Shown: positions 1-50,155 of the stretch, piece by piece
Layout of the letters: every line of letters begins with the position of its first letter
Position numbering within the stretch: position 1 is the stretch's first letter
Virus record (IMG/VR): IMGVR_UViG_3300021963_004660
Span: 1-50,155 of that record
DNA: 50,155 nt
Origin: a virus
Direction: 5' to 3' (one strand)
The notes under the pieces: model-generated
Databases searched by the model: none
Seen by the model: the letters and a program-made list of their open reading frames with translations, nothing else
Told to the model about the DNA's origin: nothing
Made by a program: the position numbers and the translations under genes

Positions 1-37
1 CGTAACAGAAAACCCATCACTAATTTATGGAGACAGT

Positions 38-940
38 ATGAAAATTTTGTTATTGGGTGGTAATGGTTATATTGGATCAAAATTCTATCCCACAATCAAA
101 GACAAACACACAGTAAAGTCAATTGACCTTTGTTTGTTTCAAAAAGACTTAGGATATTCTGATAAAGTCAATTTCAATTCAGTAGACATTACTGAATACG
201 ATATCATCTATTGTCTTGCAGGACATAGTAGTGTTCCAATGTGCGAACACAGTCCAACCCGTTCATGGGTGAACAACGTAGATTACTTCACTAGTCTGTG
301 TGAGAGACTATCCACAAAACAAAAATTAATTTATGCGTCTAGCGCAAGTGTCTATGGCGCAGGATCAGAAATGTCAAGTGAAAGTTCGCCAATCAATTTT
401 AATCCACTCAATCACTATGACATGCAAAAGATTGCACTAGACTTGATTGCAAATTGTTATGTGGGCACAGGCAAGAAAATTATCGGCTTACGATTCGGTA
501 CAGTTAATGGCGCATCACCAAATACTCGTAGTGAATTAATGTTGAATTCTATGATGAAGTCTGCAATTGAAAAGAAAACTGTCATTGCAAAGAATTTGAA
601 TATTCGTAGAGCAATTCTAGGTATCAATGATTTGACTAGAGTGCTGAATAGACTTATAGATACCGAAATTGATTCTGGACAATATAATGTATCATCATTC
701 AATTCTACGGTACATGACTTAGCGATGATTACGTCAAACAAGACTAATGCAGAACTAATTATTACTCCAGGTGATAAAGTTGCATATGACTTTGAATTGA
801 ATACTGATAAGATACAGAAAGCATTAGACTTTGAATTCAAAGATACTGTAGATAGCATATGCGAAGAATTGAGAGATACATACAATGCACTCAATTTCGA
901 TAACAGAAGTGACGATAGAAATTTTAGGAATTATATATGA
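38..940 (+). CDS. NAD-dependent epimerase/dehydratase (extended SDR)
   Basis: A 300-aa extended short-chain dehydrogenase, the family that epimerises, dehydrates or reduces nucleotide-activated sugars using NAD(P). Seen: N-terminal Rossmann motif GGNGYIG (residues 7-13), SSASVYG (102-107 region) supplying the catalytic Ser, and the YxxxK pair Y127/K131 in HYDMQK. GGAG-like spacing (GGAG at 29-32) supports the ATG at 38, although the frame stays open to the left edge. It overlaps the next gene by ATGA, so it is the first visible member of a three-gene sugar operon. The substrate cannot be told; a nucleotide-sugar for host LPS or a phage glycan is inferred. Confidence 0.85.
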   Translation: MKILLLGGNGYIGSKFYPTIKDKHTVKSIDLCLFQKDLGYSDKVNFNSVDITEYDIIYCLAGHSSVPMCEHSPTRSWVNNVDYFTSLCERLSTKQKLIYASSASVYGAGSEMSSESSPINFNPLNHYDMQKIALDLIANCYVGTGKKIIGLRFGTVNGASPNTRSELMLNSMMKSAIEKKTVIAKNLNIRRAILGINDLTRVLNRLIDTEIDSGQYNVSSFNSTVHDLAMITSNKTNAELIITPGDKVAYDFELNTDKIQKALDFEFKDTVDSICEELRDTYNALNFDNRSDDRNFRNYI

Positions 941-2157
941 ACAATTGTAAAGAACTAACAAAGTGTCTTTGCTGTGATGGTGATAATCTAACGCAAGTAT
1001 TAGACTTAAAAGACCAGCCGTTAGCAAACTCATATACACGAAGCAAACTAGAAGAAGAAGAATTCTTTCCATTGGGATTGAATTACTGCAATGATTGCAC
1101 ACATCTTCAATTGACACATGCAGTCAACCCAGACTTGTTGTTCAAGAATTACTTGTATGTCAGCGGCACAACAAAAACTTTAAAACAATACTTTGATGAT
1201 TTCGTTTCATTAGTTGCCGAGAATAGTCGATCCACATCTGCAATTAGCACATTGTCGGTATTAGACATTGCATGTAATGATGGCACTCAACTCGACTCAT
1301 TCAAGCGATATGGTTATGATACTTATGGGATTGATCCAGCAGAAAATCTATATGCATTAAGCAGTAAGAATCACAAAGTTGTTTGTGACTATTTGTCCGA
1401 AGAATCAATTCAAAAACTAGGTAAAGATACGTTCAATGTGATTATTGCACAGAATGTATTTGCACATAACACATACCCTAAAAAGTTTTTAGAGATTTGC
1501 AAAAAACATCTAGCAAAGAATGGCAGAATCTTTATTCAAACTTCACAAGCTGACATGGTGAAGCATGGGCAATTTGATACGATATACCACGAACACATTT
1601 CATTTTTTAATATTAGATCAATTGGACGCCTTGCCGAAAGCATAGGTCTTTATATGACTAATGTGATTAGAACTGATATACATGGAACAAGTGAGGTTTA
1701 TGTATTTTCTGAAAATCCAGAGGAAAGCATATCATCTGAAGTTGTTTACTCTATGCATCTTCAGACACATGGGCAAGATAAAAATGCTGTTGATTCATTT
1801 TCAGAAAAAGCAACATCAACAATTCGTAAACTTAAAGCAGAGATTGCAAAATACAAACAAGATGGGTATTTGATTGTCGGATATGGTGCGGCCGCAAAGG
1901 GCAATACAATTCTGAACTTTGGTGACATCCACTTGGATTATATTGTGGATGATAATCCTCTAAAACACAATTTATTTACGCCTGGGACTAAGATTCCTAT
2001 CGTGCCGTTTGACCATATTAATTCAATCAACAAAACTGAAGAAATTGTTTGGTTGCCTCTTGCATGGAATTTCTTTTCTGAAATCAAACAGAATATTAAA
2101 TCAAAACGTCCAGAACTCAAAGATAAATTCATTCAATTAGACTTTGCTACAGTATGA
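937..2157 (+). CDS. SAM-dependent sugar C-methyltransferase (TcaB9/NovU-like)
   Basis: A 406-aa three-part methyltransferase resembling dTDP-sugar C-3'-methyltransferases. Seen: an N-terminal Cys cluster (C10, C12, C13 and C51, C54) matching the family's zinc-binding domain; a SAM-binding motif VLDIACNDGTQL (108-119); the family signature YHEHISFFN, which holds the Tyr/His active-site residues; and a C-terminal Rossmann-like half with GYGAAAKGN and VDDNP, as in the Methyltransf_14 domain. Known: relatives add a branch methyl to 4-keto-deoxysugars. Coupled by ATGA overlaps to the epimerase before and the glycosyltransferase after, so a branched-chain sugar pathway is plausible. The exact sugar is unknown. 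Confidence 0.82.
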   Translation: MNNCKELTKCLCCDGDNLTQVLDLKDQPLANSYTRSKLEEEEFFPLGLNYCNDCTHLQLTHAVNPDLLFKNYLYVSGTTKTLKQYFDDFVSLVAENSRSTSAISTLSVLDIACNDGTQLDSFKRYGYDTYGIDPAENLYALSSKNHKVVCDYLSEESIQKLGKDTFNVIIAQNVFAHNTYPKKFLEICKKHLAKNGRIFIQTSQADMVKHGQFDTIYHEHISFFNIRSIGRLAESIGLYMTNVIRTDIHGTSEVYVFSENPEESISSEVVYSMHLQTHGQDKNAVDSFSEKATSTIRKLKAEIAKYKQDGYLIVGYGAAAKGNTILNFGDIHLDYIVDDNPLKHNLFTPGTKIPIVPFDHINSINKTEEIVWLPLAWNFFSEIKQNIKSKRPELKDKFIQLDFATV

Positions 2158-2906
2158 AAACAATCATCACTCACTTCTATAATGAAGAATATCTTTTGCC
2201 TTGGTGGCTTGAACATCACAAAAAGATTTTTCAGTATGGCATTTTAATCGATTATGATTCTACTGATAGGTCTGTAGAAATCTGCAAAGAAATTTGTCCA
2301 GATTGGATAGTTGTTAAATCTGTTAACAAAGAATTTCAAGCACATGCGATTGATGCTGAAGTTATGGCATACGAAAAACAATTTGGTGGGTGGAGAATTG
2401 CATTAAACGTTACTGAATTTATTGTCGGTGATGTAGACAAACATATGCATGGTATTGCAAAAGCAAGTCAGTATTTGATTCCCTCAATTGCATTCTTTGA
2501 TTGGAACCCCGAAGGTACATTAGATAGACAATTACCTTTGTGGCAACAGAAGAAACACGGCATACATTACAAAACAGACTTTATGGCACGTAGAGCAAGA
2601 AGTTTGCACAATGTTGGTGACATTACATATGATGCGGGCAGGCACTTCCCATCATTCAATAATGAAGACATGCTGATTTTTCACTATGCGAATTGTATTT
2701 CTAGTCCTGAAATGGTACAACGAAGATTGCAAATTCAACATAGAATACCGCAATACGATATTCAGCGCAACATGGGGCATCAACACCATAACAATGGCAA
2801 AGGAATGACACTAGAAAGCCTGAAACAATTCAATGATACGGAACTAAAGAAGATTACCGATTGCAGTTTTGACATTGACAGATTGACAGAAAAGATGTAC
2901 AATTGA
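2154..2906 (+). CDS. Glycosyltransferase, GT2-like
   Basis: A 250-aa protein whose start reads like family-2 glycosyltransferases of the Glyco_tranf_2_4 type: ITHFYNEEYLLPWWLEHH followed by LIDYDSTDRS (31-40), which carries the nucleotide-sugar-binding acidic residues. A later GDVD is a second possible acidic metal site. No membrane segment is evident, so a soluble or peripheral enzyme is likely. It overlaps the methyltransferase by ATGA and ends the sugar operon; a late-promoter-like site follows it. Donor and acceptor cannot be predicted. It could act on host O-antigen or on a phage component. Confidence 0.75.
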   Translation: MKTIITHFYNEEYLLPWWLEHHKKIFQYGILIDYDSTDRSVEICKEICPDWIVVKSVNKEFQAHAIDAEVMAYEKQFGGWRIALNVTEFIVGDVDKHMHGIAKASQYLIPSIAFFDWNPEGTLDRQLPLWQQKKHGIHYKTDFMARRARSLHNVGDITYDAGRHFPSFNNEDMLIFHYANCISSPEMVQRRLQIQHRIPQYDIQRNMGHQHHNNGKGMTLESLKQFNDTELKKITDCSFDIDRLTEKMYN

Positions 2907-2912
2907 TAAATA
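2905..2912 (+). promoter_or_regulatory. Late-promoter-like motif GATAAATA
   Basis: GATAAATA differs from the T4 late consensus TATAAATA at the first base. It lies about 45 nt before the SleB hydrolase start in the gap after the glycosyltransferase. One of nine such motifs in this window's intergenic gaps. Confidence 0.55.
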
Positions 2913-2956
2913 AATGACCCACTAAACATTTTAGTGTATGATATAGAAAGGAAAAT

Positions 2957-3466
2957 ATGAAAGCACTACTAACCGCTCTAGTATTTTTAGTATCGATATT
3001 CTCGACACAATCAATTGCAAATACTCTACCTTCATTAAAAGAAATATCCGAAGCATCAACATCACCAAAAGATTCTAGCAAAGCAGATTTGTATTGGATG
3101 ACAATGAACATTTATCACGAAGCTGGCAACCAACCACTTATTGGCAAAATTGCTGTGGGCGTAGTGACATTAAACAGATTGAAGGACAAACGATATCCAA
3201 AAAACATTCGTGATGTTGTCACGGAGCCATATCAGTTTTCTTGGTACAATACTAAACAAGCAAACACACCACCAGCAAACAATAGCCGTTGGAAAGAATC
3301 ATATGAAGTTGCAAAACTTCTATTGACAAAAGCGATAGGTAGTGATATAATTAAACTCTTAGAAGGTGCTACACACTTTCATGCAATTGATGTCAAGCCC
3401 GCATGGCTTAACAAAGTGCATAGAGTTGCTCAAATTGAGGGGCATGTTTTTTATCGTTTGAATTAA
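2957..3466 (+). CDS. SleB-family cell-wall hydrolase (putative secreted endolysin)
   Basis: A 169-aa protein of the Hydrolase_2/SleB family, which cleaves peptidoglycan. Seen: an N-terminal signal peptide (positively charged start, hydrophobic stretch ALLTALVFLVSIF, likely cleavage after SIA near residue 21), then the catalytic core with MNIYHEAGNQP, where E55 is the expected catalytic acid, plus GVVTLNR and YQFSWYN, typical SleB blocks. An RBS (AAAGGAAAA) precedes the ATG. A Sec signal implies export of the lysin without needing a large holin pore, with the holin-like protein on the minus strand perhaps triggering timing. A role in lysis is inferred; degradation of wall during entry is the alternative. 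Confidence 0.82.
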   Translation: MKALLTALVFLVSIFSTQSIANTLPSLKEISEASTSPKDSSKADLYWMTMNIYHEAGNQPLIGKIAVGVVTLNRLKDKRYPKNIRDVVTEPYQFSWYNTKQANTPPANNSRWKESYEVAKLLLTKAIGSDIIKLLEGATHFHAIDVKPAWLNKVHRVAQIEGHVFYRLN

Positions 3467-3480
3467 CTTAAAGGTATATT

Positions 3481-3660
3481 ATGAAAAAGATTGTAATGAA
3501 AACTTTTCAACGCAAGAATGGATATCCTCCATCTTACTATGCAACAGAGAAGGATTTGGCAAACTTGAGGTATCGTGTTGCACAACCTAGCGTCACCAAG
3601 AATGAACATGGGTCTTTCAAGAATGGACGCATCACATCGGTAAGGTACTATGAATCTTAA
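3481..3660 (+). CDS. Small protein of unknown function (59 aa)
   Basis: A short complete reading frame, ATG to TAA, preceded by an AAAGGTATATT leader, giving a basic 59-aa protein that begins MKKIVMKTFQRKNGYPPSYY and ends VRYYES. It has no Cys, no membrane segment and no motif I recognise. It fills the gap between the SleB gene and gp33 and overlaps the gp33 start by 11 nt, the dense packing typical of a real phage gene. Function unknown. Confidence 0.6.
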   Translation: MKKIVMKTFQRKNGYPPSYYATEKDLANLRYRVAQPSVTKNEHGSFKNGRITSVRYYES

Positions 3661-3886
3661 AATTCTGACACAGAAAGAATTTGAAGCAGAGATTAAAAAA
3701 ATTCAGAAAAACAAGTATCCAATCACAATGATTGATGCTGTTTTAGAATTTTGTTCAGAGAGAAATCTTGAAGTTGAAACTGCGGCATCTTTAATCACAC
3801 CTCGAATGAAATCTGCTATTGAAGGCGAGGCTATGAAATTAAAGATGATTGCACAAAAAGCTAGATTAACATTTGAGGAAGATTAA
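3650..3886 (+). CDS. 33: Late-promoter transcription coactivator, gp33-like
   Basis: A 78-aa protein resembling the T4-type late-transcription coactivator gp33, which bridges RNA polymerase, the late sigma gp55 and the sliding clamp gp45. Seen: a helical core of the type ITMIDAVLEFCSERNLEVE followed by LITPRMKSAIEGEAMKLKM, the conserved pattern of the Trans_coact family; it ends with the acidic-aromatic tail LTFEED. T4 gp33 is longer (112 aa). The context is strong: T4 has the order 33-59-32, and here gp59 and gp32 follow, with a halogenase interposed. The TAATG overlap couples it to the halogenase. Its presence agrees with TATAAATA-type motifs across this window. Confidence 0.78.
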   Translation: MNLKILTQKEFEAEIKKIQKNKYPITMIDAVLEFCSERNLEVETAASLITPRMKSAIEGEAMKLKMIAQKARLTFEED

Positions 3887-5364
3887 TGAAGAAAGTTTTT
3901 ATTGTCGGTGGTGGAACAGCAGGCTGGTTGGCCGCATTGATGTTAAATAAATCCTTTCCAAATTTGCAAGTTGAGTTAATAGAAAGTGCCGAGATAGGAA
4001 TTCTCGGCGCCGGAGAATCAACACTATTCAATTTTAAATCGGAACTACGTAATTTGGGTATTGATGAATTCGATTTCATCAGAAACACAAAGGCTACGTT
4101 TAAAATGGGTTCTCGATATGATGAATGGAATGGTGATTCAGATTTTCATTACAGCACTACGCACCCTTGGCATGGCGATATCAATTGTGAATCTTATGGC
4201 GGAAACATAGAAGATTATCACACATATCTTTTTGCGAATGATATTGATATCAAAACAAGAGGAATGTATAAAATTGCATTGAACAATAAATCGCCATTCA
4301 TTTTACGTAATGGTAAAGTTGAAAAGATCAATGATTTCGCTTTACACATTAATGCTAGACTGACAGCAAAATATTTTAGACAAATTGCTGAAAGTCGAGG
4401 TGTTATTAGACACGAAGGAAAAGTTGTCGAAATTATAGGCGATGAAATTATAACTGGAATTCGTGATAATAGTGGAAGAGTACACACATTTGATTTTGTG
4501 TTTGATTGCTCTGGATTTGCTAGACTTATTATAGGAAAACACTACAATTCAAAATGGATAGACTACACAAAACATTTTAAAGTTGATTCTGCAATACCAT
4601 TCTTCATAAACAATGTTGGTGAAGAAATTCCTCCATATTCTAGATCAACAGCAATGAACTATGGATGGATGTTTAAAATACCAACACAAGATAGATATGG
4701 ATCAGGATATATTTTTGATAGTACAAAAATTGATGCTGAACAAGCTAAAACTGAGTTGATAAACAAGGTTGGGCATGATATCGAAATTCTGAATCATTTT
4801 AAATTTAAAGCTGGTCATTATGATGAAGTGTACAAAGGAAACTGTATTGCATTTTGTTTATCTGGTGGTTTCTTAGAACCCATGACGGCAAGCAATATTT
4901 CTAGTATGATATCGCAATTCAACATTTTGGATTCAAATTTCATAACAAATCACAATGATAATTCATTAAAGAAAAAGTTTAACGAATTTACTAAAGAGTT
5001 GTATGCTGGATATAGCAAATGGATATTCTTACACTACACTAGTAAAAGAACTGGAACTGAATTTTGGGACTCTCTCAAAAATGACGAATCGTATCCCATC
5101 GGCTATAAAAAAATGATGCAAGATCATATTATAAATGGCGGATTTAACGTGGGAGACTTGACAAAACATATGTTTATACCTTCAGATAAAATCATATCAG
5201 TTTTTCAAGCATATGATTTATACAAAGAACAGGCAAAACAAAAATGCATGAAAGATAATTTGAATGAGAAGTACAAAAAAATTGATGAGATGATAGTTAA
5301 GAACACAGAAAATTTATTGTCGTATTCTATCAGTCACCGAGACTTTTTGGATAATTACTTATGA
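3886..5364 (+). CDS. Flavin-dependent halogenase (tryptophan-halogenase family)
   Basis: A 492-aa FADH2-dependent halogenase. Seen: FAD-binding GGGTAGW (8-14); FKMGSRYDEW with K73, the position of the catalytic lysine (PrnA K79) that forms the haloamine/hypohalous intermediate; CSGFAR (208-213); the family WxWxIP motif as WMFKIP (261-266), with Phe replacing the second Trp; and GGFLEP with E331, equivalent to the second catalytic residue. All key residues are present, so activity is likely. Known: cyanophage VirX1 is a related viral halogenase with a preference for iodide. It sits between gp33 and gp59, overlapping both by a few bases, so it is co-translated with replication/late-transcription genes. 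The substrate is unknown; a separate flavin reductase would be needed. Confidence 0.88.
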   Translation: MKKVFIVGGGTAGWLAALMLNKSFPNLQVELIESAEIGILGAGESTLFNFKSELRNLGIDEFDFIRNTKATFKMGSRYDEWNGDSDFHYSTTHPWHGDINCESYGGNIEDYHTYLFANDIDIKTRGMYKIALNNKSPFILRNGKVEKINDFALHINARLTAKYFRQIAESRGVIRHEGKVVEIIGDEIITGIRDNSGRVHTFDFVFDCSGFARLIIGKHYNSKWIDYTKHFKVDSAIPFFINNVGEEIPPYSRSTAMNYGWMFKIPTQDRYGSGYIFDSTKIDAEQAKTELINKVGHDIEILNHFKFKAGHYDEVYKGNCIAFCLSGGFLEPMTASNISSMISQFNILDSNFITNHNDNSLKKKFNEFTKELYAGYSKWIFLHYTSKRTGTEFWDSLKNDESYPIGYKKMMQDHIINGGFNVGDLTKHMFIPSDKIISVFQAYDLYKEQAKQKCMKDNLNEKYKKIDEMIVKNTENLLSYSISHRDFLDNYL

Positions 5365-5957
5365 AAATGGACGCAATAGACGCATACAAAGTTTATTTGG
5401 GAGTTAAGAATCACTTCACACAAGACAGTTACGATTGGTTCAAGTACAACAAGAAAGTCAATGTCACATACGATTCTTTTTTGAAACGTAAAGACAAAAT
5501 CTTTTTTGCTAAACTAGGCAATCGTAAAGACGCTTACTTAGAAGAATTTTTAGTTTCTAACTTTCTACATGACACAAAGATTTGGGTTGGAGAACTTCTA
5601 TCTGAAGAGTGTGAAGAACGCTACAAAGAATGGAAAAGAAAACAAGAGTCTCTGACTTATGTTTTCAAAAGTGAAATTGATTTTCTATCTGGTATGTCGC
5701 CAGATGAACTCAATGCATTCTTCACAGCTAAAGATGGAGACCACCCACCAATAATTAAAAAGTATTTGCGAAAAGAAATTAGTTTAGACACATTATCTAT
5801 TTTAAATTCCTTCTTGCATTTTACTAAGAGTTATGATAAAATAGTACACGATCCAATCTACAGAGAGGTAAGCAAACTGTGCAAAAAATACCAGCCCTTC
5901 TTAAAGTACGACACAGCAAGAATGAAAAAAACACTCAAAGAAGTGGTAATGAATTAG
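5361..5957 (+). CDS. 59: Replicative helicase loader, gp59-like
   Basis: A 198-aa homologue of T4 gp59 (217 aa), which loads the gp41 helicase onto gp32-covered forked DNA. Seen: an N-terminal region aligning by eye with T4 gp59 (AYKVYLGVKNHF, FKYNKKVNVTYDSFLKRKDK, FFAKLGNRKDAYLEEF, FLVSNF, then WVGEL) and a helical C-terminal half (IIKKYLRKEISLDTLSILNS, then FLHF). The ATGA overlap with the halogenase shows translational coupling. gp32, its partner, follows after a 145-nt leader. Confidence rests on colinear similarity plus T4-like gene order. Confidence 0.87.
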   Translation: MKMDAIDAYKVYLGVKNHFTQDSYDWFKYNKKVNVTYDSFLKRKDKIFFAKLGNRKDAYLEEFLVSNFLHDTKIWVGELLSEECEERYKEWKRKQESLTYVFKSEIDFLSGMSPDELNAFFTAKDGDHPPIIKKYLRKEISLDTLSILNSFLHFTKSYDKIVHDPIYREVSKLCKKYQPFLKYDTARMKKTLKEVVMN

Positions 5958-5964
5958 TGGCAAT

Positions 5965-5994
5965 AATGCACAAACCAACAAAGGTTTGTGCATT
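5965..5994 (+). promoter_or_regulatory. 12-bp stem-loop in the gp59-gp32 leader
   Basis: A perfect 12-bp inverted repeat (AATGCACAAACC / GGTTTGTGCATT) with a 6-nt loop begins 8 nt after the gp59 stop. It lacks a T-run, so it is not a classical terminator. It lies in the longest intergenic stretch of the window, upstream of gp32, where T4 carries an autogenous translational operator. An mRNA-processing or stability hairpin is equally possible. Confidence 0.5.
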
Positions 5995-6025
5995 GTTAGC
6001 CAGTAATGAAGAACGTAATATGCTA

Positions 6026-6031
6026 TATAAT
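6026..6031 (+). promoter_or_regulatory. Possible -10 element upstream of gp32
   Basis: TATAAT occurs within GCTATATAATATAG about 70 nt before gp32. No good TTGACA-like box lies 16-18 nt upstream, so it would be an extended or activator-dependent (middle-type) promoter if real. In such AT-rich DNA this may be chance. Confidence 0.25.
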
Positions 6032-6102
6032 ATAGTAGATTATGAAAAACGTGGACAAGCAAAACATACATTTAATACTTAACATACAAGGAATATACTA
6101 AT

Positions 6103-7014
6103 ATGGCATCAGCATCATTCGCAGATTTGAAAAAGTCACGCACCAAAGATTTGGAAAAACTCACAGACGCAGTTTCCAAACTCACCAACAAAGAAGAAGC
6201 AAAAAAATCTTATGAAGATACTCGCTTCTGGAAACCAACAGTAGACAAAGCAGGTAATGGATTCGCAACGATTCGTTTTCTTCCCGCACCCGCAGGCGAA
6301 GATGTACCTTGGGTTCAAGTCTTCAATCATTCATTCCAAGGTCCTGGTGGATGGTACATTGAAAACTCTCTGACTACTATCGGTAAGAAAGATCCAGTTT
6401 CAGAACACAATACTGTTCTTTGGAACTCTGGCTCTGACGCAAATAAAGATATTGCACGTAAGCAAAAGCGTAAGTTGCAATATGTCGCAAACGTTTACAT
6501 CGTTAAGGATCCTGCAAATCCTGACAATGACGGAACAGTTAAATTGTACAAATTCGGTAAGAAGATTTTCGACAAGTTGAATGACTTGATGAATCCTGAG
6601 TTTGAAGATGAAACTCCAGTCAACCCATTCGACCTTTGGGAAGGTGCGAACTTCAAGTTGAAGATTCGTAAAGTAGAAGGTTATCAGAATTATGATAAGT
6701 CTGAATTTGAAGCGCCAGCACCTTTGTCGCAAGATGAAGATGACTTGGAACGCATTTGGAAGCAAGAACACAGCTTGTCTGAATTCTTGAGTGAGAAGAA
6801 CTTCAAGACTTATGATGAACTCAAAGCACGTTTGAACAAAGTGCTTGGACTTGAAGATGGTACTGCTGGAGAGAATTTCTATTCTACTAAGCCTAATGTA
6901 CCAGTTACAGCTTCATCAAAACCTGAAACAACAACTAAAGCAAAGGCTACAGTTGCTGATTCAGTAGATGATGATGACGATATCAGTTATTTCGAGAAAC
7001 TCGCAGAAGACTGA
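6103..7014 (+). CDS. 32: Single-stranded DNA-binding protein, gp32-like
   Basis: A 303-aa homologue of T4 gp32 (301 aa), which coats ssDNA and organises replication, recombination and repair. Seen: a basic N-terminal region; core motifs RFWKP, ATIRFLPAP, WYIENSLTT, ARKQKRKLQYVANVYIV and KLYKFGKKIFDKL; and an acidic C-terminal tail (DDDDDISYFEKLAED) that in T4 recruits gp59 and other partners. Odd: there is no Cys in the whole protein. Where T4 has its His/Cys zinc site, this protein has ENSLTTIGKKDPVSE, so the zinc is lost, as I recall for marine T4-like relatives. AAGGA at 6088-6092 precedes the ATG. A strong terminator follows. Confidence 0.95.
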   Translation: MASASFADLKKSRTKDLEKLTDAVSKLTNKEEAKKSYEDTRFWKPTVDKAGNGFATIRFLPAPAGEDVPWVQVFNHSFQGPGGWYIENSLTTIGKKDPVSEHNTVLWNSGSDANKDIARKQKRKLQYVANVYIVKDPANPDNDGTVKLYKFGKKIFDKLNDLMNPEFEDETPVNPFDLWEGANFKLKIRKVEGYQNYDKSEFEAPAPLSQDEDDLERIWKQEHSLSEFLSEKNFKTYDELKARLNKVLGLEDGTAGENFYSTKPNVPVTASSKPETTTKAKATVADSVDDDDDISYFEKLAED

Positions 7015-7042
7015 TTGATTTAATCTCCTTTGGTTGTCGTTT

Positions 7043-7070
7043 GGGGAAGCAGAAATGCTTCCCCTTTTTT
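7043..7070 (+). terminator. Rho-independent terminator after gp32
   Basis: A 9-bp GC-rich stem (GGGGAAGCA / TGCTTCCCC) with a GAAA tetraloop is followed by TTTTTT. It lies between gp32 and the convergent minus-strand operon. The T-run exists only on the plus strand, so it chiefly ends gp32 transcripts; read from the minus strand the hairpin has no T-run. Confidence 0.9.
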
Positions 7071-10000
7071 ATGCTATGATACCTGTTTGAATACCAGCAC
7101 TTCTCAATAAATCTCCATGAGGGTTTGTTCCTCTAGTGATATTAGTAACGCTAGTTTTCGTTGAGTTGTCAATCACATTACCGCTATTAGAAACGACAGT
7201 TGCACCACCAGCAGATGTAGATACTGTTCCATTTGGATTAACTACTAGATTAGAACTATTCACAGCAGTATTAGATGCCTTCACAAGATTTGCAGGATTT
7301 GTCGCACTTGATGTAAAGTCTCCAACATCAAGCATACCAGACTTATTCAAGTCATATATTGGACGTCCCTGTTCGTCAATCATTATTGCATTGTCATCAT
7401 AAATTGGGCGTTTATAGGTACCACCTTCACCATCAGAATATTCTGTATATCCTGTAATAGGTCTATCAACGTACTTACCTTCTTTCATACTCCAAATTTG
7501 ATTGGTGGAGTTTCCTTCAGAATCAGTTTGATTATTTGGATTTAATTTAGAAACTGCAATCAATCGTTCAATACGTGCAGACTCCGCAACGTTATCAGCA
7601 TAGATACCTTTTTCGAGTCCAGTCGCAAGATCCTTTTTTAAGCTAGGCAGTAAGTTTTTTGCAATTGCATCATATGATGTGCCTTGAAGTTTTCTAGCGG
7701 CTTCATCAATCTTTGTTGTTTCTGCGGCATATGCTTCATTGAATTTCTTTTGAATAGCGGCTACAATTTTAGATGCTACTGTGCCTGTATTCATTTTTGA
7801 GACTTCACCAAAACGTTCCAAGTATTGAGATTCGCTTCTCTTACTCTTAGGGTCACCATTACCAACAGCAATGAACGTATCTGATTTGTGTACACCGAAT
7901 GTGACGTAATCAAATGGTGATGTTTTTCCTGTTGCAACCATCATAGCTTTTGTTGCATTAAATGCTACTCTAGCTAATTCGTCTGCGATTCTAACCCAAC
8001 CAACCGGAGCATAACTATCATCTTGAGCGTATGTGGTGCCCAATGCATTTGCATTATTATTACCATTCACGTAGATACTTCGTTCAATCTTAGGATCAGG
8101 TTCCCAATCGTCACCACCAAAGATCGAATCAAATAAGGCAAAAGCGGCTATAGCAAGGAAGACATAAGGTGCGGCAGCACCAACCGCCGCTAAGAAGCCT
8201 TCACCAGCGGCCGCAGTAGCGACAGTAGTGACTTCAGCGCCTGTGGCCGCAGTTGCAACTTCTGCCCCTACTGCGGCTTCACCAAATGCACCAAATTGAG
8301 TTGCTGTAGGCGCAAATGATGAATATGCGGCCGCATTTGTTGCATACGTAGAACCACCAAGCCACGTTGGTAGCGCACTAGTAACTGCGCTACTAATCGA
8401 TGCGCCCATTTCAGTTCCCATAAATGCATCCCAAGCCTTACCACCAGCCCAACTAATACCTTTATTGAGTGCGGCTGAAGCAAGCATAGCCATGTATGGG
8501 TTTTTAATACCCATAGCTTGTACTGCTTTTTGCGTGAGTGCCATTTGACCGAAGCCAAGTGCCATGTTGCCAAGCTGACCCATTGCGGTGCCACCATTGA
8601 AGAATCCTCCGCCACCACCAAATGCACCGCCAGGATTTGTTCCGCTTCCCGAAACACCTCTCTGTAGAAGTTGATTAGTTAATTCTTGTTGACGAATGCT
8701 TTCATAGTCACGATATGCTTGCTGTGCGTTATATCTGTCTAACTCTTCTTGAGACTTTTTATTGAACGCAGTTTGATCTTCCCAATTTGGATCATAAATT
8801 GTAAGACCTTTTCCATTACCAGTATTCTGAACGTCTGGAGCATTTCTATAAGACATGTTTCCATATCCAGATGCACCAGGCGGCAAGTATTGTCCGTATG
8901 GTCCATAAGGATTGTACTGTCCGTAACTTGCTCTATATGCACCACCAGTATCGATTCCGCCTTCCCCAACACCCATGATACGTCCATACGCATCACGTTC
9001 AGTTCCACCATAAACACTTGCGCCAGATAGAACATAACCACCACGCCCACCATTTAGTCGTGGGTCAAAAATTCTTGATGGACCAACATTTGGCTCACCC
9101 ATGAATTGATTGAGTGGATCTGATATAGCCGCACCAAGAGTGTCAGCAATATATTGAACACCTTGCATAGGATTCTGAAATCCATATTTCGCAAACATTG
9201 TTTCAACACCAGTTGCTTGACCAGTTGCACCATATAGAATTTGTTCAAATGCTAACTTTTTCTTTCCTGCGGCATAGTTACCTAGAATCTGTCCAGATAG
9301 AATGTTGCTACCATTAGCATCCATGCCACCAAGTCCACCAAAGATAGCACGACCTGCGGCTCTTGCGCCAACTTCAAGATAGCCTTTAGCCATGTTGCTA
9401 AAGACAGGAGCAAACATCGGACCATATTGTTTACCTAAAATGTCAGTAAACAAACTATTCATTCTTCTATCGAGATTCAGAATTCTACCTAATTGCTGAC
9501 CTCTATACATTTGTCCCATAGCTGCCGATTGTGAAACGCCAACACCTTTAGGGAACAATGCTTGTCTTAATGCAAGACTAATTGCTCTTGCTGTAGTAGT
9601 TCTAAAATCTTTGATGAATTTGTTATTTGTATCTTGCAGAATTTGCTGTTCTGCTTTCCAAATCATCTTAGTTGCTCTGACAGTTCCAGAACCTACAGCT
9701 TTAGTTGTTCTCTCCTGACCTTTTTGTATTTGTTGTAGTTTTCTGTTTGCTTCTTTGTCTACAACAGATACAGGTCTGTCATTTGCAGTATTTAATAATT
9801 TGAGTCCAGTTCCACTTTTTGAGTTTCTAGCGGCTATGTCAGATTTTAATTCGAAGTATCCTGGAGATGTTTCTACGTAACCATCTTTACCACCACCTAG
9901 TCTCTTAGCGTTTTCATCTACAGTAGCAGTAGGAACACCAGCAGTTTGTTTCTGTGGTACGTCACCTGCTCTATCTGCAACTGGAGGTGTAGTGTCTGGT

Positions 10001-11268
10001 TTTGATACTTGCGCTAAAGGACCAAATGTAATGTATTTTCTAGGGTTTACAGACTTACCACCTTCACGAATTTCAAAGTGTAAGTGTGGACCTGTAGAGT
10101 TACCAGTAGAACCAACATAAGCAATTACGTCACCAGCTTTGACTCTTGTACCTGCGCCAGCAGATGCAAGTAACAAGTGTGCATATACAGATGTGAACCC
10201 ATCTCCGTGGTCCATCATTAAGAAGTTTCCAGAATTGTCGTTCTTAGAATTTACTGTGACAATACCATCGGCAGTAGCAACAACAGGCGCACCTTGATAT
10301 ATCGCTAAATCAATACCTTGGTGTCTGTATGATTTTTTATATTTTGGGGGTCCTCTTTGTTCATCATGTTCACTAGTTACAGTATATGATGATCGTAATG
10401 GTATTCTCCATTTTATCGCTGTCTTAGATGCTGGAGTTGGTACAGGACCTCCACCACCGGCTTTTCTGCCGTCACCACCTCCAGATGTTTGTGCTCCTGT
10501 CGCATTACCCATTGGATCATAACCACCACCCAAATCTTGTCTAGATGGCGCAGGAGATTTTTTACCACCAGCACTAGGACCATCACCGAATATATCGTAG
10601 ATTGCAGAGCCAACTTCATATGCAAGCCATGCCCAACCGACAGGACCCATGATAACTCTGAGTGCACCACGCAAAACGAAGCCTGCGGCTTTAGCAAGAA
10701 ACTTAGCAATAGGTTTTGCAAAAGCCATTAGACCTGCGCCAGCGGCAACACCAGTCATTAATGCGCCACCAGCAGAACCCAAAAGACTTGATAATATATT
10801 ACCTAATAATCCACCGCCTTTATTAGGATCATTTGCGGCTTCACCACCACCTTTAATATTTCTAATTGCATTTAACAATGCTTCATCACGTATACCTTGC
10901 TCACGTTCTTTTTCTTCTTCAAAACGTGACTTTGCGGCTTCCATATCTAGCTGGCCTTTGACCATCTTGTTTTGAAGTTGAGTGTTTGCATTTATCATGC
11001 GTAACTGTCTCACCATCTCAAGATTAACTACATTTGGTGATGATGCACCAGAAGCAGAAGCCGCTGGTGATGCACCACTTCCTGATTGAGCCGCAATTGA
11101 ACTTGCACGACTTGAAAGAGATTTTCCAAATGCATAGGCACCAGTAATCCCAGGCATCTCAGACATTGCGGCGCCTTTTGCGGCACCAACTAATCCTTTA
11201 GCTGTACCTGTAACTGTTTCTTTAGCCATCTGCCCTAAGGCTGATGCATAATTTCCTACTGTTGCCAT
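7069..11268 (-). CDS. M23-peptidase tail protein, candidate tape measure
   Basis: A 1399-aa virion-type protein. Layout: Ala/Gly-rich N-terminus; a charged helix (about 85-135); hydrophobic helices (about 155-225); an M23 lysostaphin-like endopeptidase (about 285-415) with metal ligands H316, D320 (RHQGID) and H397 (GPHLHFEI) and catalytic H364 (YAHL); low-complexity Gly/Tyr/Asn-rich stretches; a second hydrophobic region with AAPYVFLAIAAFALF; and a charged C-terminal part. All M23 catalytic residues are intact. It is last in the minus-strand operon after gp26, a small protein and a holin-like protein. Hydrophobic helices plus a wall hydrolase suggest a tape-measure or injected tail protein (gp29 role), which is inference. 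It may replace the lysozyme missing from the short gp5 here. Alternative: a separate tail-associated peptidase. Confidence 0.7.
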   Translation of the reverse strand: MATVGNYASALGQMAKETVTGTAKGLVGAAKGAAMSEMPGITGAYAFGKSLSSRASSIAAQSGSGASPAASASGASSPNVVNLEMVRQLRMINANTQLQNKMVKGQLDMEAAKSRFEEEKEREQGIRDEALLNAIRNIKGGGEAANDPNKGGGLLGNILSSLLGSAGGALMTGVAAGAGLMAFAKPIAKFLAKAAGFVLRGALRVIMGPVGWAWLAYEVGSAIYDIFGDGPSAGGKKSPAPSRQDLGGGYDPMGNATGAQTSGGGDGRKAGGGGPVPTPASKTAIKWRIPLRSSYTVTSEHDEQRGPPKYKKSYRHQGIDLAIYQGAPVVATADGIVTVNSKNDNSGNFLMMDHGDGFTSVYAHLLLASAGAGTRVKAGDVIAYVGSTGNSTGPHLHFEIREGGKSVNPRKYITFGPLAQVSKPDTTPPVADRAGDVPQKQTAGVPTATVDENAKRLGGGKDGYVETSPGYFELKSDIAARNSKSGTGLKLLNTANDRPVSVVDKEANRKLQQIQKGQERTTKAVGSGTVRATKMIWKAEQQILQDTNNKFIKDFRTTTARAISLALRQALFPKGVGVSQSAAMGQMYRGQQLGRILNLDRRMNSLFTDILGKQYGPMFAPVFSNMAKGYLEVGARAAGRAIFGGLGGMDANGSNILSGQILGNYAAGKKKLAFEQILYGATGQATGVETMFAKYGFQNPMQGVQYIADTLGAAISDPLNQFMGEPNVGPSRIFDPRLNGGRGGYVLSGASVYGGTERDAYGRIMGVGEGGIDTGGAYRASYGQYNPYGPYGQYLPPGASGYGNMSYRNAPDVQNTGNGKGLTIYDPNWEDQTAFNKKSQEELDRYNAQQAYRDYESIRQQELTNQLLQRGVSGSGTNPGGAFGGGGGFFNGGTAMGQLGNMALGFGQMALTQKAVQAMGIKNPYMAMLASAALNKGISWAGGKAWDAFMGTEMGASISSAVTSALPTWLGGSTYATNAAAYSSFAPTATQFGAFGEAAVGAEVATAATGAEVTTVATAAAGEGFLAAVGAAAPYVFLAIAAFALFDSIFGGDDWEPDPKIERSIYVNGNNNANALGTTYAQDDSYAPVGWVRIADELARVAFNATKAMMVATGKTSPFDYVTFGVHKSDTFIAVGNGDPKSKRSESQYLERFGEVSKMNTGTVASKIVAAIQKKFNEAYAAETTKIDEAARKLQGTSYDAIAKNLLPSLKKDLATGLEKGIYADNVAESARIERLIAVSKLNPNNQTDSEGNSTNQIWSMKEGKYVDRPITGYTEYSDGEGGTYKRPIYDDNAIMIDEQGRPIYDLNKSGMLDVGDFTSSATNPANLVKASNTAVNSSNLVVNPNGTVSTSAGGATVVSNSGNVIDNSTKTSVTNITRGTNPHGDLLRSAGIQTGIIA

Positions 11269-11275
11269 ATGTTAA

Positions 11276-11785
11276 TTATCCACGGTCGATTACTGAATCT
11301 GGATCATCTGCGGCAAACTTGGCTGCCTTTGCGCCCATTGGTCTTGATGATGCACCCATGCCCATTGAAGGCGATGACATTCCCATTGCTGGCGATGGAC
11401 TTCCGTAGTTTGACATACCGCCATAGCTTGGGCTTGGTGTGCCAAAGCCATATGTTGTTGTGACGCTTTGTCCCACAGGTTGCAGACCACCATTGTTTGC
11501 TCCATTTAGTTTTTCTTGTGTGCGCCCATAAGCGGCTACACCAATAATAGCACCCATTGCTAAGTGAAATAAACCTGCACCCTGAAGAGTGATTGGCTGC
11601 CAAGGCGTGATCGGCTGTTTAAGTGATGCTTGCAATATAGACCACAATACAGGAAAAAGAATAAAGTCAGTCACACATGTCACCATGTAAATCCAACCCA
11701 TCATTGGACGCCATTTTGCATTCATCCAATCTTCTTTTTTCTTTTCGCTTGCACTCATCTTTTCATATTCTTCGGACGTTGCCAT
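11276..11785 (-). CDS. Holin-like membrane protein (3TM/GTA-type)
   Basis: A 169-aa protein with a charged N-terminus, then KWRPMMGWIYMVTCV leading into a first membrane segment (VTDFILFPVLWSILQASL), a PITPWQPITLQGAG loop, and a second segment (LFHLAMGAIIGVAAYGRTQEK). The RP-M start and the G-x-A-A-x-x-R-T-x-E-K end match the 3TM holin family of gene-transfer-agent release. The tail is an unusual Gly/Ser/Met-rich low-complexity stretch (about 110-155, GMSSPSMGMGASS). It sits directly before the M23 tail protein and after small hub genes. A holin for lysis is the best reading; a tail-associated membrane protein is possible given its neighbours. Confidence 0.65.
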   Translation of the reverse strand: MATSEEYEKMSASEKKKEDWMNAKWRPMMGWIYMVTCVTDFILFPVLWSILQASLKQPITPWQPITLQGAGLFHLAMGAIIGVAAYGRTQEKLNGANNGGLQPVGQSVTTTYGFGTPSPSYGGMSNYGSPSPAMGMSSPSMGMGASSRPMGAKAAKFAADDPDSVIDRG

Positions 11786-11787
11786 TA

Positions 11788-11979
11788 TTATCTCCCTTTT
11801 CTTGCGTTATTTTGTTGTTGTATCTTGTCATTTTCTTCTTCAATATGCTGAGCCAATAACATTACATACAAATCACGTTCAAAAGGGATCATGTTTTCCA
11901 GCGAATCGATATCGTATTTATGATGTTGCATTAGGGCAAAATTAGTCTTGTAGTAATTTGCAAGACTATCATTACCCAT
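11788..11979 (-). CDS. Small protein downstream of gp26 (gp51-like position)
   Basis: A 63-aa, probably helical protein with the core LENMIPFERDLYVMLLAQHI and a charged EEENDKIQQQ tail. It starts in a TAATG overlap with the gp26 stop, so the two are translationally coupled. In T4, gp26 and gp51 are catalytic hub-assembly factors, and in many tailed phages a small protein coupled to its upstream partner acts as the tape-measure chaperone pair. By position this could be such a partner for the 1399-aa protein; I see no direct sequence proof. Confidence 0.6.
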   Translation of the reverse strand: MGNDSLANYYKTNFALMQHHKYDIDSLENMIPFERDLYVMLLAQHIEEENDKIQQQNNARKGR

Positions 11980-12722
11980 TAGAATGCGAAAAAACTTTGC
12001 ATACCCTCCAAAATAACTTCATCTTCACATCCGCAACCAGCACATTTCCATGCGATTTTATTCTTTACTTTAGGCATTGTCTCAAAGAACTTTGTTACTT
12101 TGATAAACTGATCTTGCGACAATCCTTCTAAGAATTCAGTCAATTCTTCTTTAGATGAGTCTTCTTTTTTGTAGATGTTATCATTGTCAAAGATATAATC
12201 GATAGCAGAAATAATGCTTTCGATAGCACCATCAACTTGATTATTGACTGTGTTGGCATCAATATCATCTAATGCATTTACAGTAGGATATTTCAACTTA
12301 ATGCCAACACCAGTCTCTTCATCTAAAATGATTTTGTCTGTGTGTTCAATTGCCTTTTCGACTTCAATTTCAAGCAGGTTTACTTGTTTTGTTGTAATGT
12401 GTTCACATTGTTCGCCCTTTGAATTAAATCCTGTTGGGTGACGCATTCTCAAGTCTACTGTTTCACCAATAGATTTTGCTCTCAATCGAATAAAGAAATA
12501 TTCAATATCAAAAGTTGGCAACTTATCTACGTCAATGTCATCGATAACGCAGTTGTTGATGATCTGTTTGACTGCCATGAGAGTAGATTTGTTGCTCTCT
12601 GATTCTGCGGCAAGCAAAAGAATCTTTTGTTCCTTCACTAAGAAGGGACGATATTTTACAGACTGTCCAGTTGAGGGTAAAGTCAATTCAAAAATAGGAT
12701 TGTTTATTTTAGGTAAAGCCAT
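11979..12722 (-). CDS. 26: Baseplate hub assembly protein, gp26-like
   Basis: A 247-aa protein matching the T4 gp26 type: an N-terminal ALPKINNPIFELTLPSTG and VKYRPFLVKEQKILLLA, then IDVDKLPTFDIEYFFIRLRA and KSIGE, and a C-terminal Cys knuckle C227-x2-C230-x-C232 (KCAGCGCEDE) that may bind zinc. Known: gp26 is needed to assemble the baseplate hub but is scarce or absent in the virion. A GGAG RBS precedes the start. The coupled small gene and the huge M23 protein downstream suggest a chaperone function for the hub/tape-measure complex, which is inference. Confidence 0.82.
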   Translation of the reverse strand: MALPKINNPIFELTLPSTGQSVKYRPFLVKEQKILLLAAESESNKSTLMAVKQIINNCVIDDIDVDKLPTFDIEYFFIRLRAKSIGETVDLRMRHPTGFNSKGEQCEHITTKQVNLLEIEVEKAIEHTDKIILDEETGVGIKLKYPTVNALDDIDANTVNNQVDGAIESIISAIDYIFDNDNIYKKEDSSKEELTEFLEGLSQDQFIKVTKFFETMPKVKNKIAWKCAGCGCEDEVILEGMQSFFAF

Positions 12723-12757
12723 GATTTCTCCAAGTCGTTAAGTTAATGATTTAAAAA

Positions 12758-13375
12758 TTAGTCAGCCGAAGCCGGTATGCTGACTGTATGATATCTATAT
12801 GCAAGTGTTACACCAAATCGTTGATACGAGTTTACTTCTTCCCATGTTGCATTCATAGGAGTTAATGCAATCGGATATATGTCCATAAGTTCATACATCA
12901 GCAATGCTTTTCCTTTTGCATTCAATTGAGTTACAGTTAAGCTGATTCCTTTTGCGTAGTTGTTATAAAAACCAACAAGTCCAGGTTCGTAAGTAACTTC
13001 GACCGTGTCATATCCAGCAGGATTTACAATTTGATCTATCCAATTTTCAAAAAATATTCTTTCTTTCATATCTTCAGAACAAATGATAGATAATTGAATG
13101 TCGCTATATGTTACATCATATGGAAGTTTCAATGCAGTACCGCCACCGCCACCATCGTCTGCTGTTGCTAATGTTCGACCAGGAAGTTCAGCTTTCTCAC
13201 ATCTAAATTTAAATGTCGAATCAATATCAGCACCAAGTTTATCTTTATATCCAGCTAACTCCGCTATAAAATAATTTGGGCGTGCGAGATTGCCAACTTG
13301 CGTTCTAAATTTGGATATGCTGAAAAGTTGACTGGCGTTTTTACCATCAATATATACTGTATCTTCTTCTGCCAT
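12758..13375 (-). CDS. 54: Baseplate tail-tube initiator, gp54-like
   Basis: A 205-aa protein with a tail-tube-like pattern: NYFIAELAGY, CEKAELPGRTLAT, a linker of five Gly, YSDIQLSIICSEDMKERIFF and ENWIDQIVNP, then GISLTVTQLNAKGKA and the last strand RFGVTLAYRYHTV. The order (PG-x-T, then a strand, then FxxWxxxIxNP, then Y-P) is that of tube and tube-initiator proteins such as T4 gp19 and gp54. Its place next to hub genes and away from the sheath/tube pair favours gp54, the first tube ring on the baseplate. T4 gp54 is longer (320 aa). Confidence 0.62.
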   Translation of the reverse strand: MAEEDTVYIDGKNASQLFSISKFRTQVGNLARPNYFIAELAGYKDKLGADIDSTFKFRCEKAELPGRTLATADDGGGGGTALKLPYDVTYSDIQLSIICSEDMKERIFFENWIDQIVNPAGYDTVEVTYEPGLVGFYNNYAKGISLTVTQLNAKGKALLMYELMDIYPIALTPMNATWEEVNSYQRFGVTLAYRYHTVSIPASAD

Positions 13376-13376
13376 T

Positions 13377-13979
13377 TTATGTTCTTCCTATTTTCTTTCT
13401 TGATTCTTCCCAAACAGTTCGTGTGTCTGCTTTTCTGAATGATTCTGTCGGTAAAAACAAAGCAATATCCCACTCATTCACGTGTATCTCTAAAAACTGA
13501 GAGCGAACATGTGAGCGTAAATACTTCTTTAATGTTGGCTTGAAATATCTGTACTTAGCCGCACTCTGTAGAATGCTGTATGATATTCTCATTCTTGTTG
13601 TGTCATCATACTTTTTATTTGTCAACGTGCCATACAATGCATCCATCAATTTTGCTCTTAACGGTGGCGGCAAATAGTGAAAGTTGATCCCCATGAATCC
13701 ATCGTTTTCAAATTTAACAGGAAAGATTAATGGAAACGTGTCGTAGTACGGCAATTCTTTTTTCATTTTTGGGTCATATGCAAATGCGTACATATAACCA
13801 TACTCCATCTCTGAAGTTTTACGTGTTTCATCCATACGTCTACCGAAAGATTCTGATGAAATGCGTCTAGTCAGCAGATTTTCAGCCGCAGACCTATACC
13901 ACTCTCTTGCCATTTGTGTTCTAGCAGGAATGATTCCGTTTCGTGCGCCTTGCGCTAAGATGTTATCGAATATAGCCAT
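13377..13979 (-). CDS. Conserved phage protein of unknown function
   Basis: A 200-aa soluble protein. Seen: GYMYAFAYDPKMKKELPYYD followed by TFPLIFP, GFMGINFHYLPPPLRAKLMD, and a C-terminal YRYFKPTLKKYLRSHVRS region rich in basic and aromatic residues. The block 'Y-x-Y-DP-K-LPYYD-x-FPL' then 'G-F-x-G-x-N-x-HYL-P' is one I associate with structural genes of large phages, but I cannot attach a function. It is spaced by one base from the gp54-like gene and lies between it and gp4, so a hub or head-tail role is inferred. A GATAAATA on the minus strand touches its start. Confidence 0.7.
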   Translation of the reverse strand: MAIFDNILAQGARNGIIPARTQMAREWYRSAAENLLTRRISSESFGRRMDETRKTSEMEYGYMYAFAYDPKMKKELPYYDTFPLIFPVKFENDGFMGINFHYLPPPLRAKLMDALYGTLTNKKYDDTTRMRISYSILQSAAKYRYFKPTLKKYLRSHVRSQFLEIHVNEWDIALFLPTESFRKADTRTVWEESRKKIGRT

Positions 13980-13987
13980 ACTTCTAT

Positions 13988-14431
13988 TTATCTCAAATCT
14001 TTATCAGTAATGATTTTAAATTCCCAATTTCTATCTTCTGAGTACTTTGTTGCCGCTTTCCACTTTGCTTGATTGACACCCCATGTCATAACTTCATTAA
14101 TGAAGCGTCTTGTTGGCTTACCTTTAGGTGTGTCTTTGCGTTTTGGTGGTTGTGTTTGTATTTCAGGCTTAATCTCAATCAAAGACGCTTTTATGTTTCC
14201 GTGTCTGTCTTTATACTTGATCCAAAAGTCAACGAAGTAACGATGATAACGATTGTCAACTGGAGAAATATACGGAACAACAACTTCTTCAGATGACCAC
14301 TCAAGTATTGCAGGATTATCATCACAATACACCATGAATCTACGTTCTAGTAGACTACGATATACAATATTTGTTGGGTCACCTTTGTATTTTTGATGAT
14401 TTTTAGGCTTAAATTTACCTTTGTATGACAT
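13988..14431 (-). CDS. 4: Head-completion protein, gp4-like nuclease fold
   Basis: A 147-aa match to T4 gp4 (150 aa), which seals DNA-filled heads before tail joining. Seen: the start MSYKGKFKPKNHQKYKGDPT, YRSLLERRFMVYCD, EWSSEEVVVPYISPVD and YHRYFVDFWIKY. Residues E29, D68, E86 and K88 (LIEIKPE) form a PD-(D/E)xK-like set, agreeing with the nuclease-type fold reported for this family. It is divergent from gp48: only 30 nt separate the starts, and CATAAATA of the plus-strand promoter overlaps its start codon. No clear RBS is visible upstream; a palindrome CTTATATAAG (14444-14453) could serve as its -10. Confidence 0.88.
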   Translation of the reverse strand: MSYKGKFKPKNHQKYKGDPTNIVYRSLLERRFMVYCDDNPAILEWSSEEVVVPYISPVDNRYHRYFVDFWIKYKDRHGNIKASLIEIKPEIQTQPPKRKDTPKGKPTRRFINEVMTWGVNQAKWKAATKYSEDRNWEFKIITDKDLR

Positions 14432-14436
14432 AAATA
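14429..14436 (+). promoter_or_regulatory. Late-promoter-like motif CATAAATA
   Basis: CATAAATA lies 26 nt before the gp48-like start, in the 30-nt divergent gap with gp4. It would drive the long baseplate operon that runs to about 33 kb. A GAGG RBS follows just before the ATG. Confidence 0.6.
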
Positions 14437-14461
14437 GATTACACTTATATAAGAGGGCACA

Positions 14462-15505
14462 ATGGCAACAGAAATCGAATTCGATATCAAACGAGAAATC
14501 GGTAGCGAAGTACCACCTTTCGGATTAGTACAAGGTGAGTGGTCGTATCCAGTTTCTGGAGACTTAATCTACGGCACCGATTTTGCACACTCCGATTTCG
14601 TTATTCCTGTAATTAGATTTAGTTTCTATGATGCGACAGGAAAAGCAAGTACGAATGCGCCAACTATTTATGCTAAGATGGGCGGACAGTTTCAGAGCAA
14701 TCTATCAAACCCATTTCAAGCGGCACAGAACATTTATGGAAATCCTGGTGATGCAAGTGCTGGCGCTCTTGATGTTGTTAAGAGATATGGTGAAGGCTTT
14801 TATACAGCACTACAAAAACAAGTATTGGGTGGCATTGCTGGTGTGACTGGAGCATTTGCAAGTGCTGGACAATCAGGAAAGTCAAACGTTGAATTCTTGC
14901 AACGAAAGATGTTTAATAACTTTCAACAGTTGATTTACTCGGGTCCAAACTTCAGAACATTTAACTTGCCTTTTCCAATGAAAGCGACAAGTTATGAAGA
15001 AGCTAAAGCAATTAGAAATATCATATCGACATTTAGAATTGCATCATCACCACAAGTTGGATCAGAACTAGATTCTGGTCAAGGAATAGATGAATCGGTC
15101 GATGAAGGCACATTGTCTGGTAGTGGTACCGACTTGTCACAACAAAGCGAACAGACTACACAATCAACGGCACCAATCACAGCTACCGAATATGATGCGT
15201 TAGTTAACGCAAGTTTTTCTACAAAAGTGTTTGGATATCCAGACATGTGTAGATTTCAATTGTTGCTATATCAAAAGGATGGAAACGAATTCCCAGTCTT
15301 ATTTGAATCCGACTTATGTGTGATTGAAAGTGTCGCAGTTGATTATGGTGGACAAAGCAAAATGACTTTCTTTGAAGATAGCAAAGGCAATGGAGAGTAT
15401 TATCCAACCGATGTTTCTTTAACGATTGCATTAAAAGAAACTTCTCTTGTCACATCAAGTTTTGCATCCGCAGAAAGTGCAAGAGCAACAAGAACAATGC
15501 TATGA
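14462..15505 (+). CDS. 48: Baseplate tail-tube cap, gp48-like
   Basis: A 347-aa protein (T4 gp48: 364 aa). The C-terminal half has the tube-cap pattern: VFGYPDMCRFQLLLYQKDGN, then CVIESVAVDYGGQSKMTFFE, then YYPTDVSLTIALKETSLVTS, the beta strands that stack on the tube ring. The N-terminus has GLVQGEWSYPVSGDLIYGTD, a membrane-free Ala/Gly region, and a Ser/Thr/Gln-rich linker (about 200-235). Known role: gp48 caps the baseplate and primes tube assembly together with gp54. It heads an operon of ATGA-overlapping genes (gp53, gp27-like, kinase-like). Confidence 0.7.
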   Translation: MATEIEFDIKREIGSEVPPFGLVQGEWSYPVSGDLIYGTDFAHSDFVIPVIRFSFYDATGKASTNAPTIYAKMGGQFQSNLSNPFQAAQNIYGNPGDASAGALDVVKRYGEGFYTALQKQVLGGIAGVTGAFASAGQSGKSNVEFLQRKMFNNFQQLIYSGPNFRTFNLPFPMKATSYEEAKAIRNIISTFRIASSPQVGSELDSGQGIDESVDEGTLSGSGTDLSQQSEQTTQSTAPITATEYDALVNASFSTKVFGYPDMCRFQLLLYQKDGNEFPVLFESDLCVIESVAVDYGGQSKMTFFEDSKGNGEYYPTDVSLTIALKETSLVTSSFASAESARATRTML

Positions 15506-16032
15506 GCGTATTTAACTACTATCCAAAAATTTCTTACAAAGTTGATAGTATCGATTCTTTAAAGGCAATCGATATTACAACTTCAGTTAAGATGAAAGAT
15601 TTTCTAAAAACATATCGTGGAATTTCATATTCACCATATGTTGTGCGAGATGGCGAACGTCCAGATACTGTTTCGAGCAGAATATATGGCACACCAGGAT
15701 ATGACTGGATCATAATGCTTGCAAACGATATCTATGATATCTACGATGACTGGCCAAAAGATTCAGAAACTTTAAACAAGTACATCATTGAAAAATATGG
15801 TAGCTTGGCAAGTGCATTGGCCACAGTAAAGTATTACTATGACAGCAAAGGCAACATTATTGACTTTACCACATGGTCTAATTTAAGTGCGTCTTTGAGA
15901 AATAGCGAAAGCGAATATCAATACGAAGTTCGCATCAACACAAACAAGTCTAAAATTAAACTTGTCAAACCAATTTTCATACCAGCAATCGACAACGCAT
16001 TAAAGTCTATTGTAACTAAACCTATTCTATGA
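15502..16032 (+). CDS. 53: Baseplate wedge protein gp53
   Basis: A 176-aa protein with the hallmark gp53 start: FNYYPKISY, then ITTSVKMKDFLKTY and the LysM-like block YVVRDGERPDTVSSRIYGTP, then GYDWIIMLANDIYDIYDDWP. T4 gp53 (196 aa) clamps the wedge and joins wedges around the hub. It overlaps gp48-like and gp27-like genes by ATGA at both ends. Assignment is firm from the conserved 'D-R-P-D-x-V-x-x-x-x-Y-G-x-x-x-Y-D-W-I' pattern. Confidence 0.9.
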   Translation: MSVFNYYPKISYKVDSIDSLKAIDITTSVKMKDFLKTYRGISYSPYVVRDGERPDTVSSRIYGTPGYDWIIMLANDIYDIYDDWPKDSETLNKYIIEKYGSLASALATVKYYYDSKGNIIDFTTWSNLSASLRNSESEYQYEVRINTNKSKIKLVKPIFIPAIDNALKSIVTKPIL

Positions 16033-17510
16033 TTGACAATACAGTAGATTATACACCTGCAAATAGTAAAGATTCTTCCACAATTATTGGAGGAACCGCA
16101 GAGATATCAAAACTGAGTATCATAGTTAAAGGTGGTGCTGAGATTGTTTTGCGTGGGCAGTTTAGTAACATCACAATTGAAGAAGATATATTTGCATCAT
16201 CAATTGCTGGCACAATCACAATTGTCGATACCGCAGGCTTCTTAGAAAACTTTGAATTGCGTGGTGGTGAAATTATCAATTTAAAAGTTATTCGTCCAGA
16301 CACTGGCGACATTATTATTTGGCGTGAAGACCTTGTTGTTCATAAAATTAGCAAGTCTGAAGTTGACTTGATGAATTTACATTCAACCTATGATTTGTAT
16401 TTTGTTTCTCGCACACACGTAAGATCATTGAAGAAAAGTTTATTTAAAAGCTACTCTGGAATGACGTATGTTGATGCAGTAAAGAACATCTATGCAGAAA
16501 TGTCTGCAAACGATTTAATTATGGAAGACCCAAAACTGACGCTAACAAAGCCATTCATTTCTACTGGGCTTATGCCACACAAAGCAATCGACTTTCTTGC
16601 ACAGAGGTCTTGCGTTAAAAATAAATTTTATGTGTTCTTTGAAAGATTGATTCCGGTAACAGGAACAAAGTCTACAGGAGAAGCATTTGCAGGTTCTCAC
16701 TATTTTGGTAGCATTGAATCTTTAATCGAACAAGCAAAAAACGAAACTATAAAAACGATATATTTCTTACCCAAATTAGATTCTAAGACAGAGAATGGTT
16801 CTATCATTCGTACTCCAATATTCGAACGTGAAGAGAATTTCAATCACGTTCAAGCAATGTTACTAGGATTCTACAATACAACAATTACAACAATCGATCC
16901 TATTTCAAGAACACACTCTCAAAAGAAGTTCGGATATACAAACAAAGATAAATTAACTGATGATTTCTATGAGAATAAATTGATAGATGACTATAACATC
17001 TTTAGCACATACAATGACTTTGCTGGAGAGATACCAGGAAGAAAATTGATAGTATCTTCCGTTAATGATACCGGCGATAGAAGTGCATGGATGCCAAATC
17101 ACATCAACGGACAAGTATCTAAAAGTCTATTCAAAATCAAAGTTGAGATTCAAGGTGGAACGAATGACATTGGCGTTGGTAATATTGTAAACTTTTTTGT
17201 GCCGAGTCAAAGTGCAAGAGTTGGCGATGCTGGTAATCCATTTCCGCCTTCAGATGACATTCACTCTGGAAGATATCTAGTGACTGGTGTGGATCATAGA
17301 TTGCGTGATGGTGAGTATATCAAAACTTTATATTTAAGTAGAGGCTCTTCACCAATCGATCAAAATCAGTTGTATAATAAAAATGATACAATTGATTTTG
17401 CACAAACACCAGATACAATTAAAAAATCATTAGGCGATTTAAGATTTGCAGAAGACTTAGACAACTCTAGCATAGTTGCAAATTGGAGAACAAATAGGAT
17501 ACCAACATGA
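16029..17510 (+). CDS. 27: Baseplate hub protein, gp27-like
   Basis: A 493-aa protein resembling tail-hub proteins. Seen: beta-rich N-terminus with LRGQFSNITIEEDIFASSIA and GTITIVD, the usual first hub barrel; HSTYDLYFVSR; a segment GLMPHKAIDFLAQRSC like the lateral domain of gp27-type hubs; and GVDHRLRDGEYIKTLYLSR near the C-terminus. T4 gp27 is 391 aa and forms the trimer that holds gp5. A short gp5 is encoded three genes later, and gp53 precedes it. Name based on fold pattern and position rather than close identity. Confidence 0.65.
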   Translation: MIDNTVDYTPANSKDSSTIIGGTAEISKLSIIVKGGAEIVLRGQFSNITIEEDIFASSIAGTITIVDTAGFLENFELRGGEIINLKVIRPDTGDIIIWREDLVVHKISKSEVDLMNLHSTYDLYFVSRTHVRSLKKSLFKSYSGMTYVDAVKNIYAEMSANDLIMEDPKLTLTKPFISTGLMPHKAIDFLAQRSCVKNKFYVFFERLIPVTGTKSTGEAFAGSHYFGSIESLIEQAKNETIKTIYFLPKLDSKTENGSIIRTPIFEREENFNHVQAMLLGFYNTTITTIDPISRTHSQKKFGYTNKDKLTDDFYENKLIDDYNIFSTYNDFAGEIPGRKLIVSSVNDTGDRSAWMPNHINGQVSKSLFKIKVEIQGGTNDIGVGNIVNFFVPSQSARVGDAGNPFPPSDDIHSGRYLVTGVDHRLRDGEYIKTLYLSRGSSPIDQNQLYNKNDTIDFAQTPDTIKKSLGDLRFAEDLDNSSIVANWRTNRIPT

Positions 17511-18460
17511 CAAGACTTAATTTTTCAGAGTATGTAGAATTAAAAGACTACAAAGCATATGAACTTGTGGAGAAACAAATTCTCTACAACAATGGCGCAA
17601 AGTATGGACAGATTGTGTTTCTTGCTGGTGGTGCAGGTTCAGGTAAAGGATTTGCAATTCAACATTTTATGCAAGGGTCTGAGTTTAAAATACGTGACGT
17701 TGACGAATTAAAGATTGCATTTCAAAAGTTAGATGCACTTGGTAAATTTACGACTCAGGACTTAATTGACAAATACGGCGATAAAATTTCTGAGAGAGAT
17801 AAAGACCTCATCAAAAAAGAATTGACTGACAAGAATCTAAAGATGAATCAGTTGGACTTAAAAACTCCAACACACGTTTACATATTACACGTTCTTGTTC
17901 GTGCAACTGACGTAAAAAATAAAACACTAGACTTGATGCTTGCTGGCGCTGAAAAAGGTCAATTACCGAATCTCATTTTCGATAGCACATTCAAAGAAGT
18001 TTCAGACATGACAGATGTTCTACCAAAGTTGTTTGATGCTGGATATGAACCAAAGAACATTCACGTATCTTGGGTTCTAACTAATTATCAGATTGCAATC
18101 AAGAACAACAAATCAAGAGCAAGAGTTGTGCCAGAAGACATTCTGCTTGCTACTCATGCTGGTGCGGCACAGACTGTATATAACTTAGTGACAACATCTA
18201 TGCCACCATCAGTACAAGGCGGTGTTTATGTCATTCTAAATAATCCAGAGAATACAATTTTCATTATTGACCCAAAAACAAATAAGCCATATAGAGACAA
18301 AAAAGGTAATCCTGTGATTAAAGATTTTAAGTATTTGACACTTAAAGAACCAGGAAAATCAGCCAAGACAGAACTTGATGTAAAAAAACAATTACTGACA
18401 TGGATAAGAGACAATGTTCCTCCAGGTTCAGTAGACACATCAGAATTGGATAAACTATGA
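17507..18460 (+). CDS. Zeta-toxin/kinase-like P-loop protein
   Basis: A 317-aa protein with a Walker A motif VFLAGGAGSGKG (37-48; K47), followed by FEIRDVDELK-like IRDVDELKIAF, the acidic residue position used by zeta toxins and small-molecule kinases, and later NLIFDSTFKEVSDM and HVSWVLTNYQIAIKNNKSRA, resembling the 'V-x-x-N-xx-R' region of zeta kinases. Known: zeta proteins phosphorylate UDP-GlcNAc or act as nucleotide kinases. It is overlapped by ATGA with the hub gene before and the 77-aa gene after, so it is expressed with baseplate genes. Structural, kinase or toxin roles are all open. Confidence 0.6.
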   Translation: MTRLNFSEYVELKDYKAYELVEKQILYNNGAKYGQIVFLAGGAGSGKGFAIQHFMQGSEFKIRDVDELKIAFQKLDALGKFTTQDLIDKYGDKISERDKDLIKKELTDKNLKMNQLDLKTPTHVYILHVLVRATDVKNKTLDLMLAGAEKGQLPNLIFDSTFKEVSDMTDVLPKLFDAGYEPKNIHVSWVLTNYQIAIKNNKSRARVVPEDILLATHAGAAQTVYNLVTTSMPPSVQGGVYVILNNPENTIFIIDPKTNKPYRDKKGNPVIKDFKYLTLKEPGKSAKTELDVKKQLLTWIRDNVPPGSVDTSELDKL

Positions 18461-18690
18461 AAAAATTTAAAGAGTTTATTCAAGGAACTGCACTCTCGAC
18501 TGAAGAGTGGGAAGAAGAAGTTTTTGGTCCAGAATTGATTGAAACACTCAAACAAGTAGATGGCAGATGGGCTTTAGTTTCTAAGAAGACAGGCAAACCT
18601 TTACGCTACTATAAAGGCGAAGGCAAACCTTCAGACGAATGGGTTGCTCAACAAGAAAAAGAAATTCAGTACTTTAAGCATATGGGATAA
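18457..18690 (+). CDS. Small conserved phage protein (77 aa)
   Basis: A 77-aa protein with an acidic helix (LSTEEWEEEVFGPELIETL) and a distinct C-terminal block WALVSKKTGKPLRYYKGEGK then PSDEWVAQQEKEIQYFKHMG. The 'VSKK-G-K-L-Y-G-KPS-E-VQYFKH' pattern looks familiar from the ends of other phage proteins, but I cannot assign a function. It is coupled by ATGA to the kinase-like gene and followed at once by the gp5-like gene. Confidence 0.6.
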   Translation: MKKFKEFIQGTALSTEEWEEEVFGPELIETLKQVDGRWALVSKKTGKPLRYYKGEGKPSDEWVAQQEKEIQYFKHMG

Positions 18691-18693
18691 TTG

Positions 18694-19266
18694 ATGAGAA
18701 ACTTTATAGGGCATGACGGGTTTATTTGGTGGATTGGAGTTGTCGAAGATATCGATGACCCGTTGACTTTGGGTCGATGCAAAGTAAGATGCTTTGGATA
18801 TCACCCGCCGAAGAATACACAATTAGTTCCGACTTCAGATTTACCTTGGGCGCTTTCAATACATCCATTAAATACACCAAATCTTTATGGCACACCTAAA
18901 GTTGGTGATTGGGTGTTCGGTTTCTTTTTAGATTCAACTACAGCACAAGAACCTGCGATTCTAGGATATCTTCCTGCAATACCTCAGGCGGCTGCCGAAT
19001 ACTTTGGTGAGCCACCAAATCTAACACGTAGCTTTTCTATTGTAAATGATAAAAGTGCTATTGTTTGGGGTGCAACAAGCAATACTACAATTAGTACAGA
19101 TAGCACTCTGAAACTTAATGGAAATGAAAACTTAGTGTTTTCTGATAAGAACAATGAAATAACTCTTGCAAAACTATTAGAAAGAATCGTAGCACTCGAA
19201 GAGAAAGATAAAGAGCAAGATATCGCAATTGCTGTAGCGGCTACCTTACCGGAGCCTACTACGTAA
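18694..19266 (+). CDS. 5: Baseplate hub spike, gp5 OB-domain only
   Basis: A 190-aa protein from ATG 18694 (an in-frame TTG at 18691 is also possible). Seen: the gp5 N-terminal OB fold, FIGHDGFIWWIGVVEDIDDP then LTLGRCKVRCFGYHPP, LPWALSIHPL and KVGDWVFGFFLD. T4 gp5 (575 aa) continues with a lysozyme domain and a long beta-helix needle; here only a short region with TTISTDSTLKLNGNENLVF (needle-like beta repeats) and a final coiled-coil-like helix (KLLERIVALEEKDKEQ) follow. So it has no lysozyme. The hub role with gp27 is inferred; wall digestion must come from elsewhere. Confidence 0.82.
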   Translation: MRNFIGHDGFIWWIGVVEDIDDPLTLGRCKVRCFGYHPPKNTQLVPTSDLPWALSIHPLNTPNLYGTPKVGDWVFGFFLDSTTAQEPAILGYLPAIPQAAAEYFGEPPNLTRSFSIVNDKSAIVWGATSNTTISTDSTLKLNGNENLVFSDKNNEITLAKLLERIVALEEKDKEQDIAIAVAATLPEPTT

Positions 19267-19335
19267 TATCATAGGCTACACAGTTAATGTAACATACTGT
19301 CAAGTCTTTTGTCAACTTTTATAAGGATTATTACC

Positions 19336-19521
19336 ATGACAAACCATGAAAATTTAGTAAATTTATTTGAAACATATGTTGCTGAGAACGACAAATTTCA
19401 AAACAAGGGCAATAAAGCCGCAGGTACACGTGCAAGAAAAGCACTAGCAGAATTCACAAAAGCCGCAAAAGAGCGAAGAAAAGAAATTCAAGACTCTAAA
19501 ACGGCAGAACAAACCGCATAA
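19336..19521 (+). CDS. Histone H1-like (Hc1-type) small DNA-binding protein
   Basis: A 61-aa, Lys/Ala-rich helical protein: LVNLFETYVAENDKFQNKGN then KAAGTRARKALAEFTKAAKE and RRKEIQ. The 'KGNKAA-x-R-x-RK-x-L-x-x-x-x-K-x-x-x-x-x-R-K-E' pattern is that of chlamydial Hc1-like proteins. ATG 19336 is preferred to an upstream in-frame start at 19309 because AAGGA lies just before it. It sits between gp5-like and gp25. Likely binds or condenses DNA, or a virion component; role unknown. Confidence 0.65.
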   Translation: MTNHENLVNLFETYVAENDKFQNKGNKAAGTRARKALAEFTKAAKERRKEIQDSKTAEQTA

Positions 19522-19524
19522 ATA
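19517..19524 (+). promoter_or_regulatory. Late-promoter-like motif CATAAATA (at stop codon)
   Basis: CATAAATA is formed partly by the Hc1-like stop codon (GCA TAA ATA) and lies only 11 nt before gp25, giving almost no leader. It may be a genuine late promoter or a by-product of the stop context. Confidence 0.35.
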
Positions 19525-19534
19525 AAAGAAAAAA

Positions 19535-19915
19535 ATGGCTACCATATTCTTTAAAGACTTACCGCTAGATTTCACGCCACATCCAGTTTCTGGTGATGTT
19601 AGACCCATCACAAACGAAACTGCGATTAAGCGTTCTTTGTCTAATTTAATTAAGACGAAAAGAGGAACACGTCCGTTCTATCCAGAATATGGTACAACTA
19701 TTTCAAATTACTTATTCGAAAACGATAGTGTATTCACACGACATAACATCAAACAAGAATTGACTGAAACAATTGCTAGATTCGAACCTAGAGTTTCTGT
19801 TAAGAATATTCTTATTGAGAATGATGACTATGGTATAAAAATCAAGATAGACTATGTGATTTTAAATATCGGAAGATCGTCTTCATTAATAACAACAATT
19901 GCAAGGACGGCATAA
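19535..19915 (+). CDS. 25: Baseplate wedge protein gp25
   Basis: A 126-aa protein of the GPW/gp25 family. Seen: FFKDLPLDFTPHPVSGDVRP, NETAIKRSLSNLIKT, and the hallmark RGTRPFYPEYG followed by ISNYLFEN; then IKQELTETIARFEPRV and NILIENDDYGIKIKIDYVI. T4 gp25 (132 aa) is a lysozyme-like-named but non-enzymatic wedge protein that contacts the sheath and starts sheath contraction. It overlaps gp6 by TAATG, the conserved gp25-gp6 order. Confidence 0.95.
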   Translation: MATIFFKDLPLDFTPHPVSGDVRPITNETAIKRSLSNLIKTKRGTRPFYPEYGTTISNYLFENDSVFTRHNIKQELTETIARFEPRVSVKNILIENDDYGIKIKIDYVILNIGRSSSLITTIARTA

Positions 19916-21732
19916 TGGCCTCAGACAATAATTTAAAAGTAGATGAGTTAGATTTTACGGGAATCAAAGCAAATTTTGTAAACTATCTGAAAGCGCAAGA
20001 CGAATTCAGAGATTACAATTTTGATGGTGCGGGTCTCTCTGTTTTATTGGACTTATTAGCATATAACACATACTACAATTCTTTCTATCTGAACATGGTT
20101 GCATCGGAGGCTTTTCTTTCGACTGCACAAAAAAGAAATTCTATTATCAACCTTGCAAAATCGTTGAATTATACTCCAAGGTCTAAGACTGCCGCATCTA
20201 TCACGGGAACATTAGCATTGACAGTAACTGGTGCGCCATCTACAGTTACTATTCCTGCATATACAGAATTCACAGGTTCTGTTGATGGTAAGTCATATGT
20301 ATTTTTAAATACGTCAGCAGTTACTGTAGCAAACAGTTCTGGAACATATTCTTCTACAGTTACACTTAAAGAAGGTACTTTTCTATCTAGACGCTATACT
20401 GTTAATACGGCAGATTTACAACAAAGATTTTTGATTCCTAACGCAAATATCGACACAACAACTCTTGTTGTTAAAGTTATAAATTCGTCTACCGATAGCA
20501 CGACTAGAACGTTTGTTCAATCTGAAAATCTTGTTGAGATTACAGAAACATCTCAAATTTATTTCTTAGAAGAAACTGAAGACGGACAATACGAAATTAA
20601 ATTCGGAGATGATAGATTTGGTGTTGCACTTGATAACGGCAACATTGTTGTTTTCGAATTTCTAATTACATCAGGCGCAGATGCAAATGATATTCAAACA
20701 TTGTCGTATGCTGGCTCTATCGCTGGTGTAACAGCCGCAACGTTTACTGCAACTGATCCTGCATCTGGTGGCGCCGAGAGAGAATCTACAACAAAAATTA
20801 AATTTAACGCACCAAGATCATACGAAGCACAAAATCGTGCAGTTACTGCCGAAGATTACAAAGCGTTATTGTTGAAACAAACAAACGTTGATTCGGTTTC
20901 AGTTTGGGGTGGAGAAGACAATGATCCACCAGTTTATGGAAAAGTTTTTATTGCAATCAAGCCTACTGTTGGTGAAGTGCTAACTGCGACAGAAAAAAAT
21001 AACTTGATTCAAAGTATAATTAAACCAAAGAAGATATTGACAGTTGCAACAGAAATTGTCGATCCTGAATATTTGTATTTGTTGGTTGATGTTACTGTTA
21101 AGTATGATTCTGATAAGACAAGTGCGTCAATAGCTAGTCTTAAGGCTTTGGTTACAGATATAATTTCAACATACAATACCGATGAAATTAATCAATTCTC
21201 AAAGTATTTTAGATACTCTAAATTATCACGTTTGATTGACGTTAGCGAACGTTCAATTTTAAACAGCATTTTGACTTTAAGAATGAGAAAAGAAGTTGAC
21301 ATTCAATTGAATACGCCAACAAAGTATACAATTGGATTTTCTAACCCAATCGACTCTACAACAAACGGCAGACCATCATCTCATCCATATGGAATTGGCA
21401 ACAAAGTCACCTCCAATGCATTTTCTTATCAGGGGTTTGATAATTGTTACCTCGAAGAAAACAATGGAATTATGAGAATATATAGAGCAACAACAACAGA
21501 AAATCTTGCAGTACAAATTAATGCTGGCACTTTAAATTACGTTACTGGAGAAATCGTGTTAAATAGTTTTGCGCCTACATCATTTGCTGACGGTGGTAAC
21601 ACACTTAAGCTAACTGCATATCCAGCAGAAAAAGATATTCTTCCTTTAAGAAATCAGATTCTAAGCATTCGTGATGCGGATATAACAGTAACGATGGTAG
21701 ATGACAAATCAATCAGTTTAGTAAATAGATAA
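19915..21732 (+). CDS. 6: Baseplate wedge protein gp6
   Basis: A 605-aa J-like wedge protein (T4 gp6: 660 aa), forming the inner baseplate ring. Seen: FRDYNFDGAGLSVLLDLLAY near residue 40, the family signature, followed by YNSFYLNMVASEAFLSTAQK; a beta-rich middle; the block APRSYEAQNRAVTAEDYKAL with SVSVWGGEDNDPPVYGKVFI, typical of the J/gp6 core; and LSRLIDVSERSILNSILTLR near the C-terminal region. It is directly coupled to gp25 and followed two nt later by the gp7-like gene. Confidence 0.93.
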   Translation: MASDNNLKVDELDFTGIKANFVNYLKAQDEFRDYNFDGAGLSVLLDLLAYNTYYNSFYLNMVASEAFLSTAQKRNSIINLAKSLNYTPRSKTAASITGTLALTVTGAPSTVTIPAYTEFTGSVDGKSYVFLNTSAVTVANSSGTYSSTVTLKEGTFLSRRYTVNTADLQQRFLIPNANIDTTTLVVKVINSSTDSTTRTFVQSENLVEITETSQIYFLEETEDGQYEIKFGDDRFGVALDNGNIVVFEFLITSGADANDIQTLSYAGSIAGVTAATFTATDPASGGAERESTTKIKFNAPRSYEAQNRAVTAEDYKALLLKQTNVDSVSVWGGEDNDPPVYGKVFIAIKPTVGEVLTATEKNNLIQSIIKPKKILTVATEIVDPEYLYLLVDVTVKYDSDKTSASIASLKALVTDIISTYNTDEINQFSKYFRYSKLSRLIDVSERSILNSILTLRMRKEVDIQLNTPTKYTIGFSNPIDSTTNGRPSSHPYGIGNKVTSNAFSYQGFDNCYLEENNGIMRIYRATTTENLAVQINAGTLNYVTGEIVLNSFAPTSFADGGNTLKLTAYPAEKDILPLRNQILSIRDADITVTMVDDKSISLVNR

Positions 21733-21733
21733 A

Positions 21734-24310
21734 ATGAGTGAAACTTTCTTTCAACCTTCATTGAGTGTAGACAGTCTCGTATCTGGAGACTTAGCACAAG
21801 ACTCAGAAAGATTTTTACTTTTTCTGAAAGCATACTATGAATGGCTTCAGACTACAACAATAACGATAGAAAATGTGTCGGGCACATTTGTGCGTGATGA
21901 AGAAATTGTCGGAGAAAATGGTGCTACTGCTACTGTCAAACAAGTTAGCACAGGAACTTTAGTTGTTAAGACTACGACTAAGAAACCATTCAACTTAACT
22001 GAAACTCTTACAGGTCAAACATCTGATGCTACTGCTACAATCAAAGTAGTTAAAGATAACGTAGTCAGAAAAACTGGTAAAATTTTAGATTACAGAAACA
22101 TTGAATATTCTGTAGACAAATACATTGATTATCTGAAAGACGAATTGTTTACGTCTATTCCGATGACAATGTATTCCGACAAGAGACTTGTTGCTTTAAA
22201 GTTTAAAGATTTCTTTGAATCTAAGAGTAATGAAGACTCTTACAAATTCTTATTCAAACTTCTGTATAATGAAGATATCAACCTGTACTATCCAGGCGAA
22301 GATTTACTGCGTGTTTCTGATGGTGATTTTGAAAAGACTCAAATTATTCGTGCTGTCGTAACTGATGATATTTTTGATTTCTTAAACAAAACGATTAGTG
22401 GTGGAACTAGTGGAGCACTAGGTAACGTTGTTGACATTAAACGTTATGTGATTGGTTCGATTGATGTTGCTGAGATGACACTAAAACTTGTTAGTGGAAC
22501 TTTTCAAGCAGGCGAAACTATTACAGATATCACAGACGAAACGCTGACAACAACATCGTATGGTATGGTAACTGGATTTACCATTAACGATGCTGGTTCT
22601 GGATATCAAGTTGGTGATGCAATTGCGTTTACTGGAGATGGTGCGGCAGTTGAAGCTGTAGTTTCTTCTATCAAACAATCTCCAATTACTGCAATTAACT
22701 ATAACACAAAAGGCTACGGGTATAGACTCGGAACTGAAGCCTCCGTTGTTAATACTGGAACTGGTGGTTCTGGATTGATCGTTCGTGTTACTGAAATTGC
22801 AAACACATACTCGGTAACGTCAGGCGCAAATACCTATACTGTAGGTGAAGCATCACGTGTTCAAATTATCAATCGTGGTAGCAGTTATTATAAAAAGCCT
22901 GTCATAACATTAGTTGATGATGTTATTGCATCTATTGGTATGTTATCTGAGAATTTAATCACTATTGTTAGTGGTGGTTCTAACTATGGCGTAGGTAACA
23001 CAATCACATTTACTGGTGGTTCTGGTGCGAATGCAACTGGTATTGTTGCATCTGTTACTGAAGGAACAACATACAATTTGTTATTTGAAGATGGTGACAA
23101 AGTTATAAGTGAAACAGGAAAAGATGTTGTCAAGAACGAAGATTGGGTTTCAATTGGTCCTATTGCACGAATTGAATTGACAAATTATGGTACTGGATAC
23201 ACTAGCACAACTTTACCTACAAGCGTAGTTGTCACATCTACGACAGGCTCTAGCGCAAATCTCATTGTTACAGGAATTCAAGGTTCTAGTGCAAACGTCA
23301 CTATCGATGAGATCAACAATGCGACTGGTATTGGTTCTATTCGTGCGATTGAACTTAAAAACTTTGGCGTAAACTATACTTCAGCAAATGCAGATTTGAC
23401 TGCCATTGGTGATGGTAACGCTAACGTTAGCGTGACTGTATCTGGTCTTGGCGTCAAAGAAGGTAATTGGGTTACCGATGATGGTAAAATTGATTATAAG
23501 AAAATTCAAGACTCGTACTACTATCAAGATTTCTCGTATGTAGTTCGAAGCGGTTTAGTGTTTACTAAGTATAGAGACACAATTAAAAACATTATTCACC
23601 CTGCTGGATTGCAATCGTTTGGTGAGATTTTGATTCAAACTGTGATTGATGTTGCGCCTATTATTAGTAGTGCTGTTGAAACGTTGACAAATATCAACGA
23701 ATATATTTTGTACATTCTTTCAGAATTCAATGTTTCTGCTAGTTATGCACAATCTGAGTATGTTCGCTACATTAATGCTGTTGCCAATACAAGTTCAACA
23801 CTACTCACGAATAGAGAAGTTAAAGTAGAAATTGCTCCTAGCACATTAGACTCAATATCTACGTTCAATAGAAATTTTGTAATTAGACAAGAGATTCCGT
23901 TTGATGTTTCGCATGATATTCCAGTTCATCAATACACGCTAAATATTCCGCCATCAAGTTTTGCGGCATACGCTACAGAATATGGAAACTTGGTTATCGG
24001 TAATTATGCAAATACGTTAATTTCTGACTGGCAGTCTTTTTCATTCGATTCATTCTTTACTTCCGATCCACAATCGAGAAGTGAGTACGTTAAGAACGTT
24101 AAAATCACAGGAACAGTAACATTCTCAGGAAATACTGTGATTGGAACAGGAACAAACTTCTCAAGCAATTTCTCCGTCAATGATTCGATTATCGTTAACG
24201 ATGAGAAATTTATTGTTAAGAGTGTTGCAAATTCGACATATCTAGAGGTAAACGTAAATCCTGTCGGTTCTTATACGAATGTTTCCGCATATAAACAGCA
24301 AGCGGCGTAA
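21734..24310 (+). CDS. 7: Baseplate wedge protein, gp7-like
   Basis: An 858-aa virion protein. The N-terminus has ERFLLFLKAYYEWLQ and later DYLKDELFTSIPMTMYSDKR, LVALKFKDFFESKSNEDSYK and FLFKLLYNEDINLYYPGEDL. The middle (about residues 275-575) is a beta region of repeats of the type GSGYQVGDAIAFTGDG, GGSNYGVGNTITFTGG and YGTGYTSTT. The C-terminus has KNIIHPAGLQSFGEILIQTV and ends with a GTVTFSGNTVIGTGTNFSS module that also occurs in the gp10-like and sheath proteins. Gene order 25-6-7-8 as in T4 supports gp7, the wedge initiator, although direct similarity to T4 gp7 (1032 aa) is not visible to me. Confidence 0.7.
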   Translation: MSETFFQPSLSVDSLVSGDLAQDSERFLLFLKAYYEWLQTTTITIENVSGTFVRDEEIVGENGATATVKQVSTGTLVVKTTTKKPFNLTETLTGQTSDATATIKVVKDNVVRKTGKILDYRNIEYSVDKYIDYLKDELFTSIPMTMYSDKRLVALKFKDFFESKSNEDSYKFLFKLLYNEDINLYYPGEDLLRVSDGDFEKTQIIRAVVTDDIFDFLNKTISGGTSGALGNVVDIKRYVIGSIDVAEMTLKLVSGTFQAGETITDITDETLTTTSYGMVTGFTINDAGSGYQVGDAIAFTGDGAAVEAVVSSIKQSPITAINYNTKGYGYRLGTEASVVNTGTGGSGLIVRVTEIANTYSVTSGANTYTVGEASRVQIINRGSSYYKKPVITLVDDVIASIGMLSENLITIVSGGSNYGVGNTITFTGGSGANATGIVASVTEGTTYNLLFEDGDKVISETGKDVVKNEDWVSIGPIARIELTNYGTGYTSTTLPTSVVVTSTTGSSANLIVTGIQGSSANVTIDEINNATGIGSIRAIELKNFGVNYTSANADLTAIGDGNANVSVTVSGLGVKEGNWVTDDGKIDYKKIQDSYYYQDFSYVVRSGLVFTKYRDTIKNIIHPAGLQSFGEILIQTVIDVAPIISSAVETLTNINEYILYILSEFNVSASYAQSEYVRYINAVANTSSTLLTNREVKVEIAPSTLDSISTFNRNFVIRQEIPFDVSHDIPVHQYTLNIPPSSFAAYATEYGNLVIGNYANTLISDWQSFSFDSFFTSDPQSRSEYVKNVKITGTVTFSGNTVIGTGTNFSSNFSVNDSIIVNDEKFIVKSVANSTYLEVNVNPVGSYTNVSAYKQQAA
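24110..24295 (+). repeat. Shared beta module, copy in gp7-like
   Basis: About 62 residues beginning GTVTFSGNTVIGTGTNFSS and continuing NDSIIVNDEKFIVKSV. Same pattern as modules in the gp10-like protein and the sheath: G-V-G-G-T-x-F then a VGD-I strand, then a V-x-x-x-x-T-x-L-x-V strand. Confidence 0.6.
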
Positions 24311-24317
24311 AAAAAAT

Positions 24318-24325
24318 TATAAATA
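24318..24325 (+). promoter_or_regulatory. Late promoter TATAAATA
   Basis: Exact T4 late consensus TATAAATA in the 64-nt gap before gp8, about 50 nt upstream of its start. AAAGGGA serves as RBS. Confidence 0.7.
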
Positions 24326-24374
24326 ATACAGTTAAAAATAGTTTCAACGAACAAATTTCAGTAAAGGGAAAAAC

Positions 24375-25658
24375 ATGGCTTCCATAGTAACTAGCAAATT
24401 CAGAGTCCACAATGCACAGCAGTTCGTGGAGTCTTTCTCCGAAGCGGCAAACACAACAATGTATTTGTTTGTCGGAAAAAATACAGCATTTCCAGACGAT
24501 AACAATCCACCAACTCCAGTAAATTCTACTGCAAATATTGAATTTACTCCTTGGCGTGATATGTTTGGTGCAAAGCGTGTTCAGGCATCCGATGTAACAC
24601 ACGCAATCCCAAGACACAATTGGGTTTCTGGTACTATATACGACTATTACGATAGTCAAGATACTAACTTGCTCGATGACGATTTTTACGTTTTGACAGA
24701 AGATTATAACGTATACAAGTGTCTTTGGAATGCAGGTGGTACTGCATCCACAACAAAGCCAACAGGCGTAAGTACTTCACAGTTTACTACTGCTGATGGA
24801 TACATTTGGAAATACATGTATACTGTTACTACAGCAAATGCATTGAAATTCTTAACAAACGATTATATTCCAGTTCAGACACTAGCATCCGATGATGGTT
24901 CAGATCAATGGGACGTTCAAGCTGCCGCTGTTGATGGTGGCATACACGTAGTTAGCGTAACTGGTGGTGGTTCTGGATATGGTTCTGCACCAGCAGTCAC
25001 AATCACTGGCGATGGTACGGGCGCAACTGCAAACTCGACAATTAGTGGTGGTGGTGCAGTTACAGCAGTTACAATTACAAATCCAGGTTCTGGATACACT
25101 AGAGCAACTGTTACTTTTGCATCGGGTAGTGCTACAGCAACTGCAATCATTTCTCCAAAAGGTGGCCACGGCGCAAATCCTGTTGAAGAATTAGGTGGCA
25201 AGTATGTTATGATTAACTCTCGTTTAGACGGAAGCGAATCAAACACAATTTCTACAGCAAACGAATTTAGACAAGTTGGTTTAGTCAGAGACCCATATTT
25301 GTTTGGAACTACAACAAGAGCAACAGGTTCTTCTTACAGACAAACTTATCGTTACACAGTATCAGGTTCCGGAAACTTTACATTAGATGAAGTTGTTACT
25401 AGCGGAAGCAATACTGCATATGTTGTTGAATGGGACGCAACAAATAACTACTTGTACACAACAAAGCCGTTGAATTTAGCGTTTGCTAACGCCGCAACAG
25501 TATCTGGTGGTACATCAGGAACAACTCGCACGATTACTGCAATCAGCACACCAAGTTTGGATGCATACTCTGGTGATTTACTATACGTTGAGAATAGAGT
25601 TCCTATTGCAAGAGCAACGGATCAAATCGAAGACGTTAAACTGATTATTCAATTCTAA
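24375..25658 (+). CDS. 8: Baseplate wedge protein gp8
   Basis: A 427-aa protein of the gp8 type (T4: 334 aa). Seen: SFSEAANTTMYLFVGKNTAF, PWRDMFGAKRVQASDV, DDDFYVLTEDYNVYKCLWN and TADGYIWKYMYTV, the conserved gp8 core. Extra to T4 is a middle insertion (about residues 195-255) of GGGSGYGSAPAVTITGDGTG and NPGSGYTRATVTFAS repeats, the same family as in the preceding gp7-like protein. gp8 joins gp7 and gp10 in the wedge arm. It has its own TATAAATA promoter. Confidence 0.88.
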   Translation: MASIVTSKFRVHNAQQFVESFSEAANTTMYLFVGKNTAFPDDNNPPTPVNSTANIEFTPWRDMFGAKRVQASDVTHAIPRHNWVSGTIYDYYDSQDTNLLDDDFYVLTEDYNVYKCLWNAGGTASTTKPTGVSTSQFTTADGYIWKYMYTVTTANALKFLTNDYIPVQTLASDDGSDQWDVQAAAVDGGIHVVSVTGGGSGYGSAPAVTITGDGTGATANSTISGGGAVTAVTITNPGSGYTRATVTFASGSATATAIISPKGGHGANPVEELGGKYVMINSRLDGSESNTISTANEFRQVGLVRDPYLFGTTTRATGSSYRQTYRYTVSGSGNFTLDEVVTSGSNTAYVVEWDATNNYLYTTKPLNLAFANAATVSGGTSGTTRTITAISTPSLDAYSGDLLYVENRVPIARATDQIEDVKLIIQF

Positions 25659-25675
25659 ATTAAAAAGAAATACAA

Positions 25676-28600
25676 ATGGCAAATCCAGGCGGTGTAGACT
25701 TAAATACAAGTCCTTATTATGACGATTTTGACGAAGACAAAAAATTTGTAAGAGTTCTGTATAGACCAGGTCGTGCTGTTCAGGCTAGAGAATTATCTCA
25801 AGCACAAACATTACAGCAGTCTCAGGTAAAACGTTTTGCAGATTATTTCTTCAAACAAGGTGCAATCGTTGACGGGTGCGAACAAACACTCGACTTGAAC
25901 ATGCAATACGTTAAACTTCAGTCCACCTATAATGGTGCTGAAGTTGACGTTACTGACTTTGAAGGCGTTAATGTTTTTGGTGCAATTACAGGACTTAAAG
26001 CCTATGTTGGACTTGTTGAAGATGTGTCGGGAACTGATCCTAAAACATTGTTCATTAACTATTTGACTTCCGGTTCAGTTGTTCTTACTGTTAACACAGC
26101 ACCATCTACATTGACTGTTGGTAACACTATTACATTTTCAACAGGCAATACAGCGACTATTCAGGCATTCTACACAGACCCAATTACATCTGTAAACAAA
26201 ATTTTCGTTTCAAATGTAACAGGAACGTTGACTACAACAACTGCAAATACTGTGGCAAACACAGGCTCTACTGTTATATTGAACGTTACCGCAGTATCCG
26301 ATAAGAGATCAAATACGACATTCGACAATAGCGAAGTATTGTTTACTTCAGCAGTATCTGGTCGTGCATATGCAAATGCGGCATCTACAGACGCAACACA
26401 ATATGTTGTAGACGAAGGTCTTTCTACTGAAGAAGTTTTCACTAAAGGTTCTAAGATTACAGTATCCGATGGTGTAGTTTACCTTGCAGACCACTTTGTC
26501 AAAAACAGTTCTCAGACATTAATTCTTGACAAGTATACAAACAGACCAACATACAAAGTTGGATTTGTTCCAAGCAAATCATTCGTTGATTATATCGAAG
26601 ACAATACATTAGTTGATAACGCACAAGGCACTCCAAACTATCTTGCACCTGGTGCGGATCGTTTGAAGATTGACACGGTTCTAACTAAACTTGTTCCTGG
26701 TGAAACTACAGACGAAACAGAATTTGTTAGTTTGACAGAAATCGAAGATGGTATCACGAAAAAACGTGCTATCAGCACTATCGATAGCAAGTTAGAAGAA
26801 GCAATTGCAAAACGTACATCAGAAGAATCTGGTGACTACACATTGTCTGATCCGAAGATCAACATTCGTGAACACTTGAATCAAAGCAACAATGGTGGTA
26901 GATATAGTTCTGCTGATGGTGGTAACAACAATCTATTGTTGATTGAAGTTGACCCATTAACTTCTTACGTTTCTGGATACAGAAGCGAATTGCTCGTTAA
27001 AAAAGAAGTTGAAGTATCAAAAGGACTTGATACAAAATATGTTGAACAAACAAAAACTCAAATTAACTTTGGTTCGTATGTTGAAGTTAAAGAGTTAGTA
27101 GGTATGTTCGATTTCATGGAATCAACTCAAGTTGATCTCTATGATACAGCGCAACAAGTTGTTACAAATATGGGCTACTCTACTGGTAGCGCAACTGGTA
27201 GTGCGATTGGTACTGCAAGAATTCGTTCGATTGAATATGTAAGCGGCACTCCAGGAACAGCAGATGCAAGATACTACGTATACTTGTATGATGTTACAAT
27301 GAGTTCTGGTAAGACGTTCTCGCAAGTTCGTTCTATTTACGATTCTGCAACACCAAAACGTTTTGCCGATATTGTTTTAGATGCATTCGGAAATGCAGTA
27401 CTGAAAGAAACATCTTTCAACAAAGCAATTTTTGCATTGCCATATACTGCAATTAAAACATTGCGTGACCCTAATGATAGCATTGAAACTGGTTTCAGAT
27501 TCGCTAAGAAATTCTCTGTTACATTCACTAGTGGTATCGCTACAATCTCATCGACAGATTCATCAGAAACTTTCGTTGGTACTGGTGTTTTGTCATCATC
27601 ACAAAAGAATAACTTCTATCAAGTTGTTATTAACAATGCTGGCGCAAACGTTGAGACTTCATCATTAACTGGTACTGTTAGTGTTACTGCCGCAACTACT
27701 GCCGTTACTGGTTCTGGTACATCATTCACTACGCAAGTTAACGTTGGTGATGTTATTAAAATTAACAGCTTATCTAGAAAAGTTTCAGCAATCACTAGCG
27801 ATACTGCATTGACACTTTCTGCGGCACACACAACTGGCGCAAGTGCAAATACGTTTACGAAGATTCTTCCGACTGGTGCATTGATTCCATTATCAAGCTA
27901 TGGTGGTTCTGGCACAACTAGAACAGTTAACGTTTCATCGCCAAGCACATTACAAATTGATATTAAAGAAGGTGCAACGTTTACCGCAGACGTTTACGCT
28001 TCAATGGATCGTGCAAATGCTAGAGAGAAAAATAAAGTTCTGAATTACCAGTCAACATCAAACATCAATCCAAACACACACCCAAATACAAAATCAGGAC
28101 CATTTGGTTTGGGATATGGTGACATTTATCAACTTCATGCTGTATATCAGTCTGCTGACTTTAGCACACCTGCGACAACAGGTGGAACAAATGTGACTGA
28201 AAATTATACATTGAACAATGGTCAATCTGATAATGCATACAATCACGGATACATCACACCAAAAGCTGGTGTCGTTCCTACAGGAAGATTGTTAGTTGTT
28301 TTTGATAATTTCACGCACGACACTACACAGGGTCTAGGATACTTGTCCGTTAATTCATATCCAGTTGACGATACTGCAACTGCAAACACTACAATTAACA
28401 CAAAAGACATTCCTACATATACTGGCTCTACTGGAGAGAGTTATGATTTGCGTGATTGCGTTGACTTCAGACCAATCAAAACTGCAAACACTTCTTTAAA
28501 TCCATTAGATGATTTAGGGTATCAAATTCCTACTGGTGGATTGCACACTCCACTTGTTGGGTCAGATTTTGATGCAGACTTGTTCTACTACAGAGGCAGA

Positions 28601-31600
28601 ATTGTAAAGTTGTACGTAAATACACGTGGTGTGTTTGGTATCAATAACGGCTCTTCTGGTAATCCAAATCCAACAATACCTCCAAAACTTCCAGACACAT
28701 TGGAGTTAGCAGAGATTACTATTCCTCCATATCCATCTAACCCATTAGATAGTAGAATTCGTTTGATTAAAAACAGACGATACACAATGCGTGATATCGG
28801 AAACATTAATGATAGACTTGAAAAGTTGGAATATTATACTGCTCTTGGTGTACTTGAAAAACAAGCAACAGACAAGACAGAATTAGATGCAGATGGATTC
28901 GATAGATTCAAAAATGGTATTCTTGTTGATCCGTTTACTGGTCACGGAGTTGTTGACGTTAACAACTTGGACTATCATGCGTCTATCAAACGTAATGAAC
29001 GTTTTGTAACTGCATATCAAAACAACGAAGACGAAATTAACTTGAAGTATGCAAATACTTCAGTTTCTACTACAACTAGAACAGTTGGAAATAAAATTAT
29101 TCTTCCATTTACGGAAGAAACAATGTCTGGTGGTGAACAGCCATATGCATCTAGACAGTTAAATCTTGCAGAAGAATTGACATTCACTTGGGTCGGCGAC
29201 TTACAAGCAATTCCTGCAACTGACAATTGGTTGGATACAACAAGAGACACTACACAAGATATTGTTTATAGCGATACTGGTGATGCTGATAACTGGAAGA
29301 AACTTGCTGATGCTTGGAACACAGAAGTTGCTCCAATTTCTCTGCACTGGATTGGTTCTCCACAAACAGATATTATTCCTGGAACTAGACAAACTACTAG
29401 ACAGACAATTGACGGTACCACTTTTGATATCACTAGAGCAATCACACAAACAACGCAAGAAGCATATAAGCAACTTGTTAAAGTAACTCCTGGTGCAGAA
29501 CAAAAACTCACAGGCGATAGAGTTGTTGACGTTTCTATCTCTAAAAGAATGCGTACAAGAGACTTTATCATTGTCGCAAATGGATTGAAAACAAACTCTC
29601 CAATTTATGCGTTCTTTGATGGTGTTGACGTTACTGCAAACTGTACACAAATTGAATTGGTTGGCAATACAACAATTCAAGATTTGTACGACACATTCGA
29701 TAAAGATGATTTGTTACCGACTAACGCACTAAAATGGAGAACAGTATCAACTGGCTCTCTACGTGTGAACAATGGTAAAGTATATTTGAAGTTTAGAGTT
29801 CCAGCAAATAAATTCTATACTGGACAACGTGAATTTAAACTCACAGATAGTTCTACAAATGCTGATGGAACAACAACAACTTATGCAAAGACTTCAATCT
29901 ATGCACAAGGTATCACGCAAGTTAAGAGTGCGTTAACAATTAACACACGACCAACAAGCGTTTCATTTACCGATACAACATTGAGAGAGTCTGTTGGTAG
30001 ACAAGTTCGTGACGTTCTATATCAAGAAATTTCTAGAACAGTAATTCAACCTGATCCGCCAACAAGATGGGACCCTGTTTCTCAGAGTTTCTTTGTTGAT
30101 GCGGCAAAGTATAGAAATGGTTGCTACATTAGTTCTATCGATTTGTTCTTTAAGACTAAATCTTCCGATAATACACGTGGTGTAACTGTTGAGATTCGTG
30201 AGATGTTCAACGGATATCCAACAAGAAAAATTATTGGTGGTGAAGTTGCACGCCTTGAAAATTCACAAATTAATGTCAGTGCAACTGCAAGTACTGCAAC
30301 AACATTCACATTCCCAAGTCCAGTTTACTTGACTCCTGGTAATGAATATTGCTTTACAATTAAGCCGGACAACAACGACTTAGATTACACAATTTGGGTT
30401 GCTGAGTTGGGTGGTATTGATATCACAAACTCTGACGTTGAAACTAGAATCGATAAAGCGCCAGCATCTGGTGTTCTATTCACATCATCTAACGACTACA
30501 CTTGGTCCGCAAGACAAAACTTAGACGTTAAATACAAAATGAAAGTTGCGAAATTCAGTACTACTGCAACAAAAGTTGCATATTGGAACAACGTAGATTC
30601 ATCTTCTGTTATTCCATATAATGTATTGACTCCAATGATTGAAGATCAGATTCTAGCTGACACTAACATTGTGTATGAGTTGCGTTACGCAGACAGCACA
30701 TATACAGTAAGCGATTATTCGACAATCAAAAACTTCGAGAGAATTGTATTACCTGCATTGAAGCAAGTTTCTACTTCAACCGCAGAGACAAGTAATAACT
30801 TTAAGTCTGTTACTCTAAAAGCTACATTAAGTACAACTGATTCATATATTTCTCCATATGTTGATGATGAAAGAACACGAATTGTATTTGAAGAAACTGA
30901 AATTAACAATATCACAAGCAATACTTTAACGGGCACTGTAACGTACAGTTCAGGTAGTAAAATTGTTGTTGGTTCTGGTACTGCATTTACAACTGAAGTG
31001 ACAGTCGGAGAGTATGCTAAATTTGGTGACGATTACCGTTTGGTTAGTGGCGTTACCAATAATACTTACATGACTGTTGCCACAAACTTTAGTACTGCTA
31101 ATGCAGTCGCACAAACTGTAACAGTTAGAAACGAAGAACATCCTTCTGGACCATATGCGTCAACTTCACGATACATCACTCGTCAAGTTACATTGAATGA
31201 TGGTTTTGAAGCAACGGATATGGTAACATATCTGAATGTAAATCGTCCAGCTGGTACAAGTATCAAAGTCTACTACAAGATTTTGAATGAAAACGATACT
31301 GATATTTTCAATGACAAATTCTATACTGAAATGTCTCTTGTTGGAACAGAAACGTTCACACAAGACCCTGACATTTACAAAGAAGAGAAGTATGTCATTC
31401 CTACTGACAACAAGAGTGGCGGTGCAACATTGCTTTCGGGTAATGTTCAAATTCATAGTGCAAACACTAACGTGTATGGTACAAGCACTAGATTCACAGA
31501 AGACTTAAGAATCGGTGATACAATTGCTGTTGGTACAAATAGAACAGAGCGTGTGGTTGCTACGATTGCAAACAATACATTCTTGACAGTAGATAGCACT

Positions 31601-31783
31601 TGGGCTGGATACGCTAATGGACAAGATGTATTTAAAGTATTGAATGATACTGTTGCATACACAACACCTGATGGTAGAACATTTGAAGGTTACAAATACT
31701 TTGCAGTTAAGATTGTGTTCTTGTCTGGAAATAACGCAACTGCACCAAAAGTCAAAGACTTGAGAGTGATGGCACTAGCATGA
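25676..31783 (+). CDS. 10: Giant baseplate wedge/fibre-attachment protein, gp10-like (DUF4815)
   Basis: A 2035-aa virion protein, the largest here. The N-terminus FVRVLYRPGRAVQARELSQA with QTLQQSQVKRFADYFFKQGA is the start of the DUF4815 domain found in gp10-like wedge proteins of marine T4-like phages. The central part has DIGNINDRLEKLEYYTALGV and a long helical/beta scaffold, and a domain near residue 1470 with WDPVSQSFFVDAAKYRNGCY and TPGNEYCFTIKPDNND (jelly-roll-like). Three copies of a shared beta module lie at about residues 666-730, 1753-1818 and 1922-1988. T4 gp10 has only 602 aa, so this protein likely takes over further periphery (gp9/gp11-type) functions, an inference from size and position. 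Confidence 0.82.
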   Translation: MANPGGVDLNTSPYYDDFDEDKKFVRVLYRPGRAVQARELSQAQTLQQSQVKRFADYFFKQGAIVDGCEQTLDLNMQYVKLQSTYNGAEVDVTDFEGVNVFGAITGLKAYVGLVEDVSGTDPKTLFINYLTSGSVVLTVNTAPSTLTVGNTITFSTGNTATIQAFYTDPITSVNKIFVSNVTGTLTTTTANTVANTGSTVILNVTAVSDKRSNTTFDNSEVLFTSAVSGRAYANAASTDATQYVVDEGLSTEEVFTKGSKITVSDGVVYLADHFVKNSSQTLILDKYTNRPTYKVGFVPSKSFVDYIEDNTLVDNAQGTPNYLAPGADRLKIDTVLTKLVPGETTDETEFVSLTEIEDGITKKRAISTIDSKLEEAIAKRTSEESGDYTLSDPKINIREHLNQSNNGGRYSSADGGNNNLLLIEVDPLTSYVSGYRSELLVKKEVEVSKGLDTKYVEQTKTQINFGSYVEVKELVGMFDFMESTQVDLYDTAQQVVTNMGYSTGSATGSAIGTARIRSIEYVSGTPGTADARYYVYLYDVTMSSGKTFSQVRSIYDSATPKRFADIVLDAFGNAVLKETSFNKAIFALPYTAIKTLRDPNDSIETGFRFAKKFSVTFTSGIATISSTDSSETFVGTGVLSSSQKNNFYQVVINNAGANVETSSLTGTVSVTAATTAVTGSGTSFTTQVNVGDVIKINSLSRKVSAITSDTALTLSAAHTTGASANTFTKILPTGALIPLSSYGGSGTTRTVNVSSPSTLQIDIKEGATFTADVYASMDRANAREKNKVLNYQSTSNINPNTHPNTKSGPFGLGYGDIYQLHAVYQSADFSTPATTGGTNVTENYTLNNGQSDNAYNHGYITPKAGVVPTGRLLVVFDNFTHDTTQGLGYLSVNSYPVDDTATANTTINTKDIPTYTGSTGESYDLRDCVDFRPIKTANTSLNPLDDLGYQIPTGGLHTPLVGSDFDADLFYYRGRIVKLYVNTRGVFGINNGSSGNPNPTIPPKLPDTLELAEITIPPYPSNPLDSRIRLIKNRRYTMRDIGNINDRLEKLEYYTALGVLEKQATDKTELDADGFDRFKNGILVDPFTGHGVVDVNNLDYHASIKRNERFVTAYQNNEDEINLKYANTSVSTTTRTVGNKIILPFTEETMSGGEQPYASRQLNLAEELTFTWVGDLQAIPATDNWLDTTRDTTQDIVYSDTGDADNWKKLADAWNTEVAPISLHWIGSPQTDIIPGTRQTTRQTIDGTTFDITRAITQTTQEAYKQLVKVTPGAEQKLTGDRVVDVSISKRMRTRDFIIVANGLKTNSPIYAFFDGVDVTANCTQIELVGNTTIQDLYDTFDKDDLLPTNALKWRTVSTGSLRVNNGKVYLKFRVPANKFYTGQREFKLTDSSTNADGTTTTYAKTSIYAQGITQVKSALTINTRPTSVSFTDTTLRESVGRQVRDVLYQEISRTVIQPDPPTRWDPVSQSFFVDAAKYRNGCYISSIDLFFKTKSSDNTRGVTVEIREMFNGYPTRKIIGGEVARLENSQINVSATASTATTFTFPSPVYLTPGNEYCFTIKPDNNDLDYTIWVAELGGIDITNSDVETRIDKAPASGVLFTSSNDYTWSARQNLDVKYKMKVAKFSTTATKVAYWNNVDSSSVIPYNVLTPMIEDQILADTNIVYELRYADSTYTVSDYSTIKNFERIVLPALKQVSTSTAETSNNFKSVTLKATLSTTDSYISPYVDDERTRIVFEETEINNITSNTLTGTVTYSSGSKIVVGSGTAFTTEVTVGEYAKFGDDYRLVSGVTNNTYMTVATNFSTANAVAQTVTVRNEEHPSGPYASTSRYITRQVTLNDGFEATDMVTYLNVNRPAGTSIKVYYKILNENDTDIFNDKFYTEMSLVGTETFTQDPDIYKEEKYVIPTDNKSGGATLLSGNVQIHSANTNVYGTSTRFTEDLRIGDTIAVGTNRTERVVATIANNTFLTVDSTWAGYANGQDVFKVLNDTVAYTTPDGRTFEGYKYFAVKIVFLSGNNATAPKVKDLRVMALA
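27671..27867 (+). repeat. Shared beta module, gp10-like copy 1
   Basis: Encodes GTVSVTAATTAVTGSGTSF then TTQVNVGDVIKINSLSRKV and SDTALTLSAAHTTG. By eye about half identical to the copy in the tail sheath. Confidence 0.65.
30932..31130 (+). repeat. Shared beta module, gp10-like copy 2
   Basis: Encodes GTVTYSSGSKIVVGSGTAF then TTEVTVGEYAKFGDDYRLV and NNTYMTVATNF. Same strand order as the other copies. Confidence 0.6.
31439..31640 (+). repeat. Shared beta module, gp10-like copy 3
   Basis: Encodes GNVQIHSANTNVYGTSTRF then TEDLRIGDTIAVGTNRTER and NNTFLTVDSTWAGYA. The most diverged of the gp10-like copies. Confidence 0.55.
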
Positions 31784-32028
31784 TAACACATAAAATTGAA
31801 TTGGTAGAGCCTGTTGCAGGCTTTACCGAAAGAGATACTAATTCTAAAGCGGTACTAAATACCGATACGAATTCGTTGCTAAAATATAAAATTCAGAAAC
31901 GTAAGTTATCCGAACTAAATAGAAATGCAAACGATATAAATATCCTTAGAAATGAAGTGGTGCAGATCAAATCCGATTTGAATGAAATCAAGAGCATGTT
32001 GTTACAAATAACTAATAATAGAAGATAA
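31780..32028 (+). CDS. Small coiled-coil protein between gp10-like and fibre gene
   Basis: An 82-aa protein with a C-terminal amphipathic helix (NRNANDINILRNEVVQIKSD then LNEIKSMLLQI) that looks like a trimeric or dimeric coiled coil. It overlaps the gp10-like stop by ATGA and is followed by the fibre gene after 2 nt. A linker or attachment role between wedge and fibre is plausible; I recognise no family. Confidence 0.6.
   Translation: MITHKIELVEPVAGFTERDTNSKAVLNTDTNSLLKYKIQKRKLSELNRNANDINILRNEVVQIKSDLNEIKSMLLQITNNRR
31935..31942 (+). promoter_or_regulatory. Possible intragenic late promoter TATAAATA
   Basis: Exact TATAAATA inside the 82-aa gene, about 90 nt before the fibre gene. Because several such octamers are expected by chance in AT-rich coding DNA, this is only a candidate. 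Confidence 0.3.
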
Positions 32029-32030
32029 AC

Positions 32031-33365
32031 ATGACAATCAACACAGTAGTCTTAGCGAATACGTTTAACGAGTTTAGAACAACCGTTAATGAAGTCATTG
32101 ATGCCGTTAATGCGGTATCTGGTGGTTCGGGCGTTATCAACGCAACCACACTAATCGGTGGAACAGTTTCTGCAAATAACTTGACTTCGGGCAGAATTAC
32201 ACTTGCTACTTCTGGTGGACAGTTAGTAGATGATTCCGCACTTACATACAATTCGACAACCAATGTATTAACACTAGCTGGAACAACAGATTCATCTTCA
32301 ATTTCTGATGGTACTTTAGTAGTTTCTGGTGGTGTGGGTATTGCTAAACAACTTCATGTTGGTGGAAATACTGATATCAGCGGAACCCTAACTGTTTCCG
32401 GCGACTTGCTTGTTACTGGTAATACAATTACATTCTCCGCAAATAATCTTTTGCTCGAAGACACATTCATATATCTAAATCACGGCAGTACGATTTCAAA
32501 TCCAGACTTAGGTTTTGCTGGTAATTATAATGATGGAACTTATCGTCATACTGGTTTGTTCCGTGATGCAACGGATAATAAATGGAAATTCTTTAAGAAT
32601 TATACTCCAGAGCCAACAGACCCAATAGATACAAGCAATGCAACGTTCGCATATGCAGACTTGGTTGTTCATGGACTTGAAGCAAACAATAATATTTCAG
32701 TTGCGACTGGAAAAGGATATCAAGTCAACGGAACTGAAGTTTTAAATGCTACAACTTTAGGTTCTGGTGTTGTCACATCGTCACTTACATCGGTTGGAAC
32801 AATTGGCACTGGTGTTTGGCAAGGCACAATTATCAATCCAACTTATGGTGGCACTGGTGTTAACAACGGCTCTAAGACTATTACTCTTGGTGGCAACTTA
32901 ACAACATCTGGCGCATACAATACTACAGTAACTGTAGGCGCAAACACCAGCGTAACATTACCTGCATCAGGAACATTGGTTGGCTCTAATGATACTGGCA
33001 CAGTTACAAACGCAATGTTGGCTGGTTCTATTGCAAATGCTAAACTTGTAAACAGCAGTCTAACAGTTGGTAACACTAGCATTAGTTTAGGTGGAACATC
33101 TACGACTTTAACTGGACTCTCAAGCATAACGTCCACAAATATAAATTTGACAACGTTAAATGCTTCCGGTAACGTAGTATTTTCAAGCACCGGCGCATTA
33201 AAAATTCCATCGGGAACTACAGCAGAGAGTAGTTCATACACCACAGTAGGTATGGTTCGATTTAACACGGAAACTGATGCATTAGAAGTTTATAAGTCTA
33301 CTGGTTGGGCTTCAGCGGGTGGTGGATCGTCTACCGTAAAGTTATATTACTACGGAAGTTTTTGA
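32031..33365 (+). CDS. Tail-fibre-type structural protein
   Basis: A 444-aa beta-repeat protein. Seen: FNEFRTTVNEVIDAVN, a helical N-terminal trimer-like start; VVSGGVGIAKQLHVGGNTDI and SGTLTVSGDLLVTGNTITFS, repeats common in phage fibres and large-phage structural proteins; LEDTFIYLNHGSTISNPDLG; and a C-terminal half of VGTIGTGVWQGTIINPTYGG and LPASGTLVGSNDTGTVTNAM repeats ending in VGMVRFNTETDALEVYKSTG, a typical fibre tip ending. It likely forms a trimeric short or long fibre, with the small genes downstream supplying its tip. A possible TATAAATA lies upstream inside the previous gene. Confidence 0.75.
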   Translation: MTINTVVLANTFNEFRTTVNEVIDAVNAVSGGSGVINATTLIGGTVSANNLTSGRITLATSGGQLVDDSALTYNSTTNVLTLAGTTDSSSISDGTLVVSGGVGIAKQLHVGGNTDISGTLTVSGDLLVTGNTITFSANNLLLEDTFIYLNHGSTISNPDLGFAGNYNDGTYRHTGLFRDATDNKWKFFKNYTPEPTDPIDTSNATFAYADLVVHGLEANNNISVATGKGYQVNGTEVLNATTLGSGVVTSSLTSVGTIGTGVWQGTIINPTYGGTGVNNGSKTITLGGNLTTSGAYNTTVTVGANTSVTLPASGTLVGSNDTGTVTNAMLAGSIANAKLVNSSLTVGNTSISLGGTSTTLTGLSSITSTNINLTTLNASGNVVFSSTGALKIPSGTTAESSSYTTVGMVRFNTETDALEVYKSTGWASAGGGSSTVKLYYYGSF

Positions 33366-33373
33366 TATAAATA
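33366..33373 (+). promoter_or_regulatory. Late promoter TATAAATA
   Basis: Exact TATAAATA immediately after the fibre gene stop, 28 nt before the next start. It would let the fibre-tip genes (33.4-35.8 kb) be expressed separately. AGAGGA RBS follows. Confidence 0.65.
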
Positions 33374-33401
33374 CTTCATACAAATTAACAGAGGATAAAA
33401 A

Positions 33402-33716
33402 ATGGCATCAGGAATTTTAGCAAAATCAGATCCGACAGGAGCAACAGAAACGACAGTATATACTGCACCATCTGGAAAAACTACTAGTTGTACAATTTCA
33501 GTTTGTAATAGAAGCACAAGTGACGCATCAAAAATTAGAATTGGATTGACAGACCTTTCTGTACTAACTGCAAATAGTTATATCGAATATGAAGCCGCTA
33601 TCCCTCCTACTGGAGTTTTAGAAAGATCGGCTATAGTATTGTTGGCAGGTCAAAAAATTATTGTTAGACCTTCAACATCAGACCTTTCGGTTGTTGTTTT
33701 TGGTGTAGAGGAGTAA
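33402..33716 (+). CDS. Small beta-sandwich virion protein
   Basis: A 104-aa protein with an all-beta pattern: TTVYTAPSGKTTSCTISVCN, an IRIGLTDLS strand, YIEYEAAIPPTGVLERSAIV and GQKIIVRPSTSDLSVVVFGV. The 'YTAP-G-x-T-T-x-x-x-x-V-x-N-R-x' start and the 'G-x-I-x-V-x-S-x-x-x-x-V-V-x-G' end are those of small phage tail or fibre decoration proteins. It lies under its own late promoter at the fibre locus. Function inferred only as a fibre or tail accessory. Confidence 0.6.
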   Translation: MASGILAKSDPTGATETTVYTAPSGKTTSCTISVCNRSTSDASKIRIGLTDLSVLTANSYIEYEAAIPPTGVLERSAIVLLAGQKIIVRPSTSDLSVVVFGVEE

Positions 33717-33722
33717 TTTTAA

Positions 33723-34166
33723 ATGTTAGTAGAAGACCCAAATTTAGTATACCTTCACGTTGAAAATGATGTAGTAGTAAACAGACTTCTGGGAAATCCC
33801 GTTGCGGCCGCACCAGAAAATTGTTATGTTCAGACTTATCCTGTTTATCCTGGATGGAAAAAAATTAACGAAGACACATTCATTCCATCTGAAATGACAG
33901 AGGAAGAGTTTAATACAATAGCAGATGCAACCAAGCAAGAAATAATTGAAACTAAAGAATATTATGATAATTTAGTTGCTAGTTCACACTATCAAAATAA
34001 TTTATCAGATGAAGTAAAATTGTCTGTCGATCTTTTTGTTTCTAATTTTAATTTTGTGTATGAGAAAATTAATCAACACAAAGGCTGGGCTATTGAATAT
34101 TTGCAACAAAAACTTTCTTATGGCGAGCCATTCACTGTAAGACCTAATATAGAAAACGAGGTTTAA
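33723..34166 (+). CDS. Possible fibre assembly/accessory protein (147 aa)
   Basis: A 147-aa acidic protein: beta start (LVYLHVENDVVVNRLLGNPV), a motif YPGWKKINEDTFIPSE, then long helices (EEEFNTIADATKQEIIETKE, VKLSVDLFVSNFNFVYEKIN). A beta N-terminus with a helical C-terminus next to fibre genes resembles tail-fibre assembly chaperones in outline, but no diagnostic motif is seen. It contains one of the window's five GCGGCCGC sites, encoding AAA. It is followed after 1 nt by the Cys-rich adhesin. Confidence 0.55.
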   Translation: MLVEDPNLVYLHVENDVVVNRLLGNPVAAAPENCYVQTYPVYPGWKKINEDTFIPSEMTEEEFNTIADATKQEIIETKEYYDNLVASSHYQNNLSDEVKLSVDLFVSNFNFVYEKINQHKGWAIEYLQQKLSYGEPFTVRPNIENEV

Positions 34167-34167
34167 G

Positions 34168-35124
34168 ATGGGAAGATATGTTTCGATTCCGATAGAATCG
34201 GCAGTTTATTATGGTATACGAGATGTTAAACCAGGATATGGCACTGGAGGATTCCGTTTTTATGGTATTTCAGGTACATTTACTGTTCCATCTGGTGTTA
34301 ACGAAGTTCGTGTAACTGTTCTTGGTGGCGGTGGTTGTGGTTCTGGCATTAATAATAGCGGAGCGTCTAGAACAACCGGTCACGGTGGTGGTGGCGGAGG
34401 GTATGTCGTAGCAACAGTTCCCGTCACATCCGGATGCGTTTGTAACGTAGGAGTTGGATCAGCCAACGGAGGAAGTTCTTGTTTTGGAACTGCCGTTTAT
34501 GCATATGGCGGATGCAATGCTCAAGCATTTTTCTGTTCTTGCTGTTTTTCTGGAGGAAATTTTTGCGTTTGTTCGGGAACATGTATTATTGGCTGGTGTG
34601 GTAATAAAGGATGTCCTGGATCATGTGGTAATGGAGGAACTGGTAATTTCAGCTATGGAACAGGTCCAGGCGGTGCATCTGGAAGTCCAGCAGGCGGAAA
34701 TTGCTTAGGACCTTTCCCTGGAGTATCTGGATCTGACATTTATAACTGTAGAGGTTTTAACGGTGAAGATGCAACAGAATCAGACTTAGCGTCTAAATTC
34801 GGAAATACAATCAGATGGCCAGGAGAAGCATTACTAGGAACTTCTAGAACCGCAACTGTAATTGCTGGTACTGCGGCAGGCTATCCTGCTGTTGCGTATT
34901 GTGTTAGTGCGTTTGGTGGTGGTAGCAATCATTGCTACTGCTGTGGAACCGGTACATGCGGATATGCGGCCGCCGGTTATGGTGGAGGTCAGGCTGGTGA
35001 AGTGAGAACATGTTACTGCTATAATGATTATGGATATGGCACATGTCAATGTTGGCAAGGTGCTGGTTGTTACTTGTCAGTTCGTGGATGTGCAGGAAGT
35101 GGATTTGTTGTAGTGGAATACTAA
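34168..35124 (+). CDS. Gly/Cys-rich adhesin-like tail-tip protein
   Basis: A 318-aa protein with 27 cysteines by my count (about 8.5%). Seen: GTFTVPSGVNEVRVTVLGGG, the start of the Gly-rich fibre-tip domain, then GHGGGGGGYVVATVPV and Cys-dense stretches FFCSCCFSGGNFCVCSGTC, NHCYCCGTGTC and TCYCYNDYGYGTCQC, ending AGSGFVVVEY. Poly-Gly runs recall gp38-type adhesins, whose Gly loops pack around receptor-binding loops. The cysteines sit in what look like loops and might bind metal or form disulfides after release. Placement at the end of the fibre locus argues for receptor recognition. No similar Cys load appears elsewhere in the window apart from the two next genes. Confidence 0.7.
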   Translation: MGRYVSIPIESAVYYGIRDVKPGYGTGGFRFYGISGTFTVPSGVNEVRVTVLGGGGCGSGINNSGASRTTGHGGGGGGYVVATVPVTSGCVCNVGVGSANGGSSCFGTAVYAYGGCNAQAFFCSCCFSGGNFCVCSGTCIIGWCGNKGCPGSCGNGGTGNFSYGTGPGGASGSPAGGNCLGPFPGVSGSDIYNCRGFNGEDATESDLASKFGNTIRWPGEALLGTSRTATVIAGTAAGYPAVAYCVSAFGGGSNHCYCCGTGTCGYAAAGYGGGQAGEVRTCYCYNDYGYGTCQCWQGAGCYLSVRGCAGSGFVVVEY

Positions 35125-35125
35125 A

Positions 35126-35440
35126 ATGGCAAAAAGATATACCATAAATGATATTAGTGGTGTTAGAGAATCATATCGTGCAAATCCATCAACAACAGCA
35201 GGTGTAGGGCAAGTTGTTTTTGCCCTATATACTGCTGGAACTCAAACATTGATGGGGCAATGCACCTCTGGATCAAATCTAATTCCTTGGGGGATTAGAT
35301 GTAGTTTCGTATGCGGACAGCAAAGTGCTTGTTCTACTTCAGCATGTACTACTAATTCATTTTCTTTTGGGCAAGGAACTTATGTTGCATTAGGTTCCGT
35401 TGGAGATTGTGGTGCAACTCTTTGGAGAAGGATTTCCTAA
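35126..35440 (+). CDS. Cys-containing small tail-tip protein, paralogue A
   Basis: A 104-aa protein with six Cys: KRYTINDISGVRESYR, then a QVVFALYTAGTQTLMGQCTS strand pair, SNLIPWGIRCSFVCGQQSAC and the end GTYVALGSVGDCGATLWRRI. It is clearly paralogous to the next gene (INDI-G-x-R-x-SYR-NPS, GTQ-LMG, SGSNLIP-G-RC, and an identical last 20 residues). It begins 1 nt after the adhesin. A tail-tip or adhesin-partner role is inferred from position and Cys content. Confidence 0.65.
   Translation: MAKRYTINDISGVRESYRANPSTTAGVGQVVFALYTAGTQTLMGQCTSGSNLIPWGIRCSFVCGQQSACSTSACTTNSFSFGQGTYVALGSVGDCGATLWRRIS
35374..35430 (+). repeat. 57-bp perfect direct repeat, copy 1
   Basis: Encodes the C-terminal part of paralogue A (GTYVALGSVGDCGATLWRR). 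All 57 bases are identical to 35743-35799, although the rest of the two genes has diverged, so recent gene conversion or strong constraint is indicated. Confidence 0.9.
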
Positions 35441-35806
35441 ATGAAAGAAGAAAACTGGAGACAAGCCGTTGATGCTGGCGCTCTTGTACTAGGAAAAAAA
35501 CGTTTTAGTATAAACGACATAGCTGGTTGGAGAGATAGTTATCGTGGAAATCCTAGCTCTGGTTCCTCAGGTGCAGGACAACTTGTGTTTGCACAATACA
35601 CTGGAGGAACGCAAGTCCTAATGGGAATGCAAACATCTGGATCAAATTTGATTCCAGCCGGAGTAAGATGCTGTATGTCTCCCGGTAATTCAAGTGCCTG
35701 CACGGGTTCATCGTGTGTTGCTTGTGGATTTACTATGGGTACAGGAACTTATGTTGCATTAGGTTCCGTTGGAGATTGTGGTGCAACTCTTTGGAGAAGA
35801 ATATAA
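35441..35806 (+). CDS. Cys-containing small tail-tip protein, paralogue B
   Basis: A 121-aa paralogue of the preceding protein, with a 17-residue N-terminal extension (MKEENWRQAVDAGALVLGKK region) and six Cys (RCCMSPGNSSACTGSSCVAC and GDCG). It abuts paralogue A with no spacer. Shared core: FSINDIAGWRDSYRGNPSSG, GTQVLMGMQTSGSNLIPAG, and the same last 20 residues. A tandem duplication is the simplest origin. Function as paralogue A: possibly receptor-recognition accessory. Confidence 0.65.
   Translation: MKEENWRQAVDAGALVLGKKRFSINDIAGWRDSYRGNPSSGSSGAGQLVFAQYTGGTQVLMGMQTSGSNLIPAGVRCCMSPGNSSACTGSSCVACGFTMGTGTYVALGSVGDCGATLWRRI
35743..35799 (+). repeat. 57-bp perfect direct repeat, copy 2
   Basis: Second copy, ending 7 bases before the stop-codon end of paralogue B. 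See copy 1 at 35374. Confidence 0.9.
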
Positions 35807-35814
35807 GTATTCGC

Positions 35815-35843
35815 TTGACACCTACGTATAATTCTCATATAAT
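35815..35843 (+). promoter_or_regulatory. Consensus sigma70 promoter
   Basis: TTGACA (35815-35820), 17-nt spacer, TATAAT (35838-35843): a perfect match in both hexamers and ideal spacing. It lies about 40 nt before the glycosyltransferase start, followed by a TTTTTTTGGAG leader with RBS. Unlike the late-type motifs elsewhere, it should be read by unmodified host polymerase. Confidence 0.88.
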
Positions 35844-35884
35844 ATAAGATATACATATATTGTAATTATTTTTTTGGAGTTGTT

Positions 35885-36838
35885 ATGACAAATGATGAGA
35901 GAACAGTTTTCGTCATTGATGGCGGCGCAGGACGTGCCGTAACATCAATCCCCGCACTTTTAAAGTACCACTTAAAAAATCCACAAGACGATTTTAAGAT
36001 TTGCATCTATGGATGGGACACATTGTTTTGGGGCATACCAGAACTTCAAGATAGAGTTTTCAACATCGAAAACAAAGGCGTATTTGAAAATATATTTTTA
36101 AACGCAACTAGAGTTATCACTCCAGAGCCTTACAGACTTCCCGCATACTACACACAGAAGAAAAATTTAGTAGAAGCATTTGACGCAATCATCAATGATA
36201 CTAACGATCATTCTGATCTTCCGAATTTAAAATTTGTGTTAAACAAGGGAGAAGAAATCAATGCATTGAATGCTATGGGTCAAGCTATTCAACAAGATGA
36301 ATCTAGAAAAGATAAATTAAATATCGTGATTCAGCCTTGGGGAAGTACAGCAAAGAAAGTTGGCAACTACATAGTTGACGAATCGTCTAGAAGTCTAACC
36401 AACGAATCATATTTAAAAATAGTCAAACATTTTTCAGAAAAATATAACCTATACTATTTTGGTGACAGAGGTTTATGTCCCGAAGACGATACTTATACAT
36501 TGAAGTATGATGGCGACTTAAGATTTTGGCTTTCATTAATTGATTCTGCTGACTACTTCATTGGATGTGATTCTGTCGGACAGCATTTTGCCAAAGGTTT
36601 AAATAAACCAGGAACTGTGATTTTAGGAAGCACGTTTGCAGAAAATATTTCTTATCCTGAATTTTTCAATATTTTCGAAAAAGCAGGTGCAAAAAAATAT
36701 TCTCCATTAAGGATCAACGGTATCGATTCACACTTAGCAGATAGAATCAATGATACTAGAATGGACTTCAGCGATGAAGAACTTGATAAATTAATCAAAT
36801 CAATTGAAACACACATTAAAGCAACGGTGAGGAAATAA
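35885..36838 (+). CDS. GT9-like glycosyltransferase (heptosyltransferase family)
   Basis: A 317-aa GT-B-type enzyme. Seen: GGAGRAVTSIPALLKYHL (13-30), the GT9 donor/acceptor loop position; a short IQPWGST (149-154) at the start of the second domain; and LIDSADYFIGCDSVGQHFAK with LNKPGTVILGST (218-250), the GT9 nucleotide-sugar site with D229, S230 and H234. Known: GT9 enzymes such as WaaC/WaaF add ADP-heptose to LPS core. A GmhB-like heptose phosphatase a few genes away is suggestive of heptose use, but the donor is not proven. First gene behind the sigma70 promoter; overlaps the carbamoyltransferase start by 1 nt. Confidence 0.75.
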   Translation: MTNDERTVFVIDGGAGRAVTSIPALLKYHLKNPQDDFKICIYGWDTLFWGIPELQDRVFNIENKGVFENIFLNATRVITPEPYRLPAYYTQKKNLVEAFDAIINDTNDHSDLPNLKFVLNKGEEINALNAMGQAIQQDESRKDKLNIVIQPWGSTAKKVGNYIVDESSRSLTNESYLKIVKHFSEKYNLYYFGDRGLCPEDDTYTLKYDGDLRFWLSLIDSADYFIGCDSVGQHFAKGLNKPGTVILGSTFAENISYPEFFNIFEKAGAKKYSPLRINGIDSHLADRINDTRMDFSDEELDKLIKSIETHIKATVRK

Positions 36839-38580
36839 TGAGTCATAATATTTTAGCAATTAGTCCAGGACATAACGGATCGATTTGTCTTCTCGTGGAT
36901 GGAAAAATTGAAGTTTACATTGAAGAAGAACGCTTGACGAGGCTCAAATATGATGCAAATCCACTAAGAAGTATTTTCTATGTCTTAGACAACTATCACG
37001 TAGATACATTAATTTTATGTGGAACTGGTGAAAGCATGTATCCCAAATTAACATGGTCTGGTGAAGAATTATTCACATCGACTGTTAGACGATATAACCC
37101 TAATGTAAAAACTTTTGGTTTTTGGGAATACCATCATCTAGGTCATGCTACTGGTGCATTTTATAATTCAGGATTTGATACTGCGGCAGCAATTGTCGTT
37201 GATGGTGCAGGTTCTATAGTTGATTTAAAATTACCACTTCCTTTCGCAACGTTTGGATATGAAACCGAAACTATTTTTAAATGCTCATATCCAAATGATC
37301 TTGAATTGATGTATAAATCGATAGGTCAAAACGGAGGAATGAAAGTATACTCAGAAGACAAAAAATTTAAATATAGTGGTACTGTTAATATATGCAAGAC
37401 GTATGAAGCGGCAACACAGTATGCAGGATTTCATCCAATTGAGGCAGGTAAATTAATGGGTCTAGCTTCTTATGGTGGTCCAAATGAAGATATTCCCCCA
37501 TTATTTTATGGTGAAGATGCGAACAAAAATTTATATTACGCTCAGTATCCTGCTGGTGGACTGATTAATATCAATTCATTCCCTAAACTGCGATTGAAAG
37601 CTATGGGTGATGAAATCAATCCATTGGGTGCTGATATTAAAGATATTGTAAAATATCCAGAAGACTTAAAACTGGTTCAAGATTTTGCATGGAAAACTCA
37701 ACAAGAAACACAAAAACTTGTGGGTGATCTAATTCAGAAAGCTATTGATCTTACTGGAGAAAAAAATATTGTAATCTCTGGCGGCTATGGATTGAATTGC
37801 GTTGCAAACTACTATTATAAAAAACGCTTTCCAGAAATCAATTTGTATTGTGATGCAATTGCACACGATGGAGGAACTTCAATCGGACTAGCAAAGTTTG
37901 CATGGTATCAACATTGCAAAGAAGAAAACCTTCCTTTCGAAAAACAACCATTGAAAACATTATATCTTGGTATCGATAGAAACGATGAAATTGATGAGGA
38001 AAAATATTCTGATGAATTTAACATCAAAACTGTTACTGCCGCAGATGTTGCACAATTGATTGCTGATAAAAACATTGTTTCTATGTTCAATGGTCGTGCA
38101 GAAGCTGGACCAAGAGCATTGGGCAATCGTTCAATATTGTTTGACCCAAGAGCAAAAGACGGAAAACATATTGTCAATACAGTTAAAGGTCGTGAATGGT
38201 TCAGACCATTTGCAGGTACAGTATTGAAAGAGAAAATGAATAATTGGTTTGATATGGCTGGACTCGAAGAGTCTCCATTTATGATGTATGCAGTTGATGT
38301 TCTGCCAGAAAAATTAGAACAAGTGCCTTGCATTACGCACGTAGATAATACATGTAGAATTCAAACAGTCACTCAAGAACAAAACAAATATTATTATGAA
38401 TTGATTGCAGAATTTGAAAAGATAACTGGTGTTCCAATTTTGTTTAACACTAGTTTTAATCTAGCTGGCGATCCGTTAGTAGAAACTTTTGCTGACGCAA
38501 TCAAAACACTAAGAAATAGCAAATTAAATTATTTGTACATTCCATCTAAATCAATTTTATTGGAGAAAAAAGATGCCTGA
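36838..38580 (+). CDS. O-carbamoyltransferase (NodU/CmcH/TobZ family)
   Basis: A 580-aa two-domain enzyme. Seen: the Kae1-like N-domain with AISPGHNGSICLLVDGKIEV and IEEERLTRLK; the metal-site region EYHHLGHATGAF with H99 and H103, and VVDGAG with D122; GLASYGG; and ISGGYGLNCVANY. The C-domain has MFNGRAEAGPRALGNRSILF and NTVKGREWFRPFAGTVL, the family signature, and PILFNTSFNLAGDPLVET. Known: these enzymes make carbamoyl-adenylate from carbamoyl phosphate and ATP, then carbamoylate a sugar or antibiotic hydroxyl. The acceptor is probably a glycan, given its glycosyltransferase neighbour. It overlaps the cupin gene by 8 nt. Confidence 0.93.
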   Translation: MSHNILAISPGHNGSICLLVDGKIEVYIEEERLTRLKYDANPLRSIFYVLDNYHVDTLILCGTGESMYPKLTWSGEELFTSTVRRYNPNVKTFGFWEYHHLGHATGAFYNSGFDTAAAIVVDGAGSIVDLKLPLPFATFGYETETIFKCSYPNDLELMYKSIGQNGGMKVYSEDKKFKYSGTVNICKTYEAATQYAGFHPIEAGKLMGLASYGGPNEDIPPLFYGEDANKNLYYAQYPAGGLININSFPKLRLKAMGDEINPLGADIKDIVKYPEDLKLVQDFAWKTQQETQKLVGDLIQKAIDLTGEKNIVISGGYGLNCVANYYYKKRFPEINLYCDAIAHDGGTSIGLAKFAWYQHCKEENLPFEKQPLKTLYLGIDRNDEIDEEKYSDEFNIKTVTAADVAQLIADKNIVSMFNGRAEAGPRALGNRSILFDPRAKDGKHIVNTVKGREWFRPFAGTVLKEKMNNWFDMAGLEESPFMMYAVDVLPEKLEQVPCITHVDNTCRIQTVTQEQNKYYYELIAEFEKITGVPILFNTSFNLAGDPLVETFADAIKTLRNSKLNYLYIPSKSILLEKKDA

Positions 38581-39010
38581 TATTATTGGAGATAGCATTT
38601 CTGACGAACTTGGTTATTTTGGTAACATTTGGGTAAGATCACATAAGTTAAAAAAGATTGGCGATATGAATGGAGGTGGTCACCTTCATCCATTCGACCA
38701 TATAACTATGCTTCATAAAGGGCGTGTTCGTGTTGATGTTACCGATCCAGAAACTGGAACCGAAAGAAGTAAAGAGTTTACTGCACCAACATTCATTGTC
38801 ATTAGAAAAGAATTGAAGCACAAGATTACCGCACTTGAAGATGACGTTCAATACTATTGTGTTTTTGCATTACGTGACGTTGATGGTGAAGTTACAGACA
38901 TTTATTCTGGCAAAAATGATCCATACAATACTGTTCCTGATGATTACTGGATTAAAAAGAAGCTAGAAAAACTAGACGCATCTACCACACACGAAGATGA
39001 TAAAGGTTAA
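38573..39010 (+). CDS. Cupin-domain protein
   Basis: A 145-aa single-domain cupin. Seen: GGGHLHPFDHITMLHKGRVR with H37, H39 and H43 as first-motif metal ligands, GRVRVDVTDPETGTE strand, and FIVIRKELKHKITALEDDV with H83 as second-motif ligand. Both motifs are intact, so a metal-binding enzyme is likely (epimerase, dioxygenase or isomerase type). The overlap with the carbamoyltransferase and the oxygenase (38997-39010) places it in the same operon. The reaction is unknown. Confidence 0.75.
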   Translation: MPDIIGDSISDELGYFGNIWVRSHKLKKIGDMNGGGHLHPFDHITMLHKGRVRVDVTDPETGTERSKEFTAPTFIVIRKELKHKITALEDDVQYYCVFALRDVDGEVTDIYSGKNDPYNTVPDDYWIKKKLEKLDASTTHEDDKG

Positions 39011-39503
39011 TCTACCAAATACATGGGGTTATGAAAATTTTATTAGTGATGATGAGCAATCTGTATTAATAGATTTTGCAAATTACATTCGCCCAAGACT
39101 CAGAAATAATGGGCTTGGACGTTTTTATCACGACCATATAAAAGTTAGATATAACGTTCCGAAAGAATTTGATGATGTCAAAGCACGTATCATAGAAACA
39201 GAAAAGTTTGCAAACTTTATACTCGATCCTATTTTTGGTGACTTCATAAGTTTCAACGAAAACGGCGGTGCTATACATAAGCACAAAGACAACAATGAAC
39301 CTGGTTATGTTCACACCAGATACAATTTAATTTGTAGTATGCCTGAAATTGGAGGTAATCCGATTTATGAAGATGATGTTATTGACGTAAAAGAGAAAAT
39401 GCTTTGGCGATGTGAAGCTGGTTTGTACAACCATTCTTCAGTTGAAGTGCAAGGAAATAAACCTAGAATTAACATATCGTTTGGATTTCAATTAAAAAAA
39501 TGA
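38997..39503 (+). CDS. 2-oxoglutarate/Fe(II) oxygenase-like protein
   Basis: A 168-aa protein with the Fe(II)/2OG facial triad: H96 and D98 in GAIHKHKDNN, and distal H146 in GLYNHSSVEV, with R157 in NKPRINISFGF as the 2-oxoglutarate anchor. Core strands VHTRYNLICSMPEIGGNPIY match phage P4H-like oxygenases common in marine T4-like genomes. Small relatives hydroxylate proteins, nucleic acids or small molecules; the target here is unknown. It overlaps genes on both sides, indicating co-expression. Confidence 0.78.
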   Translation: MIKVNLPNTWGYENFISDDEQSVLIDFANYIRPRLRNNGLGRFYHDHIKVRYNVPKEFDDVKARIIETEKFANFILDPIFGDFISFNENGGAIHKHKDNNEPGYVHTRYNLICSMPEIGGNPIYEDDVIDVKEKMLWRCEAGLYNHSSVEVQGNKPRINISFGFQLKK

Positions 39504-40090
39504 AAACTGGATTTAGTCACGAAACGTTATTTGAATATGACGAATCAAAAATACGACAGTATCTAACTAATGCAAACAATTCAGGTTTGCTATGGAATGA
39601 TGTGCCCGAAAGAAAAAACTTGTATGCACAAGAGCAAACTGATATTACACTTCTATACAATCTTGCAGACAAAACAAACGCAGTCTTCAATAAATTTTAT
39701 ATAAACGAAAAGATTATTGAGGAGTCTGGAGTAGATGAACTATTCGGAAAAATATCAAAGTTGACAGGAAGAGTATTGGGGCGTGCAATGTTTATCAAAC
39801 TGCCACCAAAAAAATCTATAGCAAAACACATAGACTCTGGGCACCATTTACAAAACTGCGAAAGAATTCATCTTCCTATCATAACAGACGAACACGTAAA
39901 ATTTATTATTGATGATGTTGTTTATCCTATGCCAGCCGGTGTAGTTTGTAGAATAAACAATAATGTTCCACACTCAGTAGATAACAATTCAAATAATTAT
40001 AGGGTGCATCTAGTTATGGATTTTGTAGTGAAAAATGATCCACACTATGACGCACCACAAGAAGAATTAAATAGATTTTGCGAATTCTAA
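39500..40090 (+). CDS. Aspartyl/asparaginyl beta-hydroxylase-like oxygenase
   Basis: A 196-aa protein of the Asp/Asn-hydroxylase fold. Seen: H110-I-D112 in IAKHIDSGHH, R122 and H124 in CERIHLPIITDE, H158 in NNNVPHSVDN, and R168-V-H170 in NYRVHLVMDFVV. In this family the H-x-R/H-x-P block and the late His and Arg bind iron and 2-oxoglutarate, so the site appears intact (H110, D112, H158, R168). Together with the previous gene it makes two unrelated 2OG-type oxygenases in tandem. Substrate unknown. Its 3' end overlaps the convergent phosphatase by 24 nt, with no terminator between. Confidence 0.72.
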   Translation: MKTGFSHETLFEYDESKIRQYLTNANNSGLLWNDVPERKNLYAQEQTDITLLYNLADKTNAVFNKFYINEKIIEESGVDELFGKISKLTGRVLGRAMFIKLPPKKSIAKHIDSGHHLQNCERIHLPIITDEHVKFIIDDVVYPMPAGVVCRINNNVPHSVDNNSNNYRVHLVMDFVVKNDPHYDAPQEELNRFCEF

Positions 40091-40660
40091 TAGATTGTTA
40101 AACACTAGAGTTTTTTTCTTCAATTCACGATTCGCAAATGTGTTGAGTTTTTCTAGTGTTTCTTTTCCATGACCGGTAAGAACAAGTATAGGCTTAGCGC
40201 CAGCTTTGTCTGCGGCTTTTAAATCACTAATTTTATCTCCAACGTACCAGCCTTTTTTCCAATCAATTTTTAATTCGTCTTTAGCACGTTTGAACATTCC
40301 AATATTTGGCTTTGCGTAGATATCGTCTTTTAGCGAAGACATTGAATAGTACAGTCCATCTATAGACATTATTCCTGCTTGACCAAAAACTTCTAATAGG
40401 TGCTTATGCACATTCTCGACTTGTTGTTGAGTTTGAAGTCCTTTTGCAATGCCGCCTTGATTTGTAATGATTACAATTTTGTGACCTCTGTCTCTTAGCA
40501 TTTTAATTGCAGAAAGACTTCCTGATATTGGAACAGCTTGCTTTGGGTCTGTTATGTAATCTCCAACATCTTCAATTATTGTTCCATCACGATCTAATCC
40601 AATCACTGGAAGAATATTATTTTGCGTCTTGACTATCGCATCTAAATTAAATCTTCCCAT
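40067..40660 (-). CDS. HAD phosphatase, GmhB-like (heptose bisphosphatase type)
   Basis: A 197-aa HAD-IIIA phosphatase. Seen: motif I LDRDGTIIED (D23 nucleophile, D25 acid), motif II IVIITNQGGIAKG, motif III Lys in DIYAKPNIGMF, motif IV YVGDKISDLKAADKAG. The arrangement matches GmhB and histidinol-phosphatase. Odd: the Cys/His zinc loop of many GmhB proteins is absent (YYSMSSLKDDIYAKP has none), so it is a zinc-free variant. Known role: removes the 7-phosphate of heptose-1,7-bisphosphate in ADP-heptose synthesis. It may pair with the GT9-like transferase. A preceding 59-aa gene overlaps it by 14 nt. Confidence 0.8.
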   Translation of the reverse strand: MGRFNLDAIVKTQNNILPVIGLDRDGTIIEDVGDYITDPKQAVPISGSLSAIKMLRDRGHKIVIITNQGGIAKGLQTQQQVENVHKHLLEVFGQAGIMSIDGLYYSMSSLKDDIYAKPNIGMFKRAKDELKIDWKKGWYVGDKISDLKAADKAGAKPILVLTGHGKETLEKLNTFANRELKKKTLVFNNLLEFAKSI

Positions 40661-40826
40661 CTTCTTTCATTCTTTCATTGTATCCGTCAACTTGCGCCTG
40701 CGCTTGTTGTTTAATCTTTATCATTATAGGATAAAAATTTGTTTCTGTCAATGTTTTACCCAACAAGCCCAAAATCATGTTTACGTCATTCACGCTCAGT
40801 TCTACGTTAATTACTAGATTATTCAT
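40647..40826 (-). CDS. Small conserved-type phage protein (59 aa)
   Basis: Read on the minus strand from ATG at 40826 with a GGAG RBS 6 nt upstream. It starts MNNLVINVELSVNDVNMILG and contains LLGKTLTETNFYPIMIKI, ending with a charged helix QAQAQVDGYNERMKEDGKI. No Cys or membrane segment. It overlaps the GmhB-like start by 14 nt, so the two are co-translated. Short proteins of this outline occur in T4-like genomes, but I know no function. Confidence 0.65.
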   Translation of the reverse strand: MNNLVINVELSVNDVNMILGLLGKTLTETNFYPIMIKIKQQAQAQVDGYNERMKEDGKI

Positions 40827-40886
40827 AAGTTCTCCATAGTTAAATCACAATTTATTTAGACTGTGTAAATTGCAATATTTGGTAAT

Positions 40887-40894
40887 GATAAATA
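40887..40894 (+). promoter_or_regulatory. Late-promoter-like motif GATAAATA
   Basis: GATAAATA 27 nt before gp13 in the divergent gap; AAGGGG RBS follows. It would start the neck/packaging operon (gp13 to gp17). Confidence 0.6.
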
Positions 40895-40920
40895 GAGTAA
40901 AGACATTTTAAGGGGCATAA

Positions 40921-41670
40921 ATGAGTACAAGCAAACCAGCGACAAGGGAAGAATTCAAAGATTTCTGTCTTAGAAGACTAGGTGCGCCTCTCTTAGAGAT
41001 AAACGTAGATGAAGATCAAGTGGAAGACTGCATTGAGATGGCATTCTCATACTACTACGACTATCATTTTGACGCAACAGAAAAAGTTTACTTAGCGCAT
41101 CAAGTAACGCAAACAGATATTGACAATAAGTACCTTTCAATAAGCGACTCTGTTATTGGCATTGTTAATATTCTGCCAATCGGAAACAGCTACTCGACAA
41201 ACAATTTGTTCAATTTGAGATATCAGATTGCATTGAATGACTTGTTTGCATTCAATACGGGACCATTTGCACCATACTACATGGCATTGCAAAACGTTGC
41301 TTTAGCTGAAGAGTTATTTGTCGGTAAACAAGGTATCAGATTCCAACGCCACTCAAATAAACTTTATGTTGACATTGCTTGGGGCGAAAAGATTGTCTTA
41401 GGTGAATACATGATTATTGAAGCATATCAGAAAATTGATCCAGATGTTTATACTGACATGTATAACGACAGATGGTTACAAAGATATTGCACCGCACTTA
41501 TTAAAAAACAATGGGGTGAAAACTTGAAGAAGTTTGAGGGCATGTCTATGCCAGGCGGCGTATCGTTTAACGGACAAAAGATTTGGGACGAAGCAAAGGA
41601 AGAGATTGACGCAATGGAAGAGGAAATGATTAGTTCTTATTCTCTACCAGTTACCGATATGTTAGGCTAA
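40921..41670 (+). CDS. 13: Neck protein gp13
   Basis: A 249-aa match to T4 gp13 (309 aa), a neck protein that completes filled heads. Seen: the start TREEFKDFCLRRLGAPLLEI and NVDEDQVEDCIEMAFSYYYD, followed by VIGIVNILPIGNSY and a long C-terminal region VDIAWGEKIVLGEYMIIEAY with WLQRYCTALIKKQWGENLKK. Conserved order 13-14-15-16-17-18-19-20 begins here. It is spaced 2 nt from gp14. Confidence 0.92.
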   Translation: MSTSKPATREEFKDFCLRRLGAPLLEINVDEDQVEDCIEMAFSYYYDYHFDATEKVYLAHQVTQTDIDNKYLSISDSVIGIVNILPIGNSYSTNNLFNLRYQIALNDLFAFNTGPFAPYYMALQNVALAEELFVGKQGIRFQRHSNKLYVDIAWGEKIVLGEYMIIEAYQKIDPDVYTDMYNDRWLQRYCTALIKKQWGENLKKFEGMSMPGGVSFNGQKIWDEAKEEIDAMEEEMISSYSLPVTDMLG

Positions 41671-41672
41671 TA

Positions 41673-42485
41673 ATGGCACGTAATAGATTCTTCAATCAAT
41701 ATACTCCTGTAAAACAGGAGCAAAATCTTGTCGAAGACCTCATCATCGAATCAATTAAGATTTATGGTGTTGATGGATACTATCTTCCAAGAACGCACGT
41801 AAATTTAGATAGACTTCACGGCGAAGACGCATCTGTACTATTTGATGATGCACTTGAAATGGAAATGTTTATTAAAAGTTTTGATGGATTTCAAGGGCAA
41901 GAAGATTTCTTATCTAAGTTTGGATTGCAAATTGACGAATCTATCACATTCGTTGTTGCACAAAAAAGATTTTTACAATCACTCAAGCCGCTTCTAATGA
42001 CAGAGTATGGGTACACATATAAATTAGAAGATGGTAATGAATTGCTAGACGAACAATCATATGACTATGATTCGATTCTAAGACCAAGAGAAGGCGACTT
42101 AATTTGGATACCAATGCTTGGCTACATATATGAAATCAAGTTCACAGAAAATATCGAAAACTTCTTCCAGCTAGGTAAACTATACACGTTTGAAATGCGT
42201 TGCGATAGATTCGAATACTCTAGCGAAAGACTCGATACTGGTGTTAGTGACATTGACAACCTTGAAACTCAATACAGCTTATCTACCGAAATCGTTGAGA
42301 AAGCACTTGTTGAAGACGGAGACTTCTTGGTGCTTGAAGATGGCACATACATTCTCGGCGAAGGTGATATCATTGTCTCAGCAGAAGTTGCCGCAGATAA
42401 CGAATTTATTGGAAAAGAGATTATCGATGATGACATTCTAGATTTCTCTGAACAAAACCCATTCTCATTGACAAGGACTTTCTAA
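41673..42485 (+). CDS. 14: Neck protein gp14
   Basis: A 270-aa gp14-type neck protein (T4: 256 aa). Seen: FFNQYTPVKQEQNLVEDLII and ESIKIYGVDGYYLPRTHVNL, DGFQGQEDFLSKFGLQIDES, and RPREGDLIWIPMLGYIYEIK, the family blocks; the C-terminus has DGDFLVLEDGTYILGEGDI, an acidic strand pair. gp13 and gp14 form the collar connecting head and tail. Confidence 0.92.
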   Translation: MARNRFFNQYTPVKQEQNLVEDLIIESIKIYGVDGYYLPRTHVNLDRLHGEDASVLFDDALEMEMFIKSFDGFQGQEDFLSKFGLQIDESITFVVAQKRFLQSLKPLLMTEYGYTYKLEDGNELLDEQSYDYDSILRPREGDLIWIPMLGYIYEIKFTENIENFFQLGKLYTFEMRCDRFEYSSERLDTGVSDIDNLETQYSLSTEIVEKALVEDGDFLVLEDGTYILGEGDIIVSAEVAADNEFIGKEIIDDDILDFSEQNPFSLTRTF

Positions 42486-42486
42486 T

Positions 42487-43236
42487 ATGATGTTTGGACA
42501 CGATTTTTACCACGGAACGTTAAGACGTTACGTTGTCATGTTTGGTAATTTATTCAACGAAATTCAAATCGAAAGATTTAATAGTGCAGGCGCAAAGATT
42601 CAAACTCTTAATGTGCCTATTGAATATGGACCAAAACAGAAATTTATTCAGAGAGTTACAAGCGATCCAACATTGAATCGTGAGATTTCTGCTACATTGC
42701 CAAGACTTGGCTTTGAATTTACTAGCATGACATATGCACCACAGAGAAAACTCAATACTGCACACAAGATATCACGTGGCGTGAATACTGGCGGGCTAGA
42801 TTTTGATTACATGTACTCTCCAGTGCCGTATGACTTCAATTTCTCGCTACACGTTCTCACTAAGAATACAGAAGACGGAACGCAAATTGTGGAGCAGATT
42901 GTTCCATTCTTTACGCCAGACTTCACAGTAACTATGAAAATGGTTCCTGAGATAAATCTAAACATGGACGTGCCTATTGAGTTGTTGTCTATCACTTCAG
43001 ACGATTCTTATGAAGGTGATTTCGAATCTCGCAGAGTTCAGACATGGCAATTAGATTTCGTTATCAAAGGATATCTGTTTGGACCAGTTAAGAAATTCAA
43101 ATATATTGCTAGAGCAGATGTTAACACACTTGAAAGCCCAATCGATAAGGCTATCATTACGACACAAACTTATACGGGAAATTCCGAGTTTGGTATCACA
43201 CAAACTATAACTAGTAACGGACACATTTTAACATGA
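42487..43236 (+). CDS. 15: Tail sheath terminator gp15
   Basis: A 249-aa gp15 (T4: 272 aa), which caps the top of the tail and joins head and tail. Seen: FGHDFYHGTLRRYVVMFGNL (T4 FGYFYNSSFRRY-type start), NVPIEYGPKQKFIQRV, ISATLPRLGFEFTSMTY, QIVEQIVPFFTPDFTVTM and SRRVQTWQLDFVIKGYLFGP. Two adjacent Met codons start it; the second (42490) fits the T4 start better. It overlaps gp16 by ATGA. Confidence 0.93.
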   Translation: MMFGHDFYHGTLRRYVVMFGNLFNEIQIERFNSAGAKIQTLNVPIEYGPKQKFIQRVTSDPTLNREISATLPRLGFEFTSMTYAPQRKLNTAHKISRGVNTGGLDFDYMYSPVPYDFNFSLHVLTKNTEDGTQIVEQIVPFFTPDFTVTMKMVPEINLNMDVPIELLSITSDDSYEGDFESRRVQTWQLDFVIKGYLFGPVKKFKYIARADVNTLESPIDKAIITTQTYTGNSEFGITQTITSNGHILT

Positions 43237-43649
43237 AGAAGACTGTTGATGATAAATTGAATGATATTTTAGATGTTCAAGCGACTGTAGTTTCTACAGT
43301 CAACCATGCTGTTGCATTAACACCGCAACAAGAACCTGAAATTCAAAAGAATGTAGATGATGACTATGAGTATGCTAGAGGCAATCTAAAAGGGCTCATT
43401 GAAAATGGTAAGACTGCTATGGAGAACATCATATTCTTAGCAAAAGAGGGTGAATCACCAAGAGCATATGAAGTTGTCGGTCAACTAATTAAAACATTAG
43501 CAGAAACAAACAAAGATTTGTTAGCACTTGCAAAAGCTAAAAAAGACATTCAGAAAGAAAAAGAAGATACACAAAGTCCAACACACGTAACTAATGCGTT
43601 ATTTGTTGGAAGTACAGCAGAATTGCAAAAATTAATCAGCAAAAAATGA
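43233..43649 (+). CDS. 16: Terminase small subunit gp16
   Basis: A 138-aa small terminase (T4: 164 aa). Seen: a core DDYEYARGNLKGLIENGKTA, MENIIFLAKEGESPRAYEVV and GQLIKTLAETNKDLLALAKA, a pair of long helices as in the coiled-coil centre of gp16 rings, and HVTNALFVGSTAELQKLI at the end. Known: it binds DNA and stimulates gp17. Overlaps gp17 by ATGA. Confidence 0.92.
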   Translation: MKKTVDDKLNDILDVQATVVSTVNHAVALTPQQEPEIQKNVDDDYEYARGNLKGLIENGKTAMENIIFLAKEGESPRAYEVVGQLIKTLAETNKDLLALAKAKKDIQKEKEDTQSPTHVTNALFVGSTAELQKLISKK

Positions 43650-45271
43650 GTGTAAAATCATATCTAGGTAATGCAAACCTAAAGGCAGCCAATGTTCCTC
43701 TCAACTTTACCAAAGAACAAGTTGAAGAATATTTAAAATGCGCTAACGACCCTGTTTATTTCATTGAGACATATTGCAAGATTGTCACATTGGATCATGG
43801 ACTTCAGCCATTTAAACTTTACGACTGTCAAAAAAATAAAGTTAAAATTATCCATGAAAATCGTAAAGTTATTCTCATGGAAGGGCGTCAGCAAGGTAAA
43901 ACTACAACATCGGCAGCATACATTTTATGGTATACGCTGTTTCAAGAAAGCAAAACAGTTGCGATTCTAGCAAACAAAGCGCCAGCGGCACGTGAAGTAT
44001 TGTACAGATATCAAGTCATGTATGAAAATCTTCCAACTTGGCTACAACAAGGCGTGACAACATGGAACAAAGGTGACATTGCACTAGAAAACGGATCAAT
44101 TGTATTCACAGCCGCAACAAGTGCATCAGGTATTCGTGGTAAGTCTGTTAACTTATTGTACGTTGACGAAACCGCTATCATTCCAAACAACATTGCAGAC
44201 CAATTCTTTGCGTCTGTCTATCCAACTATCTCTGCTGGTGAAACAACAAAGATTTTGTTAAGTTCTACGCCCCTTGGATACAATCATTTCTGGAAATTCT
44301 GGAATGATGCTGAGAATGGACGCAATGGGTTCGTTCCACTATTCATTCCATACTGGGAGATTCCTGGACGTGATGAAGCATGGGCTGAAACACAGCGTAA
44401 ATTGCTTGGTGAATTGAAATACAACCAAGAGATTTTGTGTAACTTCTTAGGTTCAAGTTTAACGTTGATTGCTTCAGATGCTATCGCACAATTATCACCA
44501 AGCCCAACTATCTACAAAAAAGATGGACTAGACATTTTCGAGAAAGCAGAAAAAGATCACACATACGTCATCATTGCAGACACAGCAAAAGGCGTTGGTG
44601 AAGACTATTCTGCGTTCACAATCGTTGACGTTACGTCAATGCCATATAAACAAGTTGGTAAGTATCGTGACAACACGATTAGTCCACTTTTATATCCTTC
44701 TATCATCTATAAAGTAGGAAAAGAATACAATGAAGCGTATGTACTTGTTGAAGTAAATACTTCCGAACAAGTTGCAGACATTTTGTATGGTGAATATGAG
44801 TATGAAAATATCATATTCGTCAATAGAACCACACAAGGACAAGTGGTTTCTGGAGGCTTTGGTGGAGGTAAATCTCAGCTTGGTGTTGTGACTGATAAAA
44901 AAGTCAAACGAATTGGTTGCTCTAACTTCAAGTCTATGGTTGAAGAGAAAAAACTACTGATTCGTGATGCAGACACTATATCTGAGATATCAACATTCAT
45001 TCAAAGAAAAAATAGTTATGGTGCCGATGAGGGTTATCACGATGACTTAGTAATGCCGTTAGTATTGTTTTCTTGGTTGACTACAAATCCATATTTCAAA
45101 GAATTGACAAACGTTAATATTAGAAAAGAATTGTATGAGGCTAGAATTAAGATGATTGAAGATGAAGTGACTCCTTTCGGTTTCATAAATAATGGCGAAG
45201 AAGACGAAAAATTCGTTGATTCGTCCGGACAGGTTTGGTACAATGAAAGTCATAAAACAGATTTTTTATAA
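43646..45271 (+). CDS. 17: Terminase large subunit gp17
   Basis: A 541-aa packaging motor/nuclease (T4: 610 aa). Seen: Walker A EGRQQGKTTTSA with K85; Walker B NLLYVDE with D174 and E175; the coupling motif KILLSSTPLG; and the RNase H-like nuclease domain starting HTYVIIADTAKGVGEDYSAF with D312 as a metal ligand and YHDDLVM near the C-terminus as another acidic pair. Both halves are intact. It packages concatemeric DNA through the portal and cuts it. A perfect TATAAATA spans its stop region for the next gene. Confidence 0.97.
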   Translation: MSVKSYLGNANLKAANVPLNFTKEQVEEYLKCANDPVYFIETYCKIVTLDHGLQPFKLYDCQKNKVKIIHENRKVILMEGRQQGKTTTSAAYILWYTLFQESKTVAILANKAPAAREVLYRYQVMYENLPTWLQQGVTTWNKGDIALENGSIVFTAATSASGIRGKSVNLLYVDETAIIPNNIADQFFASVYPTISAGETTKILLSSTPLGYNHFWKFWNDAENGRNGFVPLFIPYWEIPGRDEAWAETQRKLLGELKYNQEILCNFLGSSLTLIASDAIAQLSPSPTIYKKDGLDIFEKAEKDHTYVIIADTAKGVGEDYSAFTIVDVTSMPYKQVGKYRDNTISPLLYPSIIYKVGKEYNEAYVLVEVNTSEQVADILYGEYEYENIIFVNRTTQGQVVSGGFGGGKSQLGVVTDKKVKRIGCSNFKSMVEEKKLLIRDADTISEISTFIQRKNSYGADEGYHDDLVMPLVLFSWLTTNPYFKELTNVNIRKELYEARIKMIEDEVTPFGFINNGEEDEKFVDSSGQVWYNESHKTDFL

Positions 45272-45274
45272 ATA
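45267..45274 (+). promoter_or_regulatory. Late promoter TATAAATA
   Basis: Exact consensus overlapping the gp17 stop, about 50 nt before the sheath gene, whose RBS is AAGGAG at 45313-45318. A sheath-specific promoter fits its high copy number in the virion. Confidence 0.7.
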
Positions 45275-45324
45275 AATTAAAGCAAACCTAACAAAAAACA
45301 CATCATTATAACAAGGAGAATTCA

Positions 45325-47226
45325 ATGGCTATAAGTCTAATTTCACCAGGAGTTAAGATTACCGAACAAGATTTGGTATCTTCTTCTCAAGCAGTTTCTA
45401 CAACAGCAGGTGCCATTGCTGGTCAGTTCCGTTGGGGACCAATCAACGATCCAACACTAATCACATCAGAAACAGAATTGGCAGTACAATTCGGTAAGCC
45501 AAATGCAACAAACGTTGTAGATTTCTTATCGGCAGCCAATTATTTGGGATACTCAAGTCCTCTGTTCGTTGTTCGTGCCGCTAACACAGCATTGAACGCT
45601 ACAGCAGAAGCGACAACAGGTTCTGGTTCATCAGGTACTGGTCTATTAATTTCAAACGATGATGCATATTTAAATGCCGCATCTTTTGACAATGGACCAT
45701 GGGCGGCTCGTTATGCAGGCGATTTGGGCAACTCTTTAAAAGTTTCTCTCTGCCCATCTAGTGCGGCATGGCAGTCTACACCAGCAGGTGGTGTTGCCGT
45801 TACTGCTGGTTCTACTTCAGTTACAGGTACAAACACAACATTCACTACAGAATTGACAGTTGGTGACGTATTAGTTATCAATGGTCGTTCTATCAAAGTT
45901 GCATCTATTGCAAGCAACACATCGTTGACACTTGCTGAAGCACACTTGACTGGTTCTGCAAACACAGGATTCACACGCCGTTGGGAATACTTCAGCGAGT
46001 TTGATTCTGCACCAGGAACATCTACTGGCGCATCTGCATCAGGTGCTTCTAATGACGAATTGCACGTTGTTGTTGTAGACCAAGATGGTTTAATCACAGG
46101 CGTTGCAGGTACAGTTCTTGAGAAGTATGGCTACTTGTCTAAAGCATCTAATGCTAAAGCAGAGTCTGGTGGTACAAACTACTACAAGAATGCTATCAAT
46201 GATCGTTCTAACTATGTCTGGTGGACAGATCACGATACATTAGGTTCAAATTGGGGTAATGAATTTATTACTTCTGGTTCCGCAGTAACATACACAGCAA
46301 TCGCTAAGCCAAGAAACTACTCTTTAGCTGGTGGTTCAGATGGCAATGCAATTACTGATGGTGATCGTTCTACTGCTTATGGCTTGTTGTCTAATAAGCA
46401 AGAAGTTCCAGTTTCTATCATTATCGCAGGACAATCTACAGCAACTGTAATCAATAGAATTACAGCAGACGTTGCTGAAGTTAGAAAAGACGTTATTGTT
46501 GCAATTTCCCCAACACGTGCATCCGTTGTAAATAATGCTGGTTCAGAAGCAGGTTCTATTGCTACATGGGCTGACACAGTTACACGTTCCACATATGTTG
46601 TTGCAGACAGCGGCTGGAAATATCAGTATGACAAATACAATGACACATATGTTTATGTTCCATTGAATGCTGATACAGCAGGTTGCATTGCACGTAATGA
46701 CACATCACGTGAGCCATGGTTGTCTCCAGCAGGCTTTACAAATGGTCGTATTCAAAACTTGGTAAGACTTGCTTTCAATCCAAACCAAGCTGAAAGAGAC
46801 ACATTGTACAAGTATGCTATCAATCCAGTGTTCACACAAGTTGGGCGTGGCACAGTATTGTTTGGCGACAAGACATTCACATTGAAGAACACTTCAATGA
46901 ATCGTGTTAACGTTCGTAAATTGTTTATCGAATTGCAGAAGACAATTGGATCTGCCGCAGACAATGTATTGTTCGACCAAAATGATGCTACAACAAGAGC
47001 AGGTTTTGTTAACTTGATCGTTCCATACCTACGTAGTGTTCAAGCACGCCGTGGTATCACAGCATTCAGAGTTGTTTGCGATGAGCGTAACAATCCAGAA
47101 GATGTTGTAAATGCTAACGAATTCGTTTGCGATATTTTCGTACAACCAATTCGCTCTGTAAACTTCATCCAACTCAACTTTGTTTCTGTAAGAGGTAACG
47201 CTACATTCTCTGAAATTGCCGCATAA
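45325..47226 (+). CDS. 18: Tail sheath protein gp18
   Basis: A 633-aa contractile sheath (T4: 659 aa). Seen: SLISPGVKITEQDLVS, GAIAGQFRWGP, NATNVVDFLSAANYLGYSSP; then a protruding middle; and the conserved C-terminal blocks NVRKLFIELQKTIGSAADNV, FRVVCDERNNPEDVVNANEF and FVCDIFVQPIRSVNFIQLNF. A 64-residue beta module (about 156-219: GVAVTAGSTSVTGTNTTF...) typical of baseplate proteins here sits in the protruding part and would decorate the tail surface. Own late promoter and strong RBS. Confidence 0.96.
   Translation: MAISLISPGVKITEQDLVSSSQAVSTTAGAIAGQFRWGPINDPTLITSETELAVQFGKPNATNVVDFLSAANYLGYSSPLFVVRAANTALNATAEATTGSGSSGTGLLISNDDAYLNAASFDNGPWAARYAGDLGNSLKVSLCPSSAAWQSTPAGGVAVTAGSTSVTGTNTTFTTELTVGDVLVINGRSIKVASIASNTSLTLAEAHLTGSANTGFTRRWEYFSEFDSAPGTSTGASASGASNDELHVVVVDQDGLITGVAGTVLEKYGYLSKASNAKAESGGTNYYKNAINDRSNYVWWTDHDTLGSNWGNEFITSGSAVTYTAIAKPRNYSLAGGSDGNAITDGDRSTAYGLLSNKQEVPVSIIIAGQSTATVINRITADVAEVRKDVIVAISPTRASVVNNAGSEAGSIATWADTVTRSTYVVADSGWKYQYDKYNDTYVYVPLNADTAGCIARNDTSREPWLSPAGFTNGRIQNLVRLAFNPNQAERDTLYKYAINPVFTQVGRGTVLFGDKTFTLKNTSMNRVNVRKLFIELQKTIGSAADNVLFDQNDATTRAGFVNLIVPYLRSVQARRGITAFRVVCDERNNPEDVVNANEFVCDIFVQPIRSVNFIQLNFVSVRGNATFSEIAA
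45790..45980 (+). repeat. Shared beta module, copy in tail sheath
   Basis: Encodes GVAVTAGSTSVTGTNTTF then TTELTVGDVLVINGRSIKV and SNTSLTLAEAHLTGSANTG. Closest by eye to gp10-like copy 1. Confidence 0.65.
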
Positions 47227-47229
47227 ATA
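47222..47229 (+). promoter_or_regulatory. Late-promoter-like motif CATAAATA
   Basis: CATAAATA formed around the sheath stop (GCA TAA ATA), 27 nt before the tail-tube start; AAAGGAG RBS follows. Confidence 0.5.
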
Positions 47230-47255
47230 ATACAGAATAGATAAAGGAGAATTAT

Positions 47256-47810
47256 ATGGCAATTACAACACTCTCTAATTTGACAGCGGCACTCAAAACG
47301 GGTGCCCGTTCAAATCTCTTTAGAGTAACATTACCTACAGCATCTTTGGGTGGACAAGAAGAAAACTTTAGCTATCTATGTAAAGCGGCACAACTTCCAG
47401 GCTCTACTGTGGGTCTGATTGAAGTGCCGTTCATGGCAGGTCGCCGTTACAAGATTGCTGGAGACAGAACATTTGCTGACTGGACAACTACTGTATTGAA
47501 TGACCAGAATCAAAAAATCAGAGAAGCATTAGAAGACTTGCAGAGACTTTATGCACCAACTAACTACAATAGTGAAGAAGGTAAGTCTCGTTCTGGTACT
47601 TCAGAAGATGATTTCAACACAATCACAGTAGAGCAACTTGACAATGCTGGACAGAATGCAACTTATGTGTATTCGTTAAAGAATTGCTGGCCAAGTGATA
47701 TCAGCACTATTGACTTGTCTTACGATTCAACAGACACAATTGAAGAGTTTACTGTCACATGGTCATATGACTACTTTGTGTTTGGCGATACAATTGCAGA
47801 CGTAACATAA
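47256..47810 (+). CDS. 19: Tail tube protein gp19
   Basis: A 184-aa tube protein (T4 gp19: 163 aa). Seen: NLFRVTLPTASLGGQEENFS, YLCKAAQLPGSTVGLIEVPF, GRRYKIAGDRTFADWTTTVL and NDQNQKIREALEDL, and the final IEEFTVTWSYDYFVFG strand. The 'LPG-S-T-x-G-x-I-x-V-PF-GR-x-K-x-x-GDR-T' pattern is the tube-family signature. It forms the inner tube through which DNA passes. A second, related gene follows 12 nt later. Confidence 0.93.
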   Translation: MAITTLSNLTAALKTGARSNLFRVTLPTASLGGQEENFSYLCKAAQLPGSTVGLIEVPFMAGRRYKIAGDRTFADWTTTVLNDQNQKIREALEDLQRLYAPTNYNSEEGKSRSGTSEDDFNTITVEQLDNAGQNATYVYSLKNCWPSDISTIDLSYDSTDTIEEFTVTWSYDYFVFGDTIADVT

Positions 47811-47822
47811 GGAAAATAAAAA

Positions 47823-48425
47823 ATGGCGACAGAATCATTTTTCAATGTCTCTACATTCAGAGATAAACTAGCAGGTGGTGCAAAACCAAACTTATTCCAA
47901 ATGAGTTTGACTCCACCAGCATCTATTGGCTTGGACAGTACAGTTGCTGATAACTTTAAAATTTTATGCAAATCTGGTGCGATCCCATCATTCACGGTTG
48001 GTGTGATTGAAGTTCCATTCAGAGGTCGTAGAATTAAAGTTCCTGGTGACAGAACATACGCAGAATGGACAGCAACAATTGTTAACGATGGCGAACAAAA
48101 CATTCGTAAGTTCTTCGACAATTGGTTAAAGTACATTAACAATCCTAACGGAACAGAAGATATCAGAACTACAGGTGACGATGATTACCGCACAGTTATT
48201 GAGATTGCACACATGAAAACTAATGGTAAGACTAGCCGTGTTTATCAGTTGATTGATGCATTCCCAACGGACGTTTCTGCTATCGATGTTTCTTACGATA
48301 CTACAGACGCAATTCAGGAATTTACTGTAACGTTCCAATATCACTATGTGACTGTTGGTGAAACAGTTGATGCAGAATCTGATGCAGTAGCTTCTTCAGA
48401 CTCAACGTCTAGCATTACAGCATAA
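47823..48425 (+). CDS. Second tail-tube-like protein (gp19 paralogue)
   Basis: A 200-aa protein paralogous to the preceding tube protein: NLFQMSLTPPASIGLDSTVA, ILCKSGAIPSFTVGVIEVPF, RGRRIKVPGDRTYAEWTATI, VNDGEQNIRKFFDNWLKYIN, and IQEFTVTFQYHYVTVGE. It keeps all tube motifs and has a longer C-terminal tail (about 20 residues rich in Asp/Ala/Ser). It could form part of the tube, the tube end next to the neck, or a distinct connector. T4 has one gp19 at this position. Confidence 0.85.
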   Translation: MATESFFNVSTFRDKLAGGAKPNLFQMSLTPPASIGLDSTVADNFKILCKSGAIPSFTVGVIEVPFRGRRIKVPGDRTYAEWTATIVNDGEQNIRKFFDNWLKYINNPNGTEDIRTTGDDDYRTVIEIAHMKTNGKTSRVYQLIDAFPTDVSAIDVSYDTTDAIQEFTVTFQYHYVTVGETVDAESDAVASSDSTSSITA

Positions 48426-48453
48426 ATTTCTAAATCGAATGAAATTTACGCAA

Positions 48454-48461
48454 TATAAATA
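48454..48461 (+). promoter_or_regulatory. Late promoter TATAAATA
   Basis: Exact consensus 72 nt before the portal gene, but a strong terminator hairpin lies between it and the portal start. Confidence 0.6.
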
Positions 48462-48482
48462 ATTGCGTAATAGTGTCAACAA

Positions 48483-48511
48483 TGGGGGCTATTACGCCCC
48501 CATTTCTTTTT
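48483..48511 (+). terminator. Rho-independent terminator between tube genes and portal
   Basis: A 7-bp GC-rich stem (TGGGGGC / GCCCCCA), 6-nt loop, then TTTCTTTTT. It would end sheath/tube transcripts, limiting read-through to the low-copy portal. Confidence 0.88.
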
Positions 48512-48525
48512 AGAGAGACCCATAT

Positions 48526-50155
48526 ATGGCAATAAAACTTTTTGGATATACAATTGGTAAAGAAGACAAAGAAGCACAAGAGTTAAAATCTTTTGTTCCT
48601 CCGTCTGATGATGATGGTTCTGTAGCCATTTCTGGTGGTGGTGTTTATGGTACATACATCGATTTAGAAGGTCAAATCAGAAGCGATGCTGATCTGATTA
48701 AGAAATATCGTGAGATGGCGATGCAACCAGAATGTGATGCCGCAGTAGAAGATATTGTTAATGAATCTTTAGTATTTGGACAAGGTGATTATCCAGTTCA
48801 AATTATTTTAGATGACTTAGAACAACCAGAATCAATTAAGAAAAAAATTCGTGATGAGTTCTACTATGTTATGAAGCTACTCGACTTCAACAATCAAGGC
48901 TACGATATTTTCCGTAGATGGTATGTTGATGGTCGTTTGTACTATCACATGTTGATTGATGAAAAGAATCCTAGAGCAGGATTAAAAGAAATTCGTTACG
49001 TTGATCCACGCAAGATTCGTAAAGTGCGTGAACAAAAGAAAATAGATAAGCGTCCATTAGGAACATCTAATGCTGCCGCACAAGCACCAGAATATCACGA
49101 ATACTTTTTATACTCTGATAAAGGATTCATGCGTGATGGTTCACAAGGCGTTAAAATTGCAGTAGATGCAGTTTGTTATACCAACTCAGGTATCACAGAT
49201 AAAGATGGTAAGATTATCATTTCGCATTTACACAAAGCAATTAAACCACTCAATCAATTACGTATGCTTGAAGATGCGACAGTTATCTATCGTATCTCAC
49301 GTGCGCCTGAACGTAGAATTTTCTATATTGACGTTGGTAACTTACCTAAGATGAAAGCAGAACAGTACTTACGTGAAATCATGCAGAAGTACAAAAATAA
49401 AATTGTTTATGATGCTAACACTGGTGAGATTCGTGATGATAGAAGATATCAAACAATGCTTGAAGATTTTTGGTTGCCACGTAGAGAAGGTGGTAAAGGT
49501 ACAGAGATTACTACACTAGAAGGTGGACAAAATCTTGGTGAAATTGAAGATGTATTGTACTTTCAAAAGAAAATGTACAAAGCATTGAACGTTCCAGTTT
49601 CACGTTTAGAATCTGACAATGGATTCTCATTGGGTCGTGCTTCAGAAATCACACGTGATGAATTGAAGTTCTCTAAATTCATTCAACGTTTGCGTTTAAG
49701 ATTCTCTCACTTGTTTGATAAGGTACTTGAGACACAGTTATTGTTAAAAGGTGTATGCACTCGTAAAGAGTGGCAACAAATGAAAGAAGAAATTAGTTAT
49801 GATTTCTTATCTGACGTTCATTTTGCAGAATTAAAAGATACAGAAATTATGAAAGAGCGTCTTGCTCTTCTTGGTGAGATTGACCAATATGTTGGTAAGT
49901 ATTTCTCAGTCAACTACATTCGCACTAAAGTTCTTCGTCAAACAGAAGATGACATTGAACAGATGGATGAAGAGATGGAAGAAGACAAAGCAAACGAAGA
50001 AGACTTGCCAGAAGAACCTGTTGCACCTCCACCGCCACCTGCGCCAGCACCACAACAACTTGTTGTTAGTGTTAAGAAGGAAGAGAACGAACATCGTTTA
50101 GTTGATGATGCAGACCAAAGAGAGTTAGCAAAATCAATGACTGCATTTTTTGGCA
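48526..50155 (+). CDS. 20: Portal protein gp20, partial
   Basis: An open frame from ATG 48526 to the right edge, 543 codons seen (T4 gp20: 524 aa). Seen: IRSDADLIKKYREMAMQPEC, then DAAVEDIVNESLVFGQGDYP, YDIFRRWYVDGRLYYHMLID, IRYVDPRKIRKVRE, YQTMLEDFWLPRREGGKGTE, NVPVSRLESDNGFSLGRASE and FIQRLRLRFSHLFDKVLETQ, the gp20 series. The C-terminal tail is acidic then proline-rich (EEPVAPPPPPAPAPQQ) before RELAKSMTAFFG. It forms the dodecameric vertex ring for packaging and head-tail joining. The true 3' end lies outside the window. Confidence 0.96.
   Translation, partial: MAIKLFGYTIGKEDKEAQELKSFVPPSDDDGSVAISGGGVYGTYIDLEGQIRSDADLIKKYREMAMQPECDAAVEDIVNESLVFGQGDYPVQIILDDLEQPESIKKKIRDEFYYVMKLLDFNNQGYDIFRRWYVDGRLYYHMLIDEKNPRAGLKEIRYVDPRKIRKVREQKKIDKRPLGTSNAAAQAPEYHEYFLYSDKGFMRDGSQGVKIAVDAVCYTNSGITDKDGKIIISHLHKAIKPLNQLRMLEDATVIYRISRAPERRIFYIDVGNLPKMKAEQYLREIMQKYKNKIVYDANTGEIRDDRRYQTMLEDFWLPRREGGKGTEITTLEGGQNLGEIEDVLYFQKKMYKALNVPVSRLESDNGFSLGRASEITRDELKFSKFIQRLRLRFSHLFDKVLETQLLLKGVCTRKEWQQMKEEISYDFLSDVHFAELKDTEIMKERLALLGEIDQYVGKYFSVNYIRTKVLRQTEDDIEQMDEEMEEDKANEEDLPEEPVAPPPPPAPAPQQLVVSVKKEENEHRLVDDADQRELAKSMTAFFG

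Follow-up and report, generated by a model that had tools for sequence, protein, structure and literature searches.

The window analysed here is a 50-kb (50,155-nucleotide) IMG/VR piece of a T4-like phage with genes for gp59, gp32, baseplate, fibre, neck and sheath proteins. Its sheath protein shares 43-45% identity with its nearest counterparts, from Ochrobactrum phage OC and Pelagibacter phages. The fibre locus closes with three tightly packed genes for cysteine-rich proteins, which come after a fibre protein and two small cysteine-poor proteins and are themselves followed by the gene for p317 and that for a NodU-type carbamoyltransferase (Table 1).

Table 1. Genes of the fibre locus and the adjoining module in the window
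Feature	Position	Strand	Evidence
Fibre protein, 444 aa, 0 Cys	32031..33365	+	Cys count, PHROG
Tail-fibre domain protein, 104 aa, Cys-poor	33402..33716	+	PHROG tail fibre 1.5e-9
Cys-poor protein between fibre and adhesin, 147 aa	33723..34166	+	Synteny
Predicted Gly/Cys-rich tail adhesin, 318 aa, divergent Gly_rich_2 (PF21722) type	34168..35124	+	Pfam E 0.012 (below cut-off), PHROG, profile
Cys-rich small tail protein A, 104 aa	35126..35440	+	6 Cys; weak PHROG tail fibre match E 0.0075
Cys-rich small tail protein B, 121 aa	35441..35806	+	Paralogue of A with N-terminal extension
p317, GT9 heptosyltransferase-like (phrog_8954)	35885..36838	+	Conserved GGxGR, Q-P-x-G, DxxxxH
NodU-type O-carbamoyltransferase	36838..38580	+	Pfam 1.4e-59, PHROG 6e-157
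Small cupin-like protein, putative accessory	38573..39010	+	Weak DUF1971 match E 0.087; synteny
Conserved protein, 168 aa, oxygenase-like by inspection only	38997..39503	+	Synteny
Aspartyl/asparaginyl beta-hydroxylase-like oxygenase	39500..40090	+	PF05118 E 1.2e-12
GmhB-like HAD phosphatase (heptose bisphosphate phosphatase family)	40067..40660	-	NCBIfam NF006506 E 1.9e-38, under curated cut-off

S-CAM1 and P-SSM2 encode homologues of the 104-aa tail-fibre domain protein a few genes upstream of p317, and the 147-aa protein that follows it in the window may, judging by its position and size, be chaperone-like. Both Carbam_trans domains of Pfam are found in the carbamoyltransferase (N-terminal 1.6e-18, C-terminal 1.4e-59). 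The cupin-like gene is kept in four relatives of the locus (L002, L004, L008 and L010), and a family search with the 168-aa protein gave no convincing match. Elsewhere in the window, positions 3886-5364 encode a tryptophan-halogenase family protein (PF04820, 1.6e-89); the tryptophan-halogenase-type gene of HTVC008M adjoins its terminase. A second surface-sugar cluster may lie at 38-2906, the left end of the window, where there are genes of sugar epimerase, C-methyltransferase and GT2-like type.

Cysteine content of the adhesin tract and its relatives

The 318-aa protein contains 27 cysteines (8.5%) and 77 glycines (24%), and its two small neighbours contain six cysteines each (5.8% of A, 5.0% of B), which agrees with the counts and the glycine-rich character given by an earlier, sequence-only reading of this DNA. 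From the remaining proteins of the window, with 82 cysteines in 14,713 residues (0.56%), only 1.8, 0.6 and 0.7 cysteines would be expected in the 318-, 104- and 121-aa proteins, respectively (binomial P = 3e-23, 3e-5 and 7e-5). The same reading had called other virion proteins cysteine-poor, and the other virion proteins of the window indeed have 0-2% cysteine. Part, but not all, of the excess in the 318-aa protein is accounted for by base composition: the three genes are rich in G and T, from which alone about 14, 4 and 4 cysteines are predicted. Six CxC and two CC pairs occur in this protein, as had been noticed, together with no CxxC and only two histidines in 318 residues. Proteins A and B, described previously as cysteine-rich paralogues, form a paralogous pair (66% identity) to which the 318-aa protein does not belong.

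That an adhesin-type protein ends the fibre locus is borne out by PHROG tail fibre matches (1.5e-7 and 1.4e-3) and by a profile match to Gly_rich_2. The homology is claimed from profile comparison and not from the Pfam cut-off, since the 318-aa protein scores 16.1 bits against PF21722, where the cut-off is 24.3, and its relatives score no better. Compared as a profile with Gly_rich_2-type proteins, it reaches an hhalign probability of 94% (E ~1e-7) over 59-60 columns, and the partners over the Pfam cut-off come from pelagiphages and cyanophages, HTVC008M and S-CAM1 among them. By this comparison, the protein is predicted to be a divergent Gly_rich_2-type tail adhesin. Its family is profile-similar to the Gly_rich_2 tail proteins of HTVC008M, Mosig and Melnitz, and the gp38-like adhesins of S16 and T2 resemble it in composition and position, being likewise glycine-rich and closing the fibre locus. 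Unlike the window adhesin, those of these proteins that were examined have 0-4 cysteines and no p317 alongside; 0-4 cysteines are also found in the pelagiphage and Methylophilales-phage members of Gly_rich_2. In the cyanophages S-CAM1, S-CAM3, P-SSM2 and S-SSM7, two or three members with 8-12% cysteine are clustered together, with a p317 homologue a few genes downstream; Gly_rich_2 members at other sites in the P-SSM2 and S-CAM1 genomes contain one or two cysteines. Mean cysteine content of Gly_rich_2-type proteins is 9.9% beside p317, compared with 0.5% otherwise.

The cysteine-richness of the tract is real, as four independent IMG/VR relatives (L002, L004, L008 and L010, at 81, 60, 50 and 42% identity) retain it together with the gene order, which runs from the 104-aa fibre domain and 147-aa proteins through the large Gly/Cys protein, small A and small B to p317 and the carbamoyltransferase. 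The large protein has 26-36 cysteines in these relatives and the small proteins 5-15 (6-15 in A); the two upstream neighbours are cysteine-poor there too. The amount of cysteine is maintained while most cysteine positions shift. The closest relative, at 81% identity, keeps 26 of the 27 cysteines of the large protein, and in a five-relative alignment, 8 cysteine columns are invariant and 71 hold at least one cysteine, with long-distance conservation of cysteine about that of the average residue. Within single genomes, segments of A and B can be nearly identical: 97.6% at the DNA level in L002, with 24 of 24 synonymous positions the same, and 96% in L010; other segments are 52-77% identical. In the window, too, parts of B are homogenised with A. 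Because this near-identity includes synonymous sites and lies beside divergent segments, it indicates segmental gene conversion between the two paralogues.

Searches of isolate phages by tblastn with the window proteins gave no matches, in part from low-complexity filtering, and solved structures searched with the adhesins gave only spurious glycine-rich or unrelated matches. AlphaFold2 models are of low confidence, with a pLDDT of 29 for the 318-aa protein (5 sequences) and 35 for the 121-aa protein (10 sequences).

The main idea of the sequence-only reading was a disulfide-rich or metal-bound adhesin, locked by oxidation or binding a metal-loaded receptor; p317 and the carbamoyltransferase would then be bystanders. 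Both the cysteine-richness of the 318-aa protein and its CxC and CC pairs fit such a design, and metal-binding tail tips exist in other phages, as in lambda gpL and T4 gp37. As the principal explanation it is nevertheless quite unlikely. So few of the cysteine columns are invariant, cysteine number is odd in 35 of 81 cysteine-rich proteins, and no metal-site pattern recurs, the window protein itself being poor in histidine and free of CxxC. Cysteine-richness also follows the neighbouring GT9-like gene across unrelated folds, as described below.

Coupling of p317 to cysteine-rich tail proteins

A p317 profile matches at least 574 contig stretches in IMG/VR, and the best 80 of these, forming 55 clusters at 85% identity, served as the test set for coupling. 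A protein was counted as cysteine-rich at 6 cysteines in 60 aa, a threshold fixed in advance of the large test. The refined count leaves out YkgJ-like CxxCxxCC proteins, an exclusion made after that test; the first count, which included them, was inflated (61 of 80). Small proteins of this kind lie near p317 in L243, L250, L251, L256, L258 and S-CAM1 (153123-153596).

A cysteine-rich ORF stands upstream of p317 in 36 of the 46 clusters with at least three upstream genes, and downstream in 7 of 48. By gene position, 37 of 149 proteins at -1 to -3 are cysteine-rich versus 8 of 266 at +1 to +6 (Fisher 1.9e-11), the loci in these counts being partly dependent on each other. Ten of the 46 testable clusters have no upstream protein above the threshold, and in several of these ten a cysteine-rich protein is slightly more distant or has fewer cysteines. 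After masking of cysteine, the cysteine-rich proteins at p317 loci fall into 33 clusters without detectable similarity, among them Gly_rich_2, S74 fibre, phage tail tip, RCC1 and Lcl_C families and unknowns, and therefore the coupling does not reflect descent of one protein. An Ala-rich coiled-coil tail protein is also among the folds enriched in cysteine beside p317. The cysteine-enriched RCC1-repeat proteins (L243 and L255) and Lcl_C-like domains (L239, L249 and L260) are further folds with the same enrichment. L199, L204, L207 and L210 have giant proteins in the tail region, 1100-1400 aa long and with 108-148 cysteines; that of L199 has no Pfam or PHROG family match.

Individual genomes show the same pairing. 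The p317 neighbours of Vibrio phages D505 and SBP1, both annotated as tail proteins, have 41 cysteines each, and that of Aeromonas phage HJ05 has 23. AG-345-O18, a single-cell marine virus, carries unrelated proteins of 758 aa (73 cysteines) and 290 aa (31 cysteines) beside p317 and a carbamoyltransferase. All five MAG contigs with p317, two of which are near-duplicates, also encode a cysteine-rich protein. In a reverse test with the cysteine-rich protein of S-SSM7, homologues occurred in 21 phage records, all of them from phages with p317; the same test with the giant protein of L199 returned no match but itself.

Absence is likewise shared. Cysteine-rich tail proteins are present in 5 of 5 T4-like genomes with p317 and in 0 of 10 complete ones without it (P = 3e-4), and homologous Vibrio tail proteins have 41, 41 and 39 cysteines in phages with p317 versus 4, 2, 4 and 9 in those without, or 10 versus 0 in the aligned stretch. 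Among 41 p317-free T4-like IMG/VR loci, 37 of them with fibre-like proteins in view, there is a single cysteine-rich ORF (Fisher 3e-14 against the 36 of 46 p317 clusters); these loci were anchored on the neck protein gp13 and viewed 6-10 kb upstream, a span that may miss fibre genes. Across unrelated tail proteins, p317 and cysteine-richness are coupled, and the two are absent together. The sequence-only reading had suggested a search for a cysteine pattern linked to the host; the link is instead to p317. The p317-free cyanophages Syn9, S-PM2, S-CRM01, P-SSM4 and P-HM2 have no Gly/Cys-rich tail proteins.

Disulfide or metal chemistry alone is insufficient as an account because it leaves this coupling, by position (P ~1e-11) and by presence and absence, unexplained. 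Cysteine-richness and p317 might also be hitch-hikers of a transferable cassette or of aquatic habitat, with no functional link: most named phages carrying the module are aquatic, and p317 and the carbamoyltransferase travel together in 43 of 55 loci. This is highly improbable, as the cysteine-rich genes are non-homologous between loci and so form no single cassette, and as the p317-free T4-like loci, most of them with fibre-like proteins, are nearly devoid of cysteine-rich ORFs. The carbamoyltransferase was considered as the main partner of the cysteine-rich proteins and rejected: coupling persists in its absence (7 of 10 loci), and extra copies in P-SSM2, S-CAM1 and S-SSM7 have no cysteine-rich neighbour.

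The p317 family and its module partners

By sequence, p317 is a GT9-like protein. Pfam PF01075 (GT9) matches 12 of 22 members, at best with 4.5e-6, and the S-CAM1 member stands at the cut-off (22.0 bits); the window member alone has no Pfam match. The best PDB match of the family profile is the ADP-heptose LPS heptosyltransferase II (E 0.0088), and GT9 profile matches are weak outside the C-terminal motif. The D-S/T-x-x-x-H motif and the threonine that follows are highly conserved in the family (D229 in 65 of 65, H234 in 63 of 65 and T250 in 64 of 65 members). The window p317 has three cysteines, and C228 is the sole nearly invariant cysteine of the family. With the GT9 LPS heptosyltransferases WaaC, WaaF and RfaQ (PF01075), p317 has the D-S/T-x-x-x-H...G-S/P-T motif in common, but it is very divergent from them, nearly phage-only, marked by a 'GCDSxGQH' signature and adjacent to tail genes.

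The module often extends to sugar genes: 24 of the 55 loci have a GmhB-like gene, and 16 have HldE/HldD-like genes. Genes of ADP-heptose type follow the module in S-CAM1, P-SSM2, S-CAM3 and Sf-FS3, and directly downstream in S-CAM1 and P-SSM2 are kinase, nucleotidyltransferase, phosphoheptose isomerase and epimerase genes. This gene context points to ADP-heptose as the likely donor of p317.

These enzymes might instead act on the host. In that case p317, the carbamoyltransferase and the heptose genes would alter host LPS against superinfection, cysteine-richness would be an unrelated fibre trait, and the linkage to fibre genes would arise since both concern the cell surface. LPS is the classical target of GT9 enzymes, which p317 resembles. 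Furthermore, the host-recognition cluster described in pelagi- and cyanomyophages is the same T4-like region, has glycosyltransferases among the fibre genes, and has had its pelagimyophage glycosyltransferases read as LPS modifiers, in a main text that makes no mention of cysteine (PMC7029224). This alternative is unlikely, as it gives no reason for the cysteine-richness of 33 unrelated clusters or for the low cysteine of p317-free homologues. Moreover, heptose is absent from marine Synechococcus LPS (PMC4515613; infected cells not covered), from which we infer that such hosts may not supply ADP-heptose.

A protein target for a heptosyltransferase has precedent in TibC, a dedicated enzyme that hyper-glycosylates the adhesin TibA from ADP-heptose (PMC4358343). 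Like the role proposed for p317, that of the BAHT enzymes (TibC/TibA, AAH/AIDA-I) is dedicated heptosylation of a surface adhesin. BAHTs modify serine and are built with an iron finger of four cysteines and an N-terminal beta-barrel, whereas p317 is a protein of about 317 aa whose partner is a cysteine-rich phage tail protein. Membership of p317 in the BAHT family was rejected, since the iron finger is missing and the protein has three cysteines in all.

Proposed modification of the tail proteins

Cysteine enrichment in unrelated folds, drifting cysteine positions and a GT9-like neighbour would all three be explained by cysteine-directed modification by p317. The cysteines of the 318-aa protein and of A and B would act chiefly as sites to which p317, the product of the next gene, covalently attaches a modification within the infected cell. 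Most likely, p317 would move heptose from ADP-heptose onto cysteine thiols (S-linked), and the NodU-type carbamoyltransferase would cap the sugar. Where the host makes no ADP-heptose, as is probable for marine picocyanobacteria, the phage would bring genes of the pathway, and the released virion would carry a heavily sugar-coated adhesin. The coat is likely to set receptor specificity or to shield the tip. That p317 acts on the tail protein, in all likelihood through S-linked heptosylation with carbamoyl capping, is a tentative proposal to which we give close to an even chance; the tail protein as substrate, cysteine as acceptor, heptose as sugar and the function of the coat are inferred from the genomic pattern. 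No acceptor sequon was found around the cysteines of the cysteine-rich proteins at p317 loci, where contexts are weakly biased, and CC and CxC pairs would crowd glycosylation sites. Given these pairs, disulfides or metal binding could exist besides the modification.

Alternatively, p317 could place its sugar on other residues (Ser, Thr, Tyr or Asn), with cysteine disulfides holding sugar-coated hypervariable loops once the virion is released into oxic water. This would retain the coupling to p317, follow the O-linked adhesin heptosylation of TibC (PMC4358343) and suit a partial disulfide core, with which the eight invariant cysteines and the CC and CxC pairs are compatible; the near-complete retention of cysteines in the closest relative also counts in its favour. 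It leaves unexplained why cysteine, rather than Ser or Thr, climbs with p317 in unrelated folds, and the frequent odd cysteine numbers and strong turnover of cysteine positions speak against it. We consider it somewhat unlikely.

Cysteine as a sugar acceptor is known from the glycocins, in which a cysteine thiol takes its sugar from a dedicated, linked glycosyltransferase, as in sublancin with SunS and in glycocin F. A cysteine acceptor and a linked enzyme are likewise proposed for the p317 system. Glycocins are small bacteriocins modified at one or two sites by enzymes of GT2 type, whereas the p317 system would combine a GT9-like enzyme with tail proteins of 6-148 cysteines each.

Extended beyond the window, and with slightly less confidence than for the locus itself, the proposal is that aquatic phages of varied morphotypes may hyper-S-glycosylate tail adhesins at tens to more than 100 cysteines by means of a GT9-like p317, with carbamoyl capping and with phage-supplied ADP-heptose where the host lacks it. 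Such a system could be grafted onto any tail-fibre fold by the seeding of cysteines. No description of the pairing of p317 with cysteine-rich tail proteins appeared in the titles and abstracts returned by searches of the open literature, a scope outside which most subscription papers and all bioRxiv preprints fall.

If the proposal is true, it would give a function to a large, nearly phage-only enzyme family and to the 'hypothetical' cysteine-rich tail proteins of reference cyanophages such as P-SSM2. It would also allow the ADP-heptose and carbamoyltransferase genes of marine phages to be read otherwise than as LPS-modification genes, and would be a rare instance of extensive cysteine-linked glycosylation. 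Receptor binding and shielding would then depend on a sugar coat that is unseen by sequence-based host prediction. Even if the proposed chemistry is wrong, cysteine-rich tail proteins with unrelated folds are associated with a GT9-like enzyme, an unexplained regularity open to direct testing in cultured phages.
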